A stretch of DNA of 64,000 nt, from assembly GCF_030506285.1 (NCBI RefSeq), contig NZ_CP119422.1, positions 2,604,001-2,668,000 of the forward strand, read 5' to 3'. Below, in pieces: positions 1-64,000 of the stretch (within the stretch, counting starts at the first letter, position 1; each line of letters begins with the position of its first letter). Under the pieces are notes generated by a model. That model searched no databases and had not been told where the DNA came from. It saw nothing but the letters and a program-made list of their open reading frames with translations. A program made the position numbers and the translations under genes. Origin of the DNA: Catalinimonas niigatensis (GTDB lineage Bacteria; Bacteroidota; Bacteroidia; Cytophagales; Cyclobacteriaceae).

Positions 1-2697
1 TACGGGTTTCCAGTCCGATGCGTCAAAGGGTTGGTATGTAATATCCACAATGTTAATGTCATAAAACTTCTTCCAGTTTTCTCCCTGACGGTCCACCTGA
101 ATCATCCTGTTGGCTGATACATTCTGTACGATAAGTTCCAGCGTATTCTCCTGCTGCATCATCTCTTTGGGCAAAATGATTTCATAGGGCAGCGCCCATA
201 CCGTACCTACTTCCTGCCCATTCAGAATGACCTGCGCACTCTCTCTCAAACCTGTAAATTGAAGGCGGTAGGCTTCTACCGAATCCTGATCTTCAGGCAG
301 TGTAAAATGTGTGCTGTATTTTGCCTTGCCGCTGAAGTACTGCAGGCTGCTATCCGGCCAAGTTGTCCAGGAAGTAAGCGAGTCTATGCTGTAGTTTGCA
401 GCAAGATTTTCCGTATTACCTGACACAAAATTCACTTCCCAGCCTTCGGACAAAGAGACTTCTCCTTTGGGCGCAGTATAAAGATACAATTCTTCACTGC
501 TCAGAGGCTCATCATAGGTAAAAACAAAGCAGGAGGCTCCGGGAGGAAGTTGCAGGTAAATCTGTGTCTGTCCGTCGATCAAAGTCTGGTCTACCTGCCC
601 CCTTTTCCCACTGATGGGGTTTAAGATTTCTACAGCCTCGCTTTCTACATTCAGGCGAATCAGGCCTTCAGAAAATTGATTACTTAAATTGGAAATGAAG
701 TATAAATAGCCTTGTTCATGGCGCTTACGGATGAAACTCAGACCTTGTTGCCTCATGCTTTCCTGTCGCAAATCTGATTGTTGGGCCAAAGCTTCAAAAC
801 CATCAAGCACCCGCACCCGCTCTATTTCTTTCAACTGTGCATTGATACGCTGCAAACTATCTTCCTGTTGCTGCTCAGCAAGATAGCCTGAAACAGAAGT
901 CGGCAGATGTTCCATAAAAATAATGGATACACCAGCCTCTGCTAATTTGTGCAATTGTTCAAGACTTTCCAGCGGCAGATAGTCAACCGGTGGAACAAGA
1001 ATGCTTTGGTAGTGCGCTCCGTCTTCCAGTGCTACCGTTCCATTCTCATGCTCCAAAAGTGCCAGCTGGCGATCGGAGAGGTAATCAAAGGTATAGCCAT
1101 GGTTCCAGAGCTGCTCTGCCAAAGCGCCTACCGGAGAATCAGAAAACCAGTCTTCGTAATGATGCACATCCAGTTGCAAAAGCCAATTCCCTTCTTTCTT
1201 GGTCCAGAGGTCATGGATAGGAAAGTACAGCAGCAGATCACTGTCAGGAGCTGTGTTTTGTAGATAACGCTGACATTGGCTGATATAAGAGGTAAGTTGA
1301 GGGAGTTCATCCCAAAAATGGGAGCTTCGCCCAAAATTGGTGGAGGCATAAAATAGCCAACCGGGAAAGCCTGCGCTTTCAGGGGAGTAAGCCATGCCAT
1401 GAAAAAAAACATGATTGATACCTGCCGTAAAAAGCTCATCTATCTGCGGCTTCACCTGGGAAAGTGATACCTTAAAATGGTTGCCCAACCAGGTAGCCGT
1501 TTCCGAACTTACCAGCGGCTTGCCCATCAGATGGGCGGGCGAAGAGGCAAACTTCATCATCAGCGGACTGGGCCTTCCAAATTGTTCTTCTTCAAAATCT
1601 TCGTCAATCCTGAGGCCGGGAATGTTAAATTTACTTGTACCAAAAGACTCGGTTTCGGGCACGGCAGCCAGCGCATATAGGTCCAGAATATTCGCGGGAG
1701 AACCATGTGCCTGATTACGGGTCAATCTTCCCTGCGCTCTGCTCCAATCCGTCCACAGGCTGGTAAAATTTTCATACAGCAAATCCGACAATGTTTCGCG
1801 TACATCGTGCAAAGCCATGCCATGTAATACATTGGATGTATCCTGTAAAACCACTAAAATATCTGTCAGAGGATAGCCTCTCAGTCTTTCAAACTTCTCC
1901 TGAAAATCTGCTGACCAGTTAGCGCCGTAAGCCTCATAGGAATCGTGGTAAAAAGAACGGGGCGGAGCTTCAGCCATCAGGTCTTCCAGGGCGGAATCAT
2001 GGTGATGCAGATAAGATTCTACTGCTGCAGCATCAAAATAGTCCATCACCAGCCCTTCGCCTCCCGGTGCAGCACGTTTTACCTGCTGCCCGGTCAGAGA
2101 TTGACCCAACACCAGCAATGTCCAGTCAGCGCGTTCTACTGGCTGACGAATTTCTTCCTGCTCAGCAAAATGATGTATGGTGACCTGCTCTCCCTTCTCA
2201 TTCACTGCCACCACAGCCTCAATGGCTCTGAGTTTATGTTGCTGAAGTATGCTGTCTGTACGGAAAATGAGCTGATCCGTTTGGGGAAAATCGTAAGAGA
2301 AAAGTGCTACTTTCCGGGCTGCCTGTGCTTCATTGACCATCGGCCCTCCAAAAGGCCAGCCGGTGCCCAAGGTGAGGTCTACGCCCATGCCCAGGGAATC
2401 GGCGGTTTGGATGGTATGTTTGACCGCATTTTTCCATCCTTCACTTAAATAAGGGAGAAAATTTTCTTCTTCGCCTCTTACCCCATAAATCGGAATGATA
2501 TGCACTCCTCCCAGCCCTGCCTTCTGATAATCTATGAGTTGATCTGTAATGTCTGCTTCGGTCACTGCACTGCCCATCCACCACCAGTAGGTCCAGGGTT
2601 TGGATGTGTTTGCAGGTTCAAAATGTAGAGGATCTGTTTGCTCCTGGCAAGCCAGTAATAGGAGGCATGGCCATAGCCATTGCAAATACTGCTTCAT
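1..2697 (-). CDS. GH106-type glycoside hydrolase lipoprotein (3' end cut by window edge)
   Basis: The frame is open from the ATG at 2697 to base 1, giving 899 residues with the C-terminus missing. The N-terminus MKQYLQWLWPCLLLLACQ is a lipoprotein signal with Cys17 as the lipidated residue. It is followed by SKPWTYWWWMG and an alternating strand/helix segment ending in GLGGVHIIPIYG, which is the typical start of the GH106 alpha-L-rhamnosidase catalytic barrel. The visible end (a beta-sandwich with NGQEVGTVWALPYEI) matches the family's C-terminal carbohydrate-binding-like domain, so probably only a few tens of residues are lost. The family removes terminal rhamnose from plant or algal polysaccharides, and substrate here is inferred. 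It lies 2 bp behind the hydrolase gene at 2700-3503, so the two are probably cotranscribed. Catalytic glutamates were not assigned. Confidence 0.85.
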   Translation of the reverse strand, partial: MKQYLQWLWPCLLLLACQEQTDPLHFEPANTSKPWTYWWWMGSAVTEADITDQLIDYQKAGLGGVHIIPIYGVRGEEENFLPYLSEGWKNAVKHTIQTADSLGMGVDLTLGTGWPFGGPMVNEAQAARKVALFSYDFPQTDQLIFRTDSILQQHKLRAIEAVVAVNEKGEQVTIHHFAEQEEIRQPVERADWTLLVLGQSLTGQQVKRAAPGGEGLVMDYFDAAAVESYLHHHDSALEDLMAEAPPRSFYHDSYEAYGANWSADFQEKFERLRGYPLTDILVVLQDTSNVLHGMALHDVRETLSDLLYENFTSLWTDWSRAQGRLTRNQAHGSPANILDLYALAAVPETESFGTSKFNIPGLRIDEDFEEEQFGRPSPLMMKFASSPAHLMGKPLVSSETATWLGNHFKVSLSQVKPQIDELFTAGINHVFFHGMAYSPESAGFPGWLFYASTNFGRSSHFWDELPQLTSYISQCQRYLQNTAPDSDLLLYFPIHDLWTKKEGNWLLQLDVHHYEDWFSDSPVGALAEQLWNHGYTFDYLSDRQLALLEHENGTVALEDGAHYQSILVPPVDYLPLESLEQLHKLAEAGVSIIFMEHLPTSVSGYLAEQQQEDSLQRINAQLKEIERVRVLDGFEALAQQSDLRQESMRQQGLSFIRKRHEQGYLYFISNLSNQFSEGLIRLNVESEAVEILNPISGKRGQVDQTLIDGQTQIYLQLPPGASCFVFTYDEPLSSEELYLYTAPKGEVSLSEGWEVNFVSGNTENLAANYSIDSLTSWTTWPDSSLQYFSGKAKYSTHFTLPEDQDSVEAYRLQFTGLRESAQVILNGQEVGTVWALPYEIILPKEMMQQENTLELIVQNVSANRMIQVDRQGENWKKFYDINIVDITYQPFDASDWKPV

Positions 2698-2699
2698 GT

Positions 2700-3503
2700 T
2701 TATTCGTACTGACTTAAGATGTTTTTAACTCTTTCCATAGATTTGGCTTTCGCTTCTTTGCTGGCTTTGTCTCCTTGAGGATCATCGCCATTGCGCATAT
2801 AGGCATGACCGGCCCCTTTATAAATTTCGTATTCATAGGTATTGTCTGCTTTCTTCATCATCGCGGCAGTACTTTCAAGGGTCGCATTGACCCGCTGATC
2901 GTTCTCTCCATAAAAACCATAGACAGGTACACTGATCTGCTCAATGGCTTCATAGGCTTCAGGAGCAGTACCGTAGAAAGGCATAGCTACTACAATTTGA
3001 TCGCTATTGGTAGCAAAACGGAAGGTTTGGGAACCTCCCCAGCAAAAACCCATCACAGCTACCTTACCGTTGGAAGCCGGAACATCCGCAATATAAGCCC
3101 TGACTGCCTGAAGGTCTTGGGTGACCTGCTCCGGGTCAAGCTGGTAAATGGCATCACGAGCAGCATCTGAGCTGGCAAAATCACTGGTTTTGGGAGCATC
3201 TGCACTAAAACCGGAAAGCAGGTCAGGCGCAATAGCAATATAGCCAGCGGCAGCCATCTGATCTGCGAAGCTTCTTACCCAATCGGTAAGACCACGGTTT
3301 TCGTGAATAACAATGACCGCCAGGGCATCTTCTGACTTTTCAGGATAAGCGACAAAACTATGTACTGTGCGATCACCGGAAGGTACTTCCACCCACTCGT
3401 GATGGCGGGGAGAGTTTTCCAGTTGCTCTAGGGCAAAATCCTGGGCATGTAGCGCGCTGCTCGATAGTACATATGAGCAGATAATAGTGAGGAGATTTTT
3501 CAT
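2700..3503 (-). CDS. Exported dienelactone hydrolase family protein
   Basis: This 267-residue alpha/beta-hydrolase has an N-terminal signal peptide that probably ends at ALHA-Q (residue 20/21). The dienelactone hydrolase signature GFCWGG carries the nucleophilic Cys154, and Asp202 (ENDQR) and His233 (GAGHAY) complete the expected triad. HENRG (67-71) is the usual oxyanion-region motif. Family members hydrolyse lactones and small esters, and many Bacteroidota paralogues have unknown natural substrates. Position directly upstream of a GH106 gene suggests a role in trimming esters or metabolising sugar-derived lactones in the periplasm, which is inference. Confidence 0.85.
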   Translation of the reverse strand: MKNLLTIICSYVLSSSALHAQDFALEQLENSPRHHEWVEVPSGDRTVHSFVAYPEKSEDALAVIVIHENRGLTDWVRSFADQMAAAGYIAIAPDLLSGFSADAPKTSDFASSDAARDAIYQLDPEQVTQDLQAVRAYIADVPASNGKVAVMGFCWGGSQTFRFATNSDQIVVAMPFYGTAPEAYEAIEQISVPVYGFYGENDQRVNATLESTAAMMKKADNTYEYEIYKGAGHAYMRNGDDPQGDKASKEAKAKSMERVKNILSQYE

Positions 3504-3619
3504 CTTAGGCTAAGCTGGTTGGTATTACAAGAACCCGCTCAAGGTAAGCATTTAAGAAGAATTAAGAAAAAAGCCTTTCCGAAGGTCTAGCCAGGGAGAT
3601 GGAGTGTCAGTTCAATGCT

Positions 3620-3871
3620 TTATTCCTTTGCTTTACCAAAGTGTATGCAATACTTTACTTGCTTAGCATGCTCAAAAGAAGTTTCATCTACATAGGGAGA
3701 GCGTACATTTCTGGCAAGCGTCTCCCAGGCTTCACCATTGATACTACGCGCTATGGTAACGGCTTCCAAACAAAGTTTGTCAAAGTAAAGCTTGGGCTGA
3801 TCATGCTCATTAAATATGATATGGGCACAATCATGAGGTTTTTTGTGTATATGATTTTTAGTTTCTGTCAT
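3620..3871 (-). CDS. Small hypothetical protein, 83 aa
   Basis: I do not recognise a family. The ATG at 3871 gives a hydrophilic protein rich in His, Cys and charged residues (MTETKNHIHKKPHDCAHIIF...), without a signal peptide or membrane segment. A TTG five codons upstream (3886) is an alternative start. The composition is protein-like, whereas the overlapping plus-strand frame reads as hydrophobic low-complexity sequence, so I favour the minus strand. It sits between the hydrolase gene and a small lipoprotein on the same strand. Confidence 0.5.
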   Translation of the reverse strand: MTETKNHIHKKPHDCAHIIFNEHDQPKLYFDKLCLEAVTIARSINGEAWETLARNVRSPYVDETSFEHAKQVKYCIHFGKAKE

Positions 3872-3919
3872 GCTTATATAACCCAACTTCCCTGCTGAAT
3901 TGTTATATCTGACCGCTTT

Positions 3920-4114
3920 TTAGAGAATAATGTCTGCCAGCATATCCCGGTTTTTGAGACTATCGTTCTCCATTTCCTCTTCTTCCTCCAGCATTTCATC
4001 GTCCAGCATGTATTCTTTTTCTTCCTGATCACCGGCTTCATCAGAATCAGTAGCGGCAGGGGTACAGGCAAACGCTGCACAGAAAAACATCAGGAGGAAC
4101 AAAAGCTTTTTCAT
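3920..4114 (-). CDS. Small acidic lipoprotein, 64 aa
   Basis: The ATG at 4114 gives MKKLLFLLMFFCAAFAC, a clear lipoprotein signal with lipidated Cys17, followed by a very acidic tail containing a run of Glu residues (DDEMLEEEEEMEND). No family is recognised. The charge suggests a surface or periplasmic metal- or cation-interacting peptide, but that is speculation. An upstream TTG (4123) could add three residues. Confidence 0.6.
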   Translation of the reverse strand: MKKLLFLLMFFCAAFACTPAATDSDEAGDQEEKEYMLDDEMLEEEEEMENDSLKNRDMLADIIL

Positions 4115-4188
4115 ACCTGTCAACTTTAGGTTGAAAAATAAGCCTTAGCATACAAACTACATAGAGGATGTACGAAAATGCTTTGAAT

Positions 4189-5910
4189 TCAATTGACTTT
4201 CATACCGGTAGGCAGACACTGATTGATGGACAAACGCTGATCCATGGATGCCTGCATGGGTGCAGGAAGGTAAGCCGATGCTTTATCCGCCTGATCAGGA
4301 TGGAGAGACAAGTACTGCTCTGCTTCAGGAATCTCTGCCTGGTTGGGGTCAGCATTTTTCCAGCTTTTCAGGAATTGCTGATAGTACTGGAATGCTGTCG
4401 GACGCTCATCCAAGAGTTCAGCAGCTCTTGCCATGCCCATCAGGGAGGCGCTACGCCGGGGGGTGCGCTCCAGGGCTATTCCAAAAGCTTCCATAGCCTG
4501 TTCTGCTTCACCCATCTCCAACAGTACTTCACCATACAGTTCGTGGATAGGCTTAACCACATCCGGAGGACCGGTGGGTGGATTCATGCTTTCTTCCAAA
4601 GCCAGTCCTTCTTCAAAAAGCTTTTGGCTTTCCGCTATATTACCTTTGGCAAATTGCATATAGCCCTCTAGTGCTTTCTCATTGATCTCACAAAGCTTGA
4701 CATGATAAGCATCTTCCTTTTCCTGAAACAGTTGCCTGATCTGGGTCATGTGCTGTAAGGCCTCCCCGGCAGCCCTCCATTCTTTCAGTTTGACTGCACT
4801 TAGTCCGGAAGCCAACATCTGACTGCAACGCGCATAGAGGTTTCTTCCACTTTTACCTTCTATATCTGGGGCGGGAAGCAATTGCCATTTTTCTGTGTTT
4901 ACAATATAGTTAGCTTCCATTATGGGTAAATAGTAATCAGTAGCTCCCCCTTCTAATGTTTCACTTGCTTCTTTGATCTTCTGAAGATTTTGCTTAGACT
5001 TTTCAAATTGTCCGGCTTGCTCGTATCCATAAGACATCCAGGCCAGGCTGTGATAATCCCAATCTGCAATAGTTAAGCCTTTGTTTTTTACCCATTTTTG
5101 CGAAGCGGCAAACGCATTGATATTGGATTTGATCACCTCATCCCATAAACCTAACTGCACAAAAATATGGGAAGGCATATGCAAAGCATGGTTAGACTCA
5201 GGGGCAATCCTGGCATAAGTATAAGCGGCATCCAGGGCCATGGGCGCATGCAAAGGATCATCCAGTGCATGAATGAGATAGTGTACTGCACCAGGATGTT
5301 CGTCATTTTTAGCCAGTACCTTTTGCACTACTGCAGCAGCCTCCATACGTTCTTTCTCATTACCCTGATTGTTTCTCAATATCCCCAGTAAGGACAATGC
5401 ATAGAAAGAGGCAACTTCATGATCATCAGGATACTTTTCATAAAACTGCTTCATGAATTGCATGTACGCCCTGTCTCTGGCAAGCTTATCTTCTACATCG
5501 CTGTAGAGGATATCCAGAGACTGTAAGAACATTTTCTCTTTGTCAGATGCAGCTATCGCCTGTCTGTCCTTAGCAGTAGGCGCAAGTTCATTGAGCACTT
5601 CTAGTGCAGCTTCTTTATTCTGATTTTGCCAAAAAGTGCGGTTATGGCTCATGGCTTCTCCCCAGTAAGCCATCACAAAGGCAGTATCTACTTCACGAGC
5701 CTTCTGAAAAGCCTCCAGGGCTTCGGGATACCAAAAGTTGTGAAGGGCAGCCACTCCTCTCATAAAATGGGGCATAGCCTCTTCACTGCCTTTGACTTCA
5801 AAACTGATTTTACCCAGTGTGGAAGTTGCAGCCTCGGCGCTCTTCTCCTGTTCGGCAGGCTGGCAGGCAAAGACGAATAGGAATGACAAACAGGTCAGAT
5901 AGCGGTGCAT
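4189..5910 (-). CDS. TPR-repeat lipoprotein
   Basis: The protein has 573 residues from the ATG at 5910. Its N-terminus MHRYLTCLSFLFVFAC is a lipoprotein signal (Cys16). The body is helical, with tetratricopeptide-type repeats, for example ALEAFQKAREVDTAFVMAYWGEAMSHNRTFW near the N-terminus and AMEAFGIALERTPRRSASLMGMARAAELL near the C-terminus. The PEALEAF...YWGEAMSHNR pattern resembles a common family of exported Bacteroidota/Proteobacteria TPR proteins of unknown function. TPR arrays usually hold protein partners, so an envelope scaffold is likely. A TTG at 5919 is a less likely start. The gene appears monocistronic. Confidence 0.8.
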   Translation of the reverse strand: MHRYLTCLSFLFVFACQPAEQEKSAEAATSTLGKISFEVKGSEEAMPHFMRGVAALHNFWYPEALEAFQKAREVDTAFVMAYWGEAMSHNRTFWQNQNKEAALEVLNELAPTAKDRQAIAASDKEKMFLQSLDILYSDVEDKLARDRAYMQFMKQFYEKYPDDHEVASFYALSLLGILRNNQGNEKERMEAAAVVQKVLAKNDEHPGAVHYLIHALDDPLHAPMALDAAYTYARIAPESNHALHMPSHIFVQLGLWDEVIKSNINAFAASQKWVKNKGLTIADWDYHSLAWMSYGYEQAGQFEKSKQNLQKIKEASETLEGGATDYYLPIMEANYIVNTEKWQLLPAPDIEGKSGRNLYARCSQMLASGLSAVKLKEWRAAGEALQHMTQIRQLFQEKEDAYHVKLCEINEKALEGYMQFAKGNIAESQKLFEEGLALEESMNPPTGPPDVVKPIHELYGEVLLEMGEAEQAMEAFGIALERTPRRSASLMGMARAAELLDERPTAFQYYQQFLKSWKNADPNQAEIPEAEQYLSLHPDQADKASAYLPAPMQASMDQRLSINQCLPTGMKVN

Positions 5911-6163
5911 AAGAGCCAAAGTTTAGGTAAGGTACGCGAGTCAATCTATCGAAAGTAACCAACTTTTACTGATATTTCCAGTATTAGGTCTAGCTTTTAT
6001 TGGTTATTCGGCTATTGTAAGGCGTATACTTCTACTTTGTGAAAAGCAGAAAGGGAAACAAGTGGCAATAGTACTCACTTTTATATCTGGTGATGAAGCT
6101 TTATAAGAAGACTTAGCACAATTTTCAAATGCTGCTCACCATTACCTAACCTTCTTATGGTTT

Positions 6164-6892
6164 TTATGTAACCTTCAACTCCAGGCTTTCTGTAGATTTA
6201 TGATGCGTCAGCAGATTAACATACTCCATGTGGGTATGCGCCTGCTTCACACGCATGGAGCTTAGACTGATTGTCTGCAAACCGCCACTTCGGGTCATTT
6301 TAAAACCAACACTAGGATCTCCTTCTCCTCCATGCAAATGAAAATCCTGAATATTTTGAAGGGTAAACTCCTTGTCCAAACTCAGCCATTCTTCAAACCA
6401 TTGCTTACGCTTGGCCCGCATCTGTTCGTCATATAAAGTAACCGAAGACCAGATATGCGCCTGGCTACTGTCAGCCAAATTATGCTTCAGCAGATGACCA
6501 TCCCAGCGAATCTCATGCAATGTTTTTTGGCGTGAGTCACGCGCTATCTTTATCAGTGTAAAAGGTTCAATGTTGTCAAAGTCGTAGTCCTCAAGAAAAT
6601 CATCCACCTGAGGGTAGTCAAATGATTCTACAATGACTCTCCCTCTGCTCTTGCGATAGGGAGGTGTTCGCTGATGGTTGACAAATGCACCATTCAATAG
6701 ACAGGCGGCTTCGCCATTTTCAGCAATCAGTATCCAGGTGCCTCCTCCCTGCGGATCAAGAGGCATAAGCAATGTGCCACTTTTACTTTGGCTGAACGAA
6801 GGAAAGACAGCTTTTTCACGTGCCGTACTCTCATCGCGGTTAGATGTAAAGAGAAATCCATCTTGGGTAGGTAAATAGGTCAGTGTACACAT
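6164..6892 (-). CDS. NRDE/TANGO2 family protein
   Basis: The 242-residue product begins MCTLTYLP and carries SNRDES at residues 17-22, the Asn-Arg-Asp-Glu signature that names the family (DUF833, human TANGO2). The GGGTWILI and NRxx segments around residues 50-60 are also characteristic. The N-terminal MC start is compatible with an Ntn-hydrolase-like fold in which Cys2 becomes the N-terminal nucleophile. TANGO2 proteins have been linked to heme and lipid handling, but the bacterial function is unsettled. No signal peptide is present, so it should be cytoplasmic. It is followed downstream only by the TPR lipoprotein gene, 250 bp away. Confidence 0.85.
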   Translation of the reverse strand: MCTLTYLPTQDGFLFTSNRDESTAREKAVFPSFSQSKSGTLLMPLDPQGGGTWILIAENGEAACLLNGAFVNHQRTPPYRKSRGRVIVESFDYPQVDDFLEDYDFDNIEPFTLIKIARDSRQKTLHEIRWDGHLLKHNLADSSQAHIWSSVTLYDEQMRAKRKQWFEEWLSLDKEFTLQNIQDFHLHGGEGDPSVGFKMTRSGGLQTISLSSMRVKQAHTHMEYVNLLTHHKSTESLELKVT

Positions 6893-6944
6893 GATATTTA
6901 TGAAAGTCTAACCTATCTCAACATCATACCATCAGGACAGGTTC

Positions 6945-7250
6945 TTAAAAAATATTGAGATAAAATGCCAGCGCCAACAAGCCTGCTACTACTGCCACAC
7001 CAATGGCAATCTTAGCCCAAAGAGGTAAACCTGATTTTTTAGGCTGATCAGAAAGGATAAGTGTCTCTTTGAGCTGTTGCAAAAAATACAGTTCTATCCC
7101 CTGTAGTACATCTTTATGTACATGTACTGACTGGGCCAGTTCCGCATGCTCCCGCATCCGCTGCTCAAACTGAACACGCTCACTGTCCGTCATCTTTTCG
7201 TTTACATAGCGATCAATCTGGTCTCTATGGTTCTCCTGTGATTCACTCAT
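6945..7250 (-). CDS. Short single-TM protein, probable anti-sigma partner
   Basis: This 101-residue protein begins with a charged helical part (residues 1-75, including IDRYVNEKMTDSERVQFEQRM, reminiscent of anti-sigma ASD-like helices) and ends with one transmembrane helix (WAKIAIGVAVVAGLLALAFYL, about 78-98). It starts 2 bp after the stop of the ECF sigma gene. Size, topology and coupling suggest a membrane anti-sigma or sigma-associated protein with almost no periplasmic part. No zinc-binding HxxxCxxC motif is present. The function is inferred from position and topology. Confidence 0.65.
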   Translation of the reverse strand: MSESQENHRDQIDRYVNEKMTDSERVQFEQRMREHAELAQSVHVHKDVLQGIELYFLQQLKETLILSDQPKKSGLPLWAKIAIGVAVVAGLLALAFYLNIF

Positions 7251-7252
7251 TG

Positions 7253-7834
7253 CTATTCTCCATAAAATTCATCACCACTGTACTGATTTCTCAGCATATG
7301 CTTCAGTGTAGTAAGGCAGCGCAACTTCTGGGTTTTGGCAACATTCTCATTTTTGTAATTCATCCTTTCAGCAATGGAACGCATGCTAAATCCTTTGAAG
7401 TAAAACAACCTAAGAATAGTTTTGCAAGGCTCACCTATTTTTTCCATTAAGGTAGCTACAAAACGCTGCCTATCGCTACTGGCAAAATTATCCAAAGGTT
7501 CTGCGTACAGATTTTCTATCATCCAGCCTTCGTCATTATCTACTACAGATTCTTTTTGAAGTTTTTTTCGGAGGATATTCTTGCCAATGGCATAGAGGTA
7601 CGTCTTAAGAGAACTTGTCAGGGTTTCGAGCTTTCCTCTTATGATATTATGGTGCAGACATATGACTGCATCCTGGAAAGCATCGGCGGCAGTAGGTTCA
7701 TCAGTTTGATAAGTAGCCTGAGCCCACTGGATGAATCCACTACGATGCGCCTGATAGACGGCTACGATAGCATCATCTTCTCCTGCCTTGATTTGATCTA
7801 ATAGTTGCTGATCTTCAGTATTGGTTTCTTGCAC
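7253..7834 (-). CDS. ECF-type RNA polymerase sigma factor
   Basis: The protein contains a sigma-70 region 2 segment (FIQWAQATYQTDEPTAADAFQDAVICLHHN) and a region 4 helix-turn-helix at the C-terminus (ILRLFYFKGFSMRSIAERMNYKNENVAKTQKLRCL). I chose the GTG at 7834, giving 193 residues, because it places QETNTEDQQLLDQIKAG at the N-terminus as usual. The frame stays open to a TTG at 7879, which is also possible. It is translationally coupled to the short membrane protein downstream. Together they look like a signal-responsive sigma/anti-sigma pair, and the regulon is not visible. Confidence 0.85.
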   Translation of the reverse strand: MQETNTEDQQLLDQIKAGEDDAIVAVYQAHRSGFIQWAQATYQTDEPTAADAFQDAVICLHHNIIRGKLETLTSSLKTYLYAIGKNILRKKLQKESVVDNDEGWMIENLYAEPLDNFASSDRQRFVATLMEKIGEPCKTILRLFYFKGFSMRSIAERMNYKNENVAKTQKLRCLTTLKHMLRNQYSGDEFYGE

Positions 7835-7966
7835 AACGATACGTTTGCTTTGGAGAAACAAGTTTACGTTATATCGCAAACTCTATTTTCACTTTGTGTT
7901 TATTTTTTTGCAGATGTAATTAAAAGGAATTTCCACAAAAAATCAGCATGTAAACGAGTTTTCTCC

Positions 7967-7994
7967 ATAAAAAAACCACCCTATAGGAGTGGTT
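7967..7994 (-). terminator. Rho-independent terminator of the PBP1A gene
   Basis: On the minus strand AACCACTCC-TATA-GGGTGGTT (one bulge) is followed by a run of seven T. It lies about 30 bp after the stop codon of the penicillin-binding protein gene. Confidence 0.7.
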
Positions 7995-8021
7995 ATGTAT
8001 TTTATAGATGTAAGTTTTTGA

Positions 8022-10379
8022 TCAAAAAATACTTTCTTCGTCAAGTTCTTCTATGGGTTGATCAACCATCATGGAATCTACTTCTTCGGTTTGATATCTG
8101 CCACAGTCAATTTCTATAGATAAGCCTCGGGAAGGTCGTTCAAAGGAACCTTTTTCGTAATCCAGTCTTTCATCTGCATACACCTTCTTCATATATTCTA
8201 CCCATATAGGCATTGCCATGCGGGCACCTTGTCCCAGGGCGAGCGTACTGAAGTGAACACTTCGGCTATCGCCTCCTACCCAGGCACCAGATACTAAATC
8301 TTTAGTAACACCCATGAACCACCCATCGGAATAGTTTTGTGTAGTACCTGTCTTGGCACCTACTTCATTCCCATCTCTTATCTCACGTGGAATTCCAGCT
8401 CCGGTACCCCCTTCCTCTTCTGTAGCTCCTCTAAGCATGTATAACATCAGGTAAGCCGTTTCTTCACTTAAAGCTTCGCGGGTATTTACAGGGTTTTCAT
8501 AGACTGTATTACCCTCTTTATCTTCAATACGTGTTATGAATACGGGTTCAGTCCAGGTACCATGATTTGCAAAAGTGCTATAAGCACCTACCATCTCGTA
8601 TACCGATACATCACCTCCCCCTCCTAATGCCAGCGCAGGCACTGCCTCAATATTACTCTGAATCCCAATCCTTTTAGCATATTCAACTACTGTTTCGGGA
8701 CCGATACGTTTCATGATAAAGGCTGTCACTGAATTCATTGATTTTGCCAGTGCATTTCTCAGAGTCATTCGTTCTCCCGAATATTCTCCTGTAGTATTCT
8801 TTGGCGTATATGTATCTTCTTCCCCATCTGTGTATACTGAAAAAGTCACCGGAGCGTCTACAACTTCGTAGCAGGGAGAATAGCCATTATCGATCGCTGC
8901 AGCATATACGAAAGGTTTAAAGGTAGAACCTGGCTGCCGCTTGCCCTGCATTACATGATCATACTTGAAATGCTTATGATTAATACCTCCCACCCAGGCT
9001 TTGATATGTCCGTTATGAGGGTCCATAGACATAAAACCGGAATGAAGAAAACTCTGATAGTACTTTACGGAATCGAGAGGACTCATTAGCGTATCTTTTT
9101 CCTGATTTTCAGATTTCCAGTCAAATACTTGCATATTTACCGGGGTATTCATCATAATATCAATAGAGTCATTATCCTTACCATACTTTTTCTCCAGGCT
9201 GCGATAACGATCAGAACGCTTAGAAATCATAGGAATAAACCCTTCCAGCACTTTACCATCTTCATCTCTCCAGGGAGCGCCTCTACCTTTCCAATGCTGA
9301 TCAAATAATTTTTGCTGGTTTTTCATATGGTTTTTTACTGCCTCTTCGGCATGCTCCTGCATACGGCTGTCGATGGTAGTATAAATTCTTAAACCATCTT
9401 CATAGAGGTCATAACCATGTTCTCTAGACCACTTCAAGAGCCAATTTTGAACTACAGTACGAAAATAGGTAGCAAGTCCTTCATTATGGCTTTCCACTTT
9501 AAAATCCAGCGCCATAGGTAAAGCAGTTAATGAATCATACGCGGATTGTGTCAAAAAACCATACTTTCGCATCTGGTTCATGACCACATTTCTCCTTCTG
9601 GTAGAGTTTTCCGGGTTTCTAGCTGGATTATAATAGGTAGCCGCTTTAAGCATGCCTACCAAGGTAGCAGATTCTTCTACTGTCAGGTCATAAGGATGTT
9701 TATTAAAAAAAGTCTTGGCCGCTACTTTGATCCCGAAGGAATTACTACTAAAGTTGGCGGTGTTCAGATACATCGCCAGAATTTCCTTTTTGGTATAATA
9801 TTTCTCCAGTTTTACCGCTACTATCCATTCTTTGGTTTTGACGATTACCATACGTAAACCTGGAATCTGCATTAGCGGACCTTCTTGCTCTCCTGTTCTC
9901 GTATTGTAGAGGTTTTTCGCAGTTTGTTGAGAAAGCGTACTACCTCCTCCTTCCAACCCACTGGCTCCAAAGGTTACTACATTTTTAAATACACCCCAGC
10001 CTACACGGACCAAGCTAATCAAGTCAATACCACTGTGATCTGTAAAACGGTAATCTTCAGTAGCAACCAGCGCATCGACCAGATTAGGTGAAAGCTCTTC
10101 ATAAGAAACCGGGCTCCTGTTTTCCCGATAATAACTTCCTAAAAGGATATTATCAGAAGAATAAAGGTGAGAGGATAGGTCACTTTTGGGGTTCTCCAAA
10201 GCCTCCAGACTTGGAAGTCCGCCATAAAGGCCCAGAAAGTCAATACTTACTGTGAAAATGTATAGTGGAAAGAATAACAGAAAAGCTAATAAAGCAATCC
10301 AGATACCCCTTACTATCCACATATACAATTTTTGCCGGCCTTTTTCCTGGCCTTCTTGCTTGCTCGTAGATTCAGACAT
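8022..10379 (-). CDS. Class A penicillin-binding protein (PBP1A family transglycosylase/transpeptidase)
   Basis: The 785-residue protein polymerises and crosslinks peptidoglycan. One membrane helix (about 22-48) anchors it. The GT51 domain follows, with catalytic Glu108 in EDYRF and the motifs GGSTLSQQTAKNLY and AMYLNTANFSSNSFG. The transpeptidase domain carries all three penicillin-binding motifs: S485-TFK488, S547-MN549 and K676-TGT. The C-terminal tail is acidic (SMMVDQPIEELDEESIF), without the basic extension of some homologues. The length is normal for the family. The downstream hairpin at 7967-7994 suggests that it ends its own transcript, and the sprE gene lies 95 bp upstream on the same strand. 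Confidence 0.95.
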   Translation of the reverse strand: MSESTSKQEGQEKGRQKLYMWIVRGIWIALLAFLLFFPLYIFTVSIDFLGLYGGLPSLEALENPKSDLSSHLYSSDNILLGSYYRENRSPVSYEELSPNLVDALVATEDYRFTDHSGIDLISLVRVGWGVFKNVVTFGASGLEGGGSTLSQQTAKNLYNTRTGEQEGPLMQIPGLRMVIVKTKEWIVAVKLEKYYTKKEILAMYLNTANFSSNSFGIKVAAKTFFNKHPYDLTVEESATLVGMLKAATYYNPARNPENSTRRRNVVMNQMRKYGFLTQSAYDSLTALPMALDFKVESHNEGLATYFRTVVQNWLLKWSREHGYDLYEDGLRIYTTIDSRMQEHAEEAVKNHMKNQQKLFDQHWKGRGAPWRDEDGKVLEGFIPMISKRSDRYRSLEKKYGKDNDSIDIMMNTPVNMQVFDWKSENQEKDTLMSPLDSVKYYQSFLHSGFMSMDPHNGHIKAWVGGINHKHFKYDHVMQGKRQPGSTFKPFVYAAAIDNGYSPCYEVVDAPVTFSVYTDGEEDTYTPKNTTGEYSGERMTLRNALAKSMNSVTAFIMKRIGPETVVEYAKRIGIQSNIEAVPALALGGGGDVSVYEMVGAYSTFANHGTWTEPVFITRIEDKEGNTVYENPVNTREALSEETAYLMLYMLRGATEEEGGTGAGIPREIRDGNEVGAKTGTTQNYSDGWFMGVTKDLVSGAWVGGDSRSVHFSTLALGQGARMAMPIWVEYMKKVYADERLDYEKGSFERPSRGLSIEIDCGRYQTEEVDSMMVDQPIEELDEESIF

Positions 10380-10474
10380 TGTGGTTTTGAGCTATTAAAC
10401 TGTAAATCCGGTTAATAATATATGTTTATGGAAGAAACGAAAATCAAACAAAATTGACTCCAAAAAAGCTGTCC

Positions 10475-13126
10475 TTAAAATTCCATGTAATGCTTTTCAA
10501 AAAAACGGAGATATTTGTCTACCTCTTGTGTTTGTAATAAGATATTTAAATTGTCCTCAGTAATGACAAAGCTGTCAGCTACTTCGTTCCTTTGACCTAC
10601 CGATAGCTGCTTTAGAGGGGTTTCTTCTCCAGTAAATTGGCGGTAATAATTCATCGCTCCTTCTTTATCAGCAAATTTTTCTACAATAATCATCACTTTT
10701 CCTCCCTCTAACATTAGGTTGGCCACCGTAAGAATATTTTCATCAAATTTCTGACTGTTAAATTCATTGATAGCTTTGGGCAAATCAGTAGAAATTTTCT
10801 GGACATTATTGTAGAGAATTATAAACGAATGCGGTCGGTCAAAACGCTCACGGTAATTTGCTCCTCTTCGCTTGGCCTCTTCTTCTTTAAAAGTACGTGA
10901 TTTTTCCAGTAGCTTTTCACCGTAGGCATACAACTCACTTTCCGGATATTCCTTCAGAAAATTCTGCAACCCAAGTTGGTACTGATAAAAGTCTTCTGTC
11001 TTACCGATGATCAGAATGCGAAGAAATTTCATATTATCAGTAAAGTCATTGGCAGTATACTCTTTCAGACTGGCAGTGATGATTTTTTCAGCCTCTTCAT
11101 ATTCACCTTCACCATAAAGTTTATAGGCTGACTTATACAATTGTTTTAACTTCTCACTTGCCAGGTTACTTTCTTCGCGGTAATTGGGGTTCTCCAGGAT
11201 TTTGGCATAGATACTTTCCGGATGGTCCTGCAGCAACTGATTTTTGTACTTGACATAGGTGTCGTCATCCAATGCTTTGTAGAGAAGGTAAAGCTCATAC
11301 AACACTTCTGGCTTGTGCTCAGATTGAGGAAAGCGAGCCAGCATGGTCTCAAAGGTTTCTATGGCATTATGCTTTTCTTCCAGGTCAAAGTTATATATCC
11401 CTCCCAGTTTGTAATAGGCTTCCTCTATGCTTAGCAATGCCTGCTGCTGTGCTTCTTCTGTAAATGGAATATTGGCATACAACTGCTGTTTCCTGTTATC
11501 AGCCGTGTTTTCAACCACTGCTCCCTGAGTGGGTATGCTTGCGGCAGCATCAATCGCTTCTACATCATTTGAAGCAAAGTTACCTTCAATAGTTTTCTCA
11601 GATCTCCGCCAGTTATCCTCCAATTCACGGTTTCCCCAACGACGGATATAGGCAGTACGCCCTATACTAAGGGCTGAGGGGGTATAAAAATACCAGTTCT
11701 CTCCACTTCCGGCTTGTGCGCCTCCTTCCTGCTGCATAAATGGTGACTGTACCTGTTCAAAACTGTTATTTCTTACATTACGGCTCCGACGTAAATTCTC
11801 TCTTTCCTGCTCAGCCGCACGCTGATCTTCTTCTAAGATGACTTGATCCAGATAAGCGCTAAGCTCCAGAGAATCAATTTTGGCTAAAGCCAATAAGCTA
11901 TCCTGTTCCTGTATGATGCCTAGCTGTTGCACAAAATTGTCCAGTACCTGCTGCCTTTCGGCTATCTGAGGGTATTCTTCTTCATCCTGAGGAAGTACGC
12001 TCATGGTACTGTCATAATATACTTTCGCCAACTGATAGTCTTTTTTATCGCTGTAATAAATTTTTCCCAGGGCAAGGTAAGCATAGGCTTTTTGGCGATT
12101 GTTGTTAAGGCTGGCTTGTATAGACTCATTGTAATATTCCATCGCCTCATCCAGATTGCCCTGCTTCTGTTCAAAAGCTGCCATTTCGTAATAGATCTTG
12201 TCCTTATACTCCAGGTTTTTTTTGTCCTTAAGAAGCTTTCGGAAGTACTTCCTAATCTTTCGGGTATCATTTTCTTTGGAGAGGTCGTATACCTGGGCCA
12301 TGTTCAAGCGGGCATAAAAGTACAGTTCATACTCAGGATTACTTTTAAGTACCTCTTCATAATTCTGATAAGCCTGCGCATCAAAACCCAGATCCTGGTA
12401 AATTTGTCCAATGATAAAATAAGTACGTGCCCTGCCTTCTTCATTGTGCAAAAGGGGAGCAGCCAGTAGAAGATTACCTACCATATTACTATAATCTTCA
12501 TTGAGTTGAGCAAGATAAGCCCGGGTGAGGTATAGCTTAGCCTTATTTTTGTCATTCAGCTTTTCTTTCTTCAAAAAGTCTGATACAGCAATCGCATTGT
12601 TTTGCTCCAGGGCATCAATAAAAGTCCGCATCAGGTGTATCAAAGCACTGTGCCGCGCGTCATCATCTTCACTCTCAGTATTGACAAATTTGAAGGTTTT
12701 GATGGCATCTTCATAATTCTGATTGTACATACGGCATTGTCCAATCAGGATATAGCTATCATCTGCCCAGCGGCTTTTGGGATGGCGCTCAATAGCAATA
12801 GAGGCTTTCTTCATGCAGTCTTCCACCTTATCCTTCATTGTATTGATAAGACTGGTGTCCACCTCAGGATATATCCTTAGTATGTCGTTAAAATTGTTTT
12901 CCTGACTTTCCTGAATAGCCGCCTGAATTTCATCCATGCGCATCTGAGCATAAAAGTAGGCATTATATCTGGCCGTCGTATTATGATATACACTGGCCAC
13001 CATGCCATTCCTCTCCGGTGCACAAGCAGAAAAGCACCATAACAGTAAAGTATAGTATAGAATGTAATATTTGGAAAAAACTTTTACCTTCAAATGATTA
13101 ATATTTAGATTTATAGTAAAGCTCAC
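10475..13126 (-). CDS. sprE: Type IX secretion system periplasmic lipoprotein PorW/SprE
   Basis: The 883-residue protein starts with GTG at 13126. It has a lipoprotein signal with lipidated Cys35 (CFSAC), followed by the family's hallmark YHNTTARYNAYFYA at 47-60. The rest is a long TPR solenoid (for example AYQNYEEVLKSNPEYELYFYARLNMAQVYDL and AIETFETMLARFPQSEHKPEVLYELYLLY) with a C-terminal FEKHY segment. In Flavobacterium and Porphyromonas, SprE/PorW is needed for T9SS secretion and gliding, where it is thought to bridge outer-membrane and trans-envelope parts of the machine. The T9SS-sorted protein at 60559-63627 is a possible client. The gene is divergent from the M23 peptidase gene at 13216. 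Confidence 0.88.
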   Translation of the reverse strand: MSFTINLNINHLKVKVFSKYYILYYTLLLWCFSACAPERNGMVASVYHNTTARYNAYFYAQMRMDEIQAAIQESQENNFNDILRIYPEVDTSLINTMKDKVEDCMKKASIAIERHPKSRWADDSYILIGQCRMYNQNYEDAIKTFKFVNTESEDDDARHSALIHLMRTFIDALEQNNAIAVSDFLKKEKLNDKNKAKLYLTRAYLAQLNEDYSNMVGNLLLAAPLLHNEEGRARTYFIIGQIYQDLGFDAQAYQNYEEVLKSNPEYELYFYARLNMAQVYDLSKENDTRKIRKYFRKLLKDKKNLEYKDKIYYEMAAFEQKQGNLDEAMEYYNESIQASLNNNRQKAYAYLALGKIYYSDKKDYQLAKVYYDSTMSVLPQDEEEYPQIAERQQVLDNFVQQLGIIQEQDSLLALAKIDSLELSAYLDQVILEEDQRAAEQERENLRRSRNVRNNSFEQVQSPFMQQEGGAQAGSGENWYFYTPSALSIGRTAYIRRWGNRELEDNWRRSEKTIEGNFASNDVEAIDAAASIPTQGAVVENTADNRKQQLYANIPFTEEAQQQALLSIEEAYYKLGGIYNFDLEEKHNAIETFETMLARFPQSEHKPEVLYELYLLYKALDDDTYVKYKNQLLQDHPESIYAKILENPNYREESNLASEKLKQLYKSAYKLYGEGEYEEAEKIITASLKEYTANDFTDNMKFLRILIIGKTEDFYQYQLGLQNFLKEYPESELYAYGEKLLEKSRTFKEEEAKRRGANYRERFDRPHSFIILYNNVQKISTDLPKAINEFNSQKFDENILTVANLMLEGGKVMIIVEKFADKEGAMNYYRQFTGEETPLKQLSVGQRNEVADSFVITEDNLNILLQTQEVDKYLRFFEKHYMEF

Positions 13127-13179
13127 TACAGGCTATTGGTAGCGCGTGCTATTCAATTAGTCTAATATTTTTTAATGGT

Positions 13180-13188
13180 TACTTTTGT
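13180..13188 (+). promoter_or_regulatory. Candidate Bacteroidota -7 box upstream of the M23-bactofilin-atp genes
   Basis: TACTTTTGT matches the Bacteroidota -7 consensus TAnnTTTGY exactly and lies 28 bp upstream of the TTG start at 13216. No convincing -33 TTTG is visible at the right distance, so support is partial. Confidence 0.4.
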
Positions 13189-13215
13189 CCTGTCGGAGAA
13201 TTTAATTATAATACT

Positions 13216-14088
13216 TTGAAGTCTAGGAAAACATTTTCAAATCGCTTAACTACCAGATATCTACTCATCGTTCGTAACGAAGAGGATTTTGCTGAGAAGA
13301 CGACATTCACATTTACTTACGCAAAGTTAGTCCTTTTCATTGTATCTGTGAGTATAATAATGTTGATTGGTAGTTTATTTTTGGTAAATACCTTACTAGA
13401 GCAGTGGTTCGATCCAAGATACGCTCAGGCTGAATCTAACCGGAAACTTATTGAGTTATCGATGATGGTAGATTCACTGGAACAGCAGGTAGAAAAGAAG
13501 CAGAGCTTTATTTCTTCTTTCCAGCGTGTAGTAAGAGGAGATTCTATCCATGACAATGAACAACTTTATATTGAAAACTCCGGAGATAGAACAGTAAGTA
13601 CAGAACCAAACCGGAATCCGGAAATATCGGGCGTTGACTCGCAATTTCGTCAGGAGTTTGAAGAGGATGGCGTTGAATTATTAACAGTTACTAGCAATGG
13701 TACATCTAACCAATTGGATGAGCTGTTCTTTTTTACTCCTATTACGGGAATTATATCTTCTGCCTATAACCCCAAGCAAGGACATTATGGAGTAGATGTG
13801 GTTTCTAAGAAGAATGAACCGATCAAGTCGGTAGCTGACGGCACAGTAATATTGGCTTCCTGGACACAGGATGCAGGCTATGTGATTACTGTTCAACATC
13901 GGAGCAATGTAATTTCTGTCTATAAACATAATTCCAGTCTGTTGAAAAAAACCGGGGATTTTGTAAATGCAGGCGATGTTATTGCTATTATTGGAAATAC
14001 AGGAGAACTTACTTCAGGACCTCACCTGCACTTTGAGCTGTGGTATAATGGTAATCCTGTAGATCCTGAAGAGTTTGTATCATTTTAA
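13216..14088 (+). CDS. Membrane-anchored M23 family metallopeptidase (LytM domain)
   Basis: The 290-residue protein begins at a TTG, because no ATG precedes the membrane helix at about 35-57. A short coiled-coil (about 75-100) and a linker lead to the LytM domain. Zinc ligands are visible as H190-YGVD194 and as the last histidine of HLH in GPHLHFELW (270-272). The family cleaves peptidoglycan cross-bridges, and the complete ligand set suggests an active enzyme. It lies 9 bp before the bactofilin gene. M23-bactofilin pairs are known to shape local cell-wall synthesis, so the two products probably act together. Confidence 0.9.
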   Translation: MKSRKTFSNRLTTRYLLIVRNEEDFAEKTTFTFTYAKLVLFIVSVSIIMLIGSLFLVNTLLEQWFDPRYAQAESNRKLIELSMMVDSLEQQVEKKQSFISSFQRVVRGDSIHDNEQLYIENSGDRTVSTEPNRNPEISGVDSQFRQEFEEDGVELLTVTSNGTSNQLDELFFFTPITGIISSAYNPKQGHYGVDVVSKKNEPIKSVADGTVILASWTQDAGYVITVQHRSNVISVYKHNSSLLKKTGDFVNAGDVIAIIGNTGELTSGPHLHFELWYNGNPVDPEEFVSF

Positions 14089-14097
14089 TTTACATAC

Positions 14098-14580
14098 ATG
14101 ACAATGTTCAGTAACAACCAAAAAGAGAAGGTAAAGACGGAAGAAGCTAGTAATTCTAGCAGCATTATAGGAAAAGGTACATCCGTGGAAGGAGACCTTC
14201 ATACCGTAGGAAACATACGTATTGAGGGCGATGTTAAAGGAAATGTAACCTGTAAGTCAAAGATTGCTCTGGGACAGTCTTCTTATGTAGAGGGTACAGT
14301 ACTTGCCCAAAACGCTGAAATAGCAGGAGAGATACAGGGATCTATTGAAATTTCTGAGTTACTTATCCTCAGACCTACTGCCGTGATTCATGGAGATATT
14401 ATTACCAATAAGTTGATCGTAGAATCAGGGGCGACTTTCAACGGATCTTGCCGTATGGGTGTCTCAGTAAATGACATTGACTTTGAGGACGACCCAGAAG
14501 AAACAGAATTAGATGCTGAACAAGAAGATGATGTCGAATCAACCTCAAACTCCAAAAAAACGGAGTCAAGATCAATTTAA
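14098..14580 (+). CDS. Bactofilin (polymer-forming cytoskeletal protein)
   Basis: The 160-residue product has a short disordered N-terminus, then a right-handed beta-helix core with the typical bactofilin rhythm (SIIGKGTSVEGDLHTVGNIRIEGDVKGNV, then SYVEGTVLAQNAEIAGEIQGSI). It ends in a very acidic tail (FEDDPEETELDAEQEDDVES). Bactofilins polymerise without nucleotide at the inner membrane. The second ATG (14104) is an equally good start. The 3' end overlaps the next gene, so this gene is coupled to the atp operon as well as to the upstream peptidase. Confidence 0.92.
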   Translation: MTMFSNNQKEKVKTEEASNSSSIIGKGTSVEGDLHTVGNIRIEGDVKGNVTCKSKIALGQSSYVEGTVLAQNAEIAGEIQGSIEISELLILRPTAVIHGDIITNKLIVESGATFNGSCRMGVSVNDIDFEDDPEETELDAEQEDDVESTSNSKKTESRSI

Positions 14581-14764
14581 GACCTACGTTAAATACTCTG
14601 GTTTGGCTTTCCAAATGATTGCTGTACTGGGATTGGCTGTATGGGGTGGTATGAAGCTGGATGATAAAATGGGCAATGGTTTTCCGTTATTTACGATTAT
14701 CTTTGCCCTTATTGCTTTTGCAGGCTCACTCATCGTTATCATTCGTGGCTTACCTAAAGAGTAA
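14528..14764 (+). CDS. AtpZ/AtpI-like protein
   Basis: The 78-residue protein (an ATG ATG pair at 14528/14531, with another ATG at 14513) has two transmembrane helices (FQMIAVLGLAVWGGMKLDDKM and FPLFTIIFALIAFAGSLIVII). The GGMKLDDK turn is characteristic of AtpZ/AtpI proteins, which assist ATP synthase c-ring assembly or carry Mg/Ca. The start lies inside the bactofilin gene and the stop is adjacent to the ATG of the next gene, consistent with translational coupling. Confidence 0.85.
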   Translation: MMSNQPQTPKKRSQDQFKTYVKYSGLAFQMIAVLGLAVWGGMKLDDKMGNGFPLFTIIFALIAFAGSLIVIIRGLPKE

Positions 14765-15190
14765 ATGCTGGAAACCAAGAAATCGTGGCTGGCATTGTTC
14801 CTATATGCCTTAGTGCTTAGTTTTATTACTTTTCTTACAAAGACGATGGCTCCCGCTATGGTGTATCAGGGAGCCTACTTCATCATTATTTTTTTTTTAC
14901 TACTCACTCTTTTCACCCATTACATCACATTACAAGGACTAAAACATATACCTGATAAGTTTGCACTGGTGTATTTAGGTACCATGACTTTCCGCTTGTT
15001 GGTGAGCTTAGGCATTATTTTAATAGTATTTCTTCAAGAGGTTCCTGATAGGATAACTTTTGTTATCAACTTTGCTATTATGTATTTAGCTTTTTTAATT
15101 TTTGAAATATATGCCTTATTAACTACCTTGCGCTCAAATTTTCAAACGAGGGCAGAAAATGGGGAAAAAAAGCAAGAAAAACTACCGTAA
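14765..15190 (+). CDS. Four-helix membrane protein of the atp operon
   Basis: The 141-residue protein has four predicted membrane helices (about 7-27, 33-53, 68-90, 96-118) and a basic, hydrophilic tail. I recognise it only as a conserved type of small integral membrane protein found between AtpZ and AtpB in Bacteroidota, in the place AtpI-like subunits occupy elsewhere. A role in ATP synthase assembly is inferred. It starts directly at the stop of the AtpZ-like gene, and its last 32 bp overlap the start of atpB. Confidence 0.7.
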   Translation: MLETKKSWLALFLYALVLSFITFLTKTMAPAMVYQGAYFIIIFFLLLTLFTHYITLQGLKHIPDKFALVYLGTMTFRLLVSLGIILIVFLQEVPDRITFVINFAIMYLAFLIFEIYALLTTLRSNFQTRAENGEKKQEKLP

Positions 15191-16271
15191 CTTATTCTTA
15201 ATCAGCTACATAATTCTATTACTTTTTGCACTACCTATAAGTCAGCTCAAGGCTGCTGAGGTAGAGCCTGATACTGAAACCGAAGGACCTACCGAATTTA
15301 TCTTTCACCATATTGCTGATTCTTACGACTGGCACTTTGTTACCATAGGGCATACGCATGTAACGCTTCCTTTGCCGCTCATCCTTTATTCTGAAGATCG
15401 GGGAGTAGAGGTATTCATGTCTTCTAATTTTCTCGATGAAGAGCATAACTATGTTCCTTACCAAGGGTACGCATTGGAAGATGATGGCCAACATCTGGTT
15501 TCTGTGGAGGGGCGTACTTTCTATGATTTTTCTATTACAAAAAACATTGCGGCTATGCTGCTCAGTGTCATTGTGATGCTGATTATTTTTCCGGCGGCGG
15601 CCTCAAGGTATAAGAACAATCCTGCTTCAGCACCCAAAGGCCTCCAGTCATTTATTGAACCCGTGGTGATATTTATTCGCGATGAGGTGGCAATTCCGGC
15701 GATCGGAGTGCATAAGTATCAAAGGTTTATGCCTTACTTACTTACAGTGTTTTTCTTTATTCTGATCAACAATCTGTTAGGGTTGCTACCGGGTGCGGCC
15801 AATGTCACAGGCAATATCTCCATTACCCTTACACTGGCATTATTTACTTTTTTGATTACTCAATTTAGTGGTAATAAAAATTATTGGAAACACGTATTCA
15901 ACACACCTGGAGTACCCTGGTGGCTGCTGCCTATCATGATTCCAGTAGAACTTATTGGTTTGTTTACCAAGCCTTTTTCGTTAATGGTAAGGCTTTTTGC
16001 AAACATTACTGCCGGGCATATCATTATCCTTAGTATCATCGGACTGATATTCATTTTTGAAAGCATTGCTGTAGGTCCGGTGAGCGTACTCTTTGCCGCA
16101 GTTATGAACTTTCTTGAATTGTTAGTTGCTCTCCTACAAGCTTTTGTATTTACACTGCTTTCAGCCATTTATTTTGGAGGCGCTGTAGAAGATCATCATC
16201 ATGAAGAAGGTAAAGCGCTGGAAGACGAAAACGCAAATGCTCCTTTGCAGACTGATTCTGCCATGATATAA
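15159..16271 (+). CDS. atpB: ATP synthase F0 subunit a
   Basis: The 370-residue protein forms the proton half-channels against the c-ring. The essential arginine is Arg278 in LMVRLFANITAGH. It is about 100 residues longer than the E. coli subunit. The N-terminus has a signal-like helix (about 10-28) followed by about 90 hydrophilic residues before the first channel helix near 128. The C-terminal tail is histidine- and acid-rich (EDHHHEEGKALEDE). An N-terminal extension of this kind is usual in Bacteroidota. The start overlaps the previous gene by 32 bp. Confidence 0.95.
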   Translation: MGKKSKKNYRNLFLISYIILLLFALPISQLKAAEVEPDTETEGPTEFIFHHIADSYDWHFVTIGHTHVTLPLPLILYSEDRGVEVFMSSNFLDEEHNYVPYQGYALEDDGQHLVSVEGRTFYDFSITKNIAAMLLSVIVMLIIFPAAASRYKNNPASAPKGLQSFIEPVVIFIRDEVAIPAIGVHKYQRFMPYLLTVFFFILINNLLGLLPGAANVTGNISITLTLALFTFLITQFSGNKNYWKHVFNTPGVPWWLLPIMIPVELIGLFTKPFSLMVRLFANITAGHIIILSIIGLIFIFESIAVGPVSVLFAAVMNFLELLVALLQAFVFTLLSAIYFGGAVEDHHHEEGKALEDENANAPLQTDSAMI

Positions 16272-16313
16272 ATCGCTTTCATTTGTTTCATTCATATAAA
16301 TAGTTAAACCCTT

Positions 16314-16574
16314 ATGTTGTTAGCTTTATTATTACAAGCAGCCGCCGAAACGGTTTCCGGATTAGGAACCATGGGCGCTGGTCTTGGTGCCGGAATAGTT
16401 GCATTAGGCGCTGGTCTCGGTATTGGAAAAATTGGTGGTTCTGCTATGGAAGCTATCGCTCGTCAGCCTGAGGCTAGCGGACGTATTCAAACTGCCATGA
16501 TTATCGTAGCTGCTCTGATTGAAGGTGTTGCTCTTTTTGGAGTAATTATCTGTCTGATTATAGCAACTGCCTAA
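16314..16574 (+). CDS. atpE: ATP synthase F0 subunit c
   Basis: The 86-residue hairpin protein has two glycine-rich helices joined by the polar loop ARQPE. The ion-binding carboxylate is Glu70 in AALIEGVALFG. The residue after it is Gly rather than the Ser/Thr seen in sodium-binding c subunits, so a proton-driven enzyme is expected. A strong hairpin follows 14 bp after the stop. Confidence 0.96.
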   Translation: MLLALLLQAAAETVSGLGTMGAGLGAGIVALGAGLGIGKIGGSAMEAIARQPEASGRIQTAMIIVAALIEGVALFGVIICLIIATA

Positions 16575-16587
16575 CGCAATCTTGGAT

Positions 16588-16618
16588 ACCGGCTCATAGC
16601 ATTAGGCTTTGAGCCGGT
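16588..16618 (+). other. Intercistronic hairpin between atpE and atpF
   Basis: ACCGGCTCA (16588-16596) and TGAGCCGGT (16610-16618) form a perfect 9-bp stem with a 13-nt loop, followed by GTTTTGATG. The T-run is too short for a strong terminator. It could be a partial terminator or an mRNA stabiliser that raises atpE over the downstream genes. Confidence 0.7.
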
Positions 16619-16660
16619 GTTTTGATGAAACAAATCATATTCTCTTAATTTAAAAATACA

Positions 16661-17155
16661 ATGGATTTACTTACCCCAGATTTTGGACTTATATTCTGGC
16701 AGATCCTTATCTTTTTGGTAGTACTTTTTGTTCTTTCCAAATTTGCCTGGAAACCCATGATCAATGGATTGAACGAGCGTGAAAACTCTATAGAAGAAGC
16801 ATTACTTTCTGCAGAAAAAGCCAAAAATGAAATGGCACAGTTGAAAGCCGATAATGAAAAATTATTGGCTGAAGCAAGAAGAGAAAGAGATCATATTCTC
16901 AAAGATGCCACTGCCGCAGCTAATAAGCTGAGAGAAGAAGCTCGTGAGCAAGCCTCTCACGAAGGAGCACGTATTGTAGCTGACGCTAAGGCTTCCATTG
17001 ATCTGCACAAAAAGGCCGCTTTGGCTGATATAAAAGAGCAGGTAGCAACGCTTTCGGTTCAGGTTGCTGAAAAGATTTTACGAGAAAAACTCAGTGACGA
17101 CAAAGCACAGAAAGAGTACGTCTCAAAACTGGTGAAAGATTTAAATGTTAATTAA
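16661..17155 (+). CDS. atpF: ATP synthase F0 subunit b
   Basis: The 164-residue product has one N-terminal membrane helix (about 8-30, LIFWQILIFLVVLFVLSKFAW) and a long charged coiled-coil stalk of alternating Lys/Glu/Ala residues. It is the peripheral stator linking subunit a to F1 through delta. Length is normal for the family. Confidence 0.95.
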   Translation: MDLLTPDFGLIFWQILIFLVVLFVLSKFAWKPMINGLNERENSIEEALLSAEKAKNEMAQLKADNEKLLAEARRERDHILKDATAAANKLREEAREQASHEGARIVADAKASIDLHKKAALADIKEQVATLSVQVAEKILREKLSDDKAQKEYVSKLVKDLNVN

Positions 17156-17195
17156 CCAGTAAATTCTAGGTTAATATAAAATTGTAATTTCATAC

Positions 17196-17753
17196 ATGGT
17201 GAATTCAAGAGTAGCATCACGTTATGCGAAGTCACTGCTGGATCTGGCAGTAGAAAAAGGTATTTTGAAGGAGGTTTTTAAAGATATGGTGCTTTTCGGC
17301 AAGACATGCAAAGCCAACCGTAGCTTGGTGTTGATGCTTCGCAATCCTATCATCCATCACGATAAAAAGAAAGCTGTGCTTTATGCACTTTTCAAAGATA
17401 AATTTCACCCTGCTACTCTGACGCTCTTTGACATCATCACTCGCAAAAACCGGGAAAATTATTTACCTGCAATCGCAGAGTCATTTGAAATCCAGTATCG
17501 TTTGCATCAGGGAATTGCCAAAGCAATAGTGATTACTCCTGTACCACTCACTGAGGTTTTAAGAAAACAGTTTATAGAACTGGTAGCCAAACAAACCGGA
17601 AAAGAAATAGACCTGGAGGAGAAGATTGACCCTTCTATCATCGGTGGATATGTGTTGAAGATTGGTGATCAGCAGATGGATAACTCCGTAAAGGCCAAAC
17701 TAAAAACACTTTCATACGAATTTTCAGACGATAGCTTTGTAAAATCATTCTGA
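17196..17753 (+). CDS. atpH: ATP synthase F1 subunit delta
   Basis: This 185-residue protein has the OSCP/delta pattern: an N-terminal six-helix domain starting with RVASRYAKSLLDLA, and the C-terminal signature (KIDPSIIGGYVLKIGDQQMDNSVKAKL, about 145-172). It joins subunit b to the top of F1. It is 40 bp from atpF and 34 bp from atpA. Confidence 0.95.
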   Translation: MVNSRVASRYAKSLLDLAVEKGILKEVFKDMVLFGKTCKANRSLVLMLRNPIIHHDKKKAVLYALFKDKFHPATLTLFDIITRKNRENYLPAIAESFEIQYRLHQGIAKAIVITPVPLTEVLRKQFIELVAKQTGKEIDLEEKIDPSIIGGYVLKIGDQQMDNSVKAKLKTLSYEFSDDSFVKSF

Positions 17754-17787
17754 TTGAATTTTACTTTAATTTAAAACCCGATATATA

Positions 17788-19368
17788 ATGGCAGAAGTTA
17801 GACCCGATGAGGTTTCAGCAATATTAAGAGAACAGCTTTCCAATTTCAAAACAGAAGCTGAACTCGAAGAAGTAGGTACTGTACTGCAAGTAGGTGATGG
17901 TGTAGCCCGTATTTATGGCCTGACCAAAGCACAATCCGGTGAACTTTTAGAATTTGAGAATGGGGTAAACGGCCTGGTGCTTAATTTAGAGGAAGACAAT
18001 GTAGGTGCTGTATTACTGGGAGATTGGGGTGATATTAAAGAAGGTGATACTGTAAAACGTACCAAAAGAATAGCATCTGTCAAAGTGGGTAACGGACTTG
18101 CAGGGCGTGTAGTCAATACCTTAGGCCAACCTATTGATGGCAAAGGTCCAATAACAGGCGAGCTTTACGAACTACCTCTTGAAAGAAGGGCTCCTGGAGT
18201 AATCTATCGTCAGCCGGTAAATGAACCGCTCCAGACAGGTATCAAGGCTATTGACTCTATGATTCCTATTGGTAGAGGTCAACGTGAGCTGATCATCGGT
18301 GACCGCCAGACAGGTAAGACAGCTGTAGCCATAGACACCATCATCAACCAAAAGGAATTTTACGAAAAAGGTGAGCCTGTCTACTGTATTTATGTGGCTT
18401 GCGGACAAAAGGCTTCTACCATTGCCGGTATTGTTGCTGCACTGGAAAAAAATGGTGCCATGGCTTACACTACTGTAGTAGCCGCTACAGCTTCAGATCC
18501 TGCTCCTATGCAGTTTTTTGCTCCCTTTACTGGTGCAGTGATTGGTGAATTCTTTCGTGATACAGGTAGACCTGCGTTGGTTATCTATGATGACCTTTCC
18601 AAACAGGCTGTGGCTTACCGTGAGGTATCTCTGCTTCTTCGTCGTCCTCCCGGACGTGAAGCTTATCCCGGTGATGTATTCTATCTTCACTCACGCCTTT
18701 TAGAGCGTGCTGCCAAGCTGAATGCGAATACTGAGATTGTAAAGCAAATGAATGACCTTCCCGAAGTCATTAAGCCTTTGGTGAAAGGTGGAGGTTCGTT
18801 AACAGCATTACCCATCATTGAGACACAGGCAGGCGACGTTTCTGCTTATATACCGACCAATGTAATCTCTATCACTGACGGGCAAATCTTCCTGGAAACC
18901 GGTTTATTTAATGCTGGTTTGCGACCTGCAATCAACGTAGGTATTTCAGTATCTCGTGTGGGTGGTTCAGCACAAATTAAGTCTATGAAGAAGGTGGCAG
19001 GTACCCTTAAACTGGATCAGGCTCAATTCCGTGAATTGGAAGCTTTTGCCAAATTTGGTTCTGACCTGGATGCTGCTACACAGCTTACCATTGACAGGGG
19101 TAGAAGAAACCAGCAGATTTTGAAGCAGCCTCAGTTTTCTCCTTTATCTGTAGAAGAGCAGATAGCCATCATTTTTGCTTCTACCAAAGGTTATATGGAT
19201 AAGGTAGCTATCCATAGAGTGAAGGAGTTTGAGACAGAGTACTTGAACCAACTGAAAGCGCAGCATCGTGATACATTAGATGCCCTTGCCGCTGGTAAGT
19301 TTGATGATAGCCTCACTGATGTGCTTAAGAAGGTAGCTACTGAACTGGCTCCTAATTATAAGGAATAG
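17788..19368 (+). CDS. atpA: ATP synthase F1 subunit alpha
   Basis: The 526-residue protein carries the P-loop GDRQTGKT at 171-178 and the conserved VSRVGGSAQ segment with Arg390, the arginine finger that acts on the beta-subunit site. The beta-barrel N-terminus and the C-terminal helical domain are intact, and length is typical. The partner atpD (beta) is not in this operon, as is usual in many Bacteroidota. Confidence 0.97.
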
Positions 19369-19381
19369 AATAATTGTAAAC

Positions 19382-19407
19382 AGGCTGCACATTATATAGT
19401 GCAGCCT
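19382..19407 (+). other. Intercistronic hairpin between atpA and atpG
   Basis: AGGCTGCAC (19382-19390) and GTGCAGCCT (19399-19407) form a perfect 9-bp stem around ATTATATA. No T-tract follows, so it is more likely an mRNA processing or stability element than a terminator. Confidence 0.65.
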
Positions 19408-19433
19408 ACCTCCTAGACTTACAAGATAAAAAT

Positions 19434-20318
19434 ATGCCGAGCTTAAAAGCAGTCAAAAGCCGAATAACCTCTGTAAAGTCAACGCAGCAGATCACCAGAG
19501 CCATGAAAATGGTAGCTGCCTCAAAGCTACGCAGAGCACAAGATCGCCTTTTGCAAATGCGGCCTTATGCCGAAAAACTAACGAGGATTCTTAATAACGT
19601 TTCTTCCAATTTAAGTGAAGAGAATGTAAGTGAATATGCAAAGAGCAGAGATGTCAGAAATGTGCTATTTGTAGTATTTACTTCCGATAAAGGCCTTTGT
19701 GGAGCCTTCAATACCAGTCTCTTCCGCTACCTTAGGCAATTGATCTCCAGCCAGTACAGTACCTATGAACGCAATAACCGATTGAAAATTATGACGGTTG
19801 GAAGCAAAGGGCGGGATTACTACAAACGCAGAGGGCATGAACTGGTCGATCAGTATACTGATCTTTTTAGTGAACAGACTTTTGGGAATGTCCGCATAGC
19901 CGCCGAATCTGTAATGCAGATGTACCGTGATGGAGAGGTAGATAAAGTAGTATTAGTCTATAACACTTTCAAAAACGTAGCCACACAAGTGGTTACTAAT
20001 GAACAAATTTTACCCGTTGAATCTACTTCTGAAAAGGACGAAAAAGTAACCAACAATATTGATTATATCTACGAACCTTCAGAAGAGTACATTGTAGAAG
20101 AGCTTATTCCTCAATCTTTGAAAATTCAGTTTTACAAAGCTTATCTGGAATCTGCGGCCTCTGAACAGGGTGCCCGTATGACGGCCATGGATCAGGCTAC
20201 GGACAATGCGGGTGAACTGCTAAAACAATTGAAACTTACTTATAACCGTACCCGACAGGCTGCCATTACCAAAGAAATTTTAGAAATTGTAGCAGGCGCT
20301 GATGCTTTAGAAAGTTAA
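19434..20318 (+). CDS. atpG: ATP synthase F1 subunit gamma
   Basis: The 294-residue rotor shaft begins MPSLKAVKSRITSVKSTQQITRAMKMVAASKLRRAQ and ends with the family signature ASEQGARMTAMDQATDNAGEL plus a helix (NRTRQAAITKEILEIVAGADAL). The two terminal helices form the central coiled coil, and the Rossmann-like middle is complete. It is the last gene of the atp operon, since a terminator follows 25 bp later and no atpD or atpC is present. Confidence 0.96.
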   Translation: MPSLKAVKSRITSVKSTQQITRAMKMVAASKLRRAQDRLLQMRPYAEKLTRILNNVSSNLSEENVSEYAKSRDVRNVLFVVFTSDKGLCGAFNTSLFRYLRQLISSQYSTYERNNRLKIMTVGSKGRDYYKRRGHELVDQYTDLFSEQTFGNVRIAAESVMQMYRDGEVDKVVLVYNTFKNVATQVVTNEQILPVESTSEKDEKVTNNIDYIYEPSEEYIVEELIPQSLKIQFYKAYLESAASEQGARMTAMDQATDNAGELLKQLKLTYNRTRQAAITKEILEIVAGADALES

Positions 20319-20342
20319 TCTTTACTGTGGTAAAGAATTTTG

Positions 20343-20366
20343 AAAGCCCTAATCAGGGCTTTTTTT
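20343..20366 (+). terminator. Rho-independent terminator of the atp operon
   Basis: AAAGCCCT-AATC-AGGGCTTT is a perfect 8-bp stem that runs into a T-tract (to 20366). It begins 25 bp after the atpG stop. Confidence 0.9.
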
Positions 20367-20401
20367 GTGGCTTAACAGCAAATTTGTAATACTGGCTGTT
20401 T

Positions 20402-21238
20402 ATGATAAAAAAAATAACACAATTGGCCAGAATCCTTAGCCTTGATGTGGTGCTGGGGGCTATCGTTGGTAGTTTATTTATAGCAGACTACCTGCAGGTC
20501 CAACTTCCCTGGTTCTTTGTACTTGCGTTGGCTATCTGTGTATGGCTTATTTATACAGCAGACCATCTTTCAGATGCATTAAAAATACCTCATATAGCCC
20601 ATACCGCCAGGCACCGCTTTCATCAAAAGTTTTTTAAACCTATCGCTACTGTCTTTTGCTTAATCTCTGTTTCAGGACTTGTGCTCATCAGCCAGTTGCC
20701 TTTTTCAATCATCCTTTGGGGTAGTGTTGTTTTAGGTATGGTTGGATTATATTTTATATCCATACGATGGCTGAGGTTACAAGAAATTATCCATAAAGAG
20801 TTTGTCATTGCTTTTCTCTATAGTGTTGGAATTTTTCTGGCACCAGTGTATTTGAAGTACTCCTCACTTGGCATTACTGTCTGGGTTCTTTTTATAGAAT
20901 ATATTTTGATTGCTCTTTGTAATCTGCTGCTCTTTTCTTGGTACGAGAAAGACCTGGATGAGCAAGATCAGCATGTATCTTATGCTACAGCAGCGGGTAA
21001 TAAAACTGCTTTCAGAACACTAATAGGCTGCATTGCCTCTCTTTATGCTATGGTTGTACTTAGCACATCTTTTCTCTACTCATCTATAAACTTTTTGAGT
21101 ACGCAGCTTATCATACTACTTATGGTGGTTACTTTACATGGTATCTTGCAGTTCCCCTCTCACTTCCGGCAATACGAAAGGTACCGATCTGTAGCAGATG
21201 CTGTATTTTTTTATCCTATCATACTTTTGTTGTTATAA
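20402..21238 (+). CDS. UbiA-like integral membrane protein
   Basis: The 278-residue protein has about eight membrane helices. Two cytoplasmic loops carry aspartates at the positions expected for UbiA prenyltransferases: YTADHLSD (51-58) and YEKDLDEQDQ (181-190). The second is weaker than the classical DxxxD. UbiA proteins attach isoprenoid chains to aromatic or other acceptors using Mg-bound diphosphates. The KEFVIAFLYSVGIFLAP segment also resembles this family. The stop codon directly abuts the methyltransferase ATG, so prenylation followed by methylation, as in quinone or pigment synthesis, is an attractive but unproven reading. Confidence 0.6.
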   Translation: MIKKITQLARILSLDVVLGAIVGSLFIADYLQVQLPWFFVLALAICVWLIYTADHLSDALKIPHIAHTARHRFHQKFFKPIATVFCLISVSGLVLISQLPFSIILWGSVVLGMVGLYFISIRWLRLQEIIHKEFVIAFLYSVGIFLAPVYLKYSSLGITVWVLFIEYILIALCNLLLFSWYEKDLDEQDQHVSYATAAGNKTAFRTLIGCIASLYAMVVLSTSFLYSSINFLSTQLIILLMVVTLHGILQFPSHFRQYERYRSVADAVFFYPIILLLL

Positions 21239-21898
21239 ATGAACCTTCCTTCTTTTCAGCGTATAGCTCCTTATTATGATGGTCTAGCAAAGCTGGTCTT
21301 TGGCAATGCCATTGATAATGCACAAAAAGCTTTTTTTTCCCTGATCCCGGAGGGTAGTTCATTATTAATTATAGGAGGGGGTAGTGGCAAAATATTACCT
21401 GACCTGATGAACCAAATAAAACCTAAGCATATCACTTACATAGAAGCCTCATCCAATATGTTAAGTAAGGCTGAAAAGCAATACCAGTATATAAAAAAGA
21501 CTTTACTCTATCCTGTGGATATGTGCTTTATTTATGGTACAGAAAAGGATATTCCGGCTGATGCACAATACGATGTATTGATGACTTTTTTTTTATTGGA
21601 TTTATATACTAATGACGAAGCCCGAGAACTAACTTCAGTACTTTCTGCTCATCTTAAAGCTTCAGGAAGCTGGCTTTTCGCTGATTTTTGTATACGGGGC
21701 AGTAGCAGCAGGCAGCGCTGGCAAAGAATGCTTCTAAAAAGCATGTACCTGTTCTTCAAATTTACCAGCAATCTACAAAATCAGTCACTACCTGACTATC
21801 AGCGCATTTTTAAAGAACTACAGTATTTTCCTATGCAGCAAAAATTTTTCTACAAAGAATTTATTGCTAGTACTATTTACCGGAAGTTACTTTCTTAA
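21239..21898 (+). CDS. Class I SAM-dependent methyltransferase
   Basis: The 219-residue protein has SAM motif I as [15 protein letters not shown] (about 38-52), an acidic end of strand 2 (YIEASSNML) and the later [12 protein letters not shown] strand. It starts immediately after the stop of the UbiA-like gene, so the two are coupled. The acceptor substrate is unknown. The last 26 bp overlap the 3' end of fbp on the other strand, giving convergent antisense transcripts. Confidence 0.82.
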
Positions 21899-22883
21899 GG
21901 TTTTCCATCACCTCATCCACCATCATCGGCGAACCCACCAGGAAAGGAGTCCTCTGGTGAAAAGTTTCTGGCAAAATATCCAGTATAGCTTGCTTACCAT
22001 TCGTAGCCTTGCCCCCAGCCTGTTCAGCAATAAAAGCCAGGGCATTGCACTCGTAGAGTAACCTGAGCTTGCCAGATGGATTTTTCTTTGTAGATGGATA
22101 TAAATAAATTCCCCCTTTCAATAAATTACGATGAAAATCACCTACCAGTGAACCAATATAGCGAGCTGAGTAATGACGCTCTTTACAGCTTAGAACATAT
22201 GCTTTTATCTCTTCCTCATAATCATTATAATATCCTTCATTGATAGAAAATATTTCACCATCCTTTGGAATGCACATATTTCTGTGAGAAAGAAAAAACT
22301 CACCCAGAGAGGGTTCGTAGGTAAAGCCATTTACCTTATTGCCAGTAGTATAGACCAGCATAGTAGATGACCCATAAAGCAGATAACCAGCAGCCACCTG
22401 ATCGCGACCAGATTGGAGCACATCTTCTACCGTTGCTGCTGAACCCAGAGGAGACTTCCGACGATAAATAGAGAAGATTGTACCGATGGAAACATTTACA
22501 TCAATATTGGATGAACCATCCAATGGGTCTATGGCTACCAGGTATTTAGAGTTAGGATTGAGGTGGACAATTTCTTCATTCTCTTCTGATACGATAGCAC
22601 AAACCTCTCCGCCGTTGCGCAAAGCACGGGTAAACCGAATATCAGCTACTACATCCAACTTTTGCTGATTTTCTCCCTGAACATTGGTTTCTCCCATGTC
22701 TCCAATAATGTTATCCAGCCCGGCATGGTTGATCTCTTTGTTCAATATTTTTCCTGCCAGAGCAATATCACGCAAGAGTTGAGATAACTCACCTGAAGCA
22801 TAAGGAAAGTCTTCCTGATTCCTCTTAATGAATCTGTCCAATGTCGTTCCTACCGGAAGCCCTAAATTATTTGTCATAGTCAA
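21873..22883 (-). CDS. fbp: Fructose-1,6-bisphosphatase, class I
   Basis: The 336-residue enzyme hydrolyses fructose 1,6-bisphosphate to fructose 6-phosphate in gluconeogenesis. The metal/phosphate motif DPLDGSSN is at 119-126 and is followed by [14 protein letters not shown]. The substrate-binding [22 protein letters not shown] and the C-terminal [15 protein letters not shown] are present. Length is typical of class I enzymes. It lies 27 bp downstream of the phosphatase gene on the same strand. Confidence 0.96.
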
Positions 22884-22910
22884 AAGCTTTTGAAGAAGCT
22901 AAATTCTATT

Positions 22911-23390
22911 TTATAGCTGGTGCTCTTTCCTGATATAATCTAATAAATTTTGAGAGCTTCTCCACAAAATATTGTACACTTCTGTAAAACCATCCTGAGC
23001 ACTCCAGTAAGGATCGGGAACATCCATGTCTACCGCATCATCTTCAAACTCACGCATCAGGAATACTTTGTAGCCTTTTTCCCTTCCTTTCTTTTCAAGT
23101 TTTAAAATATTATCACGGTTGCTCTGATCCATCGCAATGATATAATCAAATTTCTCAAAATCATCTGCTAAAAACTGTCGTCCCAGGTGCTGAAGTGATA
23201 AATTGTATTCATTGATAATGTCCATAGTACGAGAGTCGGGTAATTCTCCGATATGATAATTAGAGGTTCCGGCAGAATCACACTGAATCTGCTCCTGCAA
23301 ACCTTCTTTTTTTAACAGAGCATTAAAAACCGCTTCTGCCATAGGAGAGCGGCATATATTTCCCAAGCAGACAAACAAAACATGAATCAT
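22911..23390 (-). CDS. Low-molecular-weight protein tyrosine phosphatase
   Basis: The 159-residue enzyme starts with the signature VCLGNICRSPMAE, with catalytic Cys8 and phosphate-binding Arg14 (CX5R). The general acid is Asp126 in DVPDPYW, and the tyrosine expected next to it is present. Targets in Bacteroidota include tyrosine kinases of polysaccharide export, but no such gene is nearby. It is transcribed towards fbp and probably shares its transcript. Confidence 0.93.
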   Translation of the reverse strand: MIHVLFVCLGNICRSPMAEAVFNALLKKEGLQEQIQCDSAGTSNYHIGELPDSRTMDIINEYNLSLQHLGRQFLADDFEKFDYIIAMDQSNRDNILKLEKKGREKGYKVFLMREFEDDAVDMDVPDPYWSAQDGFTEVYNILWRSSQNLLDYIRKEHQL

Positions 23391-23751
23391 TCTTATAGTA
23401 TTTTTTTATTAAAATTGAATATAAGTCTGATCGTACAAATTTGCCATTATTTGTTTATTTGACTTAGATATCGTTTGAGTTGAGATTTAGGGGTAACCCT
23501 CAAAAAGACATGAAAAATAAATGCGCTAATCATAAGCTGAATGTAACAGAGAGTACACCAATCTAATTCATAGCGTTTTTTTATCATAAAATAGACTATC
23601 ACAAAAATTTAACTAACTCATTATCAATGCTTTATCATGAAATGGGATAAATACATATTTTTTTATTATACAAGGGGTTACCTTTCGTCTGTTCAAAGTA
23701 TATATATACATAACACAAATTGTTTTTATTCATACACCTGTTTACAGCAAG

Positions 23752-23787
23752 AAAACCTTCTTTATCTTAAAGAAGGTTTTTCTTTTT
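23752..23787 (+). terminator. Strong plus-strand terminator without an obvious gene
   Basis: AAAACCTTCTTT (23752-23763) and AAAGAAGGTTTT (23769-23780) form a perfect 12-bp stem with loop ATCTT, followed by more T. No plus-strand reading frame lies upstream in the 526-bp gap 23391-23916. The rest of that gap is AT-rich and shows no other gene. The hairpin may end a small RNA made from 23.4-23.75 kb. Confidence 0.75.
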
Positions 23788-23809
23788 AACCTTAGTTTTA
23801 AAAAAATCG

Positions 23810-23840
23810 TATACATTGACATTGAGTTAATCAATGTATA
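23810..23840. repeat. 10-bp inverted repeat
   Basis: TATACATTGA (23810-23819) and TCAATGTATA (23831-23840) are perfect inverted arms with an 11-bp spacer. It could be an operator or a weak hairpin between the two terminators, and nothing in the sequence decides which. Confidence 0.5.
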
Positions 23841-23866
23841 ATATTAAGTTTTTATTATCCTCCAAT

Positions 23867-23899
23867 AAAAAAGCCAACCCATTTTGGGTTGGCTTTTTT
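23867..23899. terminator. Bidirectional terminator behind the acyl-CoA dehydrogenase gene
   Basis: A perfect 14-bp stem (AAAAAAGCCAACCC / GGGTTGGCTTTTTT, loop ATTTT) has an A-tract on one side and a T-tract on the other. It lies 18 bp beyond the stop of the minus-strand dehydrogenase gene. Confidence 0.9.
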
Positions 23900-23916
23900 A
23901 TTTACTCTCAATTCAG

Positions 23917-25713
23917 TTAAAATGCATATGCATTCTTATCTATCAGGTATTCCGCGATAGATCTTCTCAGTTCTTTCACATTATAAAGATCTATTTTAGT
24001 AAAGCGTTTGAGTCCCATCAGCATCACTCTTTGCTCATCTCCTTTGGCAAAGGAGACGATAGCTTCTTTTCCGCTACCGTTAATTTTGTCTACTGCCATA
24101 TAAAGATATAGCTGAGCCATATTGATTTGCTGACGACAAGCTTCCTCTCCTTTGATGCCAGCCAGTTTCTCAGTCCGGAGCAAAGTAGACTCGGCAGCAT
24201 AAATCTCAATCATCATGTCTGCAATATTCATCAGGATTTCCTGTTCGTCATCCAGTTTTGTGGCTAAATCCTGAGCAGCTTTTCCAGCAACCATCAGTAC
24301 AGCTTTTTTCAGATTTTTCAGCACTTCTTTTTCTTTACCAAATGTTCCTGTCAGGTCTTTGGTACTAAAATCCGGAACAGAAGTTAACTCTTTGCCTACT
24401 GCCATAGCAGGACCGAGGAGGTTAATTTCACCCTTCATGGCACGCTTAAGTGTCATACCTACCAGTAGCATACGATTGATCTCATTCGTACCTTCGTAAA
24501 TTCTGGAAATCCGGGCATCACGATAAGCCCTTTCCATAGGTGCTTCCGCAGAAAATCCCATACCTCCATAAATCTGGACACCCTCATCTACGCAGTAATC
24601 CAACACTTCTGAGCCATGAATTTTCATGATAGCACATTCAATGGCGAACTGTTCTACTCCTTTAAGCTTCGCTTCAGCCTCAGGCATACCACTGTCGATG
24701 AGCGCGTGTATACGATCTTCAATATCCTGTCCGGCACGATAAACAGCAGCTTCGGTAGCATAAATCATTGTAGCCATATTGGCTAATTTTTGCTTAATGG
24801 CCCCAAAGCTGGAAATTGATACGCCAAACTGTTTGCGTTCATTGGCGTATCGGACAGAGTCACTCACCACTTCTTTACAACCTCCGATCACCCCAGCACC
24901 AAGTTTGATCCGTCCGATGTTTAGAATATTAACTGCTATTTTGAAACCGTTACCACGATCAGAAAGCATATTTTCTACTGGCACCAAAGTATCGTTAAAA
25001 AATACCTGGCGGGTAGAAGACCCCTTGATACCCATTTTTTTCTCTTCCTCATTCATGGTAATACCACCGAATGACTTCTCTACAATAAAAGCTGTGAGAT
25101 ACTTGTCATTTTCTATGCGGGCAAATACGATGAAAAGATCTGCAAAACCGGCATTGGAAATCCACATCTTTTGTCCAGTAATTTTATAGTGCTTACCATC
25201 TTCAGTAAGTACTGCTTTGGTCTTGCCTGAATTTGCGTCTGATCCTGCATCAGGCTCAGTAAGACAATAACATGCTTTCCATTCTCCACTGGCTAGTAAG
25301 GGAAGGTACTTTTGCTTTTGTTCTTCTGTTCCGTAATATAAAATGGGAAGCGTACCAATACCCGTATGCGCTCCATAAGCAGTGGAGAATGAACCTGCAG
25401 AACCCAGTACATCAGCTATAAGCATAGAGGTATTGAAACTCATGCCTAACCCACCATATGCTTCGGGAATTGAAATACCTAGTAATCCCAGTTCACCAGC
25501 TTTATCCAGCATGCCAGGCATAAATCCAGGTTCCATGCTATCCATTCGCTCTACATTGGGCTTGATCTCCTTCTCAATAAAATCCTGGGTGGCCTGGGCC
25601 ATCATCTGCTGCTCTTCGCTAAATTCTTCAGGAATAAAGATGTCTTTGGCTTCAGTTTCTTTGATGAGAAACTCACCGCCGTTAATTGCTTGTTTTTTAG
25701 CAAGTGTATCCAT
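23917..25713 (-). CDS. Acyl-CoA dehydrogenase with C-terminal extension
   Basis: The 598-residue flavoprotein catalyses the first oxidation of fatty acid beta-oxidation. The FAD motif CYCLTEPDAGSDANS and the WISNAGFADLFIVFA strand are clear. The catalytic base is Glu407 in RIYEGTNEINRMLL. It exceeds the usual 380 residues because of an extra helical domain of about 160 residues after the core, as seen in many Bacteroidota and in long-chain enzymes. The gene is flanked downstream by a strong terminator and upstream by a cluster of palindromic sites (25754-25827), so it is probably a single-gene, repressor-controlled unit. Confidence 0.93.
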   Translation of the reverse strand: MDTLAKKQAINGGEFLIKETEAKDIFIPEEFSEEQQMMAQATQDFIEKEIKPNVERMDSMEPGFMPGMLDKAGELGLLGISIPEAYGGLGMSFNTSMLIADVLGSAGSFSTAYGAHTGIGTLPILYYGTEEQKQKYLPLLASGEWKACYCLTEPDAGSDANSGKTKAVLTEDGKHYKITGQKMWISNAGFADLFIVFARIENDKYLTAFIVEKSFGGITMNEEEKKMGIKGSSTRQVFFNDTLVPVENMLSDRGNGFKIAVNILNIGRIKLGAGVIGGCKEVVSDSVRYANERKQFGVSISSFGAIKQKLANMATMIYATEAAVYRAGQDIEDRIHALIDSGMPEAEAKLKGVEQFAIECAIMKIHGSEVLDYCVDEGVQIYGGMGFSAEAPMERAYRDARISRIYEGTNEINRMLLVGMTLKRAMKGEINLLGPAMAVGKELTSVPDFSTKDLTGTFGKEKEVLKNLKKAVLMVAGKAAQDLATKLDDEQEILMNIADMMIEIYAAESTLLRTEKLAGIKGEEACRQQINMAQLYLYMAVDKINGSGKEAIVSFAKGDEQRVMLMGLKRFTKIDLYNVKELRRSIAEYLIDKNAYAF

Positions 25714-25753
25714 GAGTAGCTGTATTTATTTTTTTATACTTTTCTCCTGCAAA

Positions 25754-25827
25754 ATGCATACTAATTTGTTATGCATACATAACAAATATAGCAATTAGTT
25801 TGGTGATTAGTATGCATGCATACTAAT
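25754..25827 (-). promoter_or_regulatory. Palindromic operator cluster upstream of the acyl-CoA dehydrogenase gene
   Basis: A perfect 22-bp palindrome at 25806-25827 has half-site ATGCATACTAAT. The same 12-bp half-site recurs at 25754-25765, and GTTATG-CATA-CATAAC (25768-25783) lies between them. They sit 41-114 bp before the start codon. Repeated palindromes of this size are typical of TetR-type operators, such as fatty-acid regulators. No regulator gene is adjacent. The rest of the gap (25714-26060) shows nothing else. Confidence 0.6.
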
Positions 25828-26060
25828 TTTCATCATTTTTTTTAATCCTAGAATTCACCACACACAAATTTTAGCTTGTTCATCAGATTGATGCTTCAGC
25901 CTGGTGCATTTGCTAACCTGGAGACATTATCAGCTTAGCCACACAGAAGTTTGTATCAATTATTTATTTGATGGGTGCAAAAAAATTAGTATTACATTTA
26001 TACCCAAGCTGGTTATATAGGGAAAAAGCTCATATCGCCTGAGCTTAACTATTATTTTTT

Positions 26061-26915
26061 ATGGCAAAAGATTCCAAAATCGCAGAAGAGCAACGAGAGT
26101 TAGTACAACAAAAAGAAGGGGGTGAAATTCTAAAAGAACAAATCCAAATGGCTTTAACAGAATATCGGCGCCATAATAAAGCCTTATTTCTTTCAGCTTT
26201 TTCGGGAGGGTTGGAAATTGGATTTAGTCTGCTCTTAATGGCAACACTTTATACCATGTTTATTGATGAGACTACAGCATCTAACCTGAACATACTTTTG
26301 GGTTTTGCCTATCCCATAGGATTTATCTTTGTAATATTAGGTCGGTCAGAGTTATTTACTGAGCATACTAACCTGGCTGTACTACCAGTGCTAAATGGAT
26401 CTGTGAGAATAATTAACCTACTTGAACTTTGGGGTATTATTTTCATTGGCAATTTAATAGGCGGATACCTTTTTAGTATTATTCTTACTCAAATGGGGCC
26501 TGCTATGGGTATGATCACCCTAGAAAGTCTCTACTATTTTGCTCATAAAATGGTACAGTACAGTTGGCCTATCACTTTGGGGAGTGCCATCTTTGCAGGA
26601 TGGCTGATGGGATTACTCTCCTGGCTTGTTACCTCTTCCAAAGATAGCATCAGCCGGATTTTTGTCATTATTCTAGTCACTGCAATCATTGGTATTTGCG
26701 GACTTCATCACTCCATTGTGGGTTCTGTTGAGGTATTTTCAGGTATGATTGTTGACAAAAGAATTACCCTGACAGATTACCTTCATTTTCAGGTTTTTGC
26801 CACATTGGGTAATATCGTTGGAGGAACTGTATTTGTAGCCATAGTCAAATATAGTCACTTAGGAAATACTAATTTGATTAGTTCACATCTAAGAAAAAGA
26901 AAAGCCGGAAAGTAA
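26061..26915 (+). CDS. Formate/nitrite transporter (FNT) family channel
   Basis: The 284-residue protein has a charged cytoplasmic N-terminus and six membrane helices. FLSAFSGGLEIGFSLLLM, the GRSELFTEHTNLAVLPVLNG loop and LWGIIFIGNLIGGYLF match the FNT fold, particularly the YfdC-like branch. FNT pentamers conduct small monovalent anions such as formate, nitrite or hydrosulfide. The charged N-terminal helix (KIAEEQRELVQQKEGGEILKE) also fits the YfdC-like branch. It is not next to the nitrate genes at 37-48 kb, so a link to nitrite is not indicated by position. Confidence 0.88.
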   Translation: MAKDSKIAEEQRELVQQKEGGEILKEQIQMALTEYRRHNKALFLSAFSGGLEIGFSLLLMATLYTMFIDETTASNLNILLGFAYPIGFIFVILGRSELFTEHTNLAVLPVLNGSVRIINLLELWGIIFIGNLIGGYLFSIILTQMGPAMGMITLESLYYFAHKMVQYSWPITLGSAIFAGWLMGLLSWLVTSSKDSISRIFVIILVTAIIGICGLHHSIVGSVEVFSGMIVDKRITLTDYLHFQVFATLGNIVGGTVFVAIVKYSHLGNTNLISSHLRKRKAGK

Positions 26916-26930
26916 GCTTACCAGCTTTTT
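26900..26930. terminator. Probable shared terminator between convergent genes
   Basis: AAAAGC (26900-26905) pairs with GCTTTT (26924-26929) around an inner palindrome GTAAGCTTAC (26912-26921), followed by T. It overlaps the FNT stop codon and precedes the end of the PspC gene. Confidence 0.5.
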
Positions 26931-26947
26931 CCATTAAGATGATTTGC

Positions 26948-29395
26948 TTAAATAGGTGTATATTTTGATACTTTTCCTTCACTACCACTGCTTACGTTAA
27001 GCTGGGGGTCACCTTCATATTCAATCCGGCTGGAATCTTCCGCATCTGCATTCAAATCACCGCTCACGTTTACTTTAGCTTTCGCAGCACCACTAGTCTC
27101 TAAGCTTGCATTAACAATGCTCATTTCAGTACCATCAAGACGCGAAGCTCCGCTCAATACAGCATTCAGTTGTTGGCCATCTCCATAAAGTTTTAAGCTA
27201 GAAGCTCCTCTCATATTAAGAGAAATAGCTTGACTATTGGTTTTAATAAATGCTTCACTAGAACCTGCCAAATCAATATTCAAACGATCAGTATTTATAT
27301 TTTCGGCATTTAACTGAACATTAGCATTCAGGCGCAACTCATTAAGTCTGGGCATGGTTAAGGTTACTTCAATCAATTCGTTATCGTCTTTTACAAATGA
27401 TTTAGTATACCGTAACTCCAATGATCTGTTTTCGGTCTCTACCGCTATATCATCTACCACATTTTCTTCAGCAGAAATTGAAAGGTTGTAAGTTGCACCT
27501 TGTTGCACATTTACCCGGAAAGGCCCCTCAATATTCAGGGCTTCAAAATCACTGACCTCAAAGACTTTGGCAAAATCACCAGATGCAGCTGAGCTTGCAT
27601 TAGGAATGCTATCTATCTGCTCATCCAGATTTTCCCTTTCTTTACAGGTAATGCATCTCAAACCCTCTTCTGTGAACATAAAAGTATTGTCCCGGACATC
27701 TGATATACTAAATCCATCTTGGTAGAGCGTATTACGAAGGATCAAGTTCAACTCACGGTCTATCATAAAAGGCTGTTGGTATGGAATATACAAAGTTACT
27801 TCTACTTCCTGATTTCTGAACTTTGCCCCTTCATTGAAAGAAAAAGCGGGTGGAAAACGGATGATAGAATCTTCTACTTCTACATTATAAGATACCATTT
27901 GAGCATATTCTATAGCAGCTTTTCTGTTTCTTCCTCTGGCCTCAAATTGTTTTTCAATCTCAAACACATCTTCCTCGTGTCCTCTTAGGATGAGTCTGGG
28001 GCGGGCAAAATCTTCACTATCCGGATAGTCACCCAGGGTGAGAATGGCTGTAGCCCCGCTGAGTTTAAATATTTCGTTGGTAGTATATCTGGCTCTTTCT
28101 CTAAAGTCCATCACCACCTGAGGTACAGTGATACTTAAACCGATTATTGCAAAAAACCATAAACCTAGTGCACTCCATCCCACTGTTGAACTAAGCAACC
28201 TTCTTTTGACAATGATGGCTATCCCTCCGATGATCAGCGCTACCGCCGGGATAAATACTACGAGGAACGAGAATACTGAAGCCGTGGCCGGAACACTTTC
28301 CTGCAACATACGAAGGGGTATTTCTCCATCAATGACAGGGTCAAAAGTAGAGAGGCCCAGCAGAACACCTCCTGATATTAGTAAGCCAAACACACATGCA
28401 CCGCCGATCAGGATCAGTAGCAATCCGGCAAATATTCTGGTCAAGTCACCCAATAGACTCAGAAAGGGGCCTAAAGCTCTTCCGAGTGCGTTGATGATCA
28501 TGGCAATGAGGCGGAAAGGAAATAAAATAATCTTTAGCAGAAGGCTTTCCTCTCCATCATCATCTACACTAAAGTTTTTTTTTATACTGGACTCTATGTT
28601 GGTCAAAGTAACCGGCTCACCTTTCATTTGCATTTTGTCGGTAAGCGTTTTAGCCTCTGGAGTGATAATCCAGAGGATAACATAAATCAGCAAACCAGAA
28701 CCTCCCAAGAAAATACTCAGGACAAATAATAGTCGGATTACTGTCGGATCTGAGCCAAAATAAGCTGCGATACCTCCTGAAACTCCTCCTATTACTTTAT
28801 CGTCAGGATTACGAAAGAGCTTTTTGACCTTCGCACTCTGGCTCAGAGTACTATTGCCGGGCAGTACAATCCACAGCACGATATACGTGACTAGCGTGAT
28901 CGTTCCAAAGGAAGCAAAAGTATCGGCAAAGAAAAAGATCAGGAAGCAGAGACGAATCCACAATGGATCGGTTTTGAAATAGTGCGCTATTCCGGCAGCT
29001 ACTCCGCCCAGCACTTTACGTTCAGTGTCTCGATAAAGACGCTTACGCCCGTAGGTTTCCTCATCTTCATAGGTTTCATAGGCGGGACGACTGTAGTTAG
29101 CCCGGTAAGAGGTGTCCTCTTCCATGGCTTCTGCTGCTGCAAAATCCTCTACGCTACCCATAGTTTTGATGACGCCTTCTACATCTTCGCGGGTGATTAC
29201 CTGCTTGTAGTTGCTTAGCTTAGAAAGAAAAATCTCTGCGATTCTGCTTTCTATATCATCAGTGATTTCTTTGCTATCCTCATATGTAGAAAAATAGCGG
29301 CCTATGGATTCCAGATAATTCTTTAACAGCTCATAGCCGTCTTCCTCCACATGAAAGATGATACCACTGATATTGATACTGATATTCTTTTTCAT
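26948..29395 (-). CDS. PspC-domain protein with C-terminal GIN (DUF2807) domain
   Basis: The 815-residue protein starts with a cytoplasmic alpha/beta region (1-110), then two PspC domains: KRLYRDTERKVLGGVAAGIAHYFKTDP (about 118-180) and LFRNPDDKVIGGVSGGIAAYFGSDP (about 193-247), each with a membrane helix. Further membrane helices lie at about 290-410. The C-terminal 200 residues form the repetitive beta-rich GIN domain (FEALNIEGPFRVNVQQG... LNIDLAGSSEAFIKTNSQ). PspC proteins belong to envelope-stress responses, and GIN domains are probably exposed outside the inner membrane. It is 12 bp behind a PadR regulator gene, the usual Bacteroidota arrangement. Confidence 0.9.
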   Translation of the reverse strand: MKKNISINISGIIFHVEEDGYELLKNYLESIGRYFSTYEDSKEITDDIESRIAEIFLSKLSNYKQVITREDVEGVIKTMGSVEDFAAAEAMEEDTSYRANYSRPAYETYEDEETYGRKRLYRDTERKVLGGVAAGIAHYFKTDPLWIRLCFLIFFFADTFASFGTITLVTYIVLWIVLPGNSTLSQSAKVKKLFRNPDDKVIGGVSGGIAAYFGSDPTVIRLLFVLSIFLGGSGLLIYVILWIITPEAKTLTDKMQMKGEPVTLTNIESSIKKNFSVDDDGEESLLLKIILFPFRLIAMIINALGRALGPFLSLLGDLTRIFAGLLLILIGGACVFGLLISGGVLLGLSTFDPVIDGEIPLRMLQESVPATASVFSFLVVFIPAVALIIGGIAIIVKRRLLSSTVGWSALGLWFFAIIGLSITVPQVVMDFRERARYTTNEIFKLSGATAILTLGDYPDSEDFARPRLILRGHEEDVFEIEKQFEARGRNRKAAIEYAQMVSYNVEVEDSIIRFPPAFSFNEGAKFRNQEVEVTLYIPYQQPFMIDRELNLILRNTLYQDGFSISDVRDNTFMFTEEGLRCITCKERENLDEQIDSIPNASSAASGDFAKVFEVSDFEALNIEGPFRVNVQQGATYNLSISAEENVVDDIAVETENRSLELRYTKSFVKDDNELIEVTLTMPRLNELRLNANVQLNAENINTDRLNIDLAGSSEAFIKTNSQAISLNMRGASSLKLYGDGQQLNAVLSGASRLDGTEMSIVNASLETSGAAKAKVNVSGDLNADAEDSSRIEYEGDPQLNVSSGSEGKVSKYTPI

Positions 29396-29407
29396 GTCAG
29401 ACTTCTT

Positions 29408-29752
29408 TTACAGTTTCTTTTGGTGTGTATTGGAAATAATATGGTTCGTTGATGCCATCAACTCCTGCCAGGTGTCTCCCAGCTCTACCAGAAATTCGCG
29501 CCCAGTCTCAGTTAGTTTATAATATTTGCGGGGCGGCCCTGAAGTAGACTCTACCCAGTGATAATCAACCAGTTCCGCTTTTCTTAATCTTGTCAGCAGA
29601 GGGTATAATGTCCCTTCCACCACCATGATTCTGGCTGAAGTGAGTTCTTCCAGCATGTCTGATGCATAAACCTCTCCCCGGGAGATAATGTGTAGGATGC
29701 AGTATTCCAGAATACCTTTCCTCATCTGCACCTGTGTGTTCTCAATTTTCAT
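29408..29752 (-). CDS. PadR family transcriptional regulator
   Basis: The 114-residue protein has the PadR winged-helix pattern: RKGILEYCILHIISRGEVYASDMLEEL, then MVVEGTLYPLLTRLRKAELVDYHWVESTSGPPRKYYKLTETGREFL. A short C-terminal helix would dimerise. It precedes the PspC/GIN gene by 12 bp and probably represses this operon, including its own promoter. Confidence 0.92.
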   Translation of the reverse strand: MKIENTQVQMRKGILEYCILHIISRGEVYASDMLEELTSARIMVVEGTLYPLLTRLRKAELVDYHWVESTSGPPRKYYKLTETGREFLVELGDTWQELMASTNHIISNTHQKKL

Positions 29753-29845
29753 GTTTTCAATTGATTTTCTGCGCTCACATATTGCCTATCCTGGTCTGCA
29801 GAACCAGGATAGGATTATGCATTTGGGTTAACATTGTAATCACAT

Positions 29846-29877
29846 ACAAATGTATCGTATAGTACTATGTTATACAA
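29846..29877 (-). promoter_or_regulatory. Candidate promoter and operator of the padR-pspC operon
   Basis: On the minus strand TACATTTGT (29854-29846) fits the -7 consensus TAnnTTTGY. A TTG (29877-29875) lies 20 bp upstream as the -33 box. The spacer holds a perfect palindrome, ATAGTACTAT (29859-29868), and ACAT-N4-ATGT overlaps the -7 box. Such placement would allow autorepression by PadR. The start codon is 94 bp downstream. Confidence 0.5.
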
Positions 29878-29943
29878 GGTATCTTGCGGTTTTGTTGCAT
29901 ATTCTACTAAATATTTATGTTAGAATAAAAAGAGTTTGAAGTA

Positions 29944-29965
29944 AAGTACTGAGTATGACGTACTT
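29944..29965. repeat. Short inverted repeat in the 29753-30089 gap
   Basis: AAGTAC (29944-29949) and GTACTT (29960-29965) flank a 10-nt loop. It lies downstream of the pentapeptide-repeat gene and could act in its transcript end, but there is no T-tract. The rest of this gap, outside the promoter at 29846-29877, shows nothing recognisable. Confidence 0.3.
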
Positions 29966-30089
29966 AAACCTTAAAAATAAACGAAGAAAATTTTTGGTAA
30001 CTATAGGGTAATTAAAGTAAGGAGCATGAAATGATAGATCAAACCATGCAAGCTACGATGGATCAGAGAGAATAGAAGTAAGAACAAAA

Positions 30090-30932
30090 TTAGCGTAGCA
30101 GCAATTCGGCATGTCGCTCTTTTACCTGAGCCAACATATCATCATCCAGCAAAGCCTGGTGTAAAGTTCTGGCTTGGGTAAGCTGCTCGATGGTCAGCCC
30201 GTCTACACCACGTAAATCAGCTTTATACAGGTTTGCATTTTTGAAATTTGCTCCTACCACATAGGCACCTCTTAGGTCAGCTTCCATCATAAAAGCATTT
30301 TCAAAATCAGATTTAATCAAAAAAGCTGACTGTAGGTTGGCTTTGATTAAGTACGTGTCTTTAAAGCTTGCACCACTGGCATAAGCTTTATGTATGTGTG
30401 CCTGATTGAGATTTGAGCCTTCAAAATTGGTTTGATTGAGCCTGGCTCCTTCCAGATTACACTGTACCAGATTGGCATAGGTGGCATTTGCATTATTCAA
30501 ATTAGCATCTTTCAATACTACATGACTCAGGTTAGTGCGGGTAAGATAACAATCTACCAGATTAATACTGTAGATCTTATGTCGGTTAAGCCTCTTGACA
30601 TTACCTGCCGTACGAAAAGCCGCTTCTTCCGACTGCCACGTACGAAAATCTTCAATTTCATCCCGGTAAGTACGAATTGCCTGTCTTCTTTGTCCCCGCT
30701 CGTTGAGCCAGTAGATCAGAATACCGATGACAGCAATATCAAACAACATGCCGTGGGCTTCGGCTAATACCTGCCCCCAAAACTCGTAAAAATCATATCG
30801 GTAATATTCATAGCTTAAGGATAGTACTAAAACCGAAAGACATAAGAGTACAAAAAATGAAATAGTGACAGGCCGCTCTATAATGGATTTAAAGCGTTCA
30901 GTAAAGTACTTATATCTTCCTGTATATTTCAT
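30090..30932 (-). CDS. Membrane-anchored pentapeptide-repeat protein
   Basis: I chose the ATG at 30932 (280 residues) over a GTG at 31010, because the extra N-terminus is not protein-like. Two membrane helices (about 18-40 and 55-75) are followed by a cytoplasmic linker. About 20 A(D/N)LxX-type repeats come next (LSHVVLKDANLNNANATYANLVQCNLEGARLNQ...), forming a right-handed quadrilateral beta-helix. Function of such proteins is usually unknown, and the anchoring suggests a membrane-associated scaffold. It lies just downstream of the 2-hydroxyacid dehydrogenase gene. Confidence 0.82.
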   Translation of the reverse strand: MKYTGRYKYFTERFKSIIERPVTISFFVLLCLSVLVLSLSYEYYRYDFYEFWGQVLAEAHGMLFDIAVIGILIYWLNERGQRRQAIRTYRDEIEDFRTWQSEEAAFRTAGNVKRLNRHKIYSINLVDCYLTRTNLSHVVLKDANLNNANATYANLVQCNLEGARLNQTNFEGSNLNQAHIHKAYASGASFKDTYLIKANLQSAFLIKSDFENAFMMEADLRGAYVVGANFKNANLYKADLRGVDGLTIEQLTQARTLHQALLDDDMLAQVKERHAELLLR

Positions 30933-31013
30933 AGCTGATTTTCTGCCTATTACCCTGCAATTTAATATGCAGTGTGATGAAATCAGTTTTGAAATAGCAG
31001 CAAATATCACATG

Positions 31014-31955
31014 CTACAAAGTATTTGCGTTTAAAGATCTGATTTTGGCAACAAGTGTCTGGTTGATTTTCTCGTAAGACTCATAAGTCCATCCGCCTAC
31101 ATGAGGCGTAAAAATAACATTGTCGTGTTGGATCAGCAGGTCAAAATAATGCTGCTGCTCAGGGGTAAATTGCTTGATCTTTTCATTTTCCAACACATCC
31201 AATGCTGCCCCCTTGAGTTTACCGCTCTCCAGGGCTTCTACCAGCGTTTTGAAACTGATGTTCTTTCCCCGGGCAGTATTGAGTAAATAGATATTTTTCC
31301 TGAACTTTTGGAGATAGGCATGATCCAACATAAAGCGAGTTTCTTCTGTCAATGGTACATGTAGACTCAGGATATCTGCTTTCTGATAGATTTCCTCCAT
31401 ACTGGCTTCTTGGGCAAAAGCATCTCCATAATGGGTTTTGTACTTATCATAAGCCAGCACTTCTACGCCAAATCCCTGTAGTCGCCTGGCAAAAGCCTGT
31501 CCCATAAAACCATAGCCAATGATACCTACAGTTTTGCCTATCAACTCTACACCACGGTTCCCCTCCCGATCCCAGTTACCCTGGCGGATTTGGCAGTCGG
31601 CGAGATGAACTTTATTGAACAGGCCGAGTAAAATGGCGATGGCATGCTCTGCCAGTGCATCCCGATTTCCTTCCGGTGCATTGACAATTCTGATATTTCT
31701 TGCTTCTAGTGCTTCTACATCCAGCTGATCCAAACCAGCTCCGGCACGGCCTATCCACTCCAGTTTCGCTGCTCTATCTATGATTTTTTTATCAATGTTT
31801 GTCTTACTTCTGACGATCAGTCCTTGATACTGATGAATGCTCTTCAGTATTTCTTCTCGCTTGATTTCAGGACGATACTCCACTTGCCAGCCGATCTGTT
31901 GGAGTAGAGGGATAATACTTTCGTGCATTAAATCTATGATCAGGCAGGTTTTCAT
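31014..31955 (-). CDS. D-isomer-specific 2-hydroxyacid dehydrogenase (SerA-like)
   Basis: The 313-residue enzyme has the NAD-binding GIIGYGFMG at 144-152, the catalytic Arg229 in NTARG, a glutamate in DVLENE (253-258) and His285 in TPHVGG. It lacks the C-terminal ACT domain of full-length SerA. It would oxidise a D-2-hydroxyacid with NAD. 3-phosphoglycerate is possible, as short SerA proteins are used for serine synthesis in Bacteroidota, but the missing neighbour serC leaves the substrate open. Confidence 0.85.
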   Translation of the reverse strand: MKTCLIIDLMHESIIPLLQQIGWQVEYRPEIKREEILKSIHQYQGLIVRSKTNIDKKIIDRAAKLEWIGRAGAGLDQLDVEALEARNIRIVNAPEGNRDALAEHAIAILLGLFNKVHLADCQIRQGNWDREGNRGVELIGKTVGIIGYGFMGQAFARRLQGFGVEVLAYDKYKTHYGDAFAQEASMEEIYQKADILSLHVPLTEETRFMLDHAYLQKFRKNIYLLNTARGKNISFKTLVEALESGKLKGAALDVLENEKIKQFTPEQQHYFDLLIQHDNVIFTPHVGGWTYESYEKINQTLVAKIRSLNANTL

Positions 31956-32051
31956 TTTGTTTAAAAGTTGAAGGTTAGAAGTAATAGGTTCTTGGTGTTA
32001 TAGTGCGATGGTATTGTAATTGAAGGTCTGAGCATCTCACCATTGGCATTT

Positions 32052-33407
32052 TTAGAAACCATAGAGCATGTGTGCGACGGAGAAGTAGACAGCGAGGCCC
32101 AGCAAGTCGTTGGCAGTAGTGATAAAGGGGCCGGAGGCAAGGGCCGGATTCACGCCCAGTTTGTCCAGAATCAGCGGCGTAATGGTTCCCATCAACGAAG
32201 CCAGCAGCACTACGCTAAAGAGTGCAATAGCTACTACCAGGGCCAGTGTTATATTTTCGCCAAACAGCAGGTTAAAAGAAAATACCAGAGCTGCCAGTGC
32301 CAAACCATTGACTAAGGCTACCAGTAGTACTTTTCCTAACCTCTTGGCAATGCTGTCACTGAAAACAGAGGCATTGGCCAGGCTTTGTACCACCAATGTA
32401 GAAGATTGTATGCCTACATTTCCTCCGGTAGCGGTAATCAACGGAATAAAGAAAGCCATGGCAGGAACCAAAGCAATATCATTCTCAAAGATGCCAATAA
32501 ATTGTGCGCCCAGTAATCCTCCTACCATACCAATCACCAGCCAGGGAAGTCTGGCACGAGTAAGTAGCCATACGCTTCCGCTGCGTTCTTCCACATCTTC
32601 AGAAATACCAGACATCATCTGACGTTCCTGCTCAGCCATTTCAGTGATAACGTCTATCACATCATCAATGGTGATACGACCTACCAAACGATGCAGTGCA
32701 TCCACTACCGGGACGGCCTCCAGATCATAGCGCCGCATGATGTCGGCAATCTCCTCTTCCTCCTGATGTGTCTCCACTGAAACGACCTCTTCGTCATAAA
32801 TGTCGGCCACTTTGGTATCATCATTGGAGAGCACAATCCGCTTGAGTGATACTTTACCGATAAGATGATTTTGTGCGTCCACCACATAAACAGAGTAAAG
32901 TTTTTCCACATTTTCAGCCTGTCGTCTGATCTCTTCAATACACTGCCTTACATTCCAGTCAAAGCTTACTTTGATCAACTCCTTAGCCATCAGTCCCCCG
33001 GCACGATCTTCTTCGTAGCGAATCAGGTCCTTGACGTGGCGTGCTTTTTCGGCATTCCTCATTTTGTCAATGACCTCCTCGCGGGTCTGTATGGGAAGAC
33101 GATTCAGTATATCAGCCCCATCATCAGAATCCAGATAATCTATAAAATGGGCAATCTCTTCGGAAGAGAAATTCCTTAGAAAAGCAGACTGCTGTTCATC
33201 TTCAATTTCTACGATAATGTCAGCAGCGGTCTCTTCATCCAGCAGTTTAATCACATACTTGGATTCTTCGGTATTGAGCTCATACAGCACCATGAGGATA
33301 TCTGGAGGATTGGCATCTTTCATGCTCTCCCCGATCGCTTCCGCTTCATCCTGCCGGATGGCGTTGCGTAACCACTCCAGATACTCCTGTGATACCTCAA
33401 ACTGCAT
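32052..33407 (-). CDS. mgtE: Magnesium transporter MgtE
   Basis: The 451-residue protein has the three-part MgtE layout: an N-terminal helical superhelix (about 1-125), two CBS domains (about 130-250) that sense Mg, and five membrane helices with the pore motif AMAFFIPLITATGGNVGIQSSTLVVQSLA. I chose the ATG at 33407, whose first bases overlap the rsmA stop as TAATG, so the two genes are coupled. A TTG at 33425 is less likely. Confidence 0.94.
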   Translation of the reverse strand: MQFEVSQEYLEWLRNAIRQDEAEAIGESMKDANPPDILMVLYELNTEESKYVIKLLDEETAADIIVEIEDEQQSAFLRNFSSEEIAHFIDYLDSDDGADILNRLPIQTREEVIDKMRNAEKARHVKDLIRYEEDRAGGLMAKELIKVSFDWNVRQCIEEIRRQAENVEKLYSVYVVDAQNHLIGKVSLKRIVLSNDDTKVADIYDEEVVSVETHQEEEEIADIMRRYDLEAVPVVDALHRLVGRITIDDVIDVITEMAEQERQMMSGISEDVEERSGSVWLLTRARLPWLVIGMVGGLLGAQFIGIFENDIALVPAMAFFIPLITATGGNVGIQSSTLVVQSLANASVFSDSIAKRLGKVLLVALVNGLALAALVFSFNLLFGENITLALVVAIALFSVVLLASLMGTITPLILDKLGVNPALASGPFITTANDLLGLAVYFSVAHMLYGF

Positions 33408-34192
33408 TATGGCTCCTGCTTCCAAGAATCTTCTATGTTTTGTGTGAGTGCTACAAAATCGCTGACAGATAACTGTTCTGCCCGTTTATCTAAAACATTG
33501 AGCTGCCTGATTGTTTCGGGCAAATTTAGAGGTTTCAGGGCATTGCGCAATGTCTTGCGACGCGTTTGAAAACTTTGTTTCACCACCTTTCGGAAGAGTT
33601 GTTCATCGCATGCAAGCTGCTGAGTATCATTACGCTTCAGCCGTATCACCCCGGAACGAACCTTGGGTGGTGGATGAAAAACATTGGGTTCTACTGTGAA
33701 TAGGTATTCAATGTCATAATAAGCCTGCAGCAGCACACTCAATATACCGTAAGCTTTGCTGCCGGGAGGAGATTTGAGACGGTCGGCCACTTCTTTTTGC
33801 AGCATACAGACGATCTCCGGCACCTCATTTTTGATATCCAGTATTTTGAAGAAAATCTGCGATGAAATGTTATAGGGAAAGTTGCCAATCACCGCAAAAG
33901 GCGCTCCCATCAGGTCCATCAGGTCCGTTTTGAGAAAGTCGCGAAAGAATATTCTCGGCTTCAGATCGGGATAATGTGCCTGCAGGTAACTCACCGCTTC
34001 TGTATCCACTTCAATAAGCGAAGTAGCAAAGCGATCATCCTGCACCAGAAATTGTGTCAGCACACCCGTACCAGGACCTACTTCCAGCACCTGCCGGTAT
34101 CCTTGATGTAAAGTCAGGCTTTGCACAATCTTGAATGCAATGTTCTTATCCTTCAAAAAATGTTGTCCCAGGTGTTTTTTGGGTCTGACCAC
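33407..34192 (-). CDS. rsmA: 16S rRNA dimethyladenosine transferase (RsmA/KsgA)
   Basis: The 261-residue enzyme dimethylates A1518 and A1519 of 16S rRNA. It starts KKHLGQHFLKDKNIA, has the SAM motif LEVGPGTGVLTQ (about 36-47), and carries the catalytic NFPYNIS (NLPY type) near residue 103. The RRKTLRNAL segment in the C-terminal helical domain is diagnostic. It is the first gene of the rsmA-mgtE pair and is divergent from the aminopeptidase gene. Confidence 0.96.
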   Translation of the reverse strand: MVRPKKHLGQHFLKDKNIAFKIVQSLTLHQGYRQVLEVGPGTGVLTQFLVQDDRFATSLIEVDTEAVSYLQAHYPDLKPRIFFRDFLKTDLMDLMGAPFAVIGNFPYNISSQIFFKILDIKNEVPEIVCMLQKEVADRLKSPPGSKAYGILSVLLQAYYDIEYLFTVEPNVFHPPPKVRSGVIRLKRNDTQQLACDEQLFRKVVKQSFQTRRKTLRNALKPLNLPETIRQLNVLDKRAEQLSVSDFVALTQNIEDSWKQEP

Positions 34193-34303
34193 GTGTTTCC
34201 TCCTCAGGTTTAGGTGTAATATAGCTTGCCGTAGAAAGATGGGGAATAATCCTCTTTATTAAAAAAGCATTGCTAAATTGCGGCGTAAAAATAAGAGATT
34301 TTT

Positions 34304-35743
34304 ATGTCAGTAAAGCTAAAACAAGCCAAAGCACCTAAAAACGAGCAGCCTTTGGCAGTCCTGCTGAAGGAGGTAAAAGATGCAGCGGCCTATTGTAGGA
34401 ATGAGTCCGAACAACATTTTGTAGAGAAGAAGATCAAAGAGAAAGCAGGGCTTATTGCCGTCAATCAGTATGAGCGCATGTTGTTCTTTGTTGCTCCTCC
34501 TGAAGACAAAGAAGGGTATTGGCTGAGGGAATTCTACCGCAAAAAAGGCTTTGAGCTGGCACAAATCATCCGCAGTGAAAAACTGGAAAGTTTACAGCTC
34601 TGTACTACCAGCGAGGAGGCTCAGCCTCTGCTGGATATGAGCGAAGGTTTACTGCTCGCTTCTTATAGCTTCGATAAATACAAGTCTGATAAAAAGGCAC
34701 AGCAAAGTGTATTCAAAGCTTTGGTAATTGCCCATGAGCATCTGAAAAAGAAGGCCGTAGAAGAGCTGGAGAATCTGGTTGAAGGTACTTTTTATGCCCG
34801 AGATCTGGTCAATGAACCGGCTGTTTCGCTCAACGCAGAACAGCTAGGCAAATCCCTGAAGAAGCTGGGAAAAGAAGCAGATTTTAAGGTAGATGTACTG
34901 GGAAAAGATAAAATCAAAGCCCTTAAAATGGGGGGCTTGCTGGCTGTCAATACCGGAAGTATTGATCCACCCACTTTTAATGTGCTGGAATACAAACCTG
35001 ACAATGCGGTCAACAAACAGCCTTATGTGCTGGTAGGTAAAGGCGTGACCTATGATACCGGCGGACTCAGCCTGAAGCCTTCGGACTCCATGGTAGGGAT
35101 GAAAGCTGACATGGGTGGTGCCGCTGCCGTAGCCGGGGCTTTCCTGGCTGTGGTTAAAAATAAGCTACCTATCTACTTAGTCGGCCTGATTCCCTCTACC
35201 GACAACCGGCCCGGAGGCAATGCCATTACCCCCGGCGATGTAATTACCATTTCCGATGGCTCCACCGTTGAAGTGCTCAATACCGATGCGGAAGGTCGTC
35301 TGATCCTGGCTGATGCGCTGGTGTATGCCAAAAAATACAAACCCGAACTGGTCATTGACCTGGCGACTCTCACCGGAGCAGCAGTAGCAGCCATTGGCAA
35401 AGAGGGCTGCGTCATGATGGGCACAGCTTCTGAAGAAAGTAGGAAGCAACTGAAAGAGGCAGGAAACGAAACTTATGAACGTCTTGTTGAATTTCCTTTA
35501 TGGGAAGAATATCGGGATTATCTGAAATCAGATATTGCAGACCTCAAAAACATAGGAGGACGTACGGCAGGAGCCATTACCGCAGGCATGTTCCTGAAGC
35601 ATTTTACCGATTATCCCTGGATACATCTGGATATTGCTGGCACTGCCTATTTGGACACTCCTGACTATTACAAAGGGAAAAATGGCACCGGTGCTGGTGT
35701 GCGCCTACTTTATCAGTTTCTTAAAACTTTGGTGAAGAAATAA
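34304..35743 (+). CDS. pepA: M17 leucyl aminopeptidase family protein
   Basis: The 479-residue peptidase carries the M17 signature NTDAEGRL (326-333) and the metal-binding VGKGVTYDTGGLSLKP with Lys246. These bind two metal ions and cleave N-terminal residues from peptides in the cytoplasm. The length is typical. It is followed 2 bp later by pdxA, so the pair is probably cotranscribed. Confidence 0.94.
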   Translation: MSVKLKQAKAPKNEQPLAVLLKEVKDAAAYCRNESEQHFVEKKIKEKAGLIAVNQYERMLFFVAPPEDKEGYWLREFYRKKGFELAQIIRSEKLESLQLCTTSEEAQPLLDMSEGLLLASYSFDKYKSDKKAQQSVFKALVIAHEHLKKKAVEELENLVEGTFYARDLVNEPAVSLNAEQLGKSLKKLGKEADFKVDVLGKDKIKALKMGGLLAVNTGSIDPPTFNVLEYKPDNAVNKQPYVLVGKGVTYDTGGLSLKPSDSMVGMKADMGGAAAVAGAFLAVVKNKLPIYLVGLIPSTDNRPGGNAITPGDVITISDGSTVEVLNTDAEGRLILADALVYAKKYKPELVIDLATLTGAAVAAIGKEGCVMMGTASEESRKQLKEAGNETYERLVEFPLWEEYRDYLKSDIADLKNIGGRTAGAITAGMFLKHFTDYPWIHLDIAGTAYLDTPDYYKGKNGTGAGVRLLYQFLKTLVKK

Positions 35744-35745
35744 AC

Positions 35746-36813
35746 ATGGAAAACATAGATCTAGCAGTCAATAAAGGTATTAAGCCCAGAAGAAAAAGGA
35801 AAGGCGAACTGCCTGTAATTGGCATCAGTTTAGGTGATTTTAATGGCATCGGCCCTGAAGTCACCATCAAAGCTTTGGCAGACAAGCGCATCCTGAACAT
35901 GATGACTCCTGTCATTTTTGGTTCTCCCAAGGTAGTCTCATTCTACAGAAAAAGTCTGAATCTGGATGATAGCTTTAACTTCATGACCATCAAGTCTCTG
36001 GAAGAAATTGCTTACGGAAAGGTCAATGTGATCAACTGCTGGAAACAGGTGCTGGCTGAGCCGGGTAAAATTACGCCTGACGCAGGTGAAGCTGCCTGGC
36101 TGGCCCTGAAAAGTGCTACCGAAGCCCTGAAAGAAGATCAGATTGACGCTATCGTCACCGCCCCTATCAACAAGCATAACATACAAAGTGAGGCGTTCAA
36201 GTTTGCCGGACATACTGAGTATTTTGCCACTACCTTTGAGGTCAAAGAAATGCTGATGATGATGGTGCACGATCAACTCCGGGTGGGTGTCGCCACCGGA
36301 CATATTCCTTTGAGTGAAGTCAGCAACAATCTGACCCGCGACCTGATTCGCCGTAAACTGAAGGTGATGGAAGAATCTCTAAAGCTGGATTTTGGCATTC
36401 TTAAACCTAAAATTGCTGTGTTGGGCCTCAACCCCCATGCCGGTGAAGACGGGCTTCTGGGTTCCGAAGAGCAGGAAATTATCAAACCAGTGATTCAGGA
36501 ACTAAAAGAGGAAGGTAAGCTCATCTTTGGCCCCTTCCCCGCCGATGGTTTCTTTGGGATCAATATGCAACGCAAATTTGACGGCATACTGGCCATGTAC
36601 CACGACCAGGGGCTGGTCGCTTTTAAAACCCTTGCTTTTGAGCAGGGTGTCAATTTCACTGCTGGTCTTCCGGTAGTACGTACCTCACCCGATCACGGCA
36701 CAGCTTATGACATTGCCGGCAAAGGCGAAGCCAGTGAAGTGTCCATGCGCGAAGCCTTGTACCTGGCCTGCGACGTACTCAAAGCTAGAAATGAAAGCGA
36801 ACCGGAGGAGTAG
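35746..36813 (+). CDS. pdxA: 4-hydroxythreonine-4-phosphate dehydrogenase
   Basis: The 355-residue enzyme oxidises 4-phosphohydroxy-L-threonine in pyridoxal phosphate synthesis. The metal-binding histidines lie in GHTEYFA, LNPHAGEDG and MYHDQGL. The phosphate-binding RTSPDHGTAYDIAGKG is intact. The basic N-terminus (NKGIKPRRKRKGELPVIGISLGD) is slightly extended. It converges with the rubredoxin fusion gene, 21 bp away. Confidence 0.95.
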   Translation: MENIDLAVNKGIKPRRKRKGELPVIGISLGDFNGIGPEVTIKALADKRILNMMTPVIFGSPKVVSFYRKSLNLDDSFNFMTIKSLEEIAYGKVNVINCWKQVLAEPGKITPDAGEAAWLALKSATEALKEDQIDAIVTAPINKHNIQSEAFKFAGHTEYFATTFEVKEMLMMMVHDQLRVGVATGHIPLSEVSNNLTRDLIRRKLKVMEESLKLDFGILKPKIAVLGLNPHAGEDGLLGSEEQEIIKPVIQELKEEGKLIFGPFPADGFFGINMQRKFDGILAMYHDQGLVAFKTLAFEQGVNFTAGLPVVRTSPDHGTAYDIAGKGEASEVSMREALYLACDVLKARNESEPEE

Positions 36814-36834
36814 AATCTGGCGATACATTTTTAT

Positions 36835-38262
36835 TTACTCCACCACTTCTATCTTTTCAAAGCTGGTTTTTGGTGCTCCACAGACTGCACAATGATAATC
36901 CTTATCTAAACTGGAAAAGGGCGTACCAGCCGGAATCTGCTGCGTCTCGTCGCCGTAAGCTTCATCATACATGCTGAGGCAGTCTGTGCACTGGTAGATT
37001 ACCTTTCTACTCTCTGCTGTCACCAGTTTGGTCTCATCTGGCATAAATGTTCTTCCGGTATTGAGCTGCTCGTAATATCGTTTGCTCAACTCAATCAGCA
37101 GGGAAGGAATGATATCTCTGCTGATGCCTTTGGCAAAGTAGTAGAATTCAAAGAGGTTTGGATTGAAGTCTTTGGCATACAGGATGTTGTAGAGATAAGG
37201 TTCATCTTCCTTTTCCGTATCTTTTCTTTCTATGACCACAGAAGTGAAAAGCACCACATGCTTCTGGGTTTTGATGGAAAAAGTAAGTCCATAGGTGCTG
37301 ATGTCCTGCTGGTCCAGGGCACGTACCAGGTAATTTTTCAGGTCCAGCGCATCCTGGTCCGCTACCGGCAGGTGCCAGTTGAGTTCCAGAGAGGAATGTC
37401 GCATGTTGATACCGTACTTACCCAGTATCTTCTCCCACTCCAGCTTGTCTTTTTCTCTTACCCCCTTAAACAGAATAGATTTCCAGGGCGTAAGGCAGAT
37501 GATTCCGATATCTGTCTTCAGGCACTGCTGACATAGCACTTCCAGAAACTTGGTGGTAAAGCGGTTATTCCGCCAGTAGAGGCCCATCCAGTACTTATCG
37601 CTTTCTCCCCGATTGATCCCTTCAAAATAGGGAAATACCATTTCCGGAGATTTCAGCGGCTGCCTGATGGCATGGGTATTAAAGTGCAATTCTGCTTTGA
37701 GCCTGTCGTAGAGGTCGGGAAAGGCAAGTTGATTCTCTACTGGCTTCAAACCTTCTATGGCCTTGGCTACTTTGGCCAGATCAAAACCGTAAATGAGTTC
37801 CGGACAGCACCAGGGTTTGGAGCCTAATACCGAATAGCGAATGTACAAGTACCAGTAATTGTCAATGGTGGAGGCCACAAAATTGATGTTCCCGGTAAAC
37901 AGAGGAACCATGCCCTGCACCGGGTCCGTGATGTTGATTTTATGCGAAGGCTCGTAATCAAAGCTATCCAGCACATAATGGTAAATATGAGGAGCCAGCC
38001 AGGAGGTGGAAGGGACCACATCCAACGTCACATAAGAGCTCACAATATTTTCCCGCTCCTTGCTATCATGTTCATAAGCCAGAGGCAACTGGCTAAGGGT
38101 AGTGTTGACTTTCTCAGCGTTTCGCTCCTGCACAGGAAAAAGTATATCCTGACGAGCACCCAGATGTACATAATCCGAACCCAGTTCCTGAGCGACTTCA
38201 ATCACTTTAGCAAAATCTCCCGGAGATATGATCCCGCCTTTTGCAAAAACTCTGACCAGCAT
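36835..38262 (-). CDS. Nitrite/sulfite-reductase-like half-domain protein with C-terminal rubredoxin
   Basis: I chose the ATG at 38262 (475 residues). The upstream ATG at 38334 lies within a palindrome and would add a non-protein-like leader. The N-terminus LVRVFAKGGIISPGDF...VHLGARQDILFP matches the ferredoxin-like half-domain of nitrite/sulfite reductases, and a second copy seems to follow after about residue 270. The Cys sets that bind siroheme-[4Fe-4S] in true reductases are not seen. The C-terminal 60 residues are a rubredoxin with C425-TDC428 and C458-AVC461. It lies after nasA and probably donates electrons in nitrate or nitrite reduction. This role is inferred. Confidence 0.75.
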   Translation of the reverse strand: MLVRVFAKGGIISPGDFAKVIEVAQELGSDYVHLGARQDILFPVQERNAEKVNTTLSQLPLAYEHDSKERENIVSSYVTLDVVPSTSWLAPHIYHYVLDSFDYEPSHKINITDPVQGMVPLFTGNINFVASTIDNYWYLYIRYSVLGSKPWCCPELIYGFDLAKVAKAIEGLKPVENQLAFPDLYDRLKAELHFNTHAIRQPLKSPEMVFPYFEGINRGESDKYWMGLYWRNNRFTTKFLEVLCQQCLKTDIGIICLTPWKSILFKGVREKDKLEWEKILGKYGINMRHSSLELNWHLPVADQDALDLKNYLVRALDQQDISTYGLTFSIKTQKHVVLFTSVVIERKDTEKEDEPYLYNILYAKDFNPNLFEFYYFAKGISRDIIPSLLIELSKRYYEQLNTGRTFMPDETKLVTAESRKVIYQCTDCLSMYDEAYGDETQQIPAGTPFSSLDKDYHCAVCGAPKTSFEKIEVVE

Positions 38263-38321
38263 CTTTCTTGTTTTAATGAAAAAGCAATATCCATGACAAA
38301 CTAAAAATACACAAACATATG

Positions 38322-38355
38322 AGTGTAAGAGCATGATTAATCATGTTCTTACACT
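38322..38355. repeat. 34-bp near-perfect palindrome at the nasA stop codon
   Basis: AGTGTAAGA (38322-38330) pairs with TCTTACACT (38347-38355). Between them CATGATTAATCATG (38332-38345) is a perfect palindrome, and the pair 38331/38346 is a G.T mismatch. It overlaps the nasA stop (38349-38351). It is probably an intercistronic mRNA hairpin, and no T-run follows. Confidence 0.7.
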
Positions 38356-41300
38356 TTAATCATCAAATGCTCATCTATCAAAGCTTTGAGCTCGGGCTTA
38401 CAACTACCACAACCCAAGCCAGCCCCCGTCGCCTGACACAAAGTTCCCAGTTGATGCGCTCCTCCGGTAATGGCTTCTTCCAGATTGCCTTTGCCTACAT
38501 TGCCGCAAGAGCAAACCAGCTTACCTTTCACTACTTTGGATGGTCCGCCGCTTCTAAGCAGTTTTTCACGGGTATCTCCCAATTCTGTTTTCTCTTCTAT
38601 CAGGCTTTTAAACTCGGCAAACTCCGATTTGTCTCCCATCAAAATAGCGCCTACCAACCTGTCGTGATGGATGATACACTTTTTGTAATAAGCTCTGGAT
38701 TTGTCCAGGAAGATGATTTCCTCATATTCGTGCCGGTTGTGATGCGGGATTTCTGCAATACCTACTGAGCAAAGATCCAGATGCGAAAATTTGAGGATAT
38801 TCATGGGTGTAGATCCCTGGTACATGCTCAAAGGATCACCGGCAATATAACGGGCGGCAATATCTGCCTGCTGTTCAGCCGCCGCTGTGATACCCAGCAT
38901 TTTCTCCCGATGCTCAGCAATCTCACCCAAGGCAAAGATATCAGGATCTGAAGTTTGCAGATAATCATTAACTTGTACTCCTCTCCCACAGGCCAGTTGG
39001 GTTTCACGCGCCATTTCAATATTTGGGCGGGTGCCGATGGCATACACCACCGCATGACAAGTGATAGACTTACCACTTTTAAGACGTGCCTGTATCGGTT
39101 GATTGGGTTCGTGAGGTTCAATCAACTGTACCTGATCGTTCATTTGCAGGTGAATACCCATTTCTTCTACTTTCTCACGCAGCAGAGCACTGGCGGTATG
39201 GTCCAGTTGACGTTCCATCAGCCTTGAGGCAAGTTGTACGATAGTCACTTTTACGTTCATTTCCAGCAAAGCGGCCGCCAATTCCAAGCCCAGCAGACCG
39301 CCTCCTACAATGATCACATGCGCATGATTGGGCAGATAGTATTTGAGTTTATCAGCATTATCCCGACTGCGCATGGTAAAGATGCCCGGATAGTGTATAG
39401 GCACATCGCCCGGTACAAAAGCCCGACTTCCGGTAGCCATGACCAGTATATCGTAAGTATGTTCTTTCTCATCAGCATCGGTAACCGTTTTTTGCTGGCG
39501 GTCTATGGAGGCAATGGCGTTGGAAGGGTGCAAATGCACGTTGAGCTTCGCAAACTCCTCCGCCGTTTTAAACTTCATCAGGTCCTGCCAGCTCAGGCTG
39601 TCGTTGATGTATTCAGGCAGCAGCACCCGGTTATAGAAAGGGTATTCTTCTTTGGAAAAAACATGAATTTCATCCTCCTGATTTAGTTCACGGTAGGTAT
39701 TGATAAAACGATAGGCCGCTGCTCCAGCTCCGATGATGACAATCTTTTGTCGGGTTTTGGTTACTTTGGCTACCTGTACCGCAGAAAACTTAAAGTCAGG
39801 TTCTTTGGACACCGGATCGTAGAGGTTGTTGGTCAGGTTATTGGCCCTGCCAAAATCTTTCTGTAATATTTTACCCCAGTGCATGGGCAGAAAAACCACT
39901 CCTTTTTTGATATCTTCCGTAACCTTCGCTTTTACTTTGACCTCTCCCCTGGAATTGCTGATCACCACCACATCATCCTCTTTGATATTTCTTGCCAAAG
40001 CATCCTGAGGATGGATTTCCAGAAAGGGCTGGCTGATGTGTTTCCTGAGCTTCTGCACCTTCCCGGTTCGGGTCATGGTATGCCACTGATCGCGTACTCG
40101 GCCAGTGGTGAGGATGAGTGGGAAATCAGGAGTGACAGCTTCCGAAAGGTTGGCGGCCCCGCTGGCCTGTATCTGTGCTCTATGGTTGGGCGTGTAAAAC
40201 TTTTTATCTTCAAAAAGACGAGGCGTTCCGGGATGACCTTTTTGAGGAACCGGCCATTGCATCGTACCCTTGTCTTTCAACACCTCATAATCCAGACCGG
40301 AAATGTCTATGTTAGTACCTTTGGTCAGCGCACAGTGCTCGGCATAGACTTCAGCCATAGAGGCATAGTCAAATCCGTGAAAGCCCATTTTTTGGGCAAA
40401 GCGAATCAAAATTTCCGCATCGGGCAGGGCTTCTCCGGGAGCCTCTATAACTTTCTCCAGGTAGCTGATCCTTCTTTCAGAATTGGTCATGGTGCCTTCT
40501 TTTTCCAGCCAACCGGCAGCAGGCAGTACCAGATCCGCATAGGCTACCGTATCCGAGCGATTGGAAATATCCTGTACCACCACGAAAGAGGCCTTTTGCA
40601 AGGCTTCCTCAATTTTACGCGCATCGGGCAGACTCACCAATGGATTGGTACAGATGATCCAGACGGCTTTCATTTTTCCTTCCCGCAGGGCATCAAACAT
40701 CTGGGTAGCCGTAAGTCCGGGTTTGTCAGCAATCTGCTCCACACCCCAGAAATCTGCTACTTCCTGCCGATGATTGGCATCCAGCAGATTGCGGTGGGCT
40801 GCCAGCAAACTGGCCATCCCTCCTACTTCGCGTCCCCCCATCGCATTGGGCTGTCCGGTAAGTGAAAAAGGCCCCGAACCGGGTTTACCAATATGTCCGG
40901 TAATCAGGTTGAGGTTGATCAGCGCCAGATTTTTATTAACTCCGGAAGCACTTTGGTTAAGACCCATTGCCCATAGCGTCAGAAAGCCTTTGGCATTACC
41001 AATGTATTTGGCAGCCAGCATGATCTCATCTATCGGCACATCGCAAATCGCTGCCGCTTCCTGTAGAGTAGTCTGCATGACCTCTTTGCGATAGACTTCA
41101 AAACCATCGGTGTGGCTGCGGATAAAAGCCAGGTCTATATCGCCCTGCTCAATCAGGCAACGGCCAATGGCATGGTAGAGCACCGTATCTGTGCCCGGGC
41201 GAATCTGCAAATGTAAATCAGCCAGAGCACAGCTCTGCGTCTTGCGAGGGTCTACCACAATGATCCTGGTATCCGGATTTTGCTCTTTATGCTTTTCAAT

Positions 41301-41861
41301 GCGACGAAACAGAATCGGATGGCACCAGGCAGGATTGGCCCCCGCAATGAAAAAGCAATCGGCCTGCTCAATGTCGTCATAGCAAATGGGTACGGCATCT
41401 TCACCCAGAGTTTTGGCATAGCCCGCCACAGCCGAACTCATGCACAGTCTGGAATTGGTGTCTACATTGTTGGTACCCAGGAAACCTTTGGTAAGCTTAT
41501 TGACCAGATAATACTCCTCTGTCAGACATTGACCCGACACATAAAAACCTACCGAATCCGGTCCATAGTTACGGATGAGTGATTTGAAAACCGCTGCAGC
41601 TCTGTCCAGTGCTCTATCCCAGCTGACTTTCTGCATGGGTGCAGAGCGGCTCCAGCGCATTTGCGGATGCAGCAGGCGGTCGCTGCGGTCTTCTGCCACA
41701 TAGTGCAGGTTCATGCCTTTAGAACAAAGCATCCCTTTATTGACAGGATGATCAGGATCACCGGCCACCGTGACCTTTCCCTGTCGGTCTTTGTTGACCA
41801 GAATGCCACATCCTACCCCACAGTAGGAGCAGGTAGTACGAGAGGTGGATGTTTGTTTCAT
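38349..41861 (-). CDS. nasA: Assimilatory nitrate reductase fused to FAD/NAD(P) reductase and BFD [2Fe-2S] domains
   Basis: I chose the ATG at 41861 (1170 residues), which puts the [4Fe-4S] cysteines C11, C14, C18 and C46 near the N-terminus. The first about 690 residues are a molybdopterin oxidoreductase of the NasA/NapA type. A pyridine nucleotide-disulfide-type domain follows, with the FAD motif IVIIGAGAAA near 706 and the second GxGxxG segment VIIVGGGLLGLELAAALLE. The C-terminus is a BFD-like [2Fe-2S] domain (C1117, C1119, C1151, C1154). Known systems use separate NasA and NasB/NarB electron-transfer chains, so this one-chain enzyme can carry electrons from NAD(P)H to nitrate. It is the central gene of the nitrate cluster, between narK and the rubredoxin fusion gene. 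Confidence 0.9.
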   Translation of the reverse strand: MKQTSTSRTTCSYCGVGCGILVNKDRQGKVTVAGDPDHPVNKGMLCSKGMNLHYVAEDRSDRLLHPQMRWSRSAPMQKVSWDRALDRAAAVFKSLIRNYGPDSVGFYVSGQCLTEEYYLVNKLTKGFLGTNNVDTNSRLCMSSAVAGYAKTLGEDAVPICYDDIEQADCFFIAGANPAWCHPILFRRIEKHKEQNPDTRIIVVDPRKTQSCALADLHLQIRPGTDTVLYHAIGRCLIEQGDIDLAFIRSHTDGFEVYRKEVMQTTLQEAAAICDVPIDEIMLAAKYIGNAKGFLTLWAMGLNQSASGVNKNLALINLNLITGHIGKPGSGPFSLTGQPNAMGGREVGGMASLLAAHRNLLDANHRQEVADFWGVEQIADKPGLTATQMFDALREGKMKAVWIICTNPLVSLPDARKIEEALQKASFVVVQDISNRSDTVAYADLVLPAAGWLEKEGTMTNSERRISYLEKVIEAPGEALPDAEILIRFAQKMGFHGFDYASMAEVYAEHCALTKGTNIDISGLDYEVLKDKGTMQWPVPQKGHPGTPRLFEDKKFYTPNHRAQIQASGAANLSEAVTPDFPLILTTGRVRDQWHTMTRTGKVQKLRKHISQPFLEIHPQDALARNIKEDDVVVISNSRGEVKVKAKVTEDIKKGVVFLPMHWGKILQKDFGRANNLTNNLYDPVSKEPDFKFSAVQVAKVTKTRQKIVIIGAGAAAYRFINTYRELNQEDEIHVFSKEEYPFYNRVLLPEYINDSLSWQDLMKFKTAEEFAKLNVHLHPSNAIASIDRQQKTVTDADEKEHTYDILVMATGSRAFVPGDVPIHYPGIFTMRSRDNADKLKYYLPNHAHVIIVGGGLLGLELAAALLEMNVKVTIVQLASRLMERQLDHTASALLREKVEEMGIHLQMNDQVQLIEPHEPNQPIQARLKSGKSITCHAVVYAIGTRPNIEMARETQLACGRGVQVNDYLQTSDPDIFALGEIAEHREKMLGITAAAEQQADIAARYIAGDPLSMYQGSTPMNILKFSHLDLCSVGIAEIPHHNRHEYEEIIFLDKSRAYYKKCIIHHDRLVGAILMGDKSEFAEFKSLIEEKTELGDTREKLLRSGGPSKVVKGKLVCSCGNVGKGNLEEAITGGAHQLGTLCQATGAGLGCGSCKPELKALIDEHLMIKV

Positions 41862-41894
41862 AAAGATATGATGTGAAAAATTGTTTTGTAGGAT

Positions 41895-41938
41895 CATGAC
41901 GGTTTGACACGTAATTAATCGCATGGCGAACCGTCATG
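41895..41938. repeat. Inverted repeat between narK and nasA
   Basis: CATGACGGTT (41895-41904) and AACCGTCATG (41929-41938) are perfect 10-bp arms with a 24-bp loop. The loop contains CACGTAATT, resembling one half of the heptamer sites upstream of neighbouring genes. It may be an mRNA hairpin or a regulatory site 34-77 bp before nasA. Confidence 0.55.
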
Positions 41939-41951
41939 GTCTTACGATATT

Positions 41952-43310
41952 TCATGCACGGACAGGTTTTAGTATCAGTTCTCCCTTTCTTTCTGCTAAT
42001 GCATGTTCCATTTCTACCTTTGCCTCTTTTTCTGCGGATGTAGAGAAGCGGACGGCCAGTGATAATACCGATACACCGGTTACTACAATTCCCATGATGG
42101 TCAGGGCTTCCGGATAGCTGAGGCTTTCGGATTTGAAGAGGAAACCTGCCGCTACTGCGCCTGCATTACCACCGGCACCTACAATACCGGATATCGCGCC
42201 TACTGCTTTTCTGTTGATGAAAGGAACAACAGAGTAAGTGGCTCCTTCCGACATCTGTACAAACAGACTGAAGATGATCATAGTGATAATAGCCAGAGGA
42301 AGGACAGTCATTTTAGAGAAAATGATCAGAGCAATTCCTTCTACCAGTAGTGCAAGGCCTAAAAATCCTACTCTACCTTTCAACCCCCATTTGATACCGG
42401 CTTTGTCGCCAAAGAAGCCTCCCAAAGAGCGGGCAAAGATGTTCATCAGACCGAAGAGACCAGCGATCAGACCGGCAGTTTTAAGATCCAAAGTAAAATA
42501 ATCGTGATAGTAGATGGCAGCGATGTTATTGATGGTCAGTTCCACGCCGAAGCAAGCTCCGTAGATCAGAAACAAAGCCCAAACTCGATAATCTTTCAGC
42601 GCTGCTTTGAAAGCTCCTTTACTTTCCTGGCTTTTACTTTTGAAGGCAGGATCATTTTCTCTAAGGTCTTTTAGGTTTCCTGCGGGCAGGTCAGTCGTAA
42701 ATTTGTAGTAGAGGAAACCACAGATGATCATGGCGATGCCGGGAACGACCATGGCATATCGCCAAGCAGTGGTATCTACAAAACCCAAGCCTACAAAAGC
42801 GGCGAAGATCAAAGGCATCACCATCTGGGTAACGCCACCGCCCAGGTTACCCCAGCCGGCAGTGGTGGCATTGGCCGTGCCTACTACATTGGGTGCAAAC
42901 ATCATGGAAGTGTGGTATTGGGTAATCACGAATGAAGCACCGATCACCCCAATCGCCAGCCTGAACATCAGGAAAGACTCATAGCTGTTGCTCAGTCCAA
43001 TCAGCATGACCGGAATAGAACCAAGGATTAGCAAATAGGTATAGGTAATCCTGGGACCGATTTTATCGCAAAGCCAGCCAATTGCCAGGCGGGCAAATAC
43101 CGTAATGGCTACCGATGATATGATAATATTACCGATCTGTGATTTTGTCAGATCCAACTCATCACGCACCACGGCCATTAAGGGAGCAATGCCGAACCAG
43201 CCAAAGAAGCATAGAAAAAAGGCAAACCATGAAAGGTGAAAGGTACGCATATGGATCGTCTTCAGATTGAAGAGCTTGATTGACGTCGCTTTTTTAGAAG
43301 TAGTTTTCAT
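41952..43310 (-). CDS. narK: NarK/NasA-type nitrate/nitrite MFS transporter
   Basis: The 452-residue protein has twelve membrane helices. Arg74 in FARLAIGWLCDKIGPR corresponds to the substrate-binding arginine of NarK. Two nitrate-signature segments are present, AGWGNLGGGVTQ and AGGNAGAVAAGFLF. These residues distinguish nitrate/nitrite transporters from other MFS proteins. It imports nitrate across the inner membrane for the reductase encoded 90 bp downstream. An inverted heptamer site lies 116-131 bp upstream of the ATG. Confidence 0.92.
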   Translation of the reverse strand: MKTTSKKATSIKLFNLKTIHMRTFHLSWFAFFLCFFGWFGIAPLMAVVRDELDLTKSQIGNIIISSVAITVFARLAIGWLCDKIGPRITYTYLLILGSIPVMLIGLSNSYESFLMFRLAIGVIGASFVITQYHTSMMFAPNVVGTANATTAGWGNLGGGVTQMVMPLIFAAFVGLGFVDTTAWRYAMVVPGIAMIICGFLYYKFTTDLPAGNLKDLRENDPAFKSKSQESKGAFKAALKDYRVWALFLIYGACFGVELTINNIAAIYYHDYFTLDLKTAGLIAGLFGLMNIFARSLGGFFGDKAGIKWGLKGRVGFLGLALLVEGIALIIFSKMTVLPLAIITMIIFSLFVQMSEGATYSVVPFINRKAVGAISGIVGAGGNAGAVAAGFLFKSESLSYPEALTIMGIVVTGVSVLSLAVRFSTSAEKEAKVEMEHALAERKGELILKPVRA

Positions 43311-43425
43311 CTGTTTATAATTTTGATTTTATCGGTCAGATGGAACCTCGCATGAGAATCATTTTCCTTCGGGAGAAACTCTTGCTCATACTCGGTTTCA
43401 TAATACAATGAATGGTTTAAATTTC

Positions 43426-43441
43426 TACGTAATGTTACTTA
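43426..43441. promoter_or_regulatory. Inverted heptamer site upstream of narK
   Basis: TACGTAA-TG-TTACTTA is a 7-2-7 inverted repeat, with one mismatch between arms. It overlaps the porin stop codon and is 116 bp from the narK ATG. Related sites precede the porin and the sensor kinase genes. Confidence 0.5.
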
Positions 43442-44721
43442 GAATAAAAAGTAGGTTTGATGGTGATCATCGCCCAGGCCCATTGATTCAGCCCTTTGCG
43501 ATCAGCACCGCCTTTGACCGCCTCCAGCGATTGAGTAGAGAAAAGCTGAGAATAGCCCAGTTTAAAATTTACTTCGGGAGTAAGATTCAGATTGTACACC
43601 AGATCAATTTCTTCACCCAGGATGGAAGCCAGTTTTTCCCCTGTACCTTCTGCCGCATAAATCGTCGTGGGTGAGTGAAAGTGATGAAAATGCGTTATCA
43701 AGGCAGATTTCTGTCCGAGCTTGAATTTAGACTGCACATAGAAGTCAAGTAGCCCGGCAGTTTGCCCGTTTTGACCGTGATTATTACCTACATAGAAGTA
43801 GTCCATGAAGCCGTAAAACTTGTGATTGGTACCGTACAAAGGATTAAAAGCATGGTTCATATCATCAGTCGGATTGGTGCCGGAAAGGTAATCCACCCCG
43901 ATGGTAAGCGGCGTAATGCTGGTATTCATGGTGGCATTGATCGCAGCCAGCCAAGCACTCACCTTTTTACCCGCAGGGTCTTTGCCTCCTTGGTAGTACA
44001 ACTCACCACCCAGTTTGACAGCTCCCAAGCTTTTATCCCCGATAAATCCATAGGTCTGTCGGAAAGCCAGGGTGGAATCCGAACGCTGACGGCCATCATT
44101 AAAAATCAATAAGGAAGCCTGAGCACTGGCCCAATCCTTATGCAGCCAGAAGTACTGCATGGTTTTGTAATTGTCTACTCCTTCATAGAAAGTAGAGGAA
44201 AGTTTACTTGGCTCAAAAGGTACATTTTGGTTGTATGCCGCAGCGGCATGAAAAGTAAAACCACTGCTGTCTTTGTAGATGTACCTGACTGCATCATGAC
44301 TTCTGCCCTGCTGCGCCCAATCCAGATCGCCCAGGAAGCGCGCATTATCATAATCCAGCGCCTGTCGGCCCACCCGCAGTGATGATTTAACATTGAAATG
44401 ATATTCTCCCCAGGCTTCGTAAATGTTGGTAAGTGCTGGGTCCGATTTATAAATCTGGCTGGCATTTCCCCAAATACGTACATCTTGCAGACTCAAGTGG
44501 AAGCCCACTTTATCCTGCTGATAGTCCAGATAGATGCGAGAGCGCTGTTCTATGAAAAAAGCTGGGGCGTGAGCTTCGGTGTTGATGGTTTTGAAGCCAT
44601 CCCTGAATTCAGTTCTGGGACGAATTTCACCACTGACAGTAAATTGTGCCTGAGCAAACTGTATGACACTCCATGACAGGAGCAGCAGCAAGATGATTCC
44701 TTTGGTAAATGTTCGATTCAT
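43435..44721 (-). CDS. Outer-membrane porin of the alginate-export (AlgE-like) family
   Basis: The 428-residue protein has a signal peptide (cleavage after FAQAQ, about residue 25) and then amphipathic strands of a large beta-barrel (FTVSGEIRPRTEFRDGFK..., SRIYLDYQQDKVGFHLSLQDVRIWG..., SLRVGRQALDYDNARFLGDLDW). The GRQALDYDNARFLGD segment is typical of alginate_exp barrels. The name of the family is historical. In this setting it is a likely anion porin that admits nitrate through the outer membrane. It lies between the regulators and narK on the same strand, with its own upstream heptamer sites. Confidence 0.8.
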   Translation of the reverse strand: MNRTFTKGIILLLLLSWSVIQFAQAQFTVSGEIRPRTEFRDGFKTINTEAHAPAFFIEQRSRIYLDYQQDKVGFHLSLQDVRIWGNASQIYKSDPALTNIYEAWGEYHFNVKSSLRVGRQALDYDNARFLGDLDWAQQGRSHDAVRYIYKDSSGFTFHAAAAYNQNVPFEPSKLSSTFYEGVDNYKTMQYFWLHKDWASAQASLLIFNDGRQRSDSTLAFRQTYGFIGDKSLGAVKLGGELYYQGGKDPAGKKVSAWLAAINATMNTSITPLTIGVDYLSGTNPTDDMNHAFNPLYGTNHKFYGFMDYFYVGNNHGQNGQTAGLLDFYVQSKFKLGQKSALITHFHHFHSPTTIYAAEGTGEKLASILGEEIDLVYNLNLTPEVNFKLGYSQLFSTQSLEAVKGGADRKGLNQWAWAMITIKPTFYSK

Positions 44722-44823
44722 GGTTTGATAGTTGGATGAGGTTAAACCAAACGTGATCCCGGGTTACGCATTCCGGATTACGTATTCCTGACCGACAGAT
44801 CAAAGGTATAAACAAAATTTATT

Positions 44824-44843
44824 TTTACGTAATTTTACGTAAA
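44824..44843. promoter_or_regulatory. Perfect inverted heptamer site upstream of the porin gene
   Basis: TTTACGTAA-TT-TTACGTAAA is a perfect 9-2-9 palindrome containing the 7-2-7 core TACGTAA-TT-TTACGTA (44826-44841), about 105 bp before the porin ATG. Single heptamers TTACTTA follow at 44878-44884 and 44928-44934. The remainder of the gap 44722-45088 is AT-rich and shows no gene. Confidence 0.6.
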
Positions 44844-45088
44844 TAATATTTTGAAAAAGATGATTTTGACAGAATATTTACTTAGAAACAAGCTAGTTTT
44901 AAGAGATTTTCAGGATTTAACAGATAATTACTTAGTTATTGTTAAACCATTAGCTTTAGAAAAGGGAGAAATGAACATGCAGTAAGCCTCTCAGACACAC
45001 TGCTTCTATTGAAGATAACAGCAGCAGTGAGCACTATATTTAAAAAAGCTCAACTATAAGAAGATATTGAGTGGCTTATCCTGAATGG

Positions 45089-45700
45089 TTACTCTTTCAG
45101 ATCGTCGGGTGTATTGAAATTTTTGAAAAGAGGAAGCAGGGCGGCAGGTACTTCCAGTACCTGGGCATGCAGTACATTTTTAATGATTGCATGCATACTT
45201 TGATCTTCTAACTGTCCCTGCTGATAGAGCGTATGCAATTTTTTCAGCGCATGATGGCTATAGATACCGCAGAGTGGCTGGAGTTGATTTTCAGCCTTAC
45301 ATACTACCACGGGTTCCATCTGCTCCTGCTGCTGAAAAGTCTTTATCCACCAGTAAAAAACCTCTGCATTGAGCATTAGCATGTCGCAGGGCAGCAAAAG
45401 CAGGTGCTTGTCCGGAAAAGCCTGATGGGCGGAGAGGATGCCTTTCAAAGGGCCATTGATATGCAGAAAGGAGGAATTATCCAGAATGAGCTTCTGAGGC
45501 GGCAGCACCGCTTCGTAGGGCATTTTTTGCTCCAGATTGATGGAAACATATACTGGAAGAGGTACTTCGGCTAATTTTTGTTGTAAGGCTTCTACCCAGC
45601 CCATGCCATCATTTTGGAGCAGTCCTTTGTCCTGTCCCATCCGACGACTTTGGCCACCACTCAGAATGATTGCAATCAGATCTTGAGGTATGTTTTGCAT
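45089..45700 (-). CDS. mobA: Molybdenum cofactor guanylyltransferase
   Basis: The protein (ATG at 45700, 203 residues; a GTG at 45724 is possible) begins IILSGGQSRRMGQDKGLL, the nucleotide-binding signature of MobA. PLKGILSAHQAFP and LLLPCDMLML also match. It links GMP to molybdopterin to form the MGD cofactor used by nitrate reductases of the NasA type. It lies directly behind the regulator gene, so the nitrate system makes its own cofactor enzyme. Length is typical. Confidence 0.9.
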   Translation of the reverse strand: MQNIPQDLIAIILSGGQSRRMGQDKGLLQNDGMGWVEALQQKLAEVPLPVYVSINLEQKMPYEAVLPPQKLILDNSSFLHINGPLKGILSAHQAFPDKHLLLLPCDMLMLNAEVFYWWIKTFQQQEQMEPVVVCKAENQLQPLCGIYSHHALKKLHTLYQQGQLEDQSMHAIIKNVLHAQVLEVPAALLPLFKNFNTPDDLKE

Positions 45701-45725
45701 AATTGAATCCTTATGAGTTAACACT

Positions 45726-46397
45726 TTACTGGGCCAAAAATTCTTTCAGTCCTTTATCTTCTTCTACCTTTTTTAATAGTTCTACCACATTGTTCACATC
45801 CAGTTTCTTCATGATGTTGAAGCGGTGGGTTTCTATGGTCCTTACGCTTTTGTTGAGGCGTTCTGCAATTTCCTTATTTCCCACGCCATCCGTGAGCAAC
45901 TGCAAAATCTGCTTCTCCCGCTTGGTAAGCTCATAATCCTGTGCTTCAGCCTGCGCAGCAGGTGTCGACTGTTTTTTAACGTTAAGATAGCTGTCGATAA
46001 ACACCCGGGCCACGTCTGCGCTGAAGTACTTCTCTCCACGATGGACAGTACGTACGGCTTTCAGAAACTCTTCTTTGCTTGAACCTTTTAGCAGATACCC
46101 GGAAGCACCACTTTCAATGGCTTGTAGCACATAGTCTTCATCATCATGCATGGAAAGGATAAGCACCTTGGTGGACAAGCCTGATTTACGTAATTGTTCA
46201 GTTACCTCCAATCCGGACATGATAGGCATACGTACGTCCAGAATAGCCAGTTCAGGAGTTAGTTTTTCAATTTGCTGCAAAGCTTCCTCTCCGTTCTCAG
46301 CTTCTACAATAACCTGAATATCACCTTCACTCTCCAACAGTGACTTAATACCACTCCTTACTACCCCATGATCATCGGCTAAAAGTGTTCTAATCAT
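45726..46397 (-). CDS. NarL-type response regulator (REC-LuxR HTH)
   Basis: The ATG at 46397 gives MIRTLLADDHGVVRSG, the normal receiver start (223 residues). Phospho-acceptor Asp54 is in AILDVRMPIMSG, and the C-terminal LuxR/FixJ helix-turn-helix includes LTKREKQILQLLTDGVGNKEIAERLNKSVRTIETHRFNIM. The start overlaps the kinase stop by 8 bp, so the two are coupled. With the NarX-like kinase it is expected to bind inverted sites, and the 7-2-7 heptamers near this locus are good candidates. Confidence 0.9.
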   Translation of the reverse strand: MIRTLLADDHGVVRSGIKSLLESEGDIQVIVEAENGEEALQQIEKLTPELAILDVRMPIMSGLEVTEQLRKSGLSTKVLILSMHDDEDYVLQAIESGASGYLLKGSSKEEFLKAVRTVHRGEKYFSADVARVFIDSYLNVKKQSTPAAQAEAQDYELTKREKQILQLLTDGVGNKEIAERLNKSVRTIETHRFNIMKKLDVNNVVELLKKVEEDKGLKEFLAQ

Positions 46398-48231
46398 ATC
46401 TTTTTTTCCTTCCATTAATAGATACGTGTATGTTAATGCGCGTTCCTTTTCCTTTTTCGGACTGTAGTTCAAAGGTACCATTAATATACGTCGTTCTTTC
46501 CTGCATATTCAGAATGCCTAAGCCAGTCCCATCACTACTTTCCTTTTTCTGGTAATGGTCATAATCAAAGCCAACCCCATTATCCACAATTTCAATATTG
46601 AGATAGTGGGCTTTATGACTAAACTCTACCTTAATTTCATCTGCCTGAGAGTATTTAATGGCATTGTTTACAGCCTCCTGAATGATGCGGTACAGATTGG
46701 TTTCTATGTTTTTATCCATACGATTGATAAAACCTGTCTTGTTTTCAAAAACTACGGTTTTATCAGATAAGCGGCTGGCTTCGGCACAAAACCTGCGGGT
46801 AACGGGAACCAAACCATAATCACTGAGCGCGCTGGGATTTAGGTTAAAAGAAACTCTTCGTACTTCCCTTATTACCTGATTGAGCATCTTCTGAGCATCC
46901 CTTACTTTGGCTTCTCTGTCCGGCATGTCAGGCGCTAAATTAATATTTTCGATAGTAAACTTAAGCGCAGTCAGTAATTGCCCTATACCATCATGAATAT
47001 CCCTTGAGATACGTTTTCTTTCTTCTTCCTGTCCTTCCAATACCAGTACTGAGCGAAAGCGTTGTTCTTTGAGCTCTTTTTCAATTTTATCTTTAATCAA
47101 CTCATGTGATCGTGCTTCTGCCTCTCTTCTTTCTGTTTTGTTGGTGCAAATAAAATTCAGGGAGTCTATCTCCTGCAAGTCATTAAATGTTGGAACAATG
47201 GTAGAATCCAGCCACACAAAATCCCCTTCATCAGAAGTAGCTTTTACTTCACCATACCATGTCTCATTTCCCAACACCATGTGATGAATATTTTGCACCT
47301 GATCATGGGCATAGCCTTCCTGCTCTAACCAGGCAAACAAATTGCAGTTATTTTCGTGAGGATAGTTTCCAAGAATTTCAGCAAACTGGTCAGAAACATA
47401 AGAGAAATCACCGGAAGGATAAGTTTTAGCAAAGACCGTAGGTTGATCCTCTTTGACATCCACCTTGGCTAACTCCTGATAAGATTTCTCGAGTGAACTG
47501 TACAAAGCACCCATTTCATAAGACATATCTCTGGCCAGCTTTTCCGATCTCATGAGTTCATCAATTGTCGTACGGATCTTTCGGGCAGTAGGGCGAAATA
47601 TGAAGAGCAGCTCGAAAAGAATGATAGTAAGTGAAATACCCAGTAAAATCAGTTCAATTACTTCCAGAAATAACACCCGCTCCCGGGCTTCATCATCATA
47701 CTGGAAGACAATGTCATCCATGCTTTCCAGAAATCCCGACTCATTGGCGAGAATCTGTTGGATGTGGGGCTGAAGTTGCGTGGTATCTATCGCTCTATTT
47801 TGATATAATAGTTGCAGTATACGCTGCGCATGAGCTACAATCGTTTCATAATAGGGAGTCATCGCCTGATACATAGAATCTACTGTAGCACTTTTCTCAC
47901 CGATTACGCCCAGCTCTTCATCTCCATTTAGCAAGCCCTGATGAGATTGAGTCCACGAAGAAAGAGCCTCACGTAGTTGGGCAGCATGTTTCTGTCGTTC
48001 TTCTACCTGATCAGTATTTGCGATCTGCAAAGCCAACTTGCTGATTTTCTGGCTCAGCATACGTTGCCTGCCCGCCAGGTTTACAATGCGGGAATCATAC
48101 TCCTGCTTACCGATGTAGCGCTGAATAAATAATTGGCTGATGATAATGGCAGCCGCAATGCCAGACAATGCCAATGCATACAGCACTCCTACTCTTTCAA
48201 ATCCATGCTTCCTTTCATGCTTATTTTGCAT
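46390..48231 (-). CDS. NarX-like sensor histidine kinase with PilJ/NarX P-box sensor and PAS domain
   Basis: The protein has 613 residues from the ATG at 48231. One membrane helix at about 18-38 and another at about 190-212 bracket a periplasmic four-helix sensor. The segment RIVNLAGRQRMLSQKISKLAL (about 48-69) is a PilJ/NarX-type P-box, the nitrate/nitrite-binding signature of NarX and NarQ. A PAS domain follows at about 270-390, then a HisKA_3 dimerisation helix with His413 (RISRDIHDGIGQLL) and an HATPase_c domain with DNGVGFDY. It lacks a HAMP motif that I can recognise. Adjacent genes suggest that nitrate or nitrite is the signal, which is inference. Confidence 0.85.
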   Translation of the reverse strand: MQNKHERKHGFERVGVLYALALSGIAAAIIISQLFIQRYIGKQEYDSRIVNLAGRQRMLSQKISKLALQIANTDQVEERQKHAAQLREALSSWTQSHQGLLNGDEELGVIGEKSATVDSMYQAMTPYYETIVAHAQRILQLLYQNRAIDTTQLQPHIQQILANESGFLESMDDIVFQYDDEARERVLFLEVIELILLGISLTIILFELLFIFRPTARKIRTTIDELMRSEKLARDMSYEMGALYSSLEKSYQELAKVDVKEDQPTVFAKTYPSGDFSYVSDQFAEILGNYPHENNCNLFAWLEQEGYAHDQVQNIHHMVLGNETWYGEVKATSDEGDFVWLDSTIVPTFNDLQEIDSLNFICTNKTERREAEARSHELIKDKIEKELKEQRFRSVLVLEGQEEERKRISRDIHDGIGQLLTALKFTIENINLAPDMPDREAKVRDAQKMLNQVIREVRRVSFNLNPSALSDYGLVPVTRRFCAEASRLSDKTVVFENKTGFINRMDKNIETNLYRIIQEAVNNAIKYSQADEIKVEFSHKAHYLNIEIVDNGVGFDYDHYQKKESSDGTGLGILNMQERTTYINGTFELQSEKGKGTRINIHVSINGRKKRYD

Positions 48232-48261
48232 AGGGTAAAGAAACAAAAAATAACGATAAGT

Positions 48262-48277
48262 TACGTAAAATTACTTA
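48262..48277. promoter_or_regulatory. Inverted heptamer site upstream of the NarX-like kinase gene
   Basis: TACGTAA-AA-TTACTTA is a 7-2-7 inverted repeat, 31-46 bp before the kinase ATG. The flanks extend it to GATAAGT...ACTTATC (48255-48279), a second symmetry. The core is nearly identical to the sites before the porin and narK. Confidence 0.6.
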
Positions 48278-48370
48278 TCAATTAGAAGCTGAAACAGAAT
48301 TGTCAAAATTATATGAAGGGCAGATACTAATGATTTCAGTAAAGTGAATATTTTTTCCTGACCCTTCATT

Positions 48371-49462
48371 TCAATTTTCTACAGAAAAGACATCCATAGT
48401 CTTAGACATGCTTTTCCACTGTGTAAGCCGGATAGTAAAGGTAGCCCCTTTTCCCTGTCCTTCGCTACTGGCTTCAACTCTGCCAATATGCTGTTCAATA
48501 ATTTTCTTTGTCAGGTGGAGCCCTAAACCGGTAGAAGGTTCATTAAAGGTTCCTTTTTTCCCTTGTCGGGTAAATTTGTCAAAAAGCTGGTGAGCCACCT
48601 CCGGTTTAAAACCCATCCCATAATCCCTGATATGGATTTGGAGTTGGTCTGAAACTGTTTCCACACGGATATCAATAGCGCCTTTAGGGAATGAGAATTT
48701 AATAGCATTCTCTAATAGATTTCGTATGGCCTGCTGAAAGAAAGTTCTCTCCATGTTAACCTGTACATTATCTACTGAAGAAGTTAAACTTACAGACACG
48801 TCCTTCTTCTCAAGACTAGTATGATGCTCCTGAATACATTCATCCAGAAGCTTTATCAGGTCTACATACTCAAATACCTTATGAGCAGTGTTTTCTTCTT
48901 CCTGCTTTAACATAAAAAGTACTTCGCTCAGCAGCGTAGCATGCTGGGTACATAGTCCATCCATCACTTGCAGGTATTCCTGCTGTAATTCTTCTTCGGA
49001 ATCCTGTAATAATGCCACCAAGCCCTTAATTTGATTTACCGGGCTGCGCAGATCGTGTGAAAGCAGCGCGATAAGGTCATGTTTCTCATCCAGGAGATGT
49101 TGTAGTTGTTCCAGTGTGTTTTGTAGCTTACTCATGACTTGTCCCAGTTCATCCTGGTAGTGCTCCGGTAAATCAGGTAATTGTTTGGTTTGAATGTATT
49201 GGTCCAAACCTTCCTGTATCATTTTCAAAGGTTTTAACAACTCATTGAGTAAGAAAAGGGTAATGGAGGTCGCTACTAATGTCAAAATTAGGGCGAGAAT
49301 AATTATCTCCAGAGGCGTAACTTCATTCTTTTCCACACTTATCAAATAGAGTATGATTCCCAGCAGTGGGATGTGTATCCCTACAAATGAAATGAAGAGG
49401 AATTTGAGGCTATACTTTTTTAAAAAGTCTAGCTTTTTGTAAACGAGGAGTCTGCTTTTCAT
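48371..49462 (-). CDS. Orphan HAMP-type sensor histidine kinase
   Basis: The ATG at 49462 gives 363 residues. Two membrane helices (about 20-40 and 55-75) leave almost no periplasmic loop. HAMP-like helices come next, then a HisKA domain with H-box LIALLSHDLRSPVNQIKGL and an HATPase_c domain (NLLENAIKFS, DYGMGFKPE, GLGLHLTKKIIE). With no large periplasmic part, it probably senses membrane or cytoplasmic cues. No response regulator gene is adjacent. A TTG at 49501 is a less likely start. Confidence 0.88.
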   Translation of the reverse strand: MKSRLLVYKKLDFLKKYSLKFLFISFVGIHIPLLGIILYLISVEKNEVTPLEIIILALILTLVATSITLFLLNELLKPLKMIQEGLDQYIQTKQLPDLPEHYQDELGQVMSKLQNTLEQLQHLLDEKHDLIALLSHDLRSPVNQIKGLVALLQDSEEELQQEYLQVMDGLCTQHATLLSEVLFMLKQEEENTAHKVFEYVDLIKLLDECIQEHHTSLEKKDVSVSLTSSVDNVQVNMERTFFQQAIRNLLENAIKFSFPKGAIDIRVETVSDQLQIHIRDYGMGFKPEVAHQLFDKFTRQGKKGTFNEPSTGLGLHLTKKIIEQHIGRVEASSEGQGKGATFTIRLTQWKSMSKTMDVFSVEN

Positions 49463-49905
49463 GCTTATCTTTCGGAATGTCTTTTCTTTGGTATTTTTCA
49501 AAGAACAAATGATTTATACCAATTTTTATGCAAACAACCCGGTCTTCTATGCGTGACTTTCTACAAAACCTGTAAACATGTAAGAAGTAAAATAAAGAAG
49601 GATATGCTTGGGTTAATAGGTTTGAAACGAGAGAATATTACGCCAAAACCTTAACCTACCAGTTTGGCCCACAGGTTATGTTTAATGGATATAGAAAGGC
49701 TTCCCTTTCTTATTATCTCATCAAAAACATGCTCACACCTGCTATAGTGAAGTATTAGCCGTGGGCTTCTCATGCTTTACGTCCTTTCAGCTTGCTGTAA
49801 ATTGTTGCCGCTAATCTCTCCTTTCTTTCAAATGGCCAGAAGTGTAAGGTTCTAAAGAGGAATACCCACATTATCAAAATTTGTAAACAAGGCTTTAGAG
49901 AAGCT
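49463..49905. other. Intergenic stretch without a recognisable gene
   Basis: The 443 bp between the orphan kinase gene and the FG-GAP gene hold no convincing reading frame or strong hairpin. It probably contains the kinase promoter and the end of the FG-GAP transcript. Confidence 0.5.
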
Positions 49906-51303
49906 TTATTTCCCCCCATAGCCTTCATTGTAGAAAATACAGAGTCCATCTTTTCCGGCTACGACAATATCATTTCTGCCAGTACCTCTTAAATCAACGA
50001 CGGCAAAGTAAAGGCCTGCTCCCTTACCTTCACCCAAAGAGCCGTAGGAAATGGTATGTTTGGTGAAAGAGTCACCATTCCACTGGAAGTAATATAAACC
50101 CAAGGGATCAGCACTGCCCGGATCATGACCATTATGGGCGCGAAAACGCTTGCCGGTTATCAACTCAGGTTTTCCATCGCCGGTCACATCAACCCATTCC
50201 ATCGTATGGAACTGCGAGTTATACGGATCAATGGGATGTTTAATCCAACTTCTGCTGCCTGAATCATCGGTGCTTTGCTCGTACCAGTGTAGTCCATAGC
50301 CATGTCCCTGTCCGGCGATGATATCATTCTTCCCATCTCCATTGACATCTTCTATTAATACAGGAACACTGGCGGTGCCTATATTCAGTTCTTCATGGAG
50401 TATCCATTTCCCTTTCAGAGGATCTTTTGGTGCTTCCAGCCAGCCATTACTGATGATAAAATCCCCTCTTCCATCTCCATTGATATCTCCAAAGCCTAAA
50501 CCGTGTCCCTGCTTTTCAGCTACATCGTAGCGGGTGAATTTAGCAGTAGCTTTGCCCTGACCATTCCGTTCCAGCTTATAAAACTTAAGCGCATTACCGG
50601 GATTGTTGGGTACGATTTCCAGATGCCCGTCACCATCCACATCCCAGGCACGGGTACATTCTACCGGCCCGGTGGTGTCAATCACCGTTTGCTGCCATTT
50701 GTCCGTATTTCCGGGATTCTTCAGCCAGACAATGTTTTGGCTACCCCAGCCGCCGGTGACATAATCCCGATGCCCATCGCCATCAATGTCTATAAGAATA
50801 CTGGAAAAGTCATTGTAGTACTCATGCCCAAAGCGGCTTACCTCGCCTACAAAGTGCCTTGTACTATAGTCAGGGCCTTCGTACCAGAAGGCACCCGAGA
50901 TAATATCCAGCGTATCATCCCCATTGATATCCAATACGCCCACTGACTCATAGCTTTCTGAAGCTACCATCTTTTTCTTAAACTGCACCGGCTTGCTGAT
51001 GTCTTGTCCTGTCTGGGCGAATGCCTGAGGGAGGCTAAACATCGTTAGGAGTAAGAGAAAGGTCAAAGCGTAAGCATTTAGGCTTATTGCTCCAGTGTCA
51101 TTCCAAAGGAATCTTTGCCATGATGCAACAGGGGTTGTTGGACTTGCTGCATGGTAAAGATTCCCGGGCCTCGGCAGCTCCACTGTCGTTGCGGAATGAC
51201 TTTGAAAGCCTGTTCTATCAATGTTATTTAGCGGTAATCCTGAATTTGCTGCTTGGTAAAGGTCTGTGAGGACACAGAGCTTGGGAGTGAATATTGAAGG
51301 CAT
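49906..51303 (-). CDS. Exported FG-GAP/VCBS beta-propeller protein (5' end uncertain)
   Basis: The mature part carries about seven FG-GAP/VCBS repeats with DxNxDxxxD-like calcium loops, for example VGVLDINGDDTLDIISG, LIDIDGDGHRDYVTGGWG and VEDVNGDGKNDIIAG. A hydrophobic stretch at about 79-95 (LTFLLLLTMFSLPQAFAQ) looks like a signal peptide core, but the 78 residues before it are unlike protein and overlap an inverted repeat (51108-51164). The native start may have been replaced by repeat DNA. The full open frame is given, and the real start is uncertain. Such propellers bind carbohydrates or proteins. It lies behind the PVC-type cytochrome gene on the same strand. Confidence 0.7.
   Translation of the reverse strand: MPSIFTPKLCVLTDLYQAANSGLPLNNIDRTGFQSHSATTVELPRPGNLYHAASPTTPVASWQRFLWNDTGAISLNAYALTFLLLLTMFSLPQAFAQTGQDISKPVQFKKKMVASESYESVGVLDINGDDTLDIISGAFWYEGPDYSTRHFVGEVSRFGHEYYNDFSSILIDIDGDGHRDYVTGGWGSQNIVWLKNPGNTDKWQQTVIDTTGPVECTRAWDVDGDGHLEIVPNNPGNALKFYKLERNGQGKATAKFTRYDVAEKQGHGLGFGDINGDGRGDFIISNGWLEAPKDPLKGKWILHEELNIGTASVPVLIEDVNGDGKNDIIAGQGHGYGLHWYEQSTDDSGSRSWIKHPIDPYNSQFHTMEWVDVTGDGKPELITGKRFRAHNGHDPGSADPLGLYYFQWNGDSFTKHTISYGSLGEGKGAGLYFAVVDLRGTGRNDIVVAGKDGLCIFYNEGYGGK
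51108..51164. repeat. Imperfect inverted repeat inside the 5' part of the FG-GAP gene
   Basis: GGAATCTTTGCCATGATGC (51108-51126) is complementary, at 16 of 19 positions, to GCTGCATGGTAAAGATTCC (51146-51164), separated by 19 bp. A related direct word (GCTGCTTGGTAAAG) recurs near 51249-51262. This structure is typical of a small mobile or intergenic repeat rather than coding sequence. Confidence 0.6.
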
Positions 51304-51333
51304 AGTATTTATTTTATAGGAATAGGTGGTTCG

Positions 51334-54300
51334 CTATTGTTGGTTTAACAGATAAGACAGTAAGGCATTGAAATCTTCCTGTGGTAGTACATCTCCGAAG
51401 TGATCGGGCATCAAAGTGTACTGAGAAGGCTCCCGCTCCGCAATATTAGACTTGGCCACAGAAAACTCCTCTCCATTCATATTGGCAAAGACCATCGCTT
51501 CGCCTTCCTCACGGCGAAATAAGCCCGTTCTGACCTGCCCGTCTTTGGTTTTGATGGTATAGGTGCGGAATGCTTCTGAAATGTTACGGTTGGGGTCCAG
51601 AATTTTGGTGGCTAAAGCTTCTGCACCCCAGTTACCAATCCCGGTGAGTTGCGGTCCTATCATCCCACCTTCATTCGTTACCCTATGGCAGGTCTTGCAA
51701 TGGTTATTGAAGACCATCACTCCCGACTGCACCAGGGAATCTGCATTGGTGAAATTCGCCAGACGCTCTTCAATCAGTTCGTTTTTCTCTTCAGTAAGCG
51801 CCGGTACATTGGCAACCAGGTCTTCAAAGGTGCTGAGCTGGGCATCTGAGATATTGAGCAGTATTCTTTCTTTGACTTTTGGGTCAACGAGGGTACGGGC
51901 GTATATTTCTCCTTCTTGAACCTTCCGAAAGAGAAGATCTCTAGCCTGTTCTGAAGATGCCAGTGCTGTTGCTATTTCTTTTTGCAGGTCAGGAGGAAGA
52001 TTACTGACCTCCGCCAGCACCCTGGTGGTCGTGGCAGCGGGCATTTCACCCAGCATAGCGATCAGGCGACGTTTCACATCTACTGGCAACTGCTCATCCT
52101 GCAAAATATCCTGCACCAGCAGGGCATTTTCCTGGGGCGCAATCGTCAGCAGGGCCTGGGCAGCAGCTACTTTCACTGCCGGATCATCTACCGGAGCCTG
52201 TAATACCTCCTTCATCTGAGGAGCCAGGGCGTTAAGCTTGTAATTTCCTGCCAGGTCTATTGCTAATTTTAGCTTTTCTGCATCTTCAACAGCGATTTTG
52301 CTGGTATCAGGTACCTCAGGGCTGCTGTTTCCGGGGAGGTAGGCCGTAAATAAGTCTTCGGCAAGCTGCCCTCCCCAAGCTTGCATGGCCGTCTGATTCG
52401 CTGCCCCCCTTTGTACTAACCCATCCTGCATGGCTTTGAATATGCTGAAGCCCAGGTCCAGGTTTTCTCCTGCCTTCTCTCTGCCCAGCCGAACTACTTC
52501 TGCTATACGATTAGCCGGTACAAAGCGTACGGCATGCTGTAAATTGACCGCCAGCTTTTCATTTGCCTCCGTAGAGGCCAGGTAATCATAGAGAAACAGG
52601 CCTGCATCAGCATTTTCTACGCCCACCATCACATCGGCTAGGGTGGATGTTTGTTTTTCATCCCAATCTTTGGCCGCTACCATCTGCATCATCTCTTCAT
52701 CACGCATGAGGTTGCGCAGCATCAGGCGCAGGGTATACATATAATGGGTATCGTAGTCAGGAATCTTCTCTTTTTGCGCTACCAATGCCTCTATCGTTTG
52801 CATGCTAGGATAATTGGCAATGGCTTCTACCGCTGTTCTTTGTACGTGTGGGTTCTCATCATTCAGTGCCTGGGTCACCAAATCATAATATTGCTGCTCA
52901 GGATCATCCGTTTCTCTGATGATCCGCATCACATGGGTTCTGACGATAGGGTCATTATGTGCCACTGCCTTACGCATGGTTTCTCCTTCCAGAGCATCCA
53001 GCCGATGCAATACCCAAAGCGCCAGTGTATAAGGCTTCGGTTCAGTAGATGCATCATTGAGCAAAGCTTTGGCGGGAGCAATGGCCTTCTCTCCTGCCTG
53101 ATCGGCCAGTTGATCGGCTGCCATCATGCGCACTGTGATGTTGTCATGGTTCAGTGCGGCCAGAAGTTCTTCTATACTATCATCTGCCAGATTGGTATCG
53201 TCACTTTTTTCTGCTCCAGTATAGGTGATGCGCCAGATTCTTCCTCTTATATTATCTCGTTTAGGGTGATCCAAAGGCACCTCATAGTGACCGATAATGG
53301 AATTATAAAAGTCAGCAATGTACAAAGCGCCATCCGGTCCCAGTTTGATGTCTACCGGGCGGAACCAGGGGTCTTCACTTTTCACCAGATCTTCCTCCGC
53401 TTTGGCTATGGGGGTAGAACCTTTGAATTCAAATGAGTTGCGATGCACCCTACAGGTCACCACATCACCGATATAGAAGTTGTTCTGATAGGCTTCAGGG
53501 AATTGTGTAGCATCGTACAGTACCAATCCGGAGAGTGCGGTAGATTCTTCCCCCATAGGCTTGGTATCAGGGCCGAAACCAATCCCGATTTCCTTCTTGC
53601 CAAAGTGAGGATAATCCGCTCCACGAATCAACTGGTAGATGGGAGAAGTATGACAATCGGTAGAATACATATAGCCCAGATCATCATAGGCTAAACCGAA
53701 GGGGTTTACCTGTCCGAAGGTGTTTTGCTCTACCCGGCTGCCATCGGGCAGAAAGCGAAAGGTATTGCCGGAAGTCATGCTGATGGAATCTCCATCGGTA
53801 CCGGCAATGGTAGAAGTATTGGTAAAGCCATGACAGGTATACACCCAACCATCGTAGCCCCTTGTCAGGTTATTGACCATGCCGTGGGTATCGGTATGAC
53901 CAAATTCACCCAACAATACCTTACTCTGATCGGCCTGATCATCACCATTGTTGTCGGTAAAACGGTATAAGTTAGGAATGCTGTAAGCAATGGCCGCATC
54001 TGCTATGGGCAGCAGCCCGATAGGAATGTTGAGCGTATCTTCGTAGTGCGTAAATGTATCGGCCTTACCGTCCCCATCGGTATCTTCCAGTATGGAAAGG
54101 CGGTCGGCACCCTCACCGGGCTCGGCAGGAAAAGGATATTCATGTGATTGGGTCACCCAAAGCCTGCCCCGGGCATCAAAAGCAATATTAAGAGGCTTGC
54201 CAATATCCGGTTCGGAGGCATAGAGCTGGATTTCAAAGCCTTCGGGCAGCTTGAAGCCCTGTCGTTCTTCCTCCGGTGTACGGGCTTCAGTGGTTCTGAT

Positions 54301-54417
54301 GTGCTCGCTGAATTTGCTTCCGCTGTAGAGCGCTTCATTTTCCTCTTTTTCTGCGGGAACAGAACTGCAGGCGCCTAAAAACAGAGCTGTACTTATAGCA
54401 ATCATTGCAAGCGGCAT
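51334..54417 (-). CDS. PVC-type heme-binding cytochrome c protein with propeller and HEAT repeats
   Basis: The protein combines an N-terminal membrane-bound-dehydrogenase-type six-bladed propeller (about 30-400), HEAT/ARM-like helical repeats (about 420-860) and a C-terminal cytochrome c domain with heme motif CKTCH (about 907-911) and a likely axial Met in YTLMPDHF. Such proteins are known as PVC-type, and in Bacteroidota they probably oxidise sugars or alcohols and pass electrons to the envelope. The start shown, ATG at 54417, yields MPLAMIAISTALFLGAC, a lipoprotein signal without the usual positive residues. The frame stays open to 54558, but that part is repeat DNA. ATG 54405 is an alternative. 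Confidence 0.75.
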   Translation of the reverse strand: MPLAMIAISTALFLGACSSVPAEKEENEALYSGSKFSEHIRTTEARTPEEERQGFKLPEGFEIQLYASEPDIGKPLNIAFDARGRLWVTQSHEYPFPAEPGEGADRLSILEDTDGDGKADTFTHYEDTLNIPIGLLPIADAAIAYSIPNLYRFTDNNGDDQADQSKVLLGEFGHTDTHGMVNNLTRGYDGWVYTCHGFTNTSTIAGTDGDSISMTSGNTFRFLPDGSRVEQNTFGQVNPFGLAYDDLGYMYSTDCHTSPIYQLIRGADYPHFGKKEIGIGFGPDTKPMGEESTALSGLVLYDATQFPEAYQNNFYIGDVVTCRVHRNSFEFKGSTPIAKAEEDLVKSEDPWFRPVDIKLGPDGALYIADFYNSIIGHYEVPLDHPKRDNIRGRIWRITYTGAEKSDDTNLADDSIEELLAALNHDNITVRMMAADQLADQAGEKAIAPAKALLNDASTEPKPYTLALWVLHRLDALEGETMRKAVAHNDPIVRTHVMRIIRETDDPEQQYYDLVTQALNDENPHVQRTAVEAIANYPSMQTIEALVAQKEKIPDYDTHYMYTLRLMLRNLMRDEEMMQMVAAKDWDEKQTSTLADVMVGVENADAGLFLYDYLASTEANEKLAVNLQHAVRFVPANRIAEVVRLGREKAGENLDLGFSIFKAMQDGLVQRGAANQTAMQAWGGQLAEDLFTAYLPGNSSPEVPDTSKIAVEDAEKLKLAIDLAGNYKLNALAPQMKEVLQAPVDDPAVKVAAAQALLTIAPQENALLVQDILQDEQLPVDVKRRLIAMLGEMPAATTTRVLAEVSNLPPDLQKEIATALASSEQARDLLFRKVQEGEIYARTLVDPKVKERILLNISDAQLSTFEDLVANVPALTEEKNELIEERLANFTNADSLVQSGVMVFNNHCKTCHRVTNEGGMIGPQLTGIGNWGAEALATKILDPNRNISEAFRTYTIKTKDGQVRTGLFRREEGEAMVFANMNGEEFSVAKSNIAEREPSQYTLMPDHFGDVLPQEDFNALLSYLLNQQ

Positions 54418-54539
54418 GCATTGCAAAAGTGCGCCAGGCTTGTACGAGCAGCACGCGTTACAAACGCGCGCCAGATAAGTATTTAAGGTATTACAAATAC
54501 CGGCAATAGAGGGGGACACGCGTTGCAAACGCGCGCCAG
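54415..54539. repeat. Three copies of a REP-like repeat overlapping the start of the PVC-type gene
   Basis: A 23-bp unit, with core CGCGTTTGYAACGCG on the minus strand, occurs at 54415-54437, 54452-54474 and 54517-54539. The last two match at 22 of 23 positions, and the first at 19 of 23. The core folds into a small hairpin. The ATG at 54417 lies inside the first copy. Confidence 0.75.
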
Positions 54540-54780
54540 TCAGATGATTTACTGGCATAAAATACGTAGCATTAGGTTGTTGTATTCAAGTATATCTCAT
54601 CTTTACGTTTAGGCAAAGTTCTGATAAGATAGTCCTATAATGTTACTATTTTTTATCCGTATTCAAAAGAAAAGACTGAGTATAGGTAGACCAAGGGGTA
54701 TGACTTCATTCCATGCTTATATCTGACAGAAAACTATTCCTACGATATTACATATTCCTCTAAAGTCAGTATCAAATTCA

Positions 54781-55010
54781 GACTCAAATTGTCTGCTGAG
54801 GCTTAAAATGACCTTCGGCAGCGGGTAAAAAGTGTATTCTGAGGCTCAAATTGTCTCCGGAAGGCATGACAATGCGTGTTGGGAGGCTCATTTTGTGAGT
54901 TTTTGGAGGTAAAATATACAGTCTGACCCTCAGAAACGTTATAGCATCTGCGTCCCGAGTCATTCTGAGGCTCGGGTTGTGAGTTGGAGGCAGCCTCCCT
55001 TGAGTATCAT
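54781..55010. repeat. Degenerate tandem repeat with a 42-bp period
   Basis: A word related to GAGGCTCAAATTGT starts at 54798, 54841, 54883, 54925 and 54967, so spacing is 43, 42, 42 and 42 bp, with a further partial copy at 54781. A period divisible by three would encode 14 residues, but both strands contain implausible proteins here. The rest of the 54540-55314 gap shows no recognisable gene. Confidence 0.6.
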
Positions 55011-55314
55011 TAGCCTCCGACGCACTATGGTCACCTCTACTACGCATGCCTATGAGCCTTGCACCGTGAGTTTGCACCTTATCAATATGGATTTGAGGTT
55101 TAGGATGATCTTTTTTGTACCGATTAGGCACTGCTGCACTGTTTTTTCTCCTCTATTAAGCTGTTATATCAAGCTACATAGTTTCATTGAAACCTTATTA
55201 TACCATATTTTAAATGATAATATTCGTTAAATTAGGCCTAGGCATAAAAAAATTTACTGACAAAAGGTGATACCTGCTTTATAAGAGGCACATGTATATA
55301 AAAACCGCAGGCTT

Positions 55315-55863
55315 ATGATGAATTATGATTATCCTGAGCAGGCCAGCGTAGTAAGAGAACAGCTTTTTCTGGCACTGTACCAGAAAGCTTTTCCGCTGGT
55401 GGCTCAATATATCAGCAAAAGAGGAGGCTCTTTTGAAGAAGCCAAAGATGTGTTTCAGGACGCGCTGGTCATTTATTATGAAAAGGTGCTGACAGCACAG
55501 GATGCGCAGGTGCAGCATGAGCAGGTGTATATACTGGGTATCGCCAAACATCTGTGGCTGAAGAAGTTTAAAAGAGATCAGGCATCTACTAAGCTGGATC
55601 ATCCTGAAGCAGATGTAATGGCGGAAGAGGCTAATGAGAATCCTTCCAGCCAAAAACTGCTTATGTTCCTGGAGACTGCCGGAAAAAAATGTATGGATAT
55701 GCTGCGGGCATTCTATTATGACAAACTACCCCTCGCTGAGATTGCCCAAAGTTTCGGCTATTCAGGCATACGCTCGGCTACGGTACAGAAGTACAAGTGC
55801 ATAGAAAAAGTAAGAGATACGGTCAAAGAAAAATCACTGTGCTATGAGGACTTCCTTGAATGA
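55315..55863 (+). CDS. ECF-type RNA polymerase sigma factor
   Basis: The 182-residue protein has region 2 (ALYQKAFPLVAQYISKRGGSFEEAKDVFQDALVIYYEK) and a region 4 helix-turn-helix (MLRAFYYDKLPLAEIAQSFGYSGIRSATVQKYKCIEKVRD). It is the second sigma gene of the window, coupled to a small downstream gene by a 20-bp overlap. The start could be either of the two first ATGs. Confidence 0.85.
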   Translation: MMNYDYPEQASVVREQLFLALYQKAFPLVAQYISKRGGSFEEAKDVFQDALVIYYEKVLTAQDAQVQHEQVYILGIAKHLWLKKFKRDQASTKLDHPEADVMAEEANENPSSQKLLMFLETAGKKCMDMLRAFYYDKLPLAEIAQSFGYSGIRSATVQKYKCIEKVRDTVKEKSLCYEDFLE

Positions 55864-56113
55864 AATTAAAGCCATAGAACAGCATCTGCTACAGGAAGCC
55901 CCTCCGGAGGATAACCTTCTCTTTGAAGCCAATCTTATCCTGGACCCTGAGTTGAAAGAAAAAGTACAGTGGCAGCAAAAGACTTATCAATTGGTGCGTA
56001 CCTATGGAAGAAAGCAGCTCAGGGCGGAAATAGAAGCGGTGCATCAGCAGTTATTTACCCAGGCCAGACATAGAAGCTTCCGGCAGAAAGTGCTGAGTCT
56101 CTTCATCAAATAA
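55844..56113 (+). CDS. Small cytoplasmic partner of the ECF sigma factor
   Basis: The 89-residue helical protein (IKAIEQHLLQEAPPEDNLLFEANLILDPELKEKVQWQQKTYQLVRTYGRKQLRAEIEAVHQQLF) resembles the cytoplasmic half of Bacteroidota anti-sigma-like proteins, but it ends with a basic helix and has no membrane segment. It overlaps the sigma gene by 20 bp, which indicates tight coupling. A sigma-binding role is inferred only from position. Confidence 0.6.
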   Translation: MRTSLNEIKAIEQHLLQEAPPEDNLLFEANLILDPELKEKVQWQQKTYQLVRTYGRKQLRAEIEAVHQQLFTQARHRSFRQKVLSLFIK

Positions 56114-56151
56114 CCCATAGAACTTCCTGATTACTTAAAATGACAGGCAAA

Positions 56152-56160
56152 TACCTTTGC
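56152..56160 (+). promoter_or_regulatory. Candidate Bacteroidota -7 box upstream of clpP
   Basis: TACCTTTGC matches TAnnTTTGY. It lies 169 bp before the clpP ATG, implying a long leader of about 160 nt. No clear -33 box is visible. Confidence 0.4.
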
Positions 56161-56328
56161 GCTGAAAGGAATTCTATTGCCGATTAAGAATTATTGCGAA
56201 CATTTTATCAGAACATAGAGCATACTCCATACAGGTTTGTGGAGACACTAACAAGGTTTAGGGAGGCTACTGTCTACTACCACAATTTACAAGACATCAT
56301 TATTCATTTATCATCAAAAATAAATACC

Positions 56329-56994
56329 ATGTCAATCAACGCAAGTGTAATTCCTATGGTCATTGACAACAGTGGCCGGGGAGAAAGAGCCTATGATATT
56401 TATAGTTTATTGCTCAAGGAGCGCATCATCTTCCTGGGTACCGCCATTGATGACCAGATTGCTAACGTGATTGTGGCGCAATTGCTCTACCTCAACAGCC
56501 AGAGCCAGACGCAGCAGATTGATCTGTACATTCAGAGTCCGGGAGGCAGTGTGTATGCCGGGCTGGCCATCTACGATGCCATGCAGATGATTTCTGCTCC
56601 GGTCTCTACCGTGGCTATGGGCTTCTCCGGCAGTATGGCTACCGCCCTGCTTTGCTCAGGACATGCCGGTAAGCGCTTTGCCCTGCCACAAGCTACTGTT
56701 CATATGCACCCCACCGGAGGAGGAGCCAAAGGCTATACTGAAGATGTGCGGATAGCTACCCGTGAACAGGAGAGATTACAGACCCAACTCTTTCATATCA
56801 TGGGCAGACACAGCGGCCATAGCTGGAAAGAAATAGAAGATTACTTTCTGCGCGATCGATTTCTGAACGCCAAAGAAGCACAATCCTTCGGTCTGATAGA
56901 CGAGGTGCTGGGCGACACCAGCAATCTCATCATGCTAAACAAATCAGAACTGGAAGTCAGTCTGTACAATGGAAAGAAGTTACCGAGTAATTGA
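56329..56994 (+). CDS. clpP: Divergent ATP-dependent Clp protease proteolytic subunit (ClpP paralogue)
   Basis: The ATG at 56329 gives 221 residues, the usual ClpP size. A frame start at 56194 would add 45 residues that are not protein-like. The catalytic triad is present: Ser102 (GFSGSMA), His127 and Asp176 (LRDRFL). The histidine region is HMHPTGGG instead of the canonical MIHQPLGG, and LPQATVHM replaces LPNSRVMI. This points to a secondary ClpP, distinct from the housekeeping copy. No clpX or tig gene lies next to it, supporting that view. Confidence 0.88.
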   Translation: MSINASVIPMVIDNSGRGERAYDIYSLLLKERIIFLGTAIDDQIANVIVAQLLYLNSQSQTQQIDLYIQSPGGSVYAGLAIYDAMQMISAPVSTVAMGFSGSMATALLCSGHAGKRFALPQATVHMHPTGGGAKGYTEDVRIATREQERLQTQLFHIMGRHSGHSWKEIEDYFLRDRFLNAKEAQSFGLIDEVLGDTSNLIMLNKSELEVSLYNGKKLPSN

Positions 56995-57077
56995 AAGGTG
57001 TTAGGGTAAAACTGAACTGCAAAACCATAGTTCAAGCTCAGAAATTAGCACAGATCTATTTTTCATATCAAACCCAG

Positions 57078-57130
57078 AACCATAACACTATAACATCACC
57101 GCACCATAACACCATTGCACCCTAACACTA
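57078..57130. repeat. Short degenerate direct repeats ACCATAACAC
   Basis: ACCATAACAC occurs at 57079-57088 and 57103-57112, and CACCCTAACAC at 57118-57128. The block overlaps the stop codon of the GH26 gene. The region between clpP and the GH26 gene shows nothing else. Confidence 0.5.
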
Positions 57131-58282
57131 AAACAAGCCGAAAAACCATCTCCTTCGGTAAATATCATTTAGGTCTGTTTCAAAAAGAGTATAGGGGTCA
57201 TGGTAAAACTCCATGAAGTTGGGAACGCTGACCTGACCGGGAAAGGGAGCATAATAATGGGTAGGGCTGCGGCGGTCATTGCGCCATACCAGTACGTAAG
57301 CCAGGCGTACATCTTCGTTTTTCATGGCTTTCAGTAGCGTATTGGTCCACCAAGTGGTATCAGGAATAGATTCCAGACCGGTTTCAGTGAAGGCTGCCAA
57401 CTTTCCGGCCTTGCGGGCATAATCGGATACGATTTTGAGCTTCATGGCAGCAGTATCTACCGCATAGCGGTTGCGGCCCATATCTCCGTAATTGTCCATG
57501 CCCACCATATCTACCCAGGCATCACCCGGATAGCGTTCCAAGTATTCTGCTTCAGTACGGAAGCGGTTGTCGGGCGAGAAGGCATAGAGAAAATGATGCA
57601 CATCCAGGCTATCCCTCAGGTAAGAAACAGTAAACTGCCAGAGCGAGATAAACTCTTCACGCGTACAATAAGGCTTGCCCCACCAGAACCAGCCGCCATC
57701 AAACTCATGGAAAGGACGAAAAATCACCGGCACCAGCTTGCCATCGGCTCCACGGAGACTGTGCGCCCATTCGCCGATGTCATCCAGTATTTCTTTGTAT
57801 TGGGCATGGGCTTCTCCTCCCGGAATGATGTATTTCACCGCAGGCAGGGATATAGAATCTTTCCAGTAAAATCCTCCTTCCGACACCGGATTGGAGAAGT
57901 GCCAGGCGATGGTGGTTACCCCGCGGCGATTGTAGGTATCTGCTACATTTTTTCTCAGACGTTCCTTTTCTTTCGCAATATCCTCTGGAGAACGACCGGA
58001 AAAGCCCATCAAATCTACGCCTATCATAGCCGGATGTGAGCCAGTCACTGACTTTATATCGGAACGGTCTTCCTCTCCGTACCAGCCGTGACCATATTCC
58101 GTCGCATGCTGATGGGCAAACAGCGTATGCTTTTTGGATAGTCTGAGCAGATTCTTATAAAGCGCTTTGGTCTCTTTGGTAGCATCTCTGTCTATAGGGT
58201 TTCTTTTCTGGGCATAGAGCAGGTTTGAGGATAATGAAAGCAATACCATGACAGAGACAAAAGGCTTGAGAAAAGAGCACAT
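57128..58282 (-). CDS. GH26 family beta-mannanase-like enzyme
   Basis: The 384-residue protein has a signal peptide (about 1-24, cleavage near LLYAQ). Catalytic acid/base Glu193 is in VIFRPFHEFDGGWFWWG and nucleophile Glu300 in FTETGLE, both with the expected GH26 surroundings. The HQHATEYGHGW segment near 58-66 also matches. GH26 enzymes cleave beta-1,4-mannans, and some act on other hexans. Without a lipobox it is probably secreted to the periplasm or beyond. The gene is not embedded in a SusCD locus in this window. Confidence 0.9.
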   Translation of the reverse strand: MCSFLKPFVSVMVLLSLSSNLLYAQKRNPIDRDATKETKALYKNLLRLSKKHTLFAHQHATEYGHGWYGEEDRSDIKSVTGSHPAMIGVDLMGFSGRSPEDIAKEKERLRKNVADTYNRRGVTTIAWHFSNPVSEGGFYWKDSISLPAVKYIIPGGEAHAQYKEILDDIGEWAHSLRGADGKLVPVIFRPFHEFDGGWFWWGKPYCTREEFISLWQFTVSYLRDSLDVHHFLYAFSPDNRFRTEAEYLERYPGDAWVDMVGMDNYGDMGRNRYAVDTAAMKLKIVSDYARKAGKLAAFTETGLESIPDTTWWTNTLLKAMKNEDVRLAYVLVWRNDRRSPTHYYAPFPGQVSVPNFMEFYHDPYTLFETDLNDIYRRRWFFGLF

Positions 58283-58401
58283 ATTTTAGGTTGTTTTGCA
58301 GCAATTTAATTTCACCTGCTTACAATTCCAATACACACTACTGACATACTGTTGTCATGAACAGTTTTTATCTTACCGCTTAAATCATCAGATGTAATGC
58401 A

Positions 58402-59532
58402 ATGACCCATACCGAGATCGCGTCCCAAAGACTCTATCATCAACAGATCAGCAAAAAGGCTTTTGAGCGTGTGGAAGATGTAGTGCGCTGGATGGTGGCT
58501 ATGCAGGCACAGGACTATCTGGCTTCGCTCTGGGCAATAGGTCTGCGCACTTCTCAGGCCGACAGCATTACAGAACCTATGATAGAACAAGCCATTGCAG
58601 AACGAAAAATTGTGCGTACCTGGCCTATGAGGGGTACGCTGCATTGGGTAGCTACCGAAGATGTACGCTGGCTGCTGAGGCTGTTAACCCCTAGAGTGAT
58701 CAGAAGCAGTGCCACGCGCTATCGAGAGTTAGCACTGGATGAAGGCATCTTCCTGACATGCCGGAAGCTCTTTGAGCAGGCTTTGCAGGGAGGCAAACAA
58801 CTCACCCGCTCTGCGCTATACTACTTGCTGGAAGATGCCGGGATTTTATCCCATGCGCAGCGTGGATATCATATCCTGAGTTACCTGGCACAAAAGGAAG
58901 TCATCTGCTTTGGAGCCAGGGAAGGCAAGCAGCCTACTTTTGCCCTGCTGGACGAATACTTACCTCAGGGTAAAGATATAGAAGGCGAGGAAGCGCTGGC
59001 AGAGCTCGCACAAAGATACATTCAAAGTCGCGGACCGGTAAGCGAATATGATTTTGCCACCTGGGCAGGACTCACCCTGACTGATGCCAGAAAAGGTTTT
59101 GAAAGTGTGAAAAACCAATTTGATCAGGCTACTGTAGATGGACAAAGCTATTATTTTTCTGAAGTTGATACAGCCACTGTCATGAGTTCCGACGCCTGTT
59201 TCTTATTACCGGCTTTTGATGAAATGCTTTGCGGCTATAAGGATCGGTCTGCGATTCTCAAATCAGAACATACGAAAAGCATGATCCTTAAAAATGGCAT
59301 CCTGAATCCCAGCATCATCATAGCAGGAAAAGTTATGGGCAGTTGGAAACGTTTCCTCAAGAAAGACGAGGTGCTGATTGTAGACAAAGCTTTTGTTGCT
59401 CTGAATAAAAAGCAAAGAAAGACCTTTAGGGAAGCTGGAAAACAGTACGCTTCATTTCTTGGATTGAATGCTGTCTTCAAAGATTTAGATGTAAAAATGG
59501 TAACAAACCAGGTGCCCGTTAAGCAGAAGTAA
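58402..59532 (+). CDS. AlkZ/YcaQ-like winged-helix DNA glycosylase family protein
   Basis: The 376-residue protein belongs to the HTH_42 winged-helix family. The catalytic QxQ motif is present as Q35-A-Q37 in VAMQAQDY, followed by the RTWPMRGTLHWVATEDVRWLL motif. AlkZ and YcaQ proteins excise crosslinked or alkylated bases, so a DNA-repair role is plausible. Its C-terminal beta-rich region (PAFDEMLCGYKDRSAIL) matches the family's later domain. It is divergent from the GH26 gene and stands alone. Confidence 0.88.
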   Translation: MTHTEIASQRLYHQQISKKAFERVEDVVRWMVAMQAQDYLASLWAIGLRTSQADSITEPMIEQAIAERKIVRTWPMRGTLHWVATEDVRWLLRLLTPRVIRSSATRYRELALDEGIFLTCRKLFEQALQGGKQLTRSALYYLLEDAGILSHAQRGYHILSYLAQKEVICFGAREGKQPTFALLDEYLPQGKDIEGEEALAELAQRYIQSRGPVSEYDFATWAGLTLTDARKGFESVKNQFDQATVDGQSYYFSEVDTATVMSSDACFLLPAFDEMLCGYKDRSAILKSEHTKSMILKNGILNPSIIIAGKVMGSWKRFLKKDEVLIVDKAFVALNKKQRKTFREAGKQYASFLGLNAVFKDLDVKMVTNQVPVKQK

Positions 59533-59622
59533 CATACATGTTGCTGCGAATCAACATGCTTTAACTGACTTAAAATCAAGCAGCATTCACTAAAAAGTAC
59601 AAAATATATAAATAGTGCTTGA

Positions 59623-59666
59623 GTCGGAGCTATGCCGGAGGATAGCCGGAGAAAGGCCGGAAGCAG
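59623..59666. repeat. Four 11-bp tandem repeats
   Basis: GTCGGAGCTAT, GCCGGAGGATA, GCCGGAGAAAG and GCCGGAAGCAG lie head to tail at 59623-59666. The GCCGGA core repeats exactly every 11 bp. This intergenic block (59533-59745) contains no gene. Confidence 0.6.
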
Positions 59667-59701
59667 TAGGGAGGTGATTTATGGGAAAAGTACTATAAAA
59701 C

Positions 59702-59734
59702 AGATCTTCCAAACCTCAGAGACTTGGAAGATCT
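59702..59734. repeat. 33-bp palindrome, probable terminator or REP element
   Basis: AGATCTTCCAA (59702-59712) and TTGGAAGATCT (59724-59734) are perfect 11-bp arms. The 11-bp loop is itself partly symmetric (CTCAGAG). On the minus strand GTTTT follows, just after the DUF1080 gene, so it may end that transcript. Confidence 0.65.
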
Positions 59735-59745
59735 ATTGATTCATT

Positions 59746-60390
59746 TTATAGCGGACGCACCATAATATCTTTGAAGTAAACCACACTATTCGGATCATGG
59801 CCCTGCAGGGCTACCGTACCGCTGGAGAGTTTGCGTCCCGACATACTGCTGTCACGCTCTGCATTCTTAGGTTCGGTATAGTCCACAACGGTTTTGTCAT
59901 TGATCTTGACGGTAATCTGATTGCCCTTCACAATGATATGCTCGGTATACCATTCATTGTCTTTGACATGCACTTCGCGCACATCATCTACGGCATACAG
60001 ACTTCCGGTACGGCGCCAATCGGTATGCGAGTTATTCACCTGTATCTCATAACCTTTGCTGGGCCAGCCTTCTTCCTGAAATTCAGTATGGATGTACATA
60101 CCGGAGTTGGCACCAGGCTTAGTCATCACCCGCGCTTTGAACTCAAAGTCTTTAAAATTATGGTTTTCTACCGGCCCCTGATAAAAGAGGTGTGCCCTTG
60201 GGCCGGCGACTTTGATGGCACCATCTTCAATAGAGAAGGTTTCAGGATTCTCATTGGCTTTCCAGCCGTCTAGAGATTTGCCATCAAAAATGCTGACCCA
60301 TTCGCTTTGCTGCTTGGTTGAGAAGCTGAACGTGATTGTCAGAAAAAGTACCCAAGCGATGCCTTGCGTTGCTTTTTTCATAGTTTTCAT
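59746..60390 (-). CDS. DUF1080 (3-keto-disaccharide hydrolase) domain protein
   Basis: The 214-residue product has a signal peptide (about 1-25). The DUF1080 jelly-roll begins with WVSIFDGKSLDGWKANEN and continues with FEFKARVMTKPGANSGMYIHTEF and GYEIQVNNSHTDWRRTGSLY. The family is linked to 3-keto-glycoside hydrolysis and to glycan binding. The W and D residues of the sugar-facing side are present. It is near the T9SS-exported protein gene but is separated from it by a terminator. Confidence 0.9.
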   Translation of the reverse strand: MKTMKKATQGIAWVLFLTITFSFSTKQQSEWVSIFDGKSLDGWKANENPETFSIEDGAIKVAGPRAHLFYQGPVENHNFKDFEFKARVMTKPGANSGMYIHTEFQEEGWPSKGYEIQVNNSHTDWRRTGSLYAVDDVREVHVKDNEWYTEHIIVKGNQITVKINDKTVVDYTEPKNAERDSSMSGRKLSSGTVALQGHDPNSVVYFKDIMVRPL

Positions 60391-60486
60391 AGGTTAATAG
60401 GATGTGTACAAATACAAAAACTCTCTCATTTAAAAGAGATTATCGCTGAAATATACTAAAATATAAAAACAGACTGCCTTCCTGAA

Positions 60487-60519
60487 AGAAAAAAACAGCC
60501 CCAGGGGATGAGGCTGTTT
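60487..60519 (-). terminator. Terminator of the T9SS-exported protein gene
   Basis: On the minus strand AAACAGCC (60519-60512) pairs with GGCTGTTT (60500-60493) around an 11-nt loop, and TTTTTTC follows. It lies 40 bp behind the stop of the large gene. Confidence 0.8.
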
Positions 60520-60558
60520 CATCTTAGAAGATTACAAGCTTAGCAAATTTTCTCTCTG

Positions 60559-63500
60559 CTAGTTCCTACGGATCAGGCGAAATACTTTAGATTCTGCTGA
60601 GTATTTGGTGCGTACCTTCAGAAAGTATACTCCCTCCTGATAAGCAGAAAGATCAACCCTGATACTTTGATTACCTATTTCAATGCCAAAGCCTTTCATG
60701 TCTTTGCCCTGAGTGCTGTAAAGACTAACATCGCTTGTTTGGAGGCTCTTAGTCTCCACTTTTACTATAAATATACCACTACTTGGATTGGGAAAGGCTC
60801 TTTCATCAGCTTCTATCTCTTCACCAATAGCAGTCACCAATTGTGGAGCATAGATAGCTTTTTCTGAATAAGCTGATTCACCAGCCACATTATAAGCCTT
60901 TATTTGATATCGATACTCGGTTTGCAAATCTCCCTGGACATCAGTATAGGAGTTGCTGTACACTGTATCTATAGGGACAAAGGTATCTCCTGCTGCCCTT
61001 TCTACAATAAAACCGATTTCATTGTCTGATTTATCTTCCCAAGCCAGATAAATACTACCACTGTTTAAACTAGCACTGAGTCCGACGGGAACAGTGGGCA
61101 AATTAATCTCTGAGGTAGTCACTCTGGCAGTATTGGAGAAATCTGACGCCAAAGCATTGCCCGTACTCAAGACTTTGTAGGCATAAGTAGAAGCCGGATC
61201 AACATCCTGATCCCAATACGTAGTCACATTCGCCGCTACACTGTCAATGAGGACGTACTCTTCGTTCTCTCCACTCTGCCGGTAAATTCTGAAGCCGGTT
61301 TCATAGTCGGAACTGTCCAGCCACTGGAGTTGGATGCCCAGGGCTTTATCTACAGACACCAGCAGGTCAGAAGGTGGACGAGGGGTGGTGATGTTGATGC
61401 GAGCGATCCCGGAGAAGCCGGGAAAACCATTGATCTGGGAGAAGGAACCATAGACCAGCACATGCTCCTCATCTTCCCGGATCGCTCCTCGAGCCTCTCC
61501 ATTCAGATCAAAACGAAAGTCATTGTAGACGCGCCCTTTCAGATCAAACATAGCCAGACCTTTGCGAGAAACTCGGTTTATTTTATTGAACTGACCAGCC
61601 AGGATATAGGTGGTATCAAAAGCTGGGAGAATTTCACGAATGGTTGAGAAACCATTAACTCCTACTGAATACATATCTATAAACTGCTTTTCAACATTTA
61701 TTTGGATAAGAGGGTTAGTATCCCCGTCACCATGACCATATACATGGTTACCTCCCGCTATTATCATTTCATTTTTCTCCAGTAGTAGACTGTTAATCCC
61801 ATTAGGTTTGACAGAGTTTTTGGCAAAAAAAGTGGAGTCTGCAGTTCCGTCTAGATTTATTTTTTCTATACGCCCGATAGTATAACCTAACGAATCATAA
61901 CTAGAGCCCCCGACAATGATGTGTTTCTCGGAAACTGCCAAATCATAGATAAAAAAATCCCGTGCATCCAGTTCCGGTTGGAATGAAGTATGAATTGCTC
62001 CCACACTATCTATCTTAACCAGGTCTTGGATATTACTATTATAACTGTTAATACTACCTCCTAAAAAAATATTATTGTTATCAATGATGGCTATAGCATA
62101 GATATTGGGATACAGATTAGTCAAGAAATTGTTCCTATCAAAGTTCATATCTAATGAACCATCTTCATGCAAACGAACGATTCCCGACTTCAATTGACCA
62201 TTGAACTCTCTGAATCCACCTCCTACTAAAATTTTTCCGTCTTCCTGTTCTGCCAAACTATAGACCTCATGGCTGGGCCCCTTACCTATATGTTCACTAA
62301 AAATGGGATCAGCCTTTCCACTTAATGAGAGTTTAGCGATATTATTAGCTTCGACTCCATTGATCTCTGTAAAATTACCTGCCAAAATTAGCCCCCCATC
62401 TTTGCTTTGTATGGTCTTACTAATATATGGCTTTCCTCCTAAATCCGGGGCAAAAGCTGTAATGATCTCTCCTTGCGCATCAAGAGCGACTATTCCTTTT
62501 ACGTATGTATCATCTACCCTATTAAAGCCACCGCTTATCAATATCTTTTCCCCCTGAGAAATGATATTGTATAATTCTCCACTTTGAAAAGAATAAGCAT
62601 AAAACTCATGTGTCTTTAAAGTATGGTTCAATGACCCATCTTCATTCAGCCAAATCAACCTTCTAAAGCTGCCTTTTTCATATTCATAATCATACCCCAC
62701 AGCTATGTATTTTCCTGAAGGCAACTGATAGATTGAACTTATGGACTGAAAAGCATTGGCAGTTGGCCCAGGAAGTATAAAACTATGATCTAAAGACCCA
62801 TCGGCATTGAGCCTCAAGAGTCCGGGAGCAGGAGTGTTATCATAAAAATCAAAGTACCCGTGTACAATATATTTTCCATCCTTCTGAGGTACCACTTGCT
62901 GTATGTTGGGATAATCACCCTTCAGTTCTCCTTTAAGTTGAAAAGTTTCGTCTATTGTTCCATTTTCATTAAGTCTCGCCATAAATGGCTTATCGTGATA
63001 TATCCCATTTTCATCAGTGATATATGCTGCTCCATAAACCAGGATTTTGCCATCAGATTGCACCACTGGATGTATATTATGATCCTTTTTTGAATATTTG
63101 GAAAAGCTACCATCCACTTTTCCAGAATCATCCAACCTTATTAAAGAGATTTCATGAACACCATTATTCCACACGTCCACAAAGGCTATGCATTTATCCC
63201 CCTGTACCACAAATTGATTAATATAACCTAAACTTTGGTCAATTTGAAACTCTTCGTCTCTGGAACCATTACTTAACATTCTTATTAAACGTCTACTATA
63301 TCCATCATCACTATATTCTTCTAAATAGAGTCTGTCCCTGCTATCTATTTTCATCCTCATAAACGGCTCCTTATAGTAGGGCAGACGATAAGCCGCATCC
63401 ATTGATCCGTCAGTATTAAGGCGTATGATATTTGAAGTTTTTACATATCCATAACTTTCAATATCTCCTTCCAGGATAATTTTTCCGTCAGACTGTAACA

Positions 63501-63627
63501 GCATGTTGTAGGGTGAGGGATATGTCCTTAGAAAAGGCTTAAACTGATGATCAATATTTTGGCTTTTAAGTAACCCAGGTAGTAGCACGAGCAAGAGAGT
63601 GCAGAGTTTTAAGTAAAAACTATTCAT
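60559..63627 (-). CDS. Secreted delta-60 repeat/Fn3 protein with T9SS type A sorting domain
   Basis: The ATG at 63627 gives 1022 residues with a signal peptide (MNSFYLKLCTLLLVLLPGLLKSQ). About 12 delta-60-type propeller repeats (LQSDGKIILEGDI, QEDGKILVGGGFREFNGQ, GSLDMNFDRN) fill the first 740 residues. Two fibronectin type III domains (about 745-930) follow, then a C-terminal T9SS type A sorting domain (FPNPSSGIFIVKVETKSLQTSDVSLYSTQGK... YFLKVRTKYSAESKVFRLIRRN). The sorting domain directs export through the T9SS, and SprE is encoded in this window. The gene ends at a terminator (60487-60519). A TTG at 63657 could add ten residues. Function is unknown. Confidence 0.9.
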   Translation of the reverse strand: MNSFYLKLCTLLLVLLPGLLKSQNIDHQFKPFLRTYPSPYNMLLQSDGKIILEGDIESYGYVKTSNIIRLNTDGSMDAAYRLPYYKEPFMRMKIDSRDRLYLEEYSDDGYSRRLIRMLSNGSRDEEFQIDQSLGYINQFVVQGDKCIAFVDVWNNGVHEISLIRLDDSGKVDGSFSKYSKKDHNIHPVVQSDGKILVYGAAYITDENGIYHDKPFMARLNENGTIDETFQLKGELKGDYPNIQQVVPQKDGKYIVHGYFDFYDNTPAPGLLRLNADGSLDHSFILPGPTANAFQSISSIYQLPSGKYIAVGYDYEYEKGSFRRLIWLNEDGSLNHTLKTHEFYAYSFQSGELYNIISQGEKILISGGFNRVDDTYVKGIVALDAQGEIITAFAPDLGGKPYISKTIQSKDGGLILAGNFTEINGVEANNIAKLSLSGKADPIFSEHIGKGPSHEVYSLAEQEDGKILVGGGFREFNGQLKSGIVRLHEDGSLDMNFDRNNFLTNLYPNIYAIAIIDNNNIFLGGSINSYNSNIQDLVKIDSVGAIHTSFQPELDARDFFIYDLAVSEKHIIVGGSSYDSLGYTIGRIEKINLDGTADSTFFAKNSVKPNGINSLLLEKNEMIIAGGNHVYGHGDGDTNPLIQINVEKQFIDMYSVGVNGFSTIREILPAFDTTYILAGQFNKINRVSRKGLAMFDLKGRVYNDFRFDLNGEARGAIREDEEHVLVYGSFSQINGFPGFSGIARINITTPRPPSDLLVSVDKALGIQLQWLDSSDYETGFRIYRQSGENEEYVLIDSVAANVTTYWDQDVDPASTYAYKVLSTGNALASDFSNTARVTTSEINLPTVPVGLSASLNSGSIYLAWEDKSDNEIGFIVERAAGDTFVPIDTVYSNSYTDVQGDLQTEYRYQIKAYNVAGESAYSEKAIYAPQLVTAIGEEIEADERAFPNPSSGIFIVKVETKSLQTSDVSLYSTQGKDMKGFGIEIGNQSIRVDLSAYQEGVYFLKVRTKYSAESKVFRLIRRN

Positions 63628-64000
63628 AAATAATTTTTTTAGTGACTTATTCTGCAATAATACTTAATTATTTATATATAATATTAATAAAGTTTTATTT
63701 TACTTTTCTATATTAATCCGCATACATTTTCACTGACTGGCATCATTTTAGGAAAAAGCTCTTCCTTATCTGCTGATACAAGAGTCTTCCAGCCTCATTG
63801 ACAGAAATCTGCCATTTGCACTTCAGGCTTTGCTTTTAGAGAAAGAATTGGATACTTTACTCTGCAATAGCTTATCATCTCTATGTTCCATTTCAGCCCT
63901 ATATCAGATGCCGAACTGGCATTGCTAAGGCAGCAATGCTATCTTTCATTGACAGCTCCCATGGATGGGATGTGGGACAGCCTGATCCATAGGGCAGTGG
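63628..64000. other. Right-edge intergenic region with a small hairpin
   Basis: No convincing coding frame or gene is seen in the last 373 bp. An 8-bp inverted repeat (GCATTGCT 63919-63926 / AGCAATGC 63932-63939) is present. The sequence looks like degraded or intergenic DNA. The promoter of the large T9SS gene is presumably near 63.65-63.72 kb. Confidence 0.4.

Follow-up and report, generated by a model that had tools for sequence, protein, structure and literature searches.

A TACGTA-N4-TACGTA palindrome as candidate operator of a nitrate and nitrite assimilation regulon in Catalinimonas niigatensis and its relatives

The stretch analysed here (the window, 64,000 nucleotides of the Catalinimonas niigatensis genome) contains a locus with the following genes:

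46390..48246, minus strand: histidine kinase with a PilJ (NarX-like) sensor carrying the P-box GxxR, a weak PAS, HisKA_3 and HATPase_c
45726..46481, minus strand: response regulator with receiver and GerE domains (LuxR/NarL/FixJ class), the proposed binder of the sites described below
45089..45724, minus strand: MobA-like molybdenum cofactor guanylyltransferase, encoded immediately after the regulator
43435..44721, minus strand: outer-membrane porin (Pfam Alginate_exp; no NCBIfam match)
41952..43310, minus strand: NarK-family nitrate/nitrite MFS transporter (TIGR00886, above cut-off)
38349..41924, minus strand: assimilatory nitrate reductase, a molybdopterin domain fused to NirB-like reductase domains
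36835..38334, minus strand: nitrite/sulfite reductase ferredoxin-half protein with a rubredoxin end

The match of the nitrate reductase to the NasC model falls below that model's cut-off, and the place of the porin in the locus suggests that it serves nitrate metabolism.

The kinase sensor matches PF13675 at 1.6e-15 and has the P-box N-x-A-G-x-x-R (VNLAGRQRM), while the dimerisation domain HisKA_3 (PF07730 at 1.2e-12) has the H-D-x-x-x-Q motif (HDGIGQ). PAS_9 is matched only below its cut-off, and neither HAMP nor GAF was found in Pfam at E 0.01. In the part of PMC8199190 available to us, Bacteroidetes nitrate-sensing kinases are described as having the sensor, no HAMP or GAF, a PAS in the Cytophagales/Flavobacteriales subgroup, and narK and nir among their neighbours; the kinase here resembles them in all these respects, including its narK/nir-type neighbours. 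It therefore fits the Bacteroidetes class of NarX-like nitrate-sensing histidine kinases, and is predicted to bind nitrate. The regulator has a receiver (PF00072, 7.2e-29) and a GerE domain (PF00196, 3.7e-18; LuxR helix-turn-helix) and scores below the NCBIfam equivalog cut-offs for both NarL (156 bits against 250) and FixJ (88.7 bits against 255). Its closest solved full-length relative is NarL (1a04, E 4e-36), from which it differs in the recognition helix (TIETHRFN here, TVKVHVKH in NarL).

Upstream of three of these genes the window scan matched the pattern TACGTAANNTTACKTA with zero mismatches, exactly where the original prediction had placed three full sites. These sites, the elements around the porin site, and a proposed partial copy are as follows:

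48262..48277, minus strand: putative operator site upstream of the NarX-like kinase gene; on the strand of that gene it reads TAAGTAATTTTACGTA, and 31 bp separate it from the called start
44879..44884, minus strand: additional TAAGTA unit, lying upstream of the porin site at a distance of 43 bp, or four helical turns
44826..44841, minus strand: putative operator site upstream of the porin gene, a perfect palindrome with the exact core TACGTA-N4-TACGTA
44801..44808, minus strand: TACCTTTG, 17 bp downstream of the porin site and in agreement with the Bacteroidetes -7 element TANNTTTG
43426..43441, minus strand: putative operator site before narK, overlapping the porin stop codon
41908..41916, no strand assigned: 'half-like copy' CACGTAATT before nasA, unsupported as a regulatory site

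With its flanks the porin site forms the 9-2-9 palindrome that had been claimed for it, as checked by eye, and it is the only exact TACGTA-N4-TACGTA core in the genome among the matches listed. Two of three relatives have a degenerate second half in their narK site. The half copy before nasA had been placed one base off (41909-41917) and is absent before nasA in the three relatives examined, and we rejected it as a regulatory site.

The window has three zero-mismatch places, against an average of 0.00 over 100 shuffles that preserve dinucleotides. In the whole genome (7,134,482 bases) the exact pattern occurs at four places and its reversed control at none; the fourth, C1:4868527-4868542, lies outside the window between the divergent nirB and cobA/SUMT genes. 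Frequent random occurrence elsewhere, named beforehand as an argument against the motif, was thus not found: all four places (kinase, porin, narK, nirB/cobA) are at nitrate, nitrite or siroheme genes. At up to three mismatches the motif is no commoner than chance, with 11 matches in the window against a mean of 6.94 and at least 11 in 15 of the 100 shuffles. By our own count the exact pattern occurs in 26/148 family genomes against about 20 for the reversed control, so close that only location separates signal from chance, and in 6 of these 26 genomes the match is not near any query gene. The motif is better written as a TACGTA-N4-TACGTA core with the half-site TAMGTAA, the A-N2-T centre being a preference and not fixed.

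The conservation before orthologous genes that the original prediction proposed to look for was found, and was strongest before nirB. Among family genomes with both nirB and the kinase, 45/48 have a site with at most one mismatch upstream of nirB (shuffle expectation 0.1; 30/33 when counted by genus) and 48/48 one with at most two (expectation 1.1), although in three of the kinase-carrying genomes (G099, G142 and G084) the sites are found only at two mismatches and two of the three are weak. The four nirB genomes without the kinase (all those in the sample, from three genera) have no site, their best match showing 4-5 mismatches. At the same limit of one mismatch, sites precede cobA in 36/38 loci with the kinase versus 0/3 without, the porin gene in 17/22 versus 0/3, and narK in 6/16 versus 0/4, the porin and narK figures referring to family loci. 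The kinase gene itself has a site in 8/45 kinase-carrying family loci, or 22/45 at up to two mismatches, and full sites before nasA with at most one mismatch are limited to 2/17. The exact core is present in 38/49 genomes with the kinase versus 18/99 without, a count in which G061 was tallied as kinase-less despite a kinase fragment at a contig edge and an orthologous regulator. Since the genomes are related, none of these counts are independent; the per-gene figures leave out loci chosen for holding a site (L127-L141, L146), which were included in the earlier table that supplied the nirB site-to-start distances.

Outside the family, nirB sites were found at 12/14 loci in other families of the order, one of them retained at 59% G+C, and were weaker beyond the order (2/5 loci; 5/5 with two mismatches). 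Away from nirB, 11 of 14 exact cores hand-picked among the matches listed in kinase-carrying genomes lie at nitrate genes or at a Crp/Fnr regulator (L127-L137) and the other three (L138, L139, L140) do not lie at nitrate genes, while none of four picked among those listed in kinase-less genomes (L142-L145) do. A chance or AT-rich sequence artefact, which the figures at three mismatches would favour, is vanishingly improbable given the exact matches in genome and window (4 against 0 and 3 against 0.00), the conservation before nirB, the 127 TACGTA units found there against 2.8 expected, and the retention at 59% G+C; this explanation is already refuted by conservation. As for another operator taking the place of the site in nirB genomes without the kinase, AGG...CCT dyads were seen by eye and a local dyad scan before nirB found dyads in L107, L108 and L109 and not in L115; the pattern AGGNTAANNNTTANCCT, a poor description of them, occurs in 55/148 genomes with the control often higher, and such an operator was not established.

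Because the same genes carry the motif in relatives that have the regulator pair, it is probably the landing site of the neighbouring regulator. Besides this co-occurrence, the assignment draws on the recognition helix, whose residues S, R, T, E and R are invariant in 71/71 regulators, and on the likeness of the half-site to that of FixJ. The P-box GxxR is likewise kept in 71/71 co-located kinases with the region aligned (71/74 overall, the remaining three being a second paralogue); the kinases of L081 and L087 lack the PilJ domain, yet the sites there are kept. Co-occurrence alone cannot name the binder, and an unlinked regulator travelling with nitrate assimilation might read the site while the adjacent pair controls something else. 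We regard this as quite improbable, since most loci read have the kinase-regulator pair beside nirB or other nitrate genes and the four siteless nirB genomes lack it, and since the half-site resembles that of a regulator of the same class and the recognition helix is nearly invariant. The best regulator relatives in the kinase-less nirB genomes carry other recognition helices.

A 5-N4-5 palindrome would also suit the Crp/Fnr family, and a Crp/Fnr-type regulator encoded at some nitrate loci could bind it instead of the two-component regulator: the exact core stands directly before such a gene, with a porin gene behind, in L128, L132, L133 and L134, and between two such genes in L129. However, a close orthologue (at least 60% identity) is present in just 13/49 kinase-carrying genomes and in none of the window's genus at that level, and G076 has the orthologue and a nirB without the site. 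This distribution does not fit a general binder, a role we rejected and consider very improbable; more likely, the Crp/Fnr gene is a target of the same regulon.

The NarL heptamer is TACYYMT. The comparison with NarL made in the original prediction stands for the geometry, two inverted heptamers with a 2-bp gap, whereas the half-site TAMGTAA differs from that heptamer at positions 4 and 7 and is nearer to the reported FixJ half-site. FixL is an oxygen sensor that drives the genes of nitrogen fixation. In the accessible part of PMC4999443, FixJ sites in alphaproteobacteria have the half-site GTAMGTAG, close to TAMGTAA, and the 16-bp form TAAGTAATTTCCCTTA, close to TAAGTAATTTTACGTA; the first ten bases of the kinase-gene site are identical to those of this published site. 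Unlike the FixJ box, which is far less symmetric, the present site stands in helically phased arrays. With E. coli NarXL/NarQP the system shares a P-box nitrate-sensing kinase and a NarL-class regulator, the inverted heptamers and extra single units in promoters; it differs in the heptamer (TAMGTAA here, TACCCCTAAAGGGGTA in an engineered NarL-type site described in an excerpt), in the absence of HAMP and GAF from the kinase, a known trait in Bacteroidetes, and in having assimilatory targets and a Bacteroidetes-type promoter.

A sigma-70 promoter scan of the region gave no excess (15 against 12.7 in shuffles), as expected of promoters of another type. The Bacteroidetes -7 consensus TANNTTTG, taken from an excerpt of PMC6847099, lies 17 bp from the porin site in the window and in G001, G002 and G072. 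Overall, for 87 sites, including those from loci chosen for holding a site, 32 site-offset combinations show a recognisable -7 box (17 at 17-20, 8 at 29-31, 5 at 10 and 2 elsewhere), so that many sites have an unproven promoter geometry. With a gap of 17-20 bp the centre of the site falls near -37, where class II activators sit. This, and the common gap of 17 in four porin promoters, argues against a site that is real but repressive, through which the regulator would keep promoters closed when nitrate is missing or ammonium is present. At several nirB loci the distance from site to start codon is 28-46 bp, and at several it is under 35 bp, a placement that would also suit repression, and E. 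coli NarL both activates and represses; we hold repression to be unlikely.

A common site stands before several operons and is kept before their orthologues, as in a bacterial regulon. We consider it very probable that TACGTA-N4-TACGTA serves a nitrate/nitrite assimilation regulon as its operator, read by the PilJ-type kinase and NarL/FixJ-type regulator and mostly activating, with nitrate as the presumed signal and activation as the presumed effect. The kinase would sense nitrate in the periplasm and phosphorylate the neighbouring regulator, a dimer of which would bind two inverted TAMGTAA half-sites. From a position near -37, or one turn upstream of that, the bound regulator would mostly activate the promoters that serve nirB, cobA/SUMT and the porin-narK-nasA genes and, in the C. 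niigatensis genome, its own kinase-regulator-mobA genes. Of the regulon first proposed, under one NarL-type regulator, the three full sites hold up; direct control of cofactor synthesis through a site at mobA is not supported, as no site with at most two mismatches precedes mobA (0/9 loci). Nor does one precede the regulator gene (0/46), and direct sites at both genes were rejected. Siroheme synthesis (cobA/SUMT), unlike mobA, does have a site, and mobA may ride in the kinase transcript. The ferredoxin-half gene has no site of its own, with none found in 19 relatives (0/19).

Bacteroidetes nitrate-sensing kinases are known from surveys, and a candidate DNA target is now proposed for them. In a non-exhaustive search of the open-access literature we found no earlier report of the motif and no DNA target or regulon for these kinases; the accessible part of PMC8199190 gives neither a DNA site nor a regulon, in contrast to the candidates offered here. 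The site lets nitrate control be predicted from sequence in these genomes, supplies promoters for testing, and offers a nitrate-inducible part for hosts where E. coli promoters fail. On predicted binding, a NarXL-like system would be reading a FixJ-like word.

TACGTA is its own reverse complement, and the unit is therefore orientation-free. Before nirB the units are spaced at 10, 20-23, 31-33 and 41-43 bp, which are whole helical turns. Somewhat short of an even chance, in our judgement, is the wider reading of an old Bacteroidia nitrate-assimilation code, in which orientation-free units at whole turns (10, ~21-22, 32, 42-43, 53 bp) would let one PilJ-kinase/FixJ-like regulator build dimers and cooperative arrays on one DNA face, gains and losses of regulator and operator would coincide, and a second paralogue pair, with a P-box without the nitrate-binding arginine, would have turned to ammonium-transporter control. 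The extra unit upstream of the porin site recurs at 43, 43 and 42 bp in G001, G002 and G072.

The exact pattern TACGTAA-N2-TTACKTA is rare, and its three full sites in the window, before the genes for the NarX-like kinase (48262-48277), the porin (44826-44841) and narK (43426-43441), lie where the original prediction had placed them, with 0 mismatches, compared with a mean of 0.00 places in 100 shuffles. At ≤3 mismatches the signal was lost (11 matches versus a shuffle mean of 6.94). The genome is a single contig of 7,134,482 bases with 4 exact places and none for the same pattern reversed, so the pattern is not frequent elsewhere. The fourth place, 2.2 Mb from the window, is the divergent gap between nirB (TIGR02374, 1081 bits) and the uroporphyrinogen-III methyltransferase gene cobA/SUMT (TIGR01469, 278 bits); together with the three in the window, 4/4 places therefore lie at nitrate, nitrite or siroheme genes. 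Here nirB-cobA is apart from the kinase locus and the kinase gene has its own site; in most relatives the kinase adjoins nirB.

In both other genomes of the genus the exact pattern occurs twice, once before nirB (with cobA beside it in one genome, met8 in the other) and once before the porin gene. Within the family Cyclobacteriaceae the exact pattern occurs in 26/148 genomes, a count that says little on its own because the reversed control matches about 20. Location, not number, sets the family sites apart: tblastn of the site loci in the 26 genomes placed the site beside nirB in 17. It precedes narK by about 520 bp, directly follows the regulator gene or precedes a globin gene in one genome each, and in the other six no query gene is nearby.

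Relatives share the core TACGTA-N4-TACGTA. In each of the 52 family genomes encoding nirB (of 148; kinase in 49, both in 48) we looked for its best match upstream of that gene, over ~220 bases (340 in G071, shorter where a contig ended early, with a gap of N in L117). The conservation before orthologous genes on which the original prediction turned was borne out: among the 48 genomes with the kinase the best match was exact in 31, differed at one base in 14 and at two in 3, so that 45/48 lie at ≤1 mismatch, with shuffle expectations of 0.1 (≤1 mismatch) and 1.1 (≤2 mismatches). The weak cases are G084, G142 and G099, whose kinase is on another contig. The four nirB genomes lacking the kinase (G017, G031, G076 and G101) represent 3 genera and have nothing closer before nirB than a match with 4 or 5 mismatches; counted by genus, the site is present in 30/33 with the kinase versus 0/3 without. 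Before nirB in three kinase-less loci (L107, L108, L109) AGG...CCT dyads stand in place of the TACGTA site, and a pattern search for these dyads gave no clear result. The 48 best sites hold 25.8 bits, slightly inflated by choosing the best site, with GTA-N4-.AC invariant; as positions 3 and 14 tolerate C/A and G/T, the half-site is TAMGTAA.

Sites before other genes were counted only in family loci retrieved through nirB or the kinase, excluding those retrieved through the site itself.

Family loci with a site at ≤1 mismatch within 300 bases upstream; the gene-internal zero counts are negative controls
cobA: 36/38, mostly in the gap shared with nirB
porin: 17/22
narK: 6/16
kinase: 8/45
nasA: 2/17
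met8: 1/5
regulator: 0/46
mobA: 0/9
rubredoxin-ended reductase: 0/19

Four kinase-less loci had a site at ≤1 mismatch in 0/22 upstream regions. Genome-wide, the exact core was found in 38/49 genomes with the kinase (76 places versus 14 for the reversed control) and in 18/99 without it (34 versus 29), the latter including G061, which encodes the regulator's orthologue and carries a fragment of a kinase at the edge of a contig. Another kinase-less genome, G013, has six exact core places, including a pair in L145 separated by 24 bp, and the one locus examined there holds no nitrate gene. Two site copies precede a single-domain globin gene in G067 (L141:2001-2612), which hints at nitrosative-stress control.

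TACGTA occurs 127 times in the 48 nirB upstream regions of genomes with the kinase, versus 2.8 expected from mononucleotide shuffles and 4 for the control hexamer ATGCAT, and never before nirB in the four kinase-less genomes. The units are spaced by whole helical turns, with peaks at 10, 20-23, 31-33, 41-43 and 52-56 bp. At the porin gene of the window, G001, G002 and G072, an extra TAAGTA precedes the site by 43, 43, 43 and 42 bp, respectively, and a box fitting TANNTTTG lies 17 bp downstream of the site in 4/4. Scanning 41 offsets at 87 sites ≥65 bp from the start codon gave 32 matches to TANNTTNG, at offsets 17-20 in 17, 29-31 in 8, 10 in 5 (all cobA) and elsewhere in 2; a slightly looser box gave 11 at one offset versus at most 5 in any of 500 shuffles. 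If the box is numbered with its T at -12, as in PMC6847099, the site centre falls near -37.5, overlapping the -33 element. Because many sites have no matching box and some nirB sites lie ≤35 bp from the start codon, activation is no more than the mode of action we favour.

The kinase has PilJ sensor, HisKA_3 and HATPase_c domains and a PAS match below cut-off. Where the P-box region could be aligned, 71/74 kinases retain its arginine motif GxxR, and those without it, three in number, are a second paralogue. PMC8199190 describes Bacteroidetes kinases of this type as lacking HAMP and GAF and as having narK and nir genes close by. The regulator comprises a receiver and GerE, its closest full-length solved relative being E. 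coli NarL. The residues S212, R214, T215, E217 and R220 are invariant across 71 regulators of these loci (H219 in 70/71, F221 in 65/71), and these regulators differ from NarL at the aligned places that we take to be its base-contacting ones. In the kinase-less nirB genomes the nearest relatives of the regulator are more distant and carry different helices. FixJ sites, reported in PMC4999443 as GTAMGTAG and TAAGTAATTTCCCTTA, resemble the predicted operator: M occupies the same place as in TAMGTAA, and the first ten bases of TAAGTAATTTCCCTTA are common to the window's kinase site, TAAGTAATTTTACGTA.

These observations fit one nitrate regulon with a predicted shared operator. The sites, their rarity, their conservation, their co-occurrence with the kinase and their helical phasing are observed; we infer that the regulator is the binder, nitrate the signal and activation the effect: the kinase would sense nitrate, a regulator dimer would sit on two TAMGTAA half-sites, and the porin, narK-nasA, nirB and cobA promoters would be switched on. 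A Crp/Fnr protein is unlikely to bind the site, and in some genera is probably itself a target. In L128, L132, L133 and L134 a Crp/Fnr-family gene is immediately preceded by the exact core and followed by a porin gene, possibly a second tier of the regulon. Open literature, from which subscription journals are mostly absent, yielded no published account of the motif or regulon, which is weak evidence that none exists. The system would be a nitrate regulon of NarXL-like kind whose predicted operator, on Bacteroidetes promoters, is FixJ-like and helically phased.

Beyond the family, the kinase occurs in 35/291 genomes of the order Cytophagales, to which the named relatives Agaribacillus and Imperialibacter belong (NCBI taxonomy). 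Among 20 loci examined from this kinase-bearing set (18 from other families, 2 from the same), ≤1 mismatch was found before nirB in 14/16 (12/14 outside the family), porin in 8/11, nasA in 5/15 and narK in 4/9, all counts without a shuffle control; one locus of 59% G+C keeps the exact porin site. At class level the kinase occurs in 7/375 genomes, five outside the order, whose nirB loci match at ≤1 mismatch in 2/5 and ≤2 in 5/5. L177 (61% G+C) has several TACGTA units before nirB with gaps other than the core's, and the Lewinella MAG locus L149 has single units before the porin, with no site there at ≤2 mismatches.

The same type of kinase-regulator pair occurs a second time (G000:C1:6540267-6542057, L124:8216-10709, in the window's genome; also L125 and L126), next to an ammonium transporter and a BBP2 porin and with no nearby core site of fewer than two mismatches. 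Its kinase has lost the nitrate-binding P-box arginine (GRQS, GQQA, GRQN), and its regulator's recognition helix is nearly unchanged. The L081 and L087 kinases align only from the PAS/kinase part on, without the PilJ sensor, and their operator sites are kept. A PilJ sensor protein with no kinase domain in Pfam (L137:2056-2982) has the exact core before it and nasA behind.
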